The position numbers and the translations under genes are program-made. A stretch of 37,523 nt of DNA, from contig NZ_QLTA01000054.1 of the NCBI RefSeq assembly GCF_003269065.1, forward strand, positions 1 through 37,523. The letters are read 5' to 3'. Of this stretch, positions 1-37,523 are shown in pieces (the stretch's first letter is position 1; every line of letters starts with the position of its first letter). Below the pieces are notes generated by a model. That model made no database searches. It had not been told where the DNA came from and saw only the letters and a list, made by a program, of their open reading frames with translations. This DNA comes from Paracidovorax anthurii. Lineage in GTDB: Bacteria > Pseudomonadota > Gammaproteobacteria > Burkholderiales > Burkholderiaceae_C.

Positions 1-216
1 GAAGGTGTGCTGCAGGTACAGCAGCCCGGCGATCAGACGAGGCGGTGAGGCTGGCCGGCCGCGGTCCGAAGTGAACGACACTGCGAACGTGCGCTCGATC
101 TCGGTCCAGTCGATCAGCGCGGCCAGCTTGACCAGCGGGTGCTTCATGTTGATCTGCTCGTCCAGCCTTGGACGGAACAACTCGGCCGTGTGCGGCTGCG
201 AAGGCTTCGGACCCAT
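1..216 (-). CDS. IS5-family transposase, N-terminal 72 residues (partial)
   Basis: The reverse complement of 1-216 is open from an ATG at 216 to the window edge. The N-terminus reads MGPKPSQPHTAELFRPRL, followed by a stretch containing DEQINMKHPLVKLAALIDW and then GRPASPPRLIAGLLYLQH. This is the typical start of IS5-group transposases, which carry an N-terminal DUF772-type domain before the DDE catalytic domain. The catalytic residues would lie beyond the window. The protein would cut and rejoin the ends of its own element. The family call is firm from the N-terminus, but whether the gene is intact cannot be seen. Confidence 0.85.
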   Translation of the reverse strand, partial: MGPKPSQPHTAELFRPRLDEQINMKHPLVKLAALIDWTEIERTFAVSFTSDRGRPASPPRLIAGLLYLQHTF

Positions 217-340
217 CGGACTCCTCGGAGGAATTTGCAAGAAAACAGGGGCTGGCAAAACCATACCTTGCAAATCCTTCTCCCTGCTAGCCGAAGAACT
301 TCGAGACAGATCAACGGCTTACGGGTTGTTCAGGGCGGAC
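1..340 (-). mobile_element. End of an IS5-family insertion sequence, cut by the window edge
   Basis: The first 216 bases encode, on the minus strand, the N-terminus of an IS5-type transposase. The 120 or so bases upstream of its start are non-coding and separate it from a permease reading frame that stops abruptly. Within this leader, ggaatttgcaag (230-241) and cttgcaaatcc (267-277) form an imperfect inverted repeat. I cannot place the terminal inverted repeat exactly. The permease protein stops looking like its family at about 340, so the outer end lies somewhere between 280 and 340. The other end of the element is outside the window. Confidence 0.75.
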
Positions 341-562
341 GAAGTACGACAGGAAAAGCTGCATCAGCAGCGGCGTGCCCTGGAAGAGCTGCACGTAGAG
401 CCCCACGGCGCGGTCCGCCGCGCGGCCCCCGGACAGCCGCGCCACCAGCAGCAGCGCGCCCACGAGGCCGCCGCCCGCGAAGGCGATGAGCGAGAGGGCG
501 ACCGTCCAGCGCGCCGCCAGCAGCAGGTTGCGCACGATGTCCCAGAGCGAAAAATCGACCAT
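311..562 (-). pseudogene. Polar amino-acid ABC transporter permease, truncated by the IS element
   Basis: The frame begins with MVDFSLWDIVRNLLLAARW and contains two hydrophobic segments and the family stretch LFQGTPLLMQLFLSYF (residues 59-74). It then runs into unrelated residues and stops at residue 83. Family members (HisM/GltK type) are about 215-230 residues long and carry an EAA loop near residue 120, which is absent here. It starts 25 bp after the stop of the first permease, as expected for the second permease of the same importer. The IS sequence follows at about 340. Loss of the EAA loop should prevent coupling to the ATPase, so the importer is probably dead unless another permease substitutes. 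Confidence 0.85.
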
Positions 563-587
563 GGTGTTCAGACCTCCGCCGCGTGTT

Positions 588-1250
588 TCAGCGGCCGAAC
601 AGGAAACGCGGGCCCGCCCAGTGCAGCAGGCGCCGCACCGCGATGGACAGCAGCAGGTACACGGCCGTGGCCACGATGAAGGACTCGAACGCGCGGAAGT
701 TGCGGCTCTGGATCAGGTTGGCCGCGTAGCTCAGGTCCGGCACCGAGATCTGGCTGCACACGGCCGAGCCGAGCATCACGATCACGATCTGGCTCACCAT
801 GGCCGGCCACACGCGCCGCAGCGCGGGCGGCAGCACCACGCGGGTGAACACCTGCACGCGCGAGAGCGCCAGGCTCACGGCCGCCTCGATCTGGCCGCGC
901 GGCGTGGCCTGGATGCCCGCGCGCACGATCTCGGTCGCGTAGGCGCCCAGGTTGAGCACCATGGCGATGAACGAAGCCGCCTCGGGCGAGAGCTTCAGGC
1001 CGGCCGCCGGCAGACCGAAGAAGATGAAGAAGAGCTGCACGATGAACGGCGTGTTGCGCACCAGCTCCACGTAGGCCCCCACGGGCCAGCGCAGCCAGGC
1101 CGGGCCGCTGGCGCGCGCCCAGGCGCAGGCGATGCCCACGGCCATGCCCGCCACGGTGGCCACGGCCGTGAGCGCCAGCGTCCACAGCACGCCGGTGGCC
1201 AGCAGCGGCCACTGCGAGAGCACGGCCATGAAGTCGAAGTCGATGCGCAT
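588..1250 (-). CDS. Polar amino-acid ABC transporter inner-membrane permease
   Basis: This 220-residue protein is of the HisQ/GltJ family, one of the two membrane subunits of a periplasmic amino-acid importer. It has a hydrophobic N-terminal segment (about 15-45), the family motif VELVRNTPFIVQLFF (61-75) and an EAA loop for ATPase docking at about 119-141 (GQIEAAVSLALSRVQVF). The start at 1250 (MRIDFDFMAV) gives the usual family length, although the frame is open about 50 bases further upstream. It lies 218 bp downstream of the binding-protein gene and directly upstream of the truncated second permease. No ATPase gene is visible. It would have been just past the IS element. Confidence 0.92.
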   Translation of the reverse strand: MRIDFDFMAVLSQWPLLATGVLWTLALTAVATVAGMAVGIACAWARASGPAWLRWPVGAYVELVRNTPFIVQLFFIFFGLPAAGLKLSPEAASFIAMVLNLGAYATEIVRAGIQATPRGQIEAAVSLALSRVQVFTRVVLPPALRRVWPAMVSQIVIVMLGSAVCSQISVPDLSYAANLIQSRNFRAFESFIVATAVYLLLSIAVRRLLHWAGPRFLFGR

Positions 1251-1422
1251 GGGAAAGACCCGGAAGGGCTGCGGTTTGGTCGAAGAAATGGAGCAGATCA
1301 ACTATCTAAGGCGCCAAGCATCCAGAGCGGCCCATGAAACCGCACGGCCTCACAGGTCAGATGGCCGCGGAGCAGGCCACGCCAGCAGACGCCGTGGAGC
1401 CGGCTCCGCCGGGCCACCAGCG

Positions 1423-1468
1423 TCGTCCCCCTCAGGGGGGAAGGCGCCGCAGGCGACTCAGGGGGGAG
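1423..1468. repeat. Comamonadaceae-style GC-rich intergenic repeat with C/G-run hairpin
   Basis: The segment reads gtcgtccccctcagggggg, then aaggcgccgcaggcgactca and a second run of six G. The first arm CCCCCT can pair with either G run. Similar intergenic units (short C run, CTTGAG or CTCA, G run, a GC-rich spacer, then CTCAGGGGGG) are common in Acidovorax and relatives from memory. It abuts the stop codon of the binding-protein gene, so in the minus-strand transcript it forms a stem-loop between the binding-protein and permease coding regions. That could protect or attenuate the message. Family-wide distribution is recalled and was not checked. Confidence 0.6.
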
Positions 1469-2299
1469 TCAGCTAGGCAGGTCGCCCGCCGGACGGCCCA
1501 GCCACTTCGTGGCGATGGCATCGAGCTCGCCGCTTTTCTTGGCGCCCTCGATGATCTCGTTCACCTTGGCGAGCAGCGCGTCCTCGCCCTTGGCGAGGCC
1601 GATGTAGCAGGGGCTGTCCTTGAGCAGCAGCTTGTATTCGGCCTGCAGCTGCGGGTTCTTCTGCATCATGTTGCCGGCCACGGAGGCACTGGTGGCCAGC
1701 ACCTGGGTCTGCCCGGCGACGAAGGCGGCGATGGTGGCGTTGTTGTCCTCGAAGCGCTTCACGTCCACGCCGGCGGGGATCACCTTGCTCAGTTCCTGGT
1801 CCTCGATGGCGCCGCGCGTGACGGCCACGCTCTTGCCGGCCAGGTCGTTCCAGCCCTTGACCGGCAGGGATTTCGCGGCGAACACGGCCTGGTAGAAGGG
1901 CGCGTAGGCGGCGCTGAAGGCGATGACCTTCTCGCGCTCGGCGTTCTTGCCCAGCGAGGAGATCACGAGGTCGGCCTTGCGGGTCTGCAGGTAGGCGATG
2001 CGGTTGGCGCTGCTCACCGGGATCAGCTCCACGTTCGCGCCCAGCTTGGCGGCTATGAGCCGGGCCATGTCGATGTCCAGGCCCTGCGGCTTGAGATCGG
2101 TGCCCACGAAGCCGTAGGGCGGGAAATCGGTGGGGATGGCGATCTTGATGCTCTTGGTCTTCTGGATGCCCTCCAGCGCGCTTTGCGCGCGCGCCGCCGG
2201 CACCAGGGCACAGGCCAGGCCCAGCGCGCAGGCCAGGCCCAGCACCCGGCGGCGGTCGATGAAGGCAGAAGCAGAGACGGAACGGGCGGCGGAGGTCAT
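1469..2299 (-). CDS. Amino-acid ABC transporter periplasmic substrate-binding protein
   Basis: A 276-residue SBP_bac_3-family protein. Residues 1-38 form a signal peptide with an arginine cluster (RRR, 16-18), a hydrophobic core rich in Leu/Ala/Cys, and an AxA-type end (AARA). The arginine pair before the core could make it a Tat substrate. The mature part has the family landmarks KIAIPTDFPPYGFVGTD, GLDIDMARLIAAKLG and KADLVISSLGKNAEREKVI. It would capture a polar amino acid in the periplasm. The ligand cannot be read from sequence. Its ATG (2297-2299) overlaps the TGA of the upstream GntR gene, giving an ATGA junction and likely translational coupling. The hairpin repeat at its 3' end separates it from the permease gene. 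Confidence 0.93.
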   Translation of the reverse strand: MTSAARSVSASAFIDRRRVLGLACALGLACALVPAARAQSALEGIQKTKSIKIAIPTDFPPYGFVGTDLKPQGLDIDMARLIAAKLGANVELIPVSSANRIAYLQTRKADLVISSLGKNAEREKVIAFSAAYAPFYQAVFAAKSLPVKGWNDLAGKSVAVTRGAIEDQELSKVIPAGVDVKRFEDNNATIAAFVAGQTQVLATSASVAGNMMQKNPQLQAEYKLLLKDSPCYIGLAKGEDALLAKVNEIIEGAKKSGELDAIATKWLGRPAGDLPS

Positions 2300-3102
2300 A
2301 GCAAGGCTCCCAGGTAGGTGGAGGGGTCGTCGGAGGAAGGGGAAACGGGCGAGGAAGCGGGCGGCGTCGGCGCGGCGCGCGCGCGGCGCGGCGGCTTCGC
2401 GCCAGGGGCCGCGGCGCCGGAGGGTTCCTTGGCCACGGGCGCCAGCGCGCCGCGCAGTTGCGCCAGCGGATCGTTCTGCACGGGCAGCCGCAGGTGGGCC
2501 TGCACGGTGCCGATGTGTTCGGCCATGAGCGCCTCGGCGCGTGCGAAATCGCCCGCCTCCAGCGCGGCGACGATGCGCACGTGGTCCTCGCAGGACTGCG
2601 CCGCATCGTGCGAGGACTGGTAGCGCATGGCGATCAACGTGGTGCGCGCAGTGAAGTCGCGCAGCGTGTCCGCCAGCAGGGTGTTGCCCAGGCATTCGGC
2701 CAGGCACACATGGAAATCGCCCAGCAGGAAGCTGCGCGCGCCCACGTCGGCGCCGCGCAGCGCGGCCTTCTCGCGCGCCAGATGGGCCCTGAGCGATTGC
2801 AGCGAGGCGCGGCCCAGCGGCTGCCGCATGCCGCGGATCAGGCCCAGCTCGATCACGCGGCGCGCCTCGAAGGCCTCGCGCGCCTCGTCCAGCGAGGGCT
2901 CGATCACGTACCAGCCGCGCCGCGCGCTCACGGTGACGATGCCGCGCGCGGCCAGGCGCATCAGCGCCTCGCGCACGAGGGTGCGGCTGCAGTCGAACAG
3001 CATCGCGAGCTGCTGCTCGCCCAGCCGCATGCCGGGCGCGAGCTTCTGCGCCATCACGGCTTCCATGATGCGGCTGCTGATGTCGGAGGAGGAAATCGCC
3101 AT
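2296..3102 (-). CDS. GntR-family (FCD subfamily) transcriptional regulator
   Basis: This 268-residue protein has a winged-helix GntR domain at about 8-70 (LAPGMRLGEQQLAMLF, then CSRTLVREALMRLAARGIV) and an all-helical FCD effector domain at about 75-220 with the expected D-x2-H element (GDFHVCLAECLGN). FCD regulators usually sense a small carboxylic acid. The last 45 residues are a Pro/Ala/Ser-rich tail longer than usual. It is the first gene of the transport operon, overlapping the binding-protein gene by 4 bp, and is divergent from the FAD-oxidase operon. The perfect palindrome at 3131-3148 in the shared intergenic region is the obvious operator, so it may control both directions. Confidence 0.92.
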   Translation of the reverse strand: MAISSSDISSRIMEAVMAQKLAPGMRLGEQQLAMLFDCSRTLVREALMRLAARGIVTVSARRGWYVIEPSLDEAREAFEARRVIELGLIRGMRQPLGRASLQSLRAHLAREKAALRGADVGARSFLLGDFHVCLAECLGNTLLADTLRDFTARTTLIAMRYQSSHDAAQSCEDHVRIVAALEAGDFARAEALMAEHIGTVQAHLRLPVQNDPLAQLRGALAPVAKEPSGAAAPGAKPPRRARAAPTPPASSPVSPSSDDPSTYLGALL

Positions 3103-3130
3103 GTCGGCACCCTCTCAGCACGAACCGTGC

Positions 3131-3148
3131 CCGCTTGTATGCAAGCGG
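3131..3148. promoter_or_regulatory. Palindromic operator candidate for the GntR/FCD regulator
   Basis: The 18 bases ccgcttgtatgcaagcgg form a perfect inverted repeat: 7-bp arms CCGCTTG/CAAGCGG around TATG. The centre TTGTATGCAA is close to the TTGTATACAA-type sites known for FCD regulators. It lies 29 bp upstream of the regulator's start codon and about 140 bp upstream of the FAD-oxidase gene, so it could serve autoregulation and divergent control. The rest of the 184-bp intergenic region shows no other clear symmetric site. Confidence 0.65.
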
Positions 3149-3286
3149 CGCGCACAACATTGGTTCATGTGGCTGGTGCGCGCGCGGCGGCGGGCCCCGG
3201 ACTGGAGCGCGGCGCGGGCCGGCATGGTGCCTAGAATGTTTGCCCACGCCGCCCGCCGAGGCCGGCACCCGCCAGGAGACAAACCC

Positions 3287-4711
3287 ATGAACGCCCCCGC
3301 CGCCACCGCCCACCTGCTGCCCGAGATCCGCCTGCGCCCCGTGCCGCCGGCCTTCCTGGACGCGCTGCAACAGCGCTTCGGCGCGCAATGCTCCACGGCC
3401 CTGGCGGTGCGCGAGCAGCACGGGCGCGACGAAGGCTCGCTGCAGGCGCCGCCGCCTTCGGCGGTGGTGTTCGCCGAGAGCACGCAGGACGTGGCCGACG
3501 CCGTGCAGCTGGCCGCGCGGCACGGGGTGCCGGTGATCCCCTACGGCGCCGGCTCCTCGCTCGAAGGCCACCTGCTGGCCGTGCAAGGCGGCATCAGCAT
3601 CGACGTCTCGCGCATGGACCGGGTGCTGCGCGTGGACGCGGACGACCTCACCGTGACCGTGCAGCCCGGCATCACGCGCAAGGCCTTGAACGAGGCCATC
3701 AAGGACACGGGCCTGTTCTTCCCCATCGACCCGGGCGCGGACGCGAGCATCGGCGGCATGGCCGCCACGCGCGCGAGCGGCACCAATGCCGTGCGCTACG
3801 GCACCATGCGCGAGAACGTGCTGGCGCTGGAGGTGGTGACCGCCCGGGGCGAAGCCATCCGCACCGGCACCCGCGCCCGGAAAAGCGCGGCGGGCTACGA
3901 CCTCACGCGCCTCATCGTGGGCAGCGAGGGCACGCTGGGCGTGATCACCGAGGTCACGCTGCGGCTCTACCCGCTGCCCGAGGCGGTGTCGGCGGCGATC
4001 TGCTCGTTCCCCAGCATCGAGGCCGCCGTGCGCACGGTGATCCAGACCATCCAGCTCGGCGTGCCGATCGCGCGCGTGGAGCTGATCGACCACCACACGG
4101 TGCGCATGGTGAACGCGCACAGCCGGCTCGCGCTGCGCGAGGAGCCCCTGCTGCTGATGGAGTTCCACGGCTCGCCCGCCGGCGTGCAGGAGCAGGCCGA
4201 AACGGTGCAGGAAATCGCCGGCGAATGGGGCGGCAACGCCTTCGAGTGGGCCACCACGCCCGAGGAGCGCACGCGCCTGTGGACCGCGCGGCACAACGCG
4301 TACTTCGCCGCCGTGCAGAGCCGCCCGGGCTGCCGCGCCATCAGCACCGACACCTGCGTGCCCATCAGCCGCCTGGCCGACTGCCTGCTCGACTCGGTGG
4401 CCGAGGCCGACGCGAGCGGCATCCCCTACTTCCTCGTGGGCCACGTGGGCGACGGCAACTTCCACTTCGGCTACCTGATCGACCCGGACAGCACCGAGGA
4501 GCGCGCCACCGCCGAGCGGCTCAACCACCAGTTGGTGGCGCGGGCCCTCTCCCTGGGCGGCACCTGCACGGGCGAGCACGGCGTGGGCATCCACAAGATG
4601 GGCTTCCTGCGCGACGAGGCGGGCGACGGCGCCGTGGCGATGATGCGCGCCGTGAAACAGGCGCTGGACCCGCAGGACATCCTGAACCCGGGCAAGATCT
4701 TCACGCTGTAG
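3287..4711 (+). CDS. FAD-linked oxidase (D-lactate/glycolate dehydrogenase type)
   Basis: A 474-residue protein of the GlcD/DLD family, which oxidises a 2-hydroxy acid to the 2-keto acid with FAD and passes electrons to the respiratory chain. The FAD-binding PCMH domain (about 55-235) shows VIPYGAGSSLEGH, IDPGADASIGGMAATRASG and YDLTRLIVGSEGTLGV. The C-terminal FAD-oxidase domain shows GHVGDGNFHFG, GGTCTGEHGVG and ALDPQDILNPGKIF. The start is supported by caggag 9 nt upstream of the ATG. There is no signal peptide. It leads a three-gene plus-strand set with an MHS transporter and an AroE-like enzyme. The substrate is unknown: D-lactate is the default, but the neighbours allow another hydroxy acid. 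Confidence 0.93.
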   Translation: MNAPAATAHLLPEIRLRPVPPAFLDALQQRFGAQCSTALAVREQHGRDEGSLQAPPPSAVVFAESTQDVADAVQLAARHGVPVIPYGAGSSLEGHLLAVQGGISIDVSRMDRVLRVDADDLTVTVQPGITRKALNEAIKDTGLFFPIDPGADASIGGMAATRASGTNAVRYGTMRENVLALEVVTARGEAIRTGTRARKSAAGYDLTRLIVGSEGTLGVITEVTLRLYPLPEAVSAAICSFPSIEAAVRTVIQTIQLGVPIARVELIDHHTVRMVNAHSRLALREEPLLLMEFHGSPAGVQEQAETVQEIAGEWGGNAFEWATTPEERTRLWTARHNAYFAAVQSRPGCRAISTDTCVPISRLADCLLDSVAEADASGIPYFLVGHVGDGNFHFGYLIDPDSTEERATAERLNHQLVARALSLGGTCTGEHGVGIHKMGFLRDEAGDGAVAMMRAVKQALDPQDILNPGKIFTL

Positions 4712-4818
4712 GCCGCGTTCCGCGCCCCCGCCCGGGGCGGGCCGCCATCGCGGCCGCGCCGGCATTCCGAACATTCACAACAGGCCCGCCGGGCCACACA
4801 CGAGGGAGACACCCCCAC

Positions 4819-6222
4819 ATGCCCAACACGCACGCCGCAGGCACGGGCCTGCAGCAGACCCGCAAGGCCACGGCCAGCGGATGGATCGGCTCGGTGCTGG
4901 AGTACTACGACTTCTTCATCTACGCCACCGCCGCCTCGCTGATCTTTCCGCAGATCTTCTTTCCCGCCGGCAACCCCACGGTGGCCATCGTGGCGTCGCT
5001 CGCCACCTACGGCGTGGGCTACGTGGCCCGCCCCATCGGCGCCTTCGTGCTGGGCCACTGGGGCGACACGCACGGGCGCAAGCAGGTGCTGGTGCTGTGC
5101 CTGTTCCTGATGGGCTTTTCCACCGTGGCCGTGGGCCTGCTGCCCACCTACGAGCAGGCCGGCCTGCTCGCGCCCGCGCTGCTGGTGGTGCTGCGGCTGG
5201 TGCAGGGCTTCGCGGTGGCGGGCGAGATCTCCGGGGCCAGCTCCATGATCCTGGAGCACGCCCCGCAGGGCCGCCGGGGCTTTTACGCGAGCTTCGCGCT
5301 GCAGGGCGTGCAGGCCGGCCAGGTGCTGGCGGCGGCGGTCTTCCTGCCCCTGGCCTACTACCTGCCCACCGAGCAGTTCAACACCTGGGGCTGGCGCGTG
5401 CCCTTCCTGCTGAGCTTCGTCGTCATCGCCATGGGCTATTACATCCGCCGCGAGGTGGAGGAGACCCCCGTCTTCACCGCCGAGCGCGAGCGCGGCGCCG
5501 TGCCGCGCGCGCCCATCGTGCAGGCCTTCCAGGAGAGCGGGCCCGACATGCTGCGCGTGGTGTGCATGGCCCTCATGAACGTGATCCCCGTCGTGGCCAC
5601 CGTGTTCGGCGCGGCCTACGCGGTGCAGCCGGGCTACGGCATCGGCTTCGACAAGAGCGTGTACCTGTGGATTCCGGTGCTGGGCAACATCGTCGCGGTG
5701 ATCGTGATCCCGCACGTGGGCAATCTCTCAGACCGCATCGGCCGCCGCCCGCCCATCATCGTGGGCGCGCTGGCCTCGGGCCTGCTCGCCTTCGGGTACC
5801 TCTACGCCATCAGCATCCACAGCGTGCCCCTCGCGATCGCGATGTCGCTGCTCATGTGGGGCGTGGTCTACCAGGGCTACAACGCCGTGTTCCCGAGCTT
5901 CTACCCCGAGCTGTTCCCGGCGCGCACGCGCGTCACGGCCATGGCGATCTCGCAGAACATCGGCACTGCGCTCACCGCCCTGCTGCCCGCGCTGTTCGCG
6001 GCCGTGGCGCCCCCCGGCTCGGCCAACGTGCCGGCCACCGTGGGCGCGATCGCGCTGGGCATCACCGCCATCTCGGCGCTGGCCGCCTGGTCGGCGCGCG
6101 AGACCTTCCGCGTCCCCACCGCCGCGCTGGGCGATCCACGCGCCGAGCCCCTCTCGCGCGAGGCCCACGAGGCCGCCCGCCAGGACGCACTGCGCCGCGC
6201 GCGCGGCGCGGCCGGCCACTGA
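4819..6222 (+). CDS. MHS-family (metabolite:H+ symporter) MFS transporter
   Basis: This 467-residue protein has about 12 membrane segments. The N-terminus (GWIGSVLEYYDFFIYATAASLIF) is diagnostic for the MHS branch of the major facilitator superfamily (ShiA, KgtP, ProP, PcaT relatives). The loop 2-3 motif is GHWGDTHGRKQVL, and its second-half counterpart is GNLSDRIGRRPPII. Such proteins import organic acids or osmolytes with protons. Placed 107 bp after the FAD oxidase and 19 bp before the shikimate-dehydrogenase-like gene, it probably imports the substrate of these enzymes. The C-terminal 45 residues are a charged cytoplasmic tail. Confidence 0.93.
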   Translation: MPNTHAAGTGLQQTRKATASGWIGSVLEYYDFFIYATAASLIFPQIFFPAGNPTVAIVASLATYGVGYVARPIGAFVLGHWGDTHGRKQVLVLCLFLMGFSTVAVGLLPTYEQAGLLAPALLVVLRLVQGFAVAGEISGASSMILEHAPQGRRGFYASFALQGVQAGQVLAAAVFLPLAYYLPTEQFNTWGWRVPFLLSFVVIAMGYYIRREVEETPVFTAERERGAVPRAPIVQAFQESGPDMLRVVCMALMNVIPVVATVFGAAYAVQPGYGIGFDKSVYLWIPVLGNIVAVIVIPHVGNLSDRIGRRPPIIVGALASGLLAFGYLYAISIHSVPLAIAMSLLMWGVVYQGYNAVFPSFYPELFPARTRVTAMAISQNIGTALTALLPALFAAVAPPGSANVPATVGAIALGITAISALAAWSARETFRVPTAALGDPRAEPLSREAHEAARQDALRRARGAAGH

Positions 6223-6241
6223 TCCGCCCGGGCCTCCCTCC

Positions 6242-7081
6242 ATGCAGACCATCAACGGCAGCACCCGCCTGATCGCCCACCTGGGCTACCCCACCGAAGC
6301 CTTCAAGGCCCCCCTGATCTACAACCCCTGGTTCGCGCACCGGGGCATCAACGCGCTGGTGGTGCCCATGGGCGTGCAGGCGCGCGACTACCCCGCCGCG
6401 CTGCAGTCGCTGCGCCGCGTGAGCAACTGGATGGGCGCGCTGGTGACCATGCCGCACAAGGTCGCCACGCTGGACCTGGTGGACACCGCCACGCCCACGG
6501 CGCGCATCGCCGGGGCCTGCAATGCCATCCTGCGCCTGCCCGACGGCCGGCTGCTGGGCGACCAGTTCGACGGCGCCGGCTTCGTGCGCGGCGTGCAGCG
6601 CAAGGGCCTGCCGCTGGCGGGGTGCGGCGCGCTGGTGGTGGGCTGCGGCGGCGTGGGATCGGCCATCGCGGCATCGCTGGCGGCGGCGGGCGCCGCCCGC
6701 ATCGCCCTGCACGACGCGGACCCGGCCCGCGCCGGCGCCCTGGCGCAGCGCCTGCGCCAGCACTATCCGGCGCTGCACGCCGCGCCGGCCGGCAACGACC
6801 CGGCGGGCTTCGACCTCGTAGTGAACGGCACGCCGCTCGGCATGCGGCCGGACGATCCGCTGCCCCTGGACCCGCAGCGCCTCGCGCCCGAAACCTTCGT
6901 GGGCGAGGTGGTCATGTCGCAGGCCCACACCCCGCTGCTGCAGGCCGCGCTGGCCCGGGGCTGCCGGGTGCAGGTGGGCACGGACATGCTGTTCGAGATG
7001 ATCCCGGCGTACCTGGAATTCTTCGGGTTCGGGGAGGCAACGCCCGAGGATTTGCGGGCGGTGGCGCGGCTGGAGGCGTGA
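6242..7081 (+). CDS. Shikimate-dehydrogenase-like oxidoreductase (AroE paralogue)
   Basis: A 279-residue protein with the AroE fold: substrate domain 1-105, then a Rossmann domain with GCGGVGSA (134-141). The catalytic Lys (K73 in TMPHK) and Asp (D110 in DQFDG) and the Asn of GACNA are present. However, the usual N-terminal H-S-x-S-P motif, whose two serines hold the shikimate carboxylate, reads A-F-K-A-P (20-24), so both serines are replaced. This suggests a catabolic or specialised paralogue rather than the aromatic-pathway enzyme. It follows the MHS transporter by 19 bp and is probably co-transcribed. The substrate may be a quinate/shikimate-like or other cyclic polyol acid. Confidence 0.88.
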   Translation: MQTINGSTRLIAHLGYPTEAFKAPLIYNPWFAHRGINALVVPMGVQARDYPAALQSLRRVSNWMGALVTMPHKVATLDLVDTATPTARIAGACNAILRLPDGRLLGDQFDGAGFVRGVQRKGLPLAGCGALVVGCGGVGSAIAASLAAAGAARIALHDADPARAGALAQRLRQHYPALHAAPAGNDPAGFDLVVNGTPLGMRPDDPLPLDPQRLAPETFVGEVVMSQAHTPLLQAALARGCRVQVGTDMLFEMIPAYLEFFGFGEATPEDLRAVARLEA

Positions 7082-7108
7082 GCCCCGCCTGCCGCCCGGA
7101 GACCGTCC

Positions 7109-7555
7109 ATGCGCATTTCCCTGGCCTGCACCGTCGCCCGCCCCCGGGAAGCCCTGTTCCGGCTCTCGCAGGACTACACGCGCCGCCTGGAATGGGACAT
7201 CTACCTGTCGCAGGCCCATCTGCTCGGCGAGCAGGAGGCCGCCCGCGTGGGCGCCGAATGCTTCTGCAAGAGCCGTAGCGGCACGGTCCTGGTGTCGCGC
7301 TACATCACCTTCGCGCCCCCCGGCCATGCCGCGGTCCAGATGGTCCGGGGCCCCTGGGTCCTGCGCAGCTTCGGGGGAACCTGGCGCTTCAGGGCCCTGG
7401 GCGCGGACCGCACCGAGGTGCGGTTCATCTACCACTTCACGGCGCGCCCCGCCCTGCTGGCCTGGCTGCTGGAGCCGCTGATCGCCGCCTTCTACCGCAG
7501 GGACATGCGGCGGCGGCTGGCGGCCTTCCGGCACTGGGCGGAAGCAGGCGCCTGA
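7109..7555 (+). CDS. SRPBCC-superfamily small-ligand-binding protein
   Basis: A 148-residue protein with the pattern of the START/polyketide-cyclase fold: an initial beta-strand (MRISLACTVARP), the early helix region ALFRLSQDYTRRLEWD, then alternating strands ending in a long C-terminal amphipathic helix (EPLIAAFYRRDMRRRLAAFRHWA). This fold makes a deep hydrophobic pocket and is used for binding or modifying lipids and aromatics. No catalytic residue can be assigned. It starts 27 bp after the AroE-like gene, with ggag 8 nt upstream of its ATG, so it may be the last gene of that operon. The function is unknown. Confidence 0.75.
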   Translation: MRISLACTVARPREALFRLSQDYTRRLEWDIYLSQAHLLGEQEAARVGAECFCKSRSGTVLVSRYITFAPPGHAAVQMVRGPWVLRSFGGTWRFRALGADRTEVRFIYHFTARPALLAWLLEPLIAAFYRRDMRRRLAAFRHWAEAGA

Positions 7556-7559
7556 CACC

Positions 7560-8036
7560 ATGAACGCCGGGCGCGGCGCAGATTCCAGAAACCTCGCCAC
7601 AGGCCTCGCACACATGGCACGTTCACCCAACGGAATGCACCGGGCAGCCCTGCTCTTCGAAGGAGAGATCCGTTTCGGCCCGGAGTACTTCCGGCTTGCG
7701 ATCGACGCCCGCGCCATCCCGCACAGGATCTTCGGCAGGCCGCTCCAGTGGTCCGCCGACTCGCGCTTCATTGCCGCGCAGGAATGGCTGACCACGGACT
7801 ATGCCGCCGGCCCCATCACATGCGCCGCGCTCATCGATGCCGATGCATGGAAGATCGCCCGCCTGTCCGTGGTCCACAAAGGCTTCGCCGAGGACTTCCG
7901 GTTCGGCGATGGAGTCCTTGCGTACCGCCAGAGCTTTCCCGCCCAAGCCACCGCGTGCGAAGCCGACGTGATCCTGCACTCCATCCACAGCTGGGAAGAC
8001 ATCGATACCCGACCCCGTCCATCCGAAGGCGCATGA
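7560..8036 (+). CDS. Unrecognised protein, 158 residues or fewer
   Basis: This frame begins 4 bp after the SRPBCC gene. The first ATG lacks a ribosome site, so Met19 (7614) or Met26 (7635, just after acggaa) may be the true start. The conserved-looking part begins at MHRAALLFEGEIRFGPEYF. The middle (LQWSADSRFIAAQEW, then ALIDADAWKIARL) resembles a WD/beta-propeller-like blade pattern, with a strand-rich second half and no signal peptide or membrane segment. I do not recognise the family. Proteins of this size and pattern sometimes act as cytoplasmic immunity or accessory proteins, but nothing nearby shows a toxin. Confidence 0.55.
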   Translation: MNAGRGADSRNLATGLAHMARSPNGMHRAALLFEGEIRFGPEYFRLAIDARAIPHRIFGRPLQWSADSRFIAAQEWLTTDYAAGPITCAALIDADAWKIARLSVVHKGFAEDFRFGDGVLAYRQSFPAQATACEADVILHSIHSWEDIDTRPRPSEGA

Positions 8037-8094
8037 CCGGGTCGCCGGTGCGGCATGCCCCCCTCTTGCGGGAGCACAAGGCCCGATGACCGGA

Positions 8095-9012
8095 TCACGC
8101 GGACCGTGCCGACCTTCCCAGCGCCGCCCTCCCCCCCAGCCATGCCATCAGCAGGCACAGCCCCGAGAGCGCCGCCATCACCAAGAGCTGGAAGACGAAC
8201 AACCCCGGCGCGCTGTCCCAGGCAAAGTGCCGCGCGCCGCCCCACCGGCCATAGGTGACGAGATGACCGCTCTGCAGCGCGCCGGCGATCTGCAGCGCCA
8301 CGATGGCCGCGAGCAGGCCGGCCAGTGCCGCGCCGGCCGCGGCCATGCACCGGCCGGGACCGCGCAGCCCGGGGGCGTCCACCGGCGGCTCGGCCACCGG
8401 GGGCAGGTCGCGGTATTGCCGCATGCGGGCACGCGATGGCCGGGGCAGGGCCTCCCCGGCCATGGCCACGGGCACGCCGAGGAAGGCGCCGACCGCCCGG
8501 GCCGCCTCCTGGAGGCGCGACGGAGCGCCCGCGCGCGGCAGATACGCCCAGGCCAGCACGCGGGGGCCGCCATGGAAGCAGCGCAGCACCAGCTCCTCGC
8601 GCAGCAGCGGCCCGCGGGCGCGCGGGACGCGGCGCACCCACACCGCGTCGATGCGCTGCAGCACGACGCCCGCATCGCGCACGCTGGGCGCGCCCCAGAA
8701 GTGGCGCAGGGCCTCGCCGGTGCCTTCGCGGCGCGACAGCCGCACTTCCCGGCCGCGCGGCGCCAGGCGCATGAGGGCGATGCCCGCGCCGCACAGCAGC
8801 ACGGCCCACAGCCCGAGCAGCGCCATCGCCCATGGCCCGGCCGCCACCACGCGCGCCCAGGCCTGCGGATCGCCCGCCACCATGGCCCACATGGCCGGCG
8901 GGAGGACCGCCAGGCCGGCACCGGCCAGCAGCATGGCCGCCGCCAGAAGGCGCGGCCGCAGGACGATGCGCAGGAGCTCGCCGTCCTGCTGTTCGATCAC
9001 CACGCCCGGCAA
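8095..9012 (-). CDS. Unrecognised inner-membrane protein with four predicted helices
   Basis: A 305-residue protein. Hydrophobic segments at about 20-48 and 58-83 form an N-terminal hairpin. A soluble region of about 130 residues follows (84-215), rich in Arg and containing a strand-rich section (LLREELVLRCFHGGPRVLAWAYL). Two more segments lie at about 222-245 and 265-293. The layout of helix pair, soluble domain and helix pair, with a PH-like soluble section, recalls small bacterial membrane-stress or DUF-type proteins, but I cannot name a family. It is convergent with the preceding gene and lies 58 bp downstream of the MFS gene, so it may be co-transcribed with it. Confidence 0.7.
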   Translation of the reverse strand: MPGVVIEQQDGELLRIVLRPRLLAAAMLLAGAGLAVLPPAMWAMVAGDPQAWARVVAAGPWAMALLGLWAVLLCGAGIALMRLAPRGREVRLSRREGTGEALRHFWGAPSVRDAGVVLQRIDAVWVRRVPRARGPLLREELVLRCFHGGPRVLAWAYLPRAGAPSRLQEAARAVGAFLGVPVAMAGEALPRPSRARMRQYRDLPPVAEPPVDAPGLRGPGRCMAAAGAALAGLLAAIVALQIAGALQSGHLVTYGRWGGARHFAWDSAPGLFVFQLLVMAALSGLCLLMAWLGGRAALGRSARSA

Positions 9013-9070
9013 TGCGCTGCGATCCCCGGAGGCATGGGCCTGCCGGCGGCATGAGCCGTGCGCCCCCGGC

Positions 9071-10339
9071 TCATGCCGCCGCCATGCGCTGCGCGCGCGC
9101 CTTGGCCGCCACGCCGATGCCGACCACGCCCGCCGAGGCCACGCCCAGCACCAGGGCCGCCGCCGATCCGTAGAAGATGCCGGAGGTCATGCCCGCGTCC
9201 AGCATGGCGCCGAACACCGGGGCGGCCACGCTGAAGCCGAGGTCCAGGCCCGAGTACACGGTGCCATAGACGCGGCCCGTGGCGCCGGGGGGCGCGGCGC
9301 GCTTGATGAGCATGTCGCGCGAGGGGCCGGCCAGCCCGGTGCCGACACCCGCCAGCGCCACGAACACCATGGCCGCCACGCCGGGCAGCACGCCGGTGCC
9401 GGCGATCGCCAGCAGCGCGGCCGTGGCCAGCAGGCACACGGTGATGGTGCGCTCCAGCCGCGCCACGCGGCCCGCCAGGAAGCCGCCCACGACCATGCCC
9501 GCGGCGCCGCACAGCATGTAGCCCGTGACCACCATGGAGGTGAGCGACAGCGGCAGGCCGTACATCTTCTGCAGCGTGGGGCTGGAGAAGCTCTGGATCA
9601 CGCTCAGCGAGCAGGTGGTCCAGAAGAAGAACGAGAAGCACAGCCACACCGAGGGCAGCTTGAGGAAGGCCATGGGGTGCTCGGGTGCGGCCGTGGCCGC
9701 CGTCGCCGCAGCCGCCTTGGCGGCCGATGCCGCCCCCTCGCCGTGGCGGTCGTCGAGCGCATCGCGGTTCCAGACCATGATGGCCAGGACGGCCAGCGCC
9801 AGCAGGCCGCCGCACAGGCAGGCCGTGCGCCAGGAGCCCGTGGCCGCGGTGATGCCGGCCAGGAACACCGGCGCCGTGGCCCAGCCCAGGTTGCCCGAGA
9901 TGCCGTGCACCGAGAAGCCGTGGCCCAGGCGCTGCGGCGACACGCGCTTGTTGAGGATGGTGAAGTCCACCGGGTGGAAGGGCGCGTTGCCCAGGCCCGC
10001 GAGCGCGGCGGCCGCCATGAGCCCCGCATAGCCCGTTGCCGTGCTGGCCACGAGGCCCGCGGCCGCGAAGCAGGAGAGCGCGAAGAACATCACCGGCCGC
10101 GCGCCCACGCGGTCCACGATGAAGCCCGACAGCGCCTGCCCCACGCCCGAGATGACGAAGAACACCGACACCAGCAGCCCCAGCTCGGAATAGCTGTAGC
10201 CGAACTCCGCGATGAGGAACGGGAACAGCGGCGGCAGCAGCAGATGGAAGAAGTGCGAGGAGCCGTGCGCCAGGCCGATGAGGCCGATGGTGCGGGCGTC
10301 CTGCCGCAGCGTGGCCGTGGGTGCGTTGATCGAGGTCAT
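9071..10339 (-). CDS. MFS transporter, probable drug or metabolite exporter
   Basis: This 422-residue protein has 12 predicted membrane helices. The first half has HFFHLLLPPLFPFLIAEFG and GFIVDRVGARPVM (loop 2-3 motif), a pattern like the fosmidomycin-resistance (Fsr) type of exporters. A central cytoplasmic loop at about 195-225 is Ala-rich (AASAAKAAAATAAT). It is divergently transcribed from an AraC regulator 64 bp away, an arrangement typical of regulator/exporter pairs such as NimR/NimT. The substrate cannot be told from sequence. Confidence 0.9.
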   Translation of the reverse strand: MTSINAPTATLRQDARTIGLIGLAHGSSHFFHLLLPPLFPFLIAEFGYSYSELGLLVSVFFVISGVGQALSGFIVDRVGARPVMFFALSCFAAAGLVASTATGYAGLMAAAALAGLGNAPFHPVDFTILNKRVSPQRLGHGFSVHGISGNLGWATAPVFLAGITAATGSWRTACLCGGLLALAVLAIMVWNRDALDDRHGEGAASAAKAAAATAATAAPEHPMAFLKLPSVWLCFSFFFWTTCSLSVIQSFSSPTLQKMYGLPLSLTSMVVTGYMLCGAAGMVVGGFLAGRVARLERTITVCLLATAALLAIAGTGVLPGVAAMVFVALAGVGTGLAGPSRDMLIKRAAPPGATGRVYGTVYSGLDLGFSVAAPVFGAMLDAGMTSGIFYGSAAALVLGVASAGVVGIGVAAKARAQRMAAA

Positions 10340-10403
10340 GCGGCGATCTTAAGAACCGGCCCCGCGTCCGGATTACGATAGCCGGCCAAAGATTGTCGCG
10401 AAC

Positions 10404-11306
10404 ATGCCAAGCCCCGCACTTTCCGCCCCGCCGGCCGGCCGCGCCCGCGCCGCCCGCGTGCCGCGCACGCTGTCCTATGTGGATTCGCTCACGCCCCACC
10501 TGTTCGTGCCCAGCAGCGCGCGGCCGGTGCGCGCCAAGGCGCGCCAGCTCTTCGCCGACACGCAGGTGCTGCCGCACAGCCACCCCTGGGCGCAGGTGGC
10601 GGTGTCCACCACGGGGGTGATCCGCCTCACGGTGGCGCAGGGCACGTACATCGTGCCGCCCTCGCGCGCGATCTGGATTCCGCCCGGCGTGGAGCACGCG
10701 GTGACCATGGTGGAGAGCGCGGACCTGCGCACGCTCTACTTCCACCAGCCGCGCGGGCGCTGCGGCCCCGGCGTGCCGCGCGCCGAGGAGGCGCCCTGGC
10801 GCCAGTGCCGCGTGCTGGAGGTGTCGGACCTGCTGCGCGCCGTGGTGCGCGAAATGCCCTGCGTGCCCGACGACGGCCCGCCCCTGCCCGAGGAGGCGCT
10901 GCGCCGCGAGCGGCACCTGAGCGCGCTGGTGCTCGACGAGCTGCGCCGCGCGCCGGTGGTGCGCCTGGGCGTGGACCTGCCGCGCGACAAGCGCCTGCGC
11001 CACCTGTGCGAGGCGGTGCTGGCCGACCCCACGCGCCACGAAACCCTGGCCGAATGGGCCCGCGACACCGGCGCGAGCCCGCGCACCGTGGCGCGGCTCT
11101 TTCGCGCCGAGCTGCGCGCCACCTTCACGCAGTGGCGCCAGCAGGTGATCCTGGCCAAGGCCGTGTCCCTGGCGGCCTCGCGCCAGCCCATGGGGCAGAT
11201 CGCGGCCGAGCTGGGCTACAGCCCGAGCGCGTTCAGCGCGATGGTGCGGCGCGTGGTGGGTCAGTCTCCGGGGCGGTTCCTGGGGCAGTCCGGCCCGGGC
11301 GGCTGA
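10404..11306 (+). CDS. AraC-family transcriptional regulator
   Basis: A 300-residue regulator with an N-terminal cupin sensor at about 45-125 (LPHSHPWAQVAVSTTGVIRL, then PPSRAIWIPPGVEHAV) and two C-terminal helix-turn-helix units at about 200-290 (LAEWARDTGASPRTVARLF and MGQIAAELGYSPSAFSAMVRR). This is the NimR-like AraC subgroup, which controls an adjacent exporter in E. coli. It is divergent from the MFS gene and probably its regulator. Its last 46 bp overlap the end of the convergent large secreted-protein gene. The ATG at 10404 is the first in frame. Confidence 0.92.
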   Translation: MPSPALSAPPAGRARAARVPRTLSYVDSLTPHLFVPSSARPVRAKARQLFADTQVLPHSHPWAQVAVSTTGVIRLTVAQGTYIVPPSRAIWIPPGVEHAVTMVESADLRTLYFHQPRGRCGPGVPRAEEAPWRQCRVLEVSDLLRAVVREMPCVPDDGPPLPEEALRRERHLSALVLDELRRAPVVRLGVDLPRDKRLRHLCEAVLADPTRHETLAEWARDTGASPRTVARLFRAELRATFTQWRQQVILAKAVSLAASRQPMGQIAAELGYSPSAFSAMVRRVVGQSPGRFLGQSGPGG

Positions 11307-14300
11307 GACCGCCGCCGGCACGGCCCCCGGGGCCGCCGCTGGCACTGCATGATCCCGCACGACAGGCCCAGCAGGGCCGCCAGCAGGCCCAGCGCGGGCG
11401 GCGTGAGCGACGGCACGGCCCGCGGGGCGATCACCGCCAGCGCCAGCGTCGCGCTGTTGCTGGCGGCGTCGGCATCGCCCGTGGCGGCCGTGCCGGCGCG
11501 CAGGGTGGCGCTGCCGCCCGCCGTGGGAATGCCCTCGACGCGGCAGGTCACCGTCGCGCCGGCCGGCACCGGGTCGCCCGGGCCCCAGGCCGCGCCCGTG
11601 CGGTCCAGCGTGCAGGCGACCAGCGACACGCCCGGGGGCAGGCCGCCGTCGATGGCGCAGCGCGTGCCGCCCAGGGCATCGAGCAGGCCGGCATTGGTGC
11701 ACGAGAAGGTGCCGGCATAGCGCTCGCCAGCCAGGGCCACCGGGGGCAGCCCCGCGAGGCTGACGACCATGTCCACGACGCGCACGAGGGTGGTGGCGCT
11801 CGCGCGGTTGTTGCCCGCGTCGGCATCGCCCGCGCCGTCCACGGACGCGCGCACGGCGACCTGCCCCGCGGCCGGCGCGGTGAAGCGGAAATCGAGGGTG
11901 AGGAACTGCCCGTCCGCGAGCGCGGCGGGCCATCCCGCGAGGGCCGCCGTGCAGGTCGCGGCGTCGAACCCGGCCACGCGCACGCCCGGGGGCAGGCGGG
12001 TGAAGGCCACGCCGGCGGGGCAGCCCTGCTGCGGCGCGCCGATCGCCAGGGACGCGGTCCAGCCCGGCGCGGGCTGCGATCCCAGATTGGCGAACCATGC
12101 GGTGCCGGACACGGTCTCGCCGGGCAGTGCGCTGGCCGCGACCGTCACGCGGGCCTGCACGTCCACCGGGCCGATCGCCGTGGAGCCGCTGGCGGTGTCG
12201 CTGGCGGGAGCGCCGTCCGCGGCGGCCGTGAGGGCGGCCTCCACCGCGACGGCGCCGGACGCGGGCGCGGCATAGGTGAAGGACAGGGGCGCCTCGGCCT
12301 CCGCGCCGCGCACCCGCTCTCCGCCGGCCAGGGTGGCCGGAAAGCCCGAGAAGCGGTAGAGCCCCCGCCCCTGCGCCTCCACGCACTGCACGGCCGCCCC
12401 GGCGGGCAGGTTGGCGAACGCCAGTGCGGGCGCGCTGCAGCCCGCGCCGGCGGCGAGGGTGTACTGCACTCCCGAGAGGGCCGCCGTGCCGTGGTTGGCG
12501 AAGGCGAAGCGCCCCTGCACCACGGCACCCGCCCGGGTGCTGCCGGGCACGGACAGGCGGGCCGCCGCGCCGCGCGCGGGCGCATCGATCCGCAGGCGGC
12601 CCTCCCGGGCCGGCGAACCCAGGTAGGTCCACAGGTCCAGCCCCTTGGCATCGCCCCAGCCCCCGGTGGCGGCGCAGTCGCCGTTGGCGTTGGCGCCCGG
12701 CAGCCACCAGCGGTAGAGGCGGGGCGCGGCGCCGTACACCAGGGTCGAATCCACGCCGCCCAGCGCCTGCGCCGGCTGGGGTGCCTGGGGCGGCGCGGCC
12801 GGGCACAGCGTGCCGCTGCGGCTGCCCACCAGGGTGCCGCCCCGGGTGGCATAGCCGCGGTCGTCGAAGAACACCGTGGTGTCGCCGGCCTGCGGGCCGT
12901 TGAGCCGGGTGACGGTGGGGCCGCCGCCGAAGGTCGCCGTGGCCGGGCCCGTGCCGTTGCCGTTGTTCTCGGCGTCGATCATCGGCAGGTGGATCTCGCC
13001 GGCGCGGGCGAACGCGCGGTACGCATAGGGCGTGGCGCTGGCGGGGAACGGGGTGCCGGTGGCGTCGCTGCCGTCCCAGTCCACCTCCTGCGTGCCGTTG
13101 CCGGCGATGCCGGCGATCACCGCGTTGGCCGTGTTGGCGGCACTGAAGTCGGCGCCGTCGCGGCTCACGACGATCTGGAAGGTGGCGGCATCGGCGGCCG
13201 TGAGCCGGAAGGTGCCGCCCGCACCCGTGCGGGTGGTGGCGCCGTCCCCGGCCGCGCGCCCGGTGAACTCCACGGCCGACAGCGCGGGCGGCCGGGGCAC
13301 GGTCGGGATCTGCAGGGCGGCGAGAACCTTGTCCACCTCGGCCGCGTGCGGCGCCGCGGGATCGACGCTGCTGAAGAAGATGGGGAACTCCGCCCGCTGC
13401 GCCGAGAGGCCGGGCGCAAGGTCCGTCACGTACGAATCCCGGCCGCGCACGCCCTTGTAGAGCGGGCGCCCGTCGTCCAGGAAGCCCAGGCGGTTGGCGT
13501 AGAGCGCGAAGCCGTTCGGGTCGAGCCCCGCGAGGGACTGCGAATAGCGGTAGCCGTCGAGCGTGACGTAGTCGTGCCGGGAGAAGATGGGCCGGTTGTT
13601 CACGCCCGCGAAGGCCACCCAGGCATAGGTGAAGAGCCGGCCGTTGCGGTCGGCCAGGCTGCCGGCGGAGGGGCGCACGGTCACGTCCCAGACGGCCACG
13701 GTGCTGGTGCTGGCCAGCGGGTTGAAGATGTCGGCGTTCAGGTTCGTGTTGCCGCTGGTGGCGGCGGTGAACTGCACGCCGTGGATGCCCGTCGCCGGGA
13801 CGCGGTAGGCGCAGGGCGCGTAGCCGTTGGCCACGGTGGCCGTGCCGTCCGCGCTGTGGGGGCCGGCCAGCTCCTGGGCGCGCGATCCCATCCGGCCCAG
13901 GCTGCCGCCGCCGAAGCTGCCCGCGGGCGGGCTCGCGGAGGCGCAGGAGAAATCCGCCGTGGCGGGCAAAGTTTCGTCGCCCGGGGTGCCGAAATCCTGG
14001 GGGCGATAGACCAGGATGTCACCGCCCGCGCTCCGGTTGCTCGACCCGAGCAGCAGGTATTCGCCCGCCTCGGCGTACACGTAGAGGAAGGTGCGCCGCT
14101 GGATCCGGTTGGCATAGCGGTTGCCGGGCTGCAGGTCGAGGTTGGCGCGGCAGCCCCGGTCGGCGGCGTTGGCGCAGGTGCCGCCCGCCGTGGGATAGCT
14201 GGCCGGGTAGAGGGTGCGGCTGCCCTCGGCGCGGGCATCGGACATGGACGAGGCCACCCACAGCGCCGCCCACAGGGCCGCCATGCCGGCGGCGTCCAGG

Positions 14301-14335
14301 AATCCGCGCGGGCGCGGAGAGATCACGAGCATCAT
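11261..14335 (-). CDS. Large secreted protein with Ig/DUF11-like repeats and IPTL-CTERM-like tail
   Basis: This 1024-residue protein starts with a signal peptide (hydrophobic core AAGMAALWAALWVASS, end DARA at about 36). Residues about 40-330 are a strand-rich N-terminal domain. Residues 360-470 contain an FlgD/Ig-like unit (RLTAADAATFQIVVSRDGAD, then VDWDGSDATG). From about 560 to 970 come repeated conserved units of DUF11 type, each with paired cysteines and G-x-A/N-T strands (for example SVPGSTRAGAVVQGRFAFAN). The end (VPSLTPPALGLLAALLGL then Arg-rich) matches the layout of IPTL-CTERM sorting tails: motif, hydrophobic helix, basic cluster. The basic part is about 25 residues longer than usual and overlaps the AraC gene. 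It is likely a surface or exported matrix protein. Confidence 0.8.
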   Translation of the reverse strand: MMLVISPRPRGFLDAAGMAALWAALWVASSMSDARAEGSRTLYPASYPTAGGTCANAADRGCRANLDLQPGNRYANRIQRRTFLYVYAEAGEYLLLGSSNRSAGGDILVYRPQDFGTPGDETLPATADFSCASASPPAGSFGGGSLGRMGSRAQELAGPHSADGTATVANGYAPCAYRVPATGIHGVQFTAATSGNTNLNADIFNPLASTSTVAVWDVTVRPSAGSLADRNGRLFTYAWVAFAGVNNRPIFSRHDYVTLDGYRYSQSLAGLDPNGFALYANRLGFLDDGRPLYKGVRGRDSYVTDLAPGLSAQRAEFPIFFSSVDPAAPHAAEVDKVLAALQIPTVPRPPALSAVEFTGRAAGDGATTRTGAGGTFRLTAADAATFQIVVSRDGADFSAANTANAVIAGIAGNGTQEVDWDGSDATGTPFPASATPYAYRAFARAGEIHLPMIDAENNGNGTGPATATFGGGPTVTRLNGPQAGDTTVFFDDRGYATRGGTLVGSRSGTLCPAAPPQAPQPAQALGGVDSTLVYGAAPRLYRWWLPGANANGDCAATGGWGDAKGLDLWTYLGSPAREGRLRIDAPARGAAARLSVPGSTRAGAVVQGRFAFANHGTAALSGVQYTLAAGAGCSAPALAFANLPAGAAVQCVEAQGRGLYRFSGFPATLAGGERVRGAEAEAPLSFTYAAPASGAVAVEAALTAAADGAPASDTASGSTAIGPVDVQARVTVAASALPGETVSGTAWFANLGSQPAPGWTASLAIGAPQQGCPAGVAFTRLPPGVRVAGFDAATCTAALAGWPAALADGQFLTLDFRFTAPAAGQVAVRASVDGAGDADAGNNRASATTLVRVVDMVVSLAGLPPVALAGERYAGTFSCTNAGLLDALGGTRCAIDGGLPPGVSLVACTLDRTGAAWGPGDPVPAGATVTCRVEGIPTAGGSATLRAGTAATGDADAASNSATLALAVIAPRAVPSLTPPALGLLAALLGLSCGIMQCQRRPRGPCRRRSQPPGPDCPRNRPGD

Positions 14336-14454
14336 GGCAGGCAGGCAGGCGGCGTCGGCCCAGGTTGTCGATGCACGTGAGTGCGATGCATTTGATTACA
14401 TGTTGATGTCTTTCGATACAGATTCACCAGGTTCCGGCGAACGGAACGCGGGGT

Positions 14455-15363
14455 TCAGTCCTCGCGCCCGCGCGAGCGCCGCCCCTCGGCCAGCAGCCAT
14501 TCGCGGAAGGCCGCGAACGCGGGCAGGTTGAGCCGCGACGGGTGGTAGCAGAGGTAGTGCCCCTGGTCGATGAGGACCGGATCGCCGCAGGGGCAGAGCA
14601 GATCGCCCGCCGCCAGCTCCTCCTGCACCAGCACGCGCGGCACGAGGCCGATGCCCAGGCCGTTGAGCGCCGCCTGAATGAGCGGCGCGTACTGCGCGAA
14701 GCGCGGCCCCGCCACGGTGTGCGCGGCCGCCACGCCGTGCCGCGCCGCCCACTGGCGCCAGGCGGTGGGCGCGTTCTCGTGGTGCAGCAGGGTGTGGCCC
14801 GCGAGGTCCTCGGGGCGCGCGATGCGGTGGCGCTCGGCCACCAGCGAGCGCGCCGCCACCAGCACGAACTCGCGCCCCGCGATGTATTCCGACACCACGC
14901 CCGGCCAGGCGTCGGGGCCGTAGCGGATGGCCGCGTCCACGCCGGGCGGCATGCCGTCGGTGGGCTCCAGGTGGCGGCTGAAGCTCAGCGTGACCTGCCG
15001 GCTCTTCTGACTGAACGCGGGCAGCCGCGGAATGAGCCACTTGGTGAGGAAGGTGGGCACGCTCGCGAGCGTGAGCAGGCCGGCCCCGGCATCGCCCGCG
15101 CGGGCCTCGAAGGTGGCGGCCTCGATGGCGCGCAGCCCGCCCGCCACCTTCTGCCAATAGACATGGCCCTGCGGCGTGAGCTGCACGCCGCGCCCGCGCT
15201 TTTGCAGCAGCGGCCGGCCGATGAAGGCCTCCAGCCCCGCGATCTGCTTGCTCACCGCGCTCACCGTGATGCACAGCGCCTCGGCCGCGAGCGTGAGGCT
15301 CTCGTGCCGCGCCACGGCGTCGAAGGCCAGCAGCTCCTGGATGGTGGGGCAGGTGCGCTTCAC
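14455..15363 (-). CDS. LysR-family transcriptional regulator (GcvA-like)
   Basis: From a GTG at 15363 the protein is 302 residues long, the standard LysR length, and ggagg lies about 9 nt upstream. The frame is open to an ATG at 15441, which would add 26 Arg/Gly-rich residues, so I prefer the GTG. The HTH is at the N-terminus (IQELLAFDAVARHESLTLAA, then CITVSAVSKQIAGLE). A periplasmic-binding-type effector domain fills the rest, with PRLPAFSQKSRQVTLSFS and GLGIGLVPRVLVQEEL. It faces an ABC importer operon across 238 bp and may regulate it. The large secreted-protein gene follows 119 bp downstream on the same strand. Confidence 0.9.
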   Translation of the reverse strand: MKRTCPTIQELLAFDAVARHESLTLAAEALCITVSAVSKQIAGLEAFIGRPLLQKRGRGVQLTPQGHVYWQKVAGGLRAIEAATFEARAGDAGAGLLTLASVPTFLTKWLIPRLPAFSQKSRQVTLSFSRHLEPTDGMPPGVDAAIRYGPDAWPGVVSEYIAGREFVLVAARSLVAERHRIARPEDLAGHTLLHHENAPTAWRQWAARHGVAAAHTVAGPRFAQYAPLIQAALNGLGIGLVPRVLVQEELAAGDLLCPCGDPVLIDQGHYLCYHPSRLNLPAFAAFREWLLAEGRRSRGRED

Positions 15364-15514
15364 CGCGCGCGCCCTCCGGCCCCGGCCTCGCGGGCCGGCC
15401 ACATTCCCATGACCGGGGCATGACAGACGCTTTCCAAACACTCATGCAACGTCATCCAGGCTTCATCCATTTGCAGGCCTTTGCTTCCTAAAATTTTTGC
15501 ATCCGCGCACAGCA

Positions 15515-15538
15515 CCTTTGTCACTGTGTCGCCAAAGG
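15515..15538. promoter_or_regulatory. Inverted repeat in the LysR/ABC importer intergenic region
   Basis: CCTTTG (15515-15520) and CAAAGG (15533-15538) form an inverted repeat with a 12-base spacer, in the 238-bp gap between the divergent LysR gene and the importer operon. An AT-rich stretch just before it (taaaatttttgca, 15489-15501) is unusual for this genome and could hold the promoters. The repeat could be a LysR site or simply a leader stem-loop. No second copy was found. Confidence 0.35.
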
Positions 15539-15601
15539 AAAGTATGCCGGGAGGCGGGCACACCGCCAGCCCCCCGGCCACCGATCGATCGGAGAACCAC
15601 C

Positions 15602-16369
15602 GTGGTCCGCGCCGTCGCGCTGCTGTACGCGATCTACCTGCTGCTGCCCATCGCCCTGCTGCTCCTGGGCAGCACCGGCGAGCGCTGGACCAACACCCTG
15701 CTGCCCACGGGCTTCACGGGGCGCTGGTACCTGGAGCTGTGGGCCGACGCCGCCTTCCGCCGCGCCTTCGGCACCAGCCTGGTGGTGGCGCTCTCGGCCT
15801 GCGCCGTGAACGCCGCGCTGGCGCTGCCGCTGGCCCACGCGCTCTACCACGGCGCCCGCCGGGGGCACGCGGGCCTGGCCCGGCTGGTGAGCGCCCTGCC
15901 CATCGCCGTGCCGCCGGTCACGCTGGCCTTCGGCTACGTGGTGGTGTTCAACACCGACACCCTGCCCTGGCTGGGCTCGCTGCCGCTGCTGATCGCGGCG
16001 CACGCCGTCGCCACGCTGCCCTACCTCACGCAGACCCTGCTGGCCGACCTGCGCCACCAGGACGTGGCCCGGCTGGAGCAGGCCGCCGCCACGCTGGGCG
16101 CCTCGGGCTGGCGCGGCTTCGCCACCGTGGTGCTGCCCAGCCTGCGGCAGAGCCTGCTGAGCGGGCTGGTGATGGTGGCAGCGCTCTCGGTGGGCGAGTT
16201 CAACCTCTCCAACCTGCTCGCGGGCTTCCAGCACCGCACCTATCCCGTGCTGCTGCTGCAGGCCTTCTACGGGGCCACGGGCTTCGCCTGCGCGGCCACC
16301 GTGGTGCTGCTGGCGCTGGCCGGCGCCTCGGCCCTCCTCTCGTCCTCCCTCGTCCGCCGCCACCCATGA
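15602..16369 (+). CDS. ABC importer permease (Fe3+/phosphonate/polyamine type), first permease
   Basis: A 255-residue membrane protein with about six helices (first: AVALLYAIYLLLPIALLLL). The EAA loop near 160-185 reads LEQAAATLGASGWRGFATVVLPSL, placing it in the PotC/ThiP/FbpB-like permease group. I chose the GTG at 15602 because ggag lies 7 nt upstream and the hydrophobic N-terminus begins directly after it. The longer frame from 15497 adds an Arg/Pro-rich leader that does not look real. Its stop overlaps the ATPase start (ATGA at 16366). Confidence 0.88.
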   Translation: MVRAVALLYAIYLLLPIALLLLGSTGERWTNTLLPTGFTGRWYLELWADAAFRRAFGTSLVVALSACAVNAALALPLAHALYHGARRGHAGLARLVSALPIAVPPVTLAFGYVVVFNTDTLPWLGSLPLLIAAHAVATLPYLTQTLLADLRHQDVARLEQAAATLGASGWRGFATVVLPSLRQSLLSGLVMVAALSVGEFNLSNLLAGFQHRTYPVLLLQAFYGATGFACAATVVLLALAGASALLSSSLVRRHP

Positions 16370-17400
16370 GCCTGCTCCTCGACCACGTCACCTACCGCTA
16401 TCCCGGCAGCCCGCACGGGCTGCACGGCGTCTCGCTGGACGTGGCCACCGGCGAGCTGGTCGCCGTGATCGGCCCCAGCGGCTCGGGCAAGTCCACGCTG
16501 CTGCAGCTCGTGGCGGGGCTGGAGGGCGCGGGCCGGCACGCGGGCCGCATCGTGCTGTGCGGCGAGGACCTGGCCCGCACGCCCGTGCACCGGCGCGGCA
16601 TCGGCATGGTGTTCCAGAGCTACGCGCTGTTCCCCCACATGCCGGTGATCGACAACGTGGCCTACGGCCTGCGCATGCGCGGCGCGGCACCGCAGGCGTG
16701 CCGCCGGCGCGCGCTGGAGCTGCTGGAGACCGTGGGCCTGGCGGACCGCGCGGCCCACCATGTCGCGCAGCTCTCGGGCGGGCAGCAGCAGCGCGTGGCG
16801 CTGGCGCGCGCGCTCGCCATCGACCCGCGCGCGCTGCTGCTGGACGAACCCCTCTCGGCCCTGGACGCCGGCGTGCGCGGCCACCTGCGCGACCAGATCC
16901 GCCTGCTGCAGCGGCGCTTTGGCGCCACCACCCTGCTGGTCACGCACGACCAGGAGGAGGCCCTGGCCATGGCCGACCGCGTGGCCCTGCTGCAGGACGG
17001 CCGCGTGCTGCAGTTCGCCACGCCGCGCGAGCTCTACGAGGCGCCGGCGAGCCGGGCGGTGGCGCGCTTCGTGGGCCAGTCCACCCTCTGGCCCGCGCGC
17101 GTGGCGGGCCCGGACCGCATCGACCTGGGCTTCGCGCAGCTCGCGGCGCCCACCGGCACGCGCGCGGCCGGCGCACAGGTGCACGTGCTCGTGCGCCCCG
17201 AGCACGTGGCGGCGGACCCGGCGCCGGGCGCCCTCAACCGGCTCGAAGGCCGCGCGGGCGCGCAGCGCTACCTGGGCAGCACCACGCGCTACGACTTCGC
17301 CGTGCCCGGCGCGCCCACGCCGCTGCTGGCCGAGTCGCCCCGGCCCGCGCACGCGGCCGTGGCCATCGCCCCCGGACACCTCCGGCTGCTGGACGACTGA
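16366..17400 (+). CDS. ABC importer ATPase
   Basis: This 344-residue ATPase has every motif: Walker A GPSGSGKST (36-44), Q-loop Gln84 in FQSYALFP, signature LSGGQ (136-140), Walker B RALLLDE (155-161), D-loop SALD, and switch His194 in LVTHD. A TOBE-type C-terminal domain (about 245-344) contains VHVLVRPEHVA. The PotA/FbpC/PhnT-type architecture fits the flanking permeases. It powers uptake by the four-gene importer and overlaps the upstream permease by 4 bp. Confidence 0.95.
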   Translation: MSLLLDHVTYRYPGSPHGLHGVSLDVATGELVAVIGPSGSGKSTLLQLVAGLEGAGRHAGRIVLCGEDLARTPVHRRGIGMVFQSYALFPHMPVIDNVAYGLRMRGAAPQACRRRALELLETVGLADRAAHHVAQLSGGQQQRVALARALAIDPRALLLDEPLSALDAGVRGHLRDQIRLLQRRFGATTLLVTHDQEEALAMADRVALLQDGRVLQFATPRELYEAPASRAVARFVGQSTLWPARVAGPDRIDLGFAQLAAPTGTRAAGAQVHVLVRPEHVAADPAPGALNRLEGRAGAQRYLGSTTRYDFAVPGAPTPLLAESPRPAHAAVAIAPGHLRLLDD

Positions 17401-17452
17401 CCGGCCGCCACGCCCCCGCCCTCCCCCGACCCCATCCCCAGGAGATCGCCCC

Positions 17453-18529
17453 ATGCACCGCAGACAACTGATCCAGGCCGCCAGCGCGCTGCCGCTCGCC
17501 GCGCTCTCGCGCGCCGCGTTCCCGTTCGAGGGCCCCGAGCTCTACCCCGGCGAGAAGGCGCTCTACCAGGCCGCGCAGAAAGAGGGCCTGTGCGTGTCGT
17601 TCGACACCGGCCCCGAGTGGGCCAACTGGAAGGCGCTGTTCCGCGCCTTCAAGGCGCGCTACCCCGAGATCGAGCTCACCTACAACGACATCGGCTCCGC
17701 CGCCACCGTGCTGGCGCTGGAGAAGACCCGCCGCCGCCCGCAGGCCGACACCGCCTACTACTTCGCGGCCTCGGCCGTCGATGCCGCCCGCAAGGACCTG
17801 GTGGCGCCCTTCAAGCCCGTGAACTTCGACCGGCTGCCGCCCGTCTTCCGCGAGGCCGAGGGCCGCTGGTTCACCCTCCACACGCTCAACGTCGCCTTCC
17901 TGGTCAACCGCAAGCTCGTGAAGAACGTGCCCACGCGCTGGGCCGACCTGCTGCAGCCCGAGTACCGCAACAGCGTGGTGTACCTCGACCCCCGCACCAC
18001 CGGCGTGGGGCAGGTGCTCACCTTCGCCGCGGCCTACGCCATGGGCGGCGGCGTGGACCACGTGAAGCCCGGCACCGACTACCTCGGCCGCCTGCACGCG
18101 GCCGGCAACGTGCTGCGCGTGGAAGGCACCACGCCCTATGCCAAGTTCCTCAAGGGCGAGATCCCCGTGTGGATCGGCTACGAGAACGACGGCCTGAAGG
18201 CCCGGCACGTGGACGGCATGGGCGACGCGGTGGAAGTCGTCATTCCGCAGGAGGCCAGCGTGGCCGCGCCCTACGCGATCAGCCTGGTGAAGAACGGCCC
18301 CAACCCCAACGCCGGCAAGCTGTGGCTGCAGTTCACCATGAGCCAGGAGGGCCAGTCGCTCTTCGCGCAGGGCTTCGTGCGCCCCGCCGTGCCGGGCGTG
18401 GCCCTGGCGCCCGACGTGGCGGCGAAGATGCCCGCCGCGCCGCAGATCCGCCCGCTGGACGTGGTGAAGGCCTCCGCCGCCAAGGCCGAGGTGGACCGCC
18501 TCTGGGCCGAAGCCACGGTGGGCCGCTGA
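17453..18529 (+). CDS. ABC importer periplasmic substrate-binding protein
   Basis: A 358-residue protein of the PotD/AfuA/AepX class (SBP family 1/6/8). The N-terminus MHRRQLIQAASALPLAALS is a signal with an RRQ pair before the hydrophobic stretch, so it is a possible Tat substrate. Landmarks are LCVSFDTGPEWANWKALFRAF, LVNRKLVKNVPTRWADLL and KGEIPVWIGYENDG. The absence of the paired tyrosines typical of ferric-binding proteins in an obvious position argues for an organic ligand such as a phosphonate or polyamine, but this is weak. It follows the ATPase by 52 bp with aggag before the ATG. Confidence 0.9.
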   Translation: MHRRQLIQAASALPLAALSRAAFPFEGPELYPGEKALYQAAQKEGLCVSFDTGPEWANWKALFRAFKARYPEIELTYNDIGSAATVLALEKTRRRPQADTAYYFAASAVDAARKDLVAPFKPVNFDRLPPVFREAEGRWFTLHTLNVAFLVNRKLVKNVPTRWADLLQPEYRNSVVYLDPRTTGVGQVLTFAAAYAMGGGVDHVKPGTDYLGRLHAAGNVLRVEGTTPYAKFLKGEIPVWIGYENDGLKARHVDGMGDAVEVVIPQEASVAAPYAISLVKNGPNPNAGKLWLQFTMSQEGQSLFAQGFVRPAVPGVALAPDVAAKMPAAPQIRPLDVVKASAAKAEVDRLWAEATVGR

Positions 18530-18540
18530 CCCGCCCCGCC

Positions 18541-19380
18541 ATGCGCCGCCTGCCGCCCCTTCACCGCTTCGGCGCCTGGCCCGCCTGGGCCTTCCTGGCG
18601 CTCTTCCTGGCGCTGCCGCTGGCGGCCCTGCTGCCCGAGGCGCTGGACGGGCGCGGCGCGGCCCTGGCGCGGCTGCTGCGCCACCCGCTCTTCGCCGGGG
18701 CGCTGCGCAACACGCTGCTGCTGGGCCTGGCGAGCGGGGCCGTCTCGGCCCTGGTGGGCACCTGCCTGGCGCTGGAGCTGGCGCGCCAGCCCGAGCGCCG
18801 GCGCCGCTGGCTCATGGCCCTGCTGGGGCTGCCGCTGGCCTTCTCGGGGCTGGTGATCGCCTACGGCTTCATCCTGGCCTTCGGCCGCGCGGGGTTCGCC
18901 ACGCAGCTGCTCGCGCGGCTGGGCGCCGACCCGGCCCGGGTGGGTGGCTGGATCTACAGCGTGTGGGGCCTGGGCCTGGCCTATGCCTACTACCTCGTGC
19001 CGCGCGTGGCGCTGTCGCTCTACCCGGTGTTCGCGCACCTGGACCCGAGGCCGCTCGCGGCCGCGCGCACCCTGGGCGCCACGCCCTGGCGCGCGTTCCG
19101 CGACACCGTGGTGCCCGAGGTCGCGCCCACGGTGCTCGCCAGCGCCTGCACCGTGGCCGCGCTGGCCATGGGCACCTACGGCACGGCGCTGGCCCTGGTG
19201 GGCACCCAGCTCAACATCCTGCCGCTGATGCTGCTCGCGCAGGTCAGCGACGGCGGCGGGGACTTTCCCATGGCGGCGGCGCTCTCGCTGGTGCTCATGG
19301 TGGTGTGCGTGATCGTGATGGGAGTGGGCGATGTGGCAACCCGAAGGCGCGAACGCGCCGTTTCCGGCCCGCGCGGCTGA
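18541..19380 (+). CDS. ABC importer permease, second permease
   Basis: This 279-residue protein has about six membrane helices. An EAA loop at about 175-200 reads LAAARTLGATPWRAFRDTVVPEV. It starts 11 bp after the binding-protein stop. Having the two permeases at opposite ends of the operon (permease, ATPase, binding protein, permease) is less common than adjacent permeases but is seen in phosphonate and iron importers. Its last 50 bp overlap the start of the next gene. Confidence 0.9.
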   Translation: MRRLPPLHRFGAWPAWAFLALFLALPLAALLPEALDGRGAALARLLRHPLFAGALRNTLLLGLASGAVSALVGTCLALELARQPERRRRWLMALLGLPLAFSGLVIAYGFILAFGRAGFATQLLARLGADPARVGGWIYSVWGLGLAYAYYLVPRVALSLYPVFAHLDPRPLAAARTLGATPWRAFRDTVVPEVAPTVLASACTVAALAMGTYGTALALVGTQLNILPLMLLAQVSDGGGDFPMAAALSLVLMVVCVIVMGVGDVATRRRERAVSGPRG

Positions 19381-19879
19381 GGCGCTGGCCCGCCTGGCCG
19401 AACGCCAGCGCGGCCCGCGCCGGCACGCGCAGCCGGTGGCCGTGATCGGCCCCGGCGACGGCGGGCCGCGCGAATGCGATGCGGCCTACGCCGTGGGCCG
19501 GCTGCTGGCCGGCGCGGGCATGGCCATCGTCTGCGGCGGGCGCGGCGGCGTCATGGCCGCGGCCTCGCGCGGGGCGCGCGAGGGCGGCGGCATCGCCGTG
19601 GGCATCCTGCCCGAGGACGACGACCGCCACGCCAACCCCTGGCTCAGCGTGGCCGTGCCCACCGGCATGGGCGAGATGCGCAACGCCGTCATCGCGCGCA
19701 GCGGCGTCTGCCTGGTGGCCGTGGGCGGCGGCATGGGCACGCTCTCGGAGATGGCCCTGGGCCTGAAGTGGGGCAAGCCGGTCTTCGCGCTGTACGGCGA
19801 CATCGCCCTGCCCGGCGCCGTGGCCGCGCCGGACCTGGGCACGCTCATGGAGGCGGTGGCGGCCTGCCTGCTGGAGTGA
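19331..19879 (+). CDS. TIGR00725/LOG-like Rossmann protein
   Basis: A 182-residue protein of the SLOG superfamily. VAVIGPGDGGPRE (36-48), GMAIVCGGRGGVMAAASRGARE (63-84) and VGGGMGTLSEMALGLKWGKPV form the nucleotide-binding and GGGxGTxxE signature shared with cytokinin-activating LOG and TIGR00725 proteins. LOG enzymes hydrolyse nucleotide 5'-monophosphates to free the base. The TIGR00725 branch is uncharacterised. The start lies 50 bp inside the permease gene, so the two are translationally linked. A role in the importer is not evident. Confidence 0.85.
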   Translation: MWQPEGANAPFPARAAEALARLAERQRGPRRHAQPVAVIGPGDGGPRECDAAYAVGRLLAGAGMAIVCGGRGGVMAAASRGAREGGGIAVGILPEDDDRHANPWLSVAVPTGMGEMRNAVIARSGVCLVAVGGGMGTLSEMALGLKWGKPVFALYGDIALPGAVAAPDLGTLMEAVAACLLE

Positions 19880-19918
19880 GGCGGGCCCCGCCCGCTCCCG
19901 CAGCACCCCATGGGAGTG

Positions 19919-19974
19919 TTTTGGCCGCCATGTCGCCGTATTTGCTTGCGATATAGCTACTAAAACAATAGCAG
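19919..19974. repeat. Comamonadaceae-style interspersed AT-rich repeat
   Basis: This stretch is strikingly AT-richer than its surroundings. On the minus strand it reads gctattgttttagtagctat, then a cgcaagcaaat section and ggcggccaaaa. The layout (tandem GCTATT/TAGCTA-like halves, a CTTGCG core, then GGCCAAAA) matches an intergenic repeat I recall from Acidovorax, Polaromonas and Rhodoferax genomes, though no name comes to mind. It lies between the LOG-like gene and the flavin reductase gene. The family link is from memory. Confidence 0.55.
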
Positions 19975-20018
19975 CCACCGATCCACGCGGCCTCCGCATC
20001 CGGTGTACCGTGGCGGCC

Positions 20019-20654
20019 ATGAGCACCGACCCCCACGCCCGCACCTTCCACAGCTACGAGCCGCGCCACGGCCACGGCCTGCCGCACGACCCCTTCAACG
20101 CCATCGTGGGCCCCCGGCCCATCGGCTGGATCAGCACGCGCGGCGCCACGGGCGCGCTGAACCTCGCGCCCTACAGCTTCTTCAACGCCTTCAACTACAC
20201 CCCGCCGATCCTCGGCTTCGCGAGCATCGGCGCCAAGGACACGCTGGCCAACGTCGAGGCCACGGGCGAGTTCGTGTGGAACCTCGCCACGCGCGAACTG
20301 GCCGAGGCCATGAACCAGACCTGCGCCGCCGTGCCGCCCGAGGTGGACGAATTCGCGCTGGCCGGCCTCACGCCCCTGGCCTCGCGCCTCGTCGCCCCGC
20401 CGCGCGTGGCCGAGAGCCCCGTCGCCATGGAATGCCGCCGCACGCAGATCGTGCAGCTGCAGGGCGCGGACGGCACGAAGGTACCCACCTGGCTGGTGCT
20501 GGGCGAAGTGGTGGCGGTGCACATCGACACCGCGCTGCTGAAGGACGGCGTGTACGACACCGCGAACGCGGGCCACATCCTGCGCGCGGGCGGCCCGGCG
20601 GACTACTTCACGGTGGGGCCGGAGCAGGTGTTCCGGATGTTCCGGCCGCGGTGA
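20019..20654 (+). CDS. Flavin reductase-like (FMN-binding split-barrel) protein
   Basis: This 211-residue protein has the DIM6/NTAB flavin-reductase fold: FNAIVGPRPIGWISTRGATGALNLAPYS is the family's FMN-binding opening, followed by SFFNAFNYTPPILGFA and EFVWNLATRELAEAMNQT. These proteins bind FMN and either reduce it for a partner monooxygenase or act as small oxidoreductases. I start at the ATG 20019 (MSTDPHAR) rather than the GTG 9 bases upstream. The gene stands alone after the interspersed repeat, with two small membrane-protein genes following. Confidence 0.88.
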   Translation: MSTDPHARTFHSYEPRHGHGLPHDPFNAIVGPRPIGWISTRGATGALNLAPYSFFNAFNYTPPILGFASIGAKDTLANVEATGEFVWNLATRELAEAMNQTCAAVPPEVDEFALAGLTPLASRLVAPPRVAESPVAMECRRTQIVQLQGADGTKVPTWLVLGEVVAVHIDTALLKDGVYDTANAGHILRAGGPADYFTVGPEQVFRMFRPR

Positions 20655-20757
20655 GGGAGCGCCGGGGCGGCTCCGCAGCGCTTATGCTCGCGCACGCAGC
20701 GCTTCGCTTTGATTTCCAGTCCGCGCCGGCGCGGGCACCTACCCGGAGAACCCATCC

Positions 20758-20976
20758 ATGAACGCAATCCGCCTCGTCGCCATCGCCCTCATCGTGGCCG
20801 GCGCGCTCGGCCTCGCCTACGGCGGTTTCAGCTACACCAAGGACACCACGGTGGTGAAGCTCGGCCCCGTGGAGATCTCCGCCAAGGAGAAGGAGACGGT
20901 CAACATCCCGCTGTGGCTCGGCATCGGCGCGATCGCCGTCGGCGGGCTGCTGCTCGTGGTGGGCGGCCGGAAGTAA
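20758..20976 (+). CDS. Small two-helix membrane protein
   Basis: A 72-residue protein with two hydrophobic segments, 4-23 (IRLVAIALIVAGALGLAYGG) and 51-69 (IPLWLGIGAIAVGGLLLVVG). They are joined by a charged loop (KDTTVVKLGPVEISAKEKE) and end in GGRK. A cggagaa site lies about 10 nt before the ATG. Small proteins of this pattern are widespread in proteobacteria as hypothetical inner-membrane proteins. The role is unknown. The next membrane-protein gene begins 15 bp downstream. Confidence 0.8.
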   Translation: MNAIRLVAIALIVAGALGLAYGGFSYTKDTTVVKLGPVEISAKEKETVNIPLWLGIGAIAVGGLLLVVGGRK

Positions 20977-20991
20977 GCCGGCGGCCCGCGC

Positions 20992-21306
20992 ATGGCCATG
21001 CCGCCCCGGCGCTCCGTGCGCTCCTTCCTCGCCCGCCACTGGTTCGGCGCGCTGTGCCTGCTCGCGGGCGCGGCGCCGCTCCTGCTGCTGCTCGTGTACT
21101 GGCCGCTGTCCGCGCTGCTGGGCTGCTCCGGCAACGAGGGCTCGGGCATCCACTGCAGCGCGGCGCCGGGGCTCTCGGATGCCGCCTATTCCGTCTTCCT
21201 GCTGGGCGCGTGGGGCTCGCTCTTCACGCTGCCGGCGGCGCTGGGGCTGTACCTTGCCGGCGCCGCCGTGCGCTGGCTGCTGCGCCGCTCGCCGGCCCCG
21301 CATTGA
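20992..21306 (+). CDS. Small membrane protein, function unknown
   Basis: This 104-residue protein may start at the ATG 20992 or 20998. It has two hydrophobic segments (WFGALCLLAGAAPLLLLLVYWPL, about 17-39, and SVFLLGAWGSLFTLPAALGLYLAGA, about 67-91) joined by a short loop with two cysteines (LLGCSGNEGSGIHCS) that could form a periplasmic disulfide. I do not recognise the family. It is probably co-transcribed with the preceding 72-residue protein. Confidence 0.65.
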   Translation: MAMPPRRSVRSFLARHWFGALCLLAGAAPLLLLLVYWPLSALLGCSGNEGSGIHCSAAPGLSDAAYSVFLLGAWGSLFTLPAALGLYLAGAAVRWLLRRSPAPH

Positions 21307-21335
21307 CACGCGCGCAAGCCGCGACAGGACACCGA

Positions 21336-21722
21336 ATGATTCTTGAATCCGCCCCCCTGCACGTGCGCGCCGGCCACGAAGCCGCCTTCGAGGACGCCTT
21401 CCGCCAGGCGCAGCGCATCATCGCGTCCATGCCCGGATACCTCTCGCACCGGCTGGAGCGCTGCATTGAGCGGCCGGGCGAATACCTGCTGCTGGTGGAA
21501 TGGGAAACCCTGGAGGCCCACGAAAAAGGCTTCCGCGGCTCGCCCGGGTACCAGGAGTGGAAGCGGCTGCTGCACCACTTCTACGAGCCGTTTCCCACGG
21601 TGTCGCACTATGCGGCGGTGGAGGGCGCGTCGTCGCCACGCAGCGGCAGCGCGATACCCGACGCGGCGAACACCTCCCGCACCACCGCCAGCCCGTTGAG
21701 CGCGGCCGGAAAGCCCGCGTAG
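21336..21722 (+). CDS. Antibiotic-biosynthesis-monooxygenase (ABM) domain protein
   Basis: A 128-residue protein whose first 95 residues are a classic ABM dimeric alpha/beta barrel: EDAFRQAQRIIASMPGYLSH, then ERPGEYLLLVEWETLEAHEKGFRGSPGYQEW. These small enzymes or quinone-binding proteins act without a bound cofactor. The last 30 residues (SSPRSGSAIPDAANTS onward) lie antisense to the end of the carboxymuconolactone-decarboxylase-like gene and do not look like ABM. The stop of a normal ABM protein has probably been lost or the overlap tolerated. Confidence 0.85.
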   Translation: MILESAPLHVRAGHEAAFEDAFRQAQRIIASMPGYLSHRLERCIERPGEYLLLVEWETLEAHEKGFRGSPGYQEWKRLLHHFYEPFPTVSHYAAVEGASSPRSGSAIPDAANTSRTTASPLSAAGKPA

Positions 21723-22039
21723 ACCGCCATCTGCATCACCACCTCGACGATCTCGGCCGGGGTGCAGCCGACGTGCAGGGCGGCATGCACATGCACGCGC
21801 AACTGCGGCAGCGCATGGCCCATGGCGCACAGTGCTGCCACAGTAGCCAGTTCACGCTCGCGCAGGGCCAGCGCCGGCCTGGCGTAGATGTCGCCGAAAG
21901 GAAACTCCACCAGCAGGCGCGCGAAGGCGGGAAAGGACTGCGCGAGCTGCTCCACCACCGCCAGCCCGGCGGGGCCGTCCACCTGGGCGAGCGTGCGGGC
22001 ACCGCGTTCATAGCGTTCGTGGGTGGGGCTGCGGCTCAT
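21608..22039 (-). CDS. Carboxymuconolactone decarboxylase/AhpD-family protein
   Basis: This 143-residue protein has the CMD fold: RLLVEFPFGDIYARPALALRERELATVAALCA, then LRVHVHAALHVGCTPAEIVEVVMQMAVYAGFPAALN. The H-x-H-A-A-L-x-V-G element and the Glu in PAEIVE match 4-carboxymuconolactone-decarboxylase-type enzymes. The Cys-x-x-Cys of AhpD peroxidases is absent, so a decarboxylase or related lyase role is more likely. The ATG at 22039 is chosen over the open frame upstream because the family domain begins soon after it. It is divergent from a LysR gene and probably regulated by it. Confidence 0.9.
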   Translation of the reverse strand: MSRSPTHERYERGARTLAQVDGPAGLAVVEQLAQSFPAFARLLVEFPFGDIYARPALALRERELATVAALCAMGHALPQLRVHVHAALHVGCTPAEIVEVVMQMAVYAGFPAALNGLAVVREVFAASGIALPLRGDDAPSTAA

Positions 22040-22174
22040 CGCGCGGCTCCCGGCCGGCGCTGGCGGAGGGGCGATGACTGGAACGGAGAGGAATGCATGG
22101 CTTGTCCTGAAAAGATGTGGAACCGGCCGCGACTGTAGAAAGTCATGGCGCCGCAGGGAATGACCGATTCGGTG

Positions 22175-22189
22175 ATACCTTTTCGGTAT
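22175..22189. promoter_or_regulatory. LysR-type T-N11-A palindrome overlapping the regulator's start codon
   Basis: ATACC (22175-22179) and GGTAT (22185-22189) form a perfect inverted repeat with a 5-base spacer, fitting the T-N11-A pattern of LysR boxes. The right arm runs into the ATG of the LysR gene at 22188, so binding there would block its own expression. It lies 135 bp from the start of the divergent CMD-family gene, where an activated promoter could sit. Confidence 0.6.
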
Positions 22190-23090
22190 GCCCCAACGCC
22201 TGGATTCCCGTTCGCTCTCGCTCTTTCTGGCCGTGGCGGATGCATCGAGCTTTCGGCAGGCCGCCGAGTCGCTGCACCTGTCGCAGCCGCCGTTGAGCCG
22301 TGCGATCCGCGAACTGGAAGAGCGGCTGGGCACGCCGCTTTTCGACCGCAACGCGCGCGGCGTGAGCCTGACGGCGGCCGGCCGCAGACTGGTGCCCTAC
22401 GCGCGTGGTGTGGGCGAACTGCTCAGGCAGGCGGAAGCCGAATTCCAGGGCCACACCCTGCCGCCGACGCTGCGGCTGGGGCTGACCAGCGCGGCCGAGC
22501 CGGCATGGTTCCGGGGACTGGCCGATCGCGTGCAGGCCCGGCACCCCGGGGCGGTGGTCACGGTGCTCTCCGATGCATCGCCCAGGCTGGTGCGGCAGTT
22601 GCGCGCCGGCAAGCTGGACGCCGCTGTCATCGCCCTGCCGACGGATGTGCGCGGCCTCGACGTGCAGGTACTGGATCGCCTCCCCATGGTGGCCGCCCTG
22701 CCGTCCTCGCACCGGCTGGCCCGGCGCAGGGCGGTGCGGCTGGCCGACCTGGCGATGGAGCCGATCTTCTGGTTCGAGCGGGCCCGGCAACCCGCGTTCT
22801 ACGACCACTGCCAGCGGGTGTTCGCGCAGCACCGCTTCGCGCCGCCCAAGCTCCGGGAGCCTGCCGACCACCATGTCCTGCTGGCCGAAGTGGCAGCCGG
22901 CCAGGGCATCGCGCTGGTGGCCGGCTCGTTCGCCGGCCTGCGGCGCGCGGGCGTGGTCTACCGGCGCCTGGTGGAGGGGGATGCGCTGGCGCTGGGCATC
23001 GGGCTGGTCACGCCCCCAGACCTGCCCGCAGTGCGTGAGCTGCTGAGCGCGGCCAGTGGCGCGCCGCTGGCCGCGCAGGCAGCAAGCTAA
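22188..23090 (+). CDS. LysR-family transcriptional regulator
   Basis: A 300-residue regulator with a canonical N-terminal HTH ([18 protein letters not shown], then [20 protein letters not shown]) and a CatM/BenM-like effector domain ([35 protein letters not shown]). It is divergent from the CMD-family gene, a usual arrangement for aromatic-degradation regulators, and carries a LysR box at its own start. Its stop meets the stop of the convergent ferredoxin gene (3-4 bp overlap), marking the boundary with the cobalamin operon. Confidence 0.93.
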
Positions 23091-23473
23091 CCCCCCGAAG
23101 GCCCCTGGTGGAACACCAGGTCCTCCACGGGCTGGCCGCCCACCAGGTGCTGTTCGATGATGCGGTCCATGTTGGCGGGCGTGACGTCGTAGTACCAGGT
23201 TCCGTCGGGCTGCACGCACATCACCGGGCCGCCCTTGCAGGCGGCGAAGCAGCTGACGCGGCTGCGCTTCACGCGCAGGTCGCCGTCGTTCAGGCCGGCG
23301 GCCTTGAACTTCTCGCCCAGGCTGTCGAACAGGGCCTGGGCCTGGCCTTCCTGCGCGCAGCGCGGGCCGGTGCAGATAAGGATGTGGCGGCGGTAGCCGC
23401 CGATCTTGGGCTTGACGACCACGCGCACCCCTTCGGGCGCTGCGCTGGTGGCGGCGGAGTCTTGCGCGCTCAT
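23087..23473 (-). CDS. Thioredoxin-fold [2Fe-2S] ferredoxin, last gene of the cobalamin operon
   Basis: This 128-residue protein has the cluster pattern C-x4-C ([14 protein letters not shown]) and C-x3-C ([14 protein letters not shown]) of thioredoxin-like 2Fe-2S ferredoxins. The four cysteines would hold one cluster. An N-terminal 25-residue Ala-rich stretch precedes the domain. Its ATG overlaps the cobJ stop by 4 bp. Thioredoxin-like or ferredoxin genes are known in other cobalamin clusters, as with CbiW in Bacillus, and this one could supply electrons for cobalt reduction or for ring contraction. Confidence 0.88.
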
Positions 23474-24474
23474 GCCTCTTCCTCGGTGGTGGCGACGGCT
23501 TCGGCCGCCAGGGGCTGGGCCAGCGTGTCCCGGATGTAGTCGGCCGGCAGGCGGTGGCGCAGCGCCAGGGCTTCGATGCTTTCGCCCGCCGCATGGTCGA
23601 GCTGCAGGTTCTCCAGCCAGCCGTTGAGGCCCGTGGAGAGCGAGCGGCCCGGCCGCTCGCCTTCGCGCGTGGCGCCGCCGCCTTCCACGTCGTACTTGTT
23701 GGCATAGCCGCGCGGCGTGACCATGAGGCCGTGCTGCACGATGGTGTTGCTGTTGCCGATCAAGACGGTGCTCAGCATGCCGATGTCGGCATCGCACATG
23801 GTGGCCAGCGTGGCGAACTCGATGCGCTCGCGGCGGCGGTAGGCGCTTTTGACGATGGCGACCGGGGTGTCCGGGCTGCGGTGGCGCAGGAACAGGCGTT
23901 GGGCTTCCTCGATCTGGCGCGTGCGGCGGCCGCTCTTGGGGTTGTAGAGCGCGACGACGAAGTCGGCCATGGCGGCGGCGTCGAGCCGGCGCGCGATGGT
24001 GGGCCAGGGCGTGAGCAGGTCCGACAGCGAGATGGCGCAGAAGTCGTGCGTGAGCGGCGCGCCCACGCGGGCGGCGCAGCTGTTCAGGGCCGATGCGCCG
24101 GGCACGATCTCAACCTCGATGCCGCCGGGCTCGACCACGCCGTTCTCATCGAACGCGGGGGGCGTCCAGCCGGCCTGGAACAGCACCTCGAAGGTGGGGC
24201 CGGCCATGCCGTACACCCCCGCATCGCCCGAGGAGATGAGCGCGACCTTCTTGCCCTCGCGGGCGCGGGCCAGCGATTCGATGGCGCGGTCCAGCTCTTC
24301 GGTCATCGACTTGCGGATGATCTCCTTGCCCTCGATGAGGTCGGCCACGAGCTTGATGTAGGTGACGTAGCCGATGATGGTGTCGGCCTCGGCGATGGCG
24401 GCGCGCGCGCGCGCCGTCATGTGGTCGGTGCTGCCGGGGCCGATGCCCACGAGCATGATCTTTCCTGCGGGCAT
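23470..24474 (-). CDS. cobJ: Precorrin-3B C17-methyltransferase with C-terminal extension
   Basis: A 334-residue protein. Residues 1-260 are the SAM-dependent tetrapyrrole methylase that performs C17 methylation and ring contraction (CobJ/CbiH): [13 protein letters not shown] near the N-terminus, [33 protein letters not shown] and [14 protein letters not shown]. The last 70 residues are an extra segment without cysteine ([17 protein letters not shown], then [20 protein letters not shown]), helix-turn-helix-like in pattern. The Fe-S-carrying extension known in Bacillus CbiH60 is not the same. It overlaps the ferredoxin gene at its stop and is 11 bp downstream of cbiM. Confidence 0.93.
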
Positions 24475-24485
24475 GGCGTGCGTCC

Positions 24486-25139
24486 TCAGGCGGCGGCGGG
24501 GGCGGCCACGCGCTGCAGCGTGCGCTCGTCGATGCAGGCGGCCAGCCAGCGGCGGCCGCGCAGGCGGGCGGCGGCCAGCGTGATGCCGATGGTCAGCAGC
24601 GGCTCCACAGCCACGAGGCTGAGGTACGACGCCGCGAACAGCGCCCAGTCGGCCACGGGGGCCGCATCATTGCTGATCGACAGCCAGAAGCCCACCATGA
24701 GCGTCACGCCCGCGTAGTAGGCGGCATCGAGCTTGAGCACGTTGGCCACGGTGATGCGCTCCATGCGGCGGCCCAGGCCGTGGTGCACGGCCACCAGCGG
24801 CACGGCGAGGCTGAGGAAGTTGATGGACAGGTGCGCCAGATCCTGCGGCTCGAAGACCAGCGCCTGCGCGAGCAGCCCCAGCCCGAAGCCGAACAGCGTG
24901 GGGATGAAGCCGAAGAGCAGGTAGATGGGCATGGCGCCCACGAAGTGCAGCTCCGACGGCCCGACGGGCATGTGCCACACCTGCATGAGCACGCTGAAGA
25001 AGAACGCGGCCAGCAGCGTGCGCAGCCAGGCGGTGGGGCTTTTCAGCAGCGGCAGCGCGTGCGCGGCCTGCAGCGCCGTGGCGGCGACGGAGGCATAGGC
25101 GATCTTGTCCTGCGAGAGGATGCCGATTTCGATATGCAT
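24486..25139 (-). CDS. cbiM: CbiM-like cobalt ECF-transporter membrane component
   Basis: This 217-residue integral membrane protein begins MHIEIGILSQDKIAYAS. The Met1-His2 start and the motif HMPVGPSELHFVGAMPIYLLFG are features of CbiM/NikM substrate-specific components, where the N-terminus and histidines bind Co2+ or Ni2+. About six helices are predicted. In this window there is no CbiN, CbiQ or CbiO, so it either works alone, as solitary CbiM-type proteins can, or shares a distant ATPase unit. It would supply cobalt for CbiX. A 43-bp gap separates it from cobE, the largest break in the operon. Confidence 0.85.
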   Translation of the reverse strand: MHIEIGILSQDKIAYASVAATALQAAHALPLLKSPTAWLRTLLAAFFFSVLMQVWHMPVGPSELHFVGAMPIYLLFGFIPTLFGFGLGLLAQALVFEPQDLAHLSINFLSLAVPLVAVHHGLGRRMERITVANVLKLDAAYYAGVTLMVGFWLSISNDAAPVADWALFAASYLSLVAVEPLLTIGITLAAARLRGRRWLAACIDERTLQRVAAPAAA

Positions 25140-25182
25140 GGTGTGGACCTTTCGGGTGGGTGGAACAGAAAAACGGAAAACA

Positions 25183-25593
25183 TCAACCCGCCATGCGGGC
25201 GATGGAAACGGTGGCGTTGCGCCCGTCGGGCCCGCGCAGGCGGTGCTTCTCGACGAGCAGCGCCGAGGCATCGGGCGCGCCCGCGGCCAGCAGCGCGGCG
25301 GCCTCGCTGACCGAGGGCGTGCCCATGTAGCGCAGCACGGTCTCGGACGGGTTGGGCACGGGCACGGCCGCGAGCTGCGCGGCGCTGAACCAGCGCAGCG
25401 GCCAGCCGTGGCGGCCGGCCAGCGCCAGGAAGGCGGCCTCGTCGGCCTTGGCCTCGATGCTGGCGGCCACGGCCACCTGCGCGATCTGCGCGCCGGCCCG
25501 GGCCAGCGCTTCGCGCAGGCAGGCGTCCACGGTCGCTTCGGGCGTGCCGCGGTCGCAGCCCAGGCCCACGGCCAGCAGGGGGCCGGCCGTCAT
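25183..25593 (-). CDS. cobE: CobE/CbiG C-terminal-domain protein
   Basis: A 136-residue protein equivalent to CobE, which corresponds to the C-terminal domain of CbiG: LAVGLGCDRGTPEATVDACL, then SIEAKADEAAFLALAGRHGWPLRWFSA and NPSETVLRYMGTPSVSEAAAL. The G-x-G-C-x-R-G start and the late V-S-E-A-A-A are family hallmarks. CobE acts in the corrin pathway at an incompletely defined step, and the C-domain in CbiG is part of the precorrin-5A hydrolase. Its start overlaps the stop of the truncated cbiG, so the two together reconstitute a CbiG. Confidence 0.92.
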   Translation of the reverse strand: MTAGPLLAVGLGCDRGTPEATVDACLREALARAGAQIAQVAVAASIEAKADEAAFLALAGRHGWPLRWFSAAQLAAVPVPNPSETVLRYMGTPSVSEAAALLAAGAPDASALLVEKHRLRGPDGRNATVSIARMAG

Positions 25594-26381
25594 GGGGCGG
25601 TGGCCTCCACGGGCGGGCGATAGACCACAAGGCGCTCGTGCAGCGCCGCCCAGCGCTCGGGGCCGACCTCGGCGTGGGTGATCCACAGCACGGCGCGGTA
25701 GCGCTCCAGATCGACATCGTCCAGCCGGTCGAAGCATGCGATGTTGGCGGGCAGCGGCGTGGGGCGGTTCCACCACTGGCGGCTGCCGGCCTCCTGCACC
25801 ACGGCGATGGGCTCGCCGTTGACCACGTGGGCCGACACGCGCGTGATGTTGATCTTGGGCGCCTCCACGCGCCAGCCCAGGTGGCGGCCGAGGATGTCCA
25901 CGGGGATGGTCTTGCCCACGTCGGACGCGGTGGTGAGCACCGGCGTGGCGCCGATGAGCGCGGCGATGCGCTCGCTCCACTCGTTGGCGCCGCCCACGTG
26001 GCCCGAGAGCACAGGGATGACGAACTGGCCGGCATCGTCCACCACGGTCACGCCGGGGTCCTCGTCTTTCGACTTGAGCACCGGCGCGATGAGCCGCACC
26101 ACGGCGCCCAGCGAGACGAAGAAGACGAGCTGGTCATAGGCCGCGAAGAGCGGCGCGATCTCGTCGCGCAGCGCGCCCTCGTAGGCGCGCACCGTGTTGG
26201 GCAGGCCCTCGAAGGCGCCGGCGAACTTTGCGGCGGTGCAGACATGGGCCTGTGGCACGTCGCGCGCGAGCTGCGCGGCCTGCGCGGCGCCGTGGCGCGT
26301 GATGGCGACGAGGCAGACGCGCACGTCCTGCGGCGCGAGGGCCGGGGCGGAGAGAACGATGGGATCGGAAGGGAGGGTCAT
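25590..26381 (-). CDS. cbiG: Cobalt-precorrin-5A hydrolase, N-terminal and central domains
   Basis: This 263-residue protein has the CbiG N-domain (VCLVAITRHGAAQAAQLA, AYDQLVFFVSLGAVVRLIAPVLKSKDEDPGVTVVD, GQFVIPVLSGHVGGANEWS) and the central domain (GKTIPVDILGRHLGW). CbiG opens the delta-lactone of cobalt-precorrin-5A and releases acetaldehyde, the hallmark of the oxygen-independent route. Full-length CbiG is about 320-350 residues, and the missing C-domain is the next gene, cobE. The overlap is ATGA at 25590-25593. Confidence 0.93.
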   Translation of the reverse strand: MTLPSDPIVLSAPALAPQDVRVCLVAITRHGAAQAAQLARDVPQAHVCTAAKFAGAFEGLPNTVRAYEGALRDEIAPLFAAYDQLVFFVSLGAVVRLIAPVLKSKDEDPGVTVVDDAGQFVIPVLSGHVGGANEWSERIAALIGATPVLTTASDVGKTIPVDILGRHLGWRVEAPKINITRVSAHVVNGEPIAVVQEAGSRQWWNRPTPLPANIACFDRLDDVDLERYRAVLWITHAEVGPERWAALHERLVVYRPPVEATAP

Positions 26382-27196
26382 TCGTCGGTGTCCTCGGTGG
26401 CGGGCGATGCCGCTCCGGCCGGCCCGCTCTTGCGCAGGCAGCCCTGGATGCGTTCGCCGCGCACGCGGTGGGGGGTTTTGATCAGCATCAGCGAGAGGTA
26501 GCTCACCTTGGTGCCGCGCAGCAGCGGCAGGTCGGGGCCGGCCACGCGGCGCTCGTCGGGCGCGCCCACGCGCTCGATGAAGCTGGCATGCGGCAGCAGC
26601 GCGCGGCGCTCCAGCCAGTCGATGAGGTCGTCCATGAGCGGCTTGACCTTCATGAGCACCAGGGTGTCGAAGTCGGGCAGCAGCCGGTCCACCGCGCCCA
26701 CGCCGTAGGCGGCGGGCACGATGGCGATGGTGTCGTCCTGCTCGGCCAGCGGCCAGCCCACGCTGGCGCTGGCGGCGGCGAAGGCGTTCACGCCGGCGAT
26801 CACGGGGGTGTCGATGCACGCGTCCAGCGCGCGCACGGTGCGCGCGAGGTGGCCGAAGGTGGCGTAGGTGCTGGCATCGCCCTCGACGAGGAACAGCACG
26901 TCCTGCCCGGCCCGCAGCCAGGGCAGCACGGCCTCGGCGGCGCGCATCCAGGCGCGGGCGAGCTTCTCGCCGTCGTGCGTCATCGGGAACAGCAGCACCT
27001 GATGCGTGGCGGGGGGCGCGAGGCCCGCGCGCTGCACGATGTCGAACGCGTAGCTGGGTGTCTTGGTGCTGCGCGCGGGGTAGGTCCACACCGCGTCGGT
27101 GCGGGTGAGCTGCGCCCACGCGGCGCGCGTGATGAGGCCCGGATCGCCCGGGCCGAGGGAGACGCCGATGAGCCGGCCGGGGGTGGCGGAGGTCAT
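26378..27196 (-). CDS. cobI: Precorrin-2 C20-methyltransferase
   Basis: A 272-residue tetrapyrrole methylase of the CobI/CbiL group, which adds the C20 methyl to (cobalt-)precorrin-2. Landmarks are the glycine loop GVSLGPGDPGLITRAAW near the N-terminus, DAVWTYPARSTKTPS, DVLFLVEGDASTYATFGHLA and LVLMKVKPLMDDLIDWL. CobF, the other candidate for this protein, would lack the D-x-V-x-Y-P element. The start at 27196 overlaps the cobL stop by 4 bp. A C-terminal Gly/Ala tail of about 20 residues is unconserved. Confidence 0.88.
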   Translation of the reverse strand: MTSATPGRLIGVSLGPGDPGLITRAAWAQLTRTDAVWTYPARSTKTPSYAFDIVQRAGLAPPATHQVLLFPMTHDGEKLARAWMRAAEAVLPWLRAGQDVLFLVEGDASTYATFGHLARTVRALDACIDTPVIAGVNAFAAASASVGWPLAEQDDTIAIVPAAYGVGAVDRLLPDFDTLVLMKVKPLMDDLIDWLERRALLPHASFIERVGAPDERRVAGPDLPLLRGTKVSYLSLMLIKTPHRVRGERIQGCLRKSGPAGAASPATEDTDE

Positions 27197-28533
27197 GCGG
27201 CGCCCTCCCCGCCCTGCGCGGTGCCAACGGCCGCAGTGGCAGCGGCCTGCGCGCAAACGATCCACACCGGGTTCTCGGCCGCCATGCGGTGCATGTGCAG
27301 GATGGGCTTGCTGCGCGCGGCCTGCAGCTGCAGCACGTCCCACGCGGCGCCGGCCGCCTGCAGGGCCTGCGTGGCGGTGGCGAGGTTCTCCAGCGTGACG
27401 AAGTTCATCACCAGCCAGCCGCCCGGCCGCAGGCGCGCGAGGCACAGCGCGATCAGCTCGGCCAGCTCGCCGCCCGAACCGCCGATGAAGACGGCATCCG
27501 GGTCGGGCCAGGCGTCCAGGCCTTCCGGCGCCTTGCCATGCGCCAGCGTGTGGTTGGAGACGCCGAAATCACGCACGTTGCGGCGCGCGATCTCCACATC
27601 GCCCTCGTTCTTCTCGATGGCCCAGACGTGGCCCTGGGGGCAAAGGCGCGCGGCCTCCAGGCCCACGGAGCCGCTGCCCGCGCCGATGTCCCACACGCGG
27701 CTCGCGGCGCGCAGCTGCATGCGCGCGAGCGACACGGCCCGCACCTCCTGCTTGGTGATCAGGCCCTTGTCGGGCTGGCGCTGGTGGTAGGCCCCGTCGG
27801 GCAGGCCGAAGCGCACCGGGTCGGGCCGCTGGCGCGTGCGCACGAGCAGCACCACGTTGGGGTCGGCGAAGTCCTGCGCGGCGGCCTCGGCGGGCGCGAG
27901 GTCGGCGCACACGCGCTCATCCGGCGTGCACAGGCGCTCGGCCACGCTGATCTGGAAGTCGCCCTCCAGGCCCTCGGCCACCAGCAGGCGGGCGATGCGC
28001 GCGGGCGTGTTGTCGGGGCTGGTGAGCACCGCCAGCCGGTCGCGCGCGCGCACGGCCTGCGCCAGCGCATGCAGGCCGTGGGTGGGCGGCGCGCCCACGG
28101 CCCATTCGCCCGCATCCTTGGCGTGCACGGAGACGATGCGCGCGTCCTGCCAGGCGAGCCCCAGGCGCGCGCAGGCGAGCTGCAGCGTGGAGACGTTGGG
28201 CATCACCTCCAGCGCCTGGATACAGAGGCGCGAAGCCAGGTAGCTCGCGATGCCGTGGCACAGCGGATCGCCCGTGGCCAGCACCACGCAGGACTGGTGC
28301 GCGGCGCGGGCCTCGGCGATCCAGCCGGGCACGGCCGAGAGGCAGCCGGTGAGGTCGCGCCGCACGGCGTGCGGGGCGATGTCGTCTTCCAGCAGGGCCA
28401 GCGTGCGCGTGCCGCCGATCACGAGGTCGGCGCGGCGCAGCAGCGCGAGCGCGGTGGCGCCCAGGCTGGCGGCGCCGTCGTCGAGCACGCCGATCACGCG
28501 GCAGGGCTGGGGGTCTTTCTCGATCAGGGTCAT
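27193..28533 (-). CDS. cobL: Precorrin-6Y C5,15-methyltransferase (decarboxylating), CbiE-CbiT fusion
   Basis: This 446-residue protein is a fusion of the two enzymes that are separate in the Salmonella pathway. Residues 1-215 are the CbiE methylase for C5 (RVIGVLDDGAASLG, LVIGGTRTLALLED, VVLATGDPLCHGIASYLA). Residues about 245-446 are CbiT for C15 methylation and C12 decarboxylation (PDKGLITKQEVRAVSLARM, RVWDIGAGSGSVGLEAARL, AVFIGGSGGELAELI). Fused CobL is common in proteobacteria. It overlaps both neighbours (cbiD upstream, cobI downstream) by 4 bp. Confidence 0.94.
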   Translation of the reverse strand: MTLIEKDPQPCRVIGVLDDGAASLGATALALLRRADLVIGGTRTLALLEDDIAPHAVRRDLTGCLSAVPGWIAEARAAHQSCVVLATGDPLCHGIASYLASRLCIQALEVMPNVSTLQLACARLGLAWQDARIVSVHAKDAGEWAVGAPPTHGLHALAQAVRARDRLAVLTSPDNTPARIARLLVAEGLEGDFQISVAERLCTPDERVCADLAPAEAAAQDFADPNVVLLVRTRQRPDPVRFGLPDGAYHQRQPDKGLITKQEVRAVSLARMQLRAASRVWDIGAGSGSVGLEAARLCPQGHVWAIEKNEGDVEIARRNVRDFGVSNHTLAHGKAPEGLDAWPDPDAVFIGGSGGELAELIALCLARLRPGGWLVMNFVTLENLATATQALQAAGAAWDVLQLQAARSKPILHMHRMAAENPVWIVCAQAAATAAVGTAQGGEGAA

Positions 28534-29666
28534 GCGGAGGCGGGCGGCCCGGAGGCGGCCTCGGTGATCTTGGTGCCGTCGAAATCGCAGACGAGCACGG
28601 TGAGGTGGAAACGGTCGCCGTAGCGGTCGGGCGCGGTGAGCGTGCGCACCACGGCCTGCGCCAGGGCGGTGTGGAAGGCTTCGCCGAGGCCCAGGGCCTG
28701 CATGCGCTCGGCGCCGAAGCGGGCGGTCTCGGCGGCGGCGATCTCGGCGCACACCTCGGGCGGCGCGCCCACGCCAGCGGCCAACTCGGCCAGCAGCCCG
28801 GTATCGACCTCGGCGCGGTTGGCGTGGGTGATGGTCTCGCCCTGCGCGATCTTCGTGAGCTTGCCCACCATGCCGCCGATGACGACCTCGCGCAGCCCTT
28901 GCGCCACGGCCTCGTCGAGCGCATAGCGCAAAAAATCGCCCATCTGCACGAAGCAGGCGGCCGGCAGGTGCGGGCGCTCCTTCATCGCGAATTGCTCGGT
29001 GCGCCCGCCCGTGGTGAGCACCACCACGCCATGGCCCAGCGTGGCCGCCACCTGCACGCCCTGCACCACGCTCGCGCGGTAGGCGGAGGTGGAATACGGC
29101 TTGACGATGCCGGTGGTGCCCAGGATGGAGATGCCGCCCAGGATGCCCAGGCGCGCGTTGAGCGTCTTCTTGGCCATCTCCTCGCCCTGCGGCACGGAGA
29201 TCGTGACCTCCAGCCCGGCATGCGCGAGCAGCGCCTCGCCCACCGCGCGCACGTTCTCTTCGATGTTGCGGCGGGGCACGGGGTTGATCGCGGGGCCGCC
29301 CACTTCCAGGCCCAGGCCGGCCATGGTCACGGTGCCCACGCCGAAGCCGCCGCGCAGCACGAAATCGCCGGGCCGGCCGGGCAGCAAGCGCACGTCGGCG
29401 GTGAGGTGGGCCTTGTCGGTGCAGTCGGGGTCGTCGCCCGCGTCCTTGATGACCATGGCGTGCGCGCACTCGCCCTCGCCCCTCCCCTCGCGGCGCCCGT
29501 CCTGCACCGCGAAGCGCACCGTGTCGCCGTTGGGCAGCAGGCAGTCCACCGCGTCGGGCACGGTGCCGTGCACCAGGCCCAGCACGGCCGCGCGCGCGGC
29601 CGCGGCCGAGCAGGCCCCGGTGGTGAAGCCGGTGCGCGTGCCGCGGCGGACGGTCTTTTCCATCAT
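28530..29666 (-). CDS. cbiD: Cobalt-precorrin-5B C1-methyltransferase
   Basis: A 378-residue CbiD. The N-terminus GTRTGFTTGACSAAAARAAV is the family signature. Further landmarks are GEGECAHAMVIKDAGDDPDCTDKAHL, ILGTTGIVKPYSTSAYRASV and GEAFHTALAQAVVRTL. CbiD methylates C1 in the oxygen-independent pathway, where the oxygen-dependent one uses CobF. Two adjacent ATGs (29664-29666 and 29661-29663) could serve as start. It lies 7 bp after cobH and overlaps cobL by 4 bp. Confidence 0.95.
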   Translation of the reverse strand: MMEKTVRRGTRTGFTTGACSAAAARAAVLGLVHGTVPDAVDCLLPNGDTVRFAVQDGRREGRGEGECAHAMVIKDAGDDPDCTDKAHLTADVRLLPGRPGDFVLRGGFGVGTVTMAGLGLEVGGPAINPVPRRNIEENVRAVGEALLAHAGLEVTISVPQGEEMAKKTLNARLGILGGISILGTTGIVKPYSTSAYRASVVQGVQVAATLGHGVVVLTTGGRTEQFAMKERPHLPAACFVQMGDFLRYALDEAVAQGLREVVIGGMVGKLTKIAQGETITHANRAEVDTGLLAELAAGVGAPPEVCAEIAAAETARFGAERMQALGLGEAFHTALAQAVVRTLTAPDRYGDRFHLTVLVCDFDGTKITEAASGPPASA

Positions 29667-29673
29667 GGCGGGG

Positions 29674-30360
29674 TCAGCCTCCGGTTACACCCTGCTTTTG
29701 CCGCGCTTCTGCCAGCGCCAGCAGCGCGTGCAGCGCGGCCACCACCAGCGTGGAGCCGCCCTTGCGGCCGCGGATCACGATCCACGGCACGGCATCGACC
29801 TGCGCCATCAGGTCCTTGGATTCGGCGGCCGAGACGAAGCCCACCGGCATGCCCACCACCAGGGCCGGGCGCACGCCCTCCTCGCGGATAAGGCGCACCA
29901 GCTCGATGAGCGCGGTGGGCGCATTGCCGATGCCCACCACCGCCCCCTCCAGCAGACCCAGCCGATGCGCCTTGCGCATGGCCTGCACGGCGCGGGTCGT
30001 GTCCTCGGCCTGGGCCTCGGCGATCACGTCGGCATCGCTGATGAACTGGTGCGTGCGCATGCCGAAGTGGGCGAGGCGCGGCTGCGAGAGGCCCGAGCAG
30101 ATCATCTCCACGTCGGCCACCACGGGCGCGGCGCCGCGCAGCATCGCGGCGATGCCGGCCTCCACGGCCTGCGGGTGGAAGTCGGTGAGGCCGTTGAACT
30201 CGAAGTCGGCATTGGCGTGGATCATGCGGCGCACGATGGGCCACTGCTGCGCCGTGTAGCCGTGCGGTCCGGCCTCGGCGTCGATGATGGCGAAGCTGTC
30301 GTGCTCGATGGCCTGCCCCGCGCGCGTGAGCTGCTCGGTGACGGTGTTGACGGTGCTCAT
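29674..30360 (-). CDS. cobH: Precorrin-8X methylmutase
   Basis: This 228-residue CobH/CbiC moves the methyl from C11 to C12 to form (cobalt-)hydrogenobyrinate. Catalytic His48 lies in RRMIHANADFEF. Other landmarks are the downstream MLRGAAPVVADVEMICSGL, LLEGAVVGIGNAPTALIEL and MPVGFVSAAESKDLM. It is the usual length. Its ATG overlaps the cbiX stop by 4 bp. Confidence 0.95.
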   Translation of the reverse strand: MSTVNTVTEQLTRAGQAIEHDSFAIIDAEAGPHGYTAQQWPIVRRMIHANADFEFNGLTDFHPQAVEAGIAAMLRGAAPVVADVEMICSGLSQPRLAHFGMRTHQFISDADVIAEAQAEDTTRAVQAMRKAHRLGLLEGAVVGIGNAPTALIELVRLIREEGVRPALVVGMPVGFVSAAESKDLMAQVDAVPWIVIRGRKGGSTLVVAALHALLALAEARQKQGVTGG

Positions 30361-31406
30361 GCGGCGGCTCCGGCGTGGGGTGCATGGGCCACCTGCGTGG
30401 CGGCATGCCCATGGCCGTGCGCGTGATCGTGCCCATGGCCCTGCGCGGGAGCATGCGTGTGCTCGTGGCTATGGCCGTGCCCCAGGTCGTGCGCGATCTC
30501 GCGGTACTTGCAGCCGTCGCAGGGCAGGCGGCTGTCCGGCAGGCCGGCCACCAGGTCGGCCACGCGCTGCTCCAGCAGGGCGAAGATCTCGGGCTCCATG
30601 CCGAAGTGGCGCGACTGCGCGAAGCGCACCTGCGGGTACTGAACCCGCAGGTGCTCCACCTGCCGGCCGATGCGCTGCATCAGCGTGCCGGTGTAGAGGT
30701 AGTAGGGCAGCACCACGATCTGCCGCATGCCCAGCAGCACCTGGCGCTGCACCACGCGCTCCAGGCGCGGCCAGGTGATGCCGGTGAAGGCGATCTCCAC
30801 CAGCTCGTGGTGGCCGTCCTCCTGCAGCCAGCGCGCCATCTTGGCGACGTCGCCGTTGGCCTGCCGGTCGGACGAGCCCCGGCCCAGCAGCACCACGCCG
30901 GTGGTGGTGGGATCGGGCACGTCCAGCGCCTGCATGCAGTCGCGCAGCTGGCGCTGCAGGATCTGCAGGATGGGCTCGCAGGCCGTGAGGTGCGGGCCGT
31001 AGAGGAACTGCACGCCCGGGCAGTGGGCGCGCGCGTGCTCGATGGATTCGGGGATCTCCATCTTCACGTGGCCGGCCGCGTTCAGGATGAGCGGCAGCAC
31101 CAGCACGCGGCGGCTGCCCTTCGCGGCCAGCAGCAGGCCGTCGTGCAGCGAGGGCGGCGCGAACTCGATGAAGCACACCTCGATGCGCCAGCCGGGCCGG
31201 CGCGCGCGCCACTGGCGCACGAAGGCATGGATCTCGTCGTTGCCCTCGGGCTCGCGCGAGCCGTGGCCGACCAGCAGCACCGTGGTGCCGGTGAGCGCGA
31301 GGGCATCGACAGCGCCGGCTGCATGGCCATGATCGTGATCGTGATCGTGATCGTGAGAATGCCCATGGGAATGGCCGTGGGCGTGCGGGGCGTGGAGGTG
31401 CGTCAT
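30357..31406 (-). CDS. cbiX: Long-form sirohydrochlorin cobaltochelatase with His-rich tails at both ends
   Basis: A 349-residue CbiX that inserts Co2+ into sirohydrochlorin early in the pathway. The catalytic His48 lies in VLLVGHGSREPEGN, and the second half repeats the fold with GRGSSDRQANGD in place of GHGS. Residues 3-29 are nearly all His/Asp/Gly/Ser (HSHGHSHDHDHDHDHGH), and residues about 306-344 are a second His-rich tail. A C-x2-C pair (C296, C299 in PCDGCKYRE) recalls the Fe-S motif of other CbiX proteins. The tails probably store or deliver cobalt. The start (MTHLHAPH) overlaps the cobM stop. Confidence 0.93.
   Translation of the reverse strand: MTHLHAPHAHGHSHGHSHDHDHDHDHGHAAGAVDALALTGTTVLLVGHGSREPEGNDEIHAFVRQWRARRPGWRIEVCFIEFAPPSLHDGLLLAAKGSRRVLVLPLILNAAGHVKMEIPESIEHARAHCPGVQFLYGPHLTACEPILQILQRQLRDCMQALDVPDPTTTGVVLLGRGSSDRQANGDVAKMARWLQEDGHHELVEIAFTGITWPRLERVVQRQVLLGMRQIVVLPYYLYTGTLMQRIGRQVEHLRVQYPQVRFAQSRHFGMEPEIFALLEQRVADLVAGLPDSRLPCDGCKYREIAHDLGHGHSHEHTHAPAQGHGHDHAHGHGHAATQVAHAPHAGAAA
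31331..31354. repeat. GATCGT hexamer repeated four times inside cbiX
   Basis: Four perfect copies of GATCGT encode, on the minus strand, part of the His-Asp run in the N-terminal tail of CbiX. A six-base unit changes the tail length by His-Asp pairs without shifting the frame, so slippage could tune metal-binding capacity. The tract is short. Confidence 0.85.
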
Positions 31407-32281
31407 CGTAGGGTGTCCGGCGTGGTGCTGAGGGCGTGCGTGCCGTCCGGCGCATCGCTCGCGCGCCTGAAACGGTGGGTGAAACCCGGGTCGTAGAGTT
31501 TGGATTTGGCGAGCTGCGGCCACTGGCGCGCGCCCAGCGTGGGGCTAGCGATGATCATGGCCTGGCTCACCACCTGGGCCTCGCGGCAGCGCTCGCGCAC
31601 GTCGGCCAGCGTGCAGCGCACGATGCGCTCCTCGCCCGGCCAGGAGGCCTTATGCACCACCAGTAGCGGCGCATCGTCGGCCCAGCCGGCCTCGCGCAGC
31701 CCCGCCTGCACCTTGTGCAGCAGCGTGATCGACAGAAAGATGCACAGCGTGCAGTGGTGCCGCGCCAGCTCGGCGAGCGATTCGCCCGGCGGCATGGGCG
31801 TGCGGCCCTCCACGCGCGTGAAGACCACCGTCTGCGTGACCTCGGGCAGCGTGAAGCTCTCCACCGCCGCCGCGGCCGACGCCATGGCCGAGGACACCCC
31901 CGGCACCACGCGCACCGGCACGCCCGCCGCGTCGAGCGGCTGCACCAGCTCGATGAGCGCGCCGTAGAGGGCCGGGTCGCCCGTCTGCAGGCGCACCACG
32001 GTGCGGTGCTTCTGCGCCTGCAGCACGAGCCAGGCGGCCATCTGGTCGAGCGTCATGGACTTGCTGTCGGCGATGGTGCAGCCCGGCGGCGCCCAGCGCG
32101 TGGCGGTCTCGTCCACGAGCGAGCCCGCGAACAGGATGGCGCCCGCGCGCTCGACCAGCGAGCGGCCCTTGACGGTGATGAGGTCCGGATCGCCGGGGCC
32201 GGCCCCGACGAACCAGACCGTGCCCGGCCCCGCTGCCGCGGCATCGCAGGCCCCGGGGGCGTGCGCCGAAGAATCTGGCAT
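31403..32281 (-). CDS. cobM: Precorrin-4 C11-methyltransferase
   Basis: This 292-residue CobM/CbiF methylates C11 of (cobalt-)precorrin-4. The glycine loop VWFVGAGPGDPDLITVKG follows a 20-residue Ala-rich lead (MPDSSAHAPGACDAAAAG). Further landmarks are VRLQTGDPALYGALIELVQP, VVPGVSSAMASAAAAVES and QTVVFTRVEGRTPMPPGE. The ATG at 32281 is the natural start: the frame remains open upstream only because it runs through the riboswitch region. It is the first gene of the operon, about 100 nt after the riboswitch. A decayed copy of its first codons lies at 33345-33408. Confidence 0.93.
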   Translation of the reverse strand: MPDSSAHAPGACDAAAAGPGTVWFVGAGPGDPDLITVKGRSLVERAGAILFAGSLVDETATRWAPPGCTIADSKSMTLDQMAAWLVLQAQKHRTVVRLQTGDPALYGALIELVQPLDAAGVPVRVVPGVSSAMASAAAAVESFTLPEVTQTVVFTRVEGRTPMPPGESLAELARHHCTLCIFLSITLLHKVQAGLREAGWADDAPLLVVHKASWPGEERIVRCTLADVRERCREAQVVSQAMIIASPTLGARQWPQLAKSKLYDPGFTHRFRRASDAPDGTHALSTTPDTLR

Positions 32282-32292
32282 GGAAAGCGACG

Positions 32293-32330
32293 AAGAAAAA
32301 AAGATGCGCCCGAAAGCGCGCCCGGCGCCC
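32293..32330 (-). terminator. Candidate riboswitch-controlled terminator in the cobM leader
   Basis: In the minus-strand transcript, GCGCC...GGGCGC arms (around a spacer) are followed by atcttttttc just before the cobM ATG. The stem is short (5 bp plus alternatives), so termination strength is uncertain. Its position between the riboswitch and cobM fits the expression platform. The T run is also kept in the decayed copy at 33409-33415. Confidence 0.4.
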
Positions 32331-32369
32331 TGCCTCCCCGCAGGATCCGTGAATGGAGCGCGCCTGCAC

Positions 32370-32622
32370 GGCGCACCCCCCTGTCGGCCGGTATCCGGGC
32401 TGGCGGTGCGGCGGGTGTGCCGGGCTCCCGGGCCCTTCCCGGATGCCGGGAGGCATCCAGTGGGCATCGTTTCCAGGGGCCGAAGGCGACGCCGGAAAAA
32501 GCGCGCCTTCCATCGCTGACCGTTGCGGGGGCAGCCCAGGCCGGGGCGCGCGTCCATGGCGGACAGGCCCTTCCTGGTTCCCGTTTAACTGCGCGGCCGG
32601 AAGCGGCCGCGCGGGCACCAAC
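32370..32622 (-). promoter_or_regulatory. Cobalamin (B12) riboswitch controlling the cob operon
   Basis: On the minus strand the order of conserved elements is exact: a gggaacc start (about 32577-32583), the core GCTGCCCCCGCAACGGTCAGC region (complement of 32515-32535), an ACTGGATGCC section, gggaagg, and the B12 box AGCCCGGATACCGGCC (complement of 32386-32401). These are the hallmarks of the adenosylcobalamin aptamer. Binding of B12 turns the operon off, so the biosynthesis genes are feedback-regulated. Boundaries are approximate to 10-15 nt. It starts right after a TATACT -10 box. Confidence 0.93.
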
Positions 32623-32629
32623 GGGCGCG

Positions 32630-32635
32630 AGTATA
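32630..32635 (-). promoter_or_regulatory. Probable -10 box of the cob operon promoter
   Basis: The minus strand reads TATACT, a near-consensus -10, 8-10 nt before the riboswitch's 5' end. No good -35 is visible at 17 bp upstream, where the DNA is a GC run. An isolated AT hexamer at the right place in very GC-rich DNA supports the call. Confidence 0.5.
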
Positions 32636-32770
32636 GGACGGGTCCGCCCCGGGCGTTCCGGGCCCCGGAGGCATCGCCCCGGTCCAGAAGGTTTCAGGAG
32701 TCTTCAGGCGGATTCACGCGCCCGCAACGGACCCCGCGACACAATGAAATGGCCTCAAGAGAGGGGGCGG

Positions 32771-32795
32771 GAGCCACCGGGTCATTCGGCGGCTC
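32771..32795 (+). other. Leader hairpin before the MABP-like gene
   Basis: GAGCCACCG (32771-32779) and CGGCGGCTC (32787-32795) pair as a 9-bp stem with one mismatch and a 7-base loop. It lies 30 nt before the ATG of the MABP-like gene, whose immediate upstream sequence (acattcacatcaaaa) lacks a purine ribosome site. The stem may affect initiation. The rest of 32636-32770 shows no other structure I can support. Confidence 0.45.
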
Positions 32796-32825
32796 TCTGG
32801 ATCAACCAACACATTCACATCAAAA

Positions 32826-33281
32826 ATGGCACTTACCAATCTGACCGTTCAAGCCGACGACCGCGCAGGCCCTCTGTACCAGCCGGGCTGGGATTTCTAC
32901 ACCACCGACCTCAACCAGGGCGCGGGCGGCAAGTACATCTATGTCGGCTACCAGCAAGGCACGAACAACCCCATCACCGAGGTGAACTTCCAAGCCTACG
33001 ACAGTGCGCAGAGCAACTCCATTCCGGGGTGGGAATGGTCCCCCGTGGACCTCAACGAAGGCGCGGGCGGCAAGTACATCTACATGTACTGGAAGCGGGG
33101 CGGCGCGAAGCCCGTCACGAACCTGATGTTCCTCGCCCTCAATGAGTCGTCGCCCCCGTCGATCCCGGGCTGGACGCACGTGGGCCCCGACCTCAACGAA
33201 GGTGCCGGCGGCGCCTACATCTGGGCCTACTACTCCAACACGATCCAGCTGTCCACCGCCAAGGTGAAGGTCCTGCGCTGA
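32826..33281 (+). CDS. MABP/beta-prism-like three-repeat protein
   Basis: A 151-residue protein made almost wholly of three repeats in exact 47-residue phase. Each carries P-G-W (20, 67, 114) followed by a strand pair with the motif D-L-N-(E/Q)-G-A-G-G (28, 75, 122), an aromatic K/A-Y-I-Y/W strand, and a short link. This G-A-G-G plus aromatic strand pattern is the hallmark of the MABP (MVB12-associated beta-prism) domain, found in eukaryotic ESCRT proteins and in bacterial MACPF-type and secreted proteins. It should fold as a beta-prism that binds membranes or glycans. No signal peptide or ribosome site is visible. The gene is divergent from the cob operon and shares its intergenic region with the riboswitch. 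Confidence 0.82.
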   Translation: MALTNLTVQADDRAGPLYQPGWDFYTTDLNQGAGGKYIYVGYQQGTNNPITEVNFQAYDSAQSNSIPGWEWSPVDLNEGAGGKYIYMYWKRGGAKPVTNLMFLALNESSPPSIPGWTHVGPDLNEGAGGAYIWAYYSNTIQLSTAKVKVLR

Positions 33282-33290
33282 CGTGCAGCG

Positions 33291-33320
33291 GCCCCCGCGG
33301 AGCCACGGCTCCGCGGGGGC
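33291..33320 (+). terminator. 14-bp-arm hairpin at the end of the MABP-like gene
   Basis: GCCCCCGCGGAGCC and GGCTCCGCGGGGGC are perfect inverted arms around AC (effectively a 12-bp stem with a 6-base loop), 10 nt after the stop. No U run follows, so it may be a factor-dependent terminator or an end protector. A close copy lies at 35525-35554 after the esterase. Confidence 0.7.
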
Positions 33321-33344
33321 CTTCATGCCACGCCGTTTTTCCAG

Positions 33345-33480
33345 CCGCTGCCGCGGCATTGCAGGCTCCGGGCGCATGGGCCGAAGAACCCGGCACGGAC
33401 AGCAACGAAAAAAACAGGCCCCCCAACGCGCCCGGCGCCTTGCCGGGCAGGCGCGCCGTTCATCGCGGACCGATGCGGGG
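33345..33480 (-). pseudogene. Decayed copy of the cobM start and riboswitch core
   Basis: 33345-33408 matches 32230-32293 (cobM codons 1-17 plus leader) at 54 of 64 bases, ungapped. The cobM ATG became GTG here, but the frame still gives SSAHAPGACNAAAAAG. 33427-33439 is identical to 32317-32329 (13 bases). 33451-33480 matches 32501-32530 at 26 of 30 bases, in the riboswitch core. About 170 bases of aptamer, including the B12 box, are missing between these parts. It runs on the minus strand, toward the end of the MABP-like gene, and is presumably non-functional. Confidence 0.85.
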
Positions 33481-33529
33481 CACCGCTCCCCGGGGCATTG
33501 GAAACAAAGAGAAAAAGAGAGAGGGAACC

Positions 33530-35485
33530 ATGCGACATCCGCAATCCATCCGACGCGCCTGGCTGGCGCTGTCGATCACCGCCGTCCTGTCGGGCCTCGC
33601 CGGCCCCGCAGCGGCGGTGGCCACCCGGGCCAGCGCCGCGCCCTCCTGCGCCAGCGGTACCACCGCCACCTTCGGCAGCGGCGCTTCCGCGCCTTCCGTG
33701 TGCGGAACGCAGGCCTCCATCACGCCGGCGGGGGCCTCATCGCCCGTCGCGGTGAACACCTACCTCGGCCTCCAGTACGCCACGGCGGCACGGTTCAAGC
33801 CGCCGGTGCTGCAGCAGCCCACGGGCAGCAACGTCGCGCAGACCGTGGCCGGGGCCTTCTGCCCGCAGGCCGACCGGCCCAACATCCCGACCGCGGCGCA
33901 GAGCGAGAACTGCCTCTACCTGAACGTTTTCACGCCGAATGCGGCCGTCGGCTCGTCCAGCCCGCTGCCGGTGCTGTTCTTCATCCATGGCGGCGCTTTC
34001 GTGGAAGGCAGCGGATACATGCCGGTCGGCAAGGGCAATCTCTATGACGGCTCCTACCTCGCCGCGACCGGCAACATGGTGGTGGTGACCATCAATTACC
34101 GCCTGGGCGCACTGGGCTTCCTGGCGATCGACAGCGCGGTCGAGAACGCATCGCTGGGCGGGCCGCTGCAGGGCAACTTCGGCATCCTCGACCAGCAGCA
34201 GGCGCTGCAGTGGGTGCAGCAGTACATCGGCGCGTTCGGCGGCGACCCTGCCCGCGTCACCGTCGCGGGCGAGAGCGCCGGGGCCATGTCCACGGGGCTG
34301 CACCTGTTCGCCGCGCCGAAGAGCGCGCCGCTGTTCCGCGCCGCGATCATGGAGAGCAATCCCGTGGGGTCGGTCTACCGGGCGCTGGACAAGGCGCAGG
34401 CGATGGGAAGCGACTTCCGCGGATTGCTGTGCACGCAGATGGGCCTGAAATGCGTGAGCGGCAAGCCCCTCCTGCTGGCCGCCACGGCGCAGCAGATCCT
34501 CAGCGCCCAGGCCGGCAAGCTCATTCCCCAGAAGGGCAAGGCGGTCTCGGCCGTGGAGCGGCAGACCACCGCCGTGCGCCCCCTGGCCGGGCTGCTGGGC
34601 GAAGCCGCTCCGCAGGTCCGGGACGGCCTGCCCTGGTCGCCGACCCAGGACGGCACGGTCATCGCGGGCCAGCCGCTGGCCGGCTATGCCACGGCATCCA
34701 TGCCCGCCAAGCCCTTCGTCTTCGGCATCAACCGGGACGAGGGCGCGGTCTTCGCCAACATGGCCTACCTGAAGCTGGGGAACACGTTGCTCAATCCGCT
34801 CATGGTCAACCAGGGCATGCTCCCGAGGGTCTGGCAAGGCGACAGCGCGAAGATCCTCGCCTACACCGTCGACACGCAGGGCACGAAAACCACGCCGTAC
34901 AAGGCCCCCGCCGCCAGCGCCCCGAGCTACATGAACCGCACGGCAGTGACCCTGTCCAGCATCATCAACGACTTCGCCTTCCGCTGCGGCAACCTCGCCA
35001 TGGCCGACCGCGCAGCCGCGGCCAATGCCAAGGCCAGCCCTGCCCAGCCGGCTTTCGGCTACCTGTTCGCGCAGGCGCCGTTGATCGACCTCTACAGCAG
35101 CGGCACGCCCCCGAAGCCGATCCAGGCCTGCCTGCCGGGCAACGGCAACGTCTGCCACGCCAACGAACTGCCGTATGTCTTCAACACCATCGGCACGGCC
35201 TATGCCGCCTACACCCAGGGCAGCAAGCCGCCGCCTGCGGCCGACCAGACTCTGGCAACCACGATGGCGGCCGCCTGGGCGAGCTTCGTGAACAACCCGT
35301 CGAGCCCCGCGTCCTGGGCGCCGTCCGGCAGCCTGCCGACCACCTGGACGCCCTACGCCGGCACATCGTCGCCCCTGGCGCTGTGGGACACGGCCGGCGC
35401 GGGCAGCGTCGCCGCGGCCACGATCGATGCGGAGGCGAACTGCACCGCGCTGTGGAACACGATCGCGCCCATCGCGGGCAACTGA
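33530..35485 (+). CDS. Secreted type-B carboxylesterase
   Basis: This 651-residue protein has a signal peptide (MRHPQSIRRAWLALSI core, end AAA near 29). The type-B fold shows SENCLYLNVFTP, VLFFIHGGAFVEGSG (oxyanion hole HGGAF), and the nucleophile Ser249 in VTVAGESAGAM. Glu404 (INRDEGAVF) and His543 (CHANELPYVF) complete the triad. It is longer than typical members (500-550) because of a Ser/Ala-rich N-terminal lead and an insert before the Glu loop. It would hydrolyse ester substrates outside the cell. A gagaggga site precedes the ATG. It is flanked by decayed cob-leader (5') and MABP-tail (3') copies. Confidence 0.92.
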   Translation: MRHPQSIRRAWLALSITAVLSGLAGPAAAVATRASAAPSCASGTTATFGSGASAPSVCGTQASITPAGASSPVAVNTYLGLQYATAARFKPPVLQQPTGSNVAQTVAGAFCPQADRPNIPTAAQSENCLYLNVFTPNAAVGSSSPLPVLFFIHGGAFVEGSGYMPVGKGNLYDGSYLAATGNMVVVTINYRLGALGFLAIDSAVENASLGGPLQGNFGILDQQQALQWVQQYIGAFGGDPARVTVAGESAGAMSTGLHLFAAPKSAPLFRAAIMESNPVGSVYRALDKAQAMGSDFRGLLCTQMGLKCVSGKPLLLAATAQQILSAQAGKLIPQKGKAVSAVERQTTAVRPLAGLLGEAAPQVRDGLPWSPTQDGTVIAGQPLAGYATASMPAKPFVFGINRDEGAVFANMAYLKLGNTLLNPLMVNQGMLPRVWQGDSAKILAYTVDTQGTKTTPYKAPAASAPSYMNRTAVTLSSIINDFAFRCGNLAMADRAAAANAKASPAQPAFGYLFAQAPLIDLYSSGTPPKPIQACLPGNGNVCHANELPYVFNTIGTAYAAYTQGSKPPPAADQTLATTMAAAWASFVNNPSSPASWAPSGSLPTTWTPYAGTSSPLALWDTAGAGSVAAATIDAEANCTALWNTIAPIAGN

Positions 35486-35494
35486 GCGCGGGCC

Positions 35495-35554
35495 GGGGTG
35501 ACGGCCCTCCGCTGACGCGCAGCAGCCTCTGCGGAGCCACGGCTCCGCGGAGGC
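35495..35554 (+). repeat. Decayed copy of the MABP-like gene's 3' end and hairpin
   Basis: These 60 bases match 33261-33320 at 50 positions with no gap. The copy includes the equivalent of the last six codons and stop of the MABP-like gene (AAG-GTG-AAG... there, GGG-GTG-ACG... here, both ending CGC-TGA), the short link acg(t/c)gcagc, and the hairpin (arms 35525-35538 and 35541-35554, one G-T wobble). It begins 10 bases after the esterase stop, which is a separate TGA. It is therefore a leftover of a MABP-type gene, and the hairpin probably now ends the esterase message. Confidence 0.85.
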
Positions 35555-35595
35555 TAAACACCATGCCATTTCCAATCCTTGCCCCGGGAGGCCCC

Positions 35596-36933
35596 ATGCC
35601 ATCCATCGCCCTGAATTTCCAGAACGACTCCACCATCGCCGACACGAACGTCTACATCGGCTTCTGGGGAAGCACCCTCAACGCCACGCTCAATGGCGCC
35701 GCCATGGCGGCCAGCACGTGGTATGCGCTGAGCACCATCGACAGCCTCACCCTCGATGCCACGACCAGCGGGCGCATCTACGTGGGGTACGGCATCGATC
35801 CCGCGACCACCGACCCCAACAGCTCGGTGCTGACCGGCAATACCGATCGCTTCGACAAGTTCGAGCTGACCTTCGACGGCTCCAGCTATGGCGTTGCCGA
35901 TCTGACGGCGATCGATTTCTGGAGCATTCCGATGAGCCTGTCCACACAGTTCCAGGGACAGGCCGTGGACCAGCTCGACGGCGTGAAGAGCGGCGCCAGC
36001 GTGAGCGGCATCTACGCCGCGCTGAGCCAGCTCAGCCAGCCCGTGCGGTCCACGCCCACCGCCAAAGGCATCATCGCGGCCTTCGCAGCCCAGGGCACGC
36101 CCCTGCCCACGGGCATCCAGACCGCCCTCACCCAGCCGGCCTCCGGTGTCGTCACCAATGCCCAGGGCGGTTTCGTCCGCGTGATCGGCCCCAACAGCTA
36201 CCCGCCTTTCGGAGACCCTGCGACCAACGCCTATCCCGGCCTGCCCTTCACGCCCTACGACACCTTCGCCGGCTATTTCGGCGACCTCATCGGCACCTTC
36301 GGGCCCGGGACCGCGTCGCCCGCGCCCGGGTTCACCACGCTGGGCAACGGGAAGATCGCCCACATCAAGGGCCAGTTCGCCGGCAACCCCCAGGGCTCGG
36401 GCACGGCCTGCGAGGCGCAGAGCTACGACCTGTGGGCCAGCATCGATGCCCAGTGCAATCTGACCATCGCGGGCAAGACAAGCCTGATCGACCCGGTGTC
36501 GATCACGATCAGCCAATGGAATCTTCTCGACCCCGCATCCTGCTACGGGGCCAACCCCTCGTTCTCGCTGAACGGCGGCGCGCAGCAGACCCCGCAGAAC
36601 GACGTGTATGCGTGGATCCTCGGGGACTTCTTCGCGGGGCTGAACATCGGCGCCATCGGGTCCGCGCAAACGCTCGACAAGGTGGCCGTCGGCGACATGG
36701 CCAGCTCCGAATGGTTCTCCCGGTTGCCGCCCCAGGGACTGCTTTTCGACAAGCTCTGGGGCGCGGGCGTCACCAACCACTGGAACACCTGGGCGCAGGC
36801 GCTGAATCCGCTGTCGGACGCCTACAACTTCGCCTTCGCGGAGCGCTTCTCGGCGCCGCTGATCTCGCTGGACCCGGCCCGGGTCGATACGCTCACCCTG
36901 ACGCTGCTCGATGCCCGCGTGACCGGCTCCTGA
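35596..36933 (+). CDS. GH64-like (beta-1,3-glucanase/thaumatin-fold) protein
   Basis: A 445-residue protein with strand-rich sections. LNFQNDSTIADTNVYIGFWG opens the domain. GRIYVGYGIDP and FDKFELTFDGSSY lead to TAIDFWSIPMSL, a pattern like GH64 glucanases and thaumatin-type folds. The middle has the cysteine pair CEAQSYDLWASIDAQC, and the end (SDAYNFAFAERFSAPLI, then VDTLTLTLLD) matches the C-terminal Y-x-F-x-F-x-E/D element. I cannot assign the catalytic carboxylates with confidence. No signal peptide is present from 35596 (gggagg before ATG) or from the earlier in-frame ATG at 35563. It likely acts on fungal or plant glucans if exported. Confidence 0.6.
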   Translation: MPSIALNFQNDSTIADTNVYIGFWGSTLNATLNGAAMAASTWYALSTIDSLTLDATTSGRIYVGYGIDPATTDPNSSVLTGNTDRFDKFELTFDGSSYGVADLTAIDFWSIPMSLSTQFQGQAVDQLDGVKSGASVSGIYAALSQLSQPVRSTPTAKGIIAAFAAQGTPLPTGIQTALTQPASGVVTNAQGGFVRVIGPNSYPPFGDPATNAYPGLPFTPYDTFAGYFGDLIGTFGPGTASPAPGFTTLGNGKIAHIKGQFAGNPQGSGTACEAQSYDLWASIDAQCNLTIAGKTSLIDPVSITISQWNLLDPASCYGANPSFSLNGGAQQTPQNDVYAWILGDFFAGLNIGAIGSAQTLDKVAVGDMASSEWFSRLPPQGLLFDKLWGAGVTNHWNTWAQALNPLSDAYNFAFAERFSAPLISLDPARVDTLTLTLLDARVTGS

Positions 36934-36940
36934 CCCGCGC

Positions 36941-36977
36941 GCGGCGGGGCACCGGCGGGAACGGCCGGCCCCGCCGC
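36941..36977. terminator. Bidirectional hairpin between convergent genes
   Basis: GCGGCGGGGC (36941-36950) and GCCCCGCCGC (36968-36977) are perfect 10-bp arms around a 17-base loop, in the 54-bp gap between the GH64-like gene and the convergent CsgG-like gene. No T run follows on either side. It could stop both transcripts with factor help. Confidence 0.6.
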
Positions 36978-36987
36978 CGGCAGAGGC

Positions 36988-37523
36988 TCAGCGCGAGAGC
37001 GCGTCCGCCGTGGCCGTGTCCAGCCGCCCCGTCACCGGCAGCCCCTTGTCCTTCTGGTACGTGCGCAGCGCGTTCGCCGTCTTCGGGCCCGCCGAGCCAT
37101 CGGGCGTGCCCACGTCGTAGCCCAGCGCGTTCAGCCGCGCCTGCGCCTCGCGCACCGACATCGCCGTGCCCGCCTTCGTCTGCGACGGCGCCGCGCCACC
37201 ATCCACCCCCAGCCGGCCGCCGCCGCCCAGCCCCTGGCCCTGCACGCTCTGCGCCTTGTAGTTGCGCAGCGCCATCACCATCTGGTTGTACGCATCCATG
37301 AACGCCGCCGTCAGCACCTTGCCCTGCGACGTGTTCTGGTAGCCGCCCAGCGTGCCCCCCGCCGAGCCCCCGAACAGCCCCCCGAAGCCCGCGAAATCGC
37401 TCTTGGAGGCACTGCCCTCCGACACCGACACCTGCACCCCCGAGCGGTTGTCCACCAGCGTCAGCATCGCGCTCGCCTCCCGCGTCTTCAGCGCCCCGCC
37501 CAGCGCGCCGATCGCGCGGCCGC
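36988..37523 (-). CDS. CsgG-like protein with C-terminal peptidoglycan-binding domain (partial)
   Basis: The visible 177 residues are the C-terminal part; the frame is open to the window edge, so the internal Met at 37467 is not the start. The section GALKTREASAMLTLVDNRSG, then VQVSVSEGSASK and YNQMVMALRNYKAQ, resembles the CsgG/HfaB outer-membrane secretion-channel family. A Gly-rich linker leads to a peptidoglycan-binding type-1 domain (VREAQARLNALGYDVG, then GPKTANALRTYQKDKGL and LDTATADAL). The fusion would tie a CsgG-type complex to the cell wall. The N-terminal lipobox lies outside the window. Confidence 0.75.
   Translation of the reverse strand, partial: GRAIGALGGALKTREASAMLTLVDNRSGVQVSVSEGSASKSDFAGFGGLFGGSAGGTLGGYQNTSQGKVLTAAFMDAYNQMVMALRNYKAQSVQGQGLGGGGRLGVDGGAAPSQTKAGTAMSVREAQARLNALGYDVGTPDGSAGPKTANALRTYQKDKGLPVTGRLDTATADALSR

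Follow-up and report, generated by a model that had tools for sequence, protein, structure and literature searches.

The interval beside cobM in Paracidovorax anthurii holds an MABP-like gene, a carboxylesterase gene, the tail of a second MABP-like gene and a GH64-like gene, in this order, and we found that both flanks of the first unit recur around the esterase. Tandem duplication followed by complementary loss is the simplest and best-supported reading of this layout; although not proof, the evidence makes this reading reasonably probable. The window, by which we mean the whole stretch of DNA analysed (37,523 nucleotides), is contig 54 of the 5.47 Mb P. anthurii genome (G000) and was compared within the genus (n = 17 genomes). 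The interval and its borders comprise the following features.

31403..32281, minus strand: cobM-like tetrapyrrole methylase (Pfam TP_methylase, 6e-41), the first cob-cluster gene on this side.
32369..32637, minus strand: intact cobalamin riboswitch of the cob cluster (Rfam RF00174, 38.1 bits, above the gathering score).
32826..33281, plus strand: MABP-like free-standing beta-prism protein of 151 aa (profile match to the C-terminal part of Mpf2Ba1).
33290..33321, plus strand: hairpin behind the MABP-like gene, 14-pair stem (-37 kcal/mol, z -5.36).
33345..33480, plus strand: decayed second copy of the cobM 5' end, the leader and about 30 bases of the riboswitch, at the start of the second unit.
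33530..35485, plus strand: carboxylesterase of 651 aa in an intact frame (Pfam COesterase, PF00135, 1.9e-78).
35492..35515, plus strand: remnant of a second MABP-like gene, its last seven codons and stop (repeat match).
35524..35555, plus strand: second hairpin, 14-pair stem despite five changed bases (-30.4 kcal/mol, z -5.14).
35596..36933, plus strand: GH64-like protein, a weak match (Pfam 5.2e-5, 23.1 bits, below the cut-off of 27).
36988..37467, minus strand: peptidoglycan-binding-domain protein, the right border of the interval, with a second copy, 99% identical, elsewhere in the genome.

Behind the esterase, the tail and hairpin of the MABP-like gene recur as an initial annotation of this DNA had described, with 50 of 60 bases matching between 33261-33320 and 35495-35554, and 53 of 63 when the match is extended (33258-33320 against 35492-35554). 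A search of the genome with an 87-base tail-hairpin query returned the query itself, its palindrome and the second copy (E 4.6e-13); E values were 0.03 or worse for all 40 other matches listed. The tail and hairpin are confined to two places in this genome, and a spread over many unrelated loci was not seen. Genomes of this kind commonly contain strong GC-rich palindromes, which could favour a dispersed repeat or chance similarity, but this explanation is hardly credible here, since the segment occupies two genomic places only, includes a coding tail and is accompanied by a leader scrap in register; the dispersed repeat was accordingly rejected. In the second hairpin, the changes amount to two double changes and one wobble that keep the pairing. 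Random transitions preserve every pair in 7% of trials, and the kept stem is weak evidence that this hairpin still serves as a 3' end.

Before the esterase lies the decayed cob leader, also recognised in the initial annotation, which matches the intact leader at 59 of 70 bases (33345-33414 against 32230-32299). The match extends to 33444, and a further block, 33451-33480, corresponds to 32501-32530 inside the riboswitch, so that the copy comprises the first 52 coding bases of cobM, the 5' UTR and about 30 bases of the aptamer; these 52 bases at the 5' end of cobM form the left end of the duplicated unit. The sole significant Rfam match is the intact riboswitch of the first unit. Both repeat pairs are homologous ends on two adjacent units, in equal order and on the same strand, and a single tandem duplication ending just behind the MABP hairpin accounts for both at once. 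The local tandem duplication that had been proposed is thus supported by the two flanks, and its coordinates fit. By eye, the DNA that follows the first hairpin resembles the MABP-GH64 spacer of G004 and G009 up to a junction near 33343-33345, to the right of which it is cobM.

The leader, riboswitch scrap and tail of the copy match G000 at 159 of 192 positions, G004 at 146 of 192 and G009 at 144 of 192. Over the leader blocks alone, the copy is 73% or less identical to G014, G001, G002, G003, G005 and G006, and was therefore not carried in from those lineages; by these identities, it is of the G000/G004/G009 type. Dating of the duplication with a tree of the leader, riboswitch scrap and tail, whose block limits were chosen by eye, left all three placements standing in the AU test (p 0.82, 0.26 and 0.18).

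Gene content beside cobM differs among relatives, supporting the earlier suggestion of a variable interval. A cobM match is present in 17 of 17 genomes; in G008 it is merely 40% identical, and this genome was left out when the content of the interval was compared in the other 16. The esterase stands beside cobM without an MABP-like gene in G001, G002, G003, G013, G014 and G016, and in G011, where it occurs as two fragments. Two of the 17 genomes, G005 (P. oryzae) and G006, have the esterase followed by the MABP-like gene, and lack both the MABP hairpin of G000, G004 and G009 and the GH64-like gene. G004 and G009 carry the MABP-like gene followed by the GH64-like gene, with no esterase. The GH64-like gene was detected in 3 of 17 genomes at 1e-10 (G000, G004 and G009), always behind the MABP hairpin. 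Esterase, MABP-like and GH64-like genes are all absent from the interval in G010, G012, G015 and G007, the contig of the last seeming to end in the border gene (28-base match); genome-wide, neither esterase nor MABP-like gene was found in 5 of 17 (G007, G008, G010, G012 and G015). The border gene does not adjoin the esterase in G013, G014 and G016. The idea of a slot for different effector genes holds only in that three gene families vary here; no signs of mobility were found at the interval, and Pfam detected no integrase or transposase among the five window proteins scanned. None of the 17 genomes has two MABP-like genes, an arrangement that the initial annotation had suggested looking for.

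We next consider the history of the esterase, which was detected in 10 of 17 genomes at 1e-60 and lies beside cobM in all 10. In each of the nine remaining esterase genomes (G000 excepted), it follows the cob leader at about 0.1-0.4 kb, ahead of any other of these genes, and it adjoins the leader in both halves of the genus. The midpoint-rooted esterase tree separates (G011,(G013,G016)) from (G000,(G014,(G003,(G005,(G002,(G001,G006)))))), with 5 of 7 inner branches over the tool's support threshold, the two innermost below it, and G011 entered as one fragment. The unrooted gyrB tree splits G007, G008, G010, G011, G012, G013, G015 and G016 from the others (support 100) and places G000 with G001, G002, G003, G005, G006 and G014, not with G004 and G009 (support 87; inner grouping 58). 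The two trees are compatible, and the esterase is therefore best read as inherited at this site; on the sequence evidence it is probably an old resident of the locus, not an intruder. We used gyrB as the species tree in preference to 9 kb of cob genes because the latter put G000 outside G004/G009 plus the rest, unlike gyrB, and because the cob genes are mosaic in G007, G013 and G016. The G011 esterase fragment, which like the cob-gene tree complicates this history, is 71% identical to G000, as against 63 and 61% to G001 and G014; unequal rates or a transfer would explain this nearness. Between the G000 esterase and six relatives, dN/dS is 0.42-0.47 (dN 0.21-0.23, dS 0.46-0.51). The COesterase match is nearly full-length (residues 72-612, profile positions 23-489 of 515), the N-terminus appears signal-peptide-like by eye, and compared with the COesterase family we saw nothing unusual in the protein itself.

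The initial annotation had offered a different history, in which the leader-MABP-hairpin unit was duplicated and an unrelated esterase of outside origin took the place of the second MABP body. We consider this unlikely. The flanks are as that annotation described them, no esterase scrap is found in copy 1, and G004 and G009 have leader, MABP-like gene and hairpin without an esterase, making an esterase-free ancestral unit conceivable. However, nine other species have the esterase at the corresponding position, its tree agrees with descent inside the genus, and it is found more widely than MABP (10 of 17 genomes, against 5 of 17). Nor does it look like a newcomer: the order esterase then MABP already exists in G005 and G006, and the 12-18 bases before its start match the native flank of G001, G003, G005 and G014 (0-1 of 500 shuffles), a match by which the G000 esterase is seen to keep a short native 5' flank. 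A donor would also have to be joined precisely between leader scrap and MABP tail. As a separate candidate, an origin in another genus of the family is not supported, as 3 of 399 sampled family genomes match at 1e-100, all of this genus (three candidates scored per genome, donors within the family only). The observation behind the earlier account was correct, and the direction of its story is probably reversed.

Under tandem duplication and complementary loss, the ancestor would have had the order cobM, leader, esterase, MABP, hairpin, (GH64-like gene) and border gene. A stretch reaching from roughly codon 17 of cobM to a point just past the MABP hairpin would have been duplicated in tandem, after which copy 1 would have lost the esterase and kept the MABP-like gene, and copy 2 would have kept the esterase while losing the MABP-like gene, except for its last seven codons, stop and hairpin, and seeing most of its leader decay. 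The net result would be a change from esterase-MABP to MABP-esterase. The second unit, with its esterase and then MABP tail, has the order of G005 and G006, so that duplication of a leader-esterase-MABP-hairpin block yields the layout, and the MABP tail remnant is present at the predicted place in copy 2. In copy 1 of G000, we found no esterase scrap (192-275 of 300 shuffles score as well), and the search for an esterase remnant in G004 and G009 gave one of three comparisons that was weakly better (12 and 8 of 300 shuffles). Since the full order esterase-MABP-hairpin-GH64 was likewise found in none of the 16 genomes whose interval was compared, we infer the route, that is, the duplicated ancestor and the order of losses, from the observed flanks, gene orders and esterase tree. 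As to descent from a local ancestor, the esterase tree fits gyrB, and the MABP-like gene offers five sequences in the genus, with a 99% identical tract among them.

The promoters of the MABP-like genes bear on the same question. In G004 and G009, the right half of this promoter matches the esterase-MABP spacer of G005 and G006 (scores 33-41; 0 of 300 shuffles) and fails to match leader-esterase sequence (17-19; 51-152 of 300). For the left half, the best match is to leader-esterase sequence (28-33; 0-6 of 300), followed by a poorer one to the esterase-MABP spacer of G005 (24; 2-3 of 300). This pattern is what one would expect had an esterase been lost from between two TTCAG promoters. For G000 the scores are mixed, the right half favouring leader-esterase sequence of G003 (32; 0 of 300), and the promoter join is therefore not proven in this genome.

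Recombination has also acted at the locus, since about 300 bases of the MABP-like gene are 99% identical between G000 and G004, and the blocks adjoining them 83-84%. This tract could point to an alternative, in which a cobM-leader-MABP-hairpin segment from a P. konjaci-like relative recombined in front of a resident leader-esterase-(MABP)-hairpin-GH64 arrangement of G000. Such an event would fit the low dS of the G000 MABP-like gene (0.09 to G004 and 0.14 to G009, compared with cobM at 0.235 and the GH64-like gene at 0.29), as well as the mosaic histories of cob genes in other species. Yet the cobM of G000 is about as far from that of G004 (dS 0.235) as is gyrB (0.20), and the leader and tail copies lie closest to those of G000 itself, although not significantly by the AU test. 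We judge such an event improbable, and retain duplication with complementary loss as the preferred reading.

The MABP-like gene was found in 5 of 17 genomes at 1e-3, one copy each, and in 2 of 399 sampled family genomes at 1e-5, both of this genus. A scan of public genomes recovered relatives in Azospirillum, two Photobacterium, Pseudoalteromonas and Thalassospira (59-68%), and this suggests that the gene was acquired laterally. Pfam assigned no family to the protein at 0.001, and none matched even at 10. A profile built from eight relatives matches Mpf2Ba1 (a 483 aa chain) at residues 359-477 only (E 2e-18). With a predicted model (mean pLDDT 90.5), Foldseek returned Mpf2Ba1 (8b6v; E 6.2e-10, TM 0.81), the MACPF protein 2qp2 and, more weakly, the MABP domain of human MVB12B (3tow; E 5.9e-3). 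Three DLN motifs, at residues 28-30, 75-77 and 122-124, are invariant in eight sequences; in Mpf2Ba1, as described in PMC10344926, three such motifs hold a metal ion in the prism. The protein encoded here is alike in fold and in its three DLN motifs to the C-terminal beta-prism of Mpf2Ba1 (PDB 8b6u, 8b6v), and its fold likewise resembles the MVB12B MABP domain. It differs from Mpf2Ba1 in being the beta-prism domain alone, the pore-forming MACPF domain being absent from its 151 aa, and the MABP label first given to it holds.

Upstream of both genes, we observed a direct repeat, which in the window lies before the MABP-like gene.

32683..32709, plus strand: TTCAG direct repeats, a candidate operator upstream of the MABP-like gene (motif search, shuffles).

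The repeat, TTCAG(A/G)A-N2..5-TTCA(G/T), precedes the MABP-like gene by 125-137 bases in 5 of 5 genomes. It also precedes the esterase, by 119-157 bases, in 6 of the 7 genomes examined, the exception being G000; none of 1000 shuffles generated from each of five upstream regions contained it. The G011 locus also has one TTCAG repeat, and none was seen at the locus in G013, G016 and four compared genomes without these genes. The stricter form TTCAG(A/G)A-N3..4-TTCAG has 25 matches in five genomes, some overlapping, against 1 for a reversed control. Of 15 further repeat loci inspected, 5 had no ORF of at least 70 aa starting within 400 bases downstream, and small proteins tested from G005 and G014 (L147 and L148) had no Pfam match. 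In G000, one repeat lies between a gene for a ferritin-like protein and a divergent Trans_reg_C-TPR regulator gene. By eye, G004 has a similar regulator, and repeats in other genomes adjoin genes resembling a PixA/AidA-type protein and a ricin-type lectin. That the Trans_reg_C-TPR regulator binds the TTCAG repeats is our guess.

The G000 esterase has lost the repeats that most relatives carry, and the MABP-like gene keeps them. We therefore guess that transcription of the esterase probably relies on read-through from the MABP side or is weak, and that its 3' end is probably provided by the inherited hairpin. A scan of 32600-37000 for sigma-70 promoters and terminators gave 0 promoters and 1 terminator-like site, inside a gene. 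As a tentative and rather doubtful proposal, the interval beside cobM may be a recurrently rearranging site in which the esterase and beta-prism genes each have a TTCAG operator, the operator repeats drive deletions and reorderings, and a winged-helix TPR regulator, itself encoded next to such repeats, governs a small regulon comprising lectin-like, inclusion-type and secreted proteins.

The locus is an instance, at an accessory site, of a rearrangement of an already known kind. Tandem duplication-random loss has been described for mitochondrial gene orders (PMC5745709, PMC4223735), and the likeness lies in a block being copied, different genes being lost from each copy, the order being changed and non-coding scraps being left. 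The present case differs from these in involving a bacterial chromosome and two accessory genes, and in a duplicated stage deduced rather than seen. Our literature searches returned nothing on duplication-random loss with bacterial genome or operon, on tandem duplication with gene order and reciprocal loss in Escherichia coli, or on Acidovorax MABP or Paracidovorax carboxylesterase. With its scraps preserved, the locus offers a legible example of how neighbouring genes in a bacterium can exchange their order by duplication and complementary loss, and an account of gene replacement that was plausible, but probably ran in the wrong direction, is thereby corrected. Reordering beside a conserved operon can, we suggest, be regulatory, as the second-placed esterase is without the repeats that most relatives have. 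The rare, non-random repeat, common to the genes for a free-standing beta-prism protein and an esterase and to a few others, makes for a putative small regulon that can be tested.

Within the MABP-like gene, a tract of about 300 bases (window:32895-33194) is 99% identical between P. anthurii (G000) and P. konjaci (G004), whereas the adjoining 150-base blocks share 83-84% identity, so that this stretch looks like a recombination tract. The cob cluster of three further Paracidovorax genomes is mosaic, with a breakpoint near cobM: their cobM and gyrB cluster with those of G010, G011, G012 and G015, whereas the adjoining 9 kb of cob genes are 93.5-95.4% identical to those of P. oryzae (G005):

L116, L121, L124: cob genes of G007, G013, G016

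In G011 the esterase match is split between the neighbouring stretches L045 and L046, one part covering residues 1-335 and the other residues 336-650, and is a putative broken copy of the resident carboxylesterase gene beside cobM.

The border gene, near which some contigs stop, encodes a peptidoglycan-binding domain:

window:36988-37467: border gene
G000:C23:140-616: second copy

The two P. anthurii copies are 99% identical and several relatives also carry at least two, suggesting exchange between copies.

The TTCAG direct repeat is a rare motif (4-7 matches per genome), and searching five genomes returned 25 matches versus 1 for the control, with sites including:

L145:1501-1517
L147
L166
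window:32683-32709, upstream of the MABP-like gene

One match adjoins a divergent Trans_reg_C-TPR regulator gene, and these sites could possibly constitute a small regulon.
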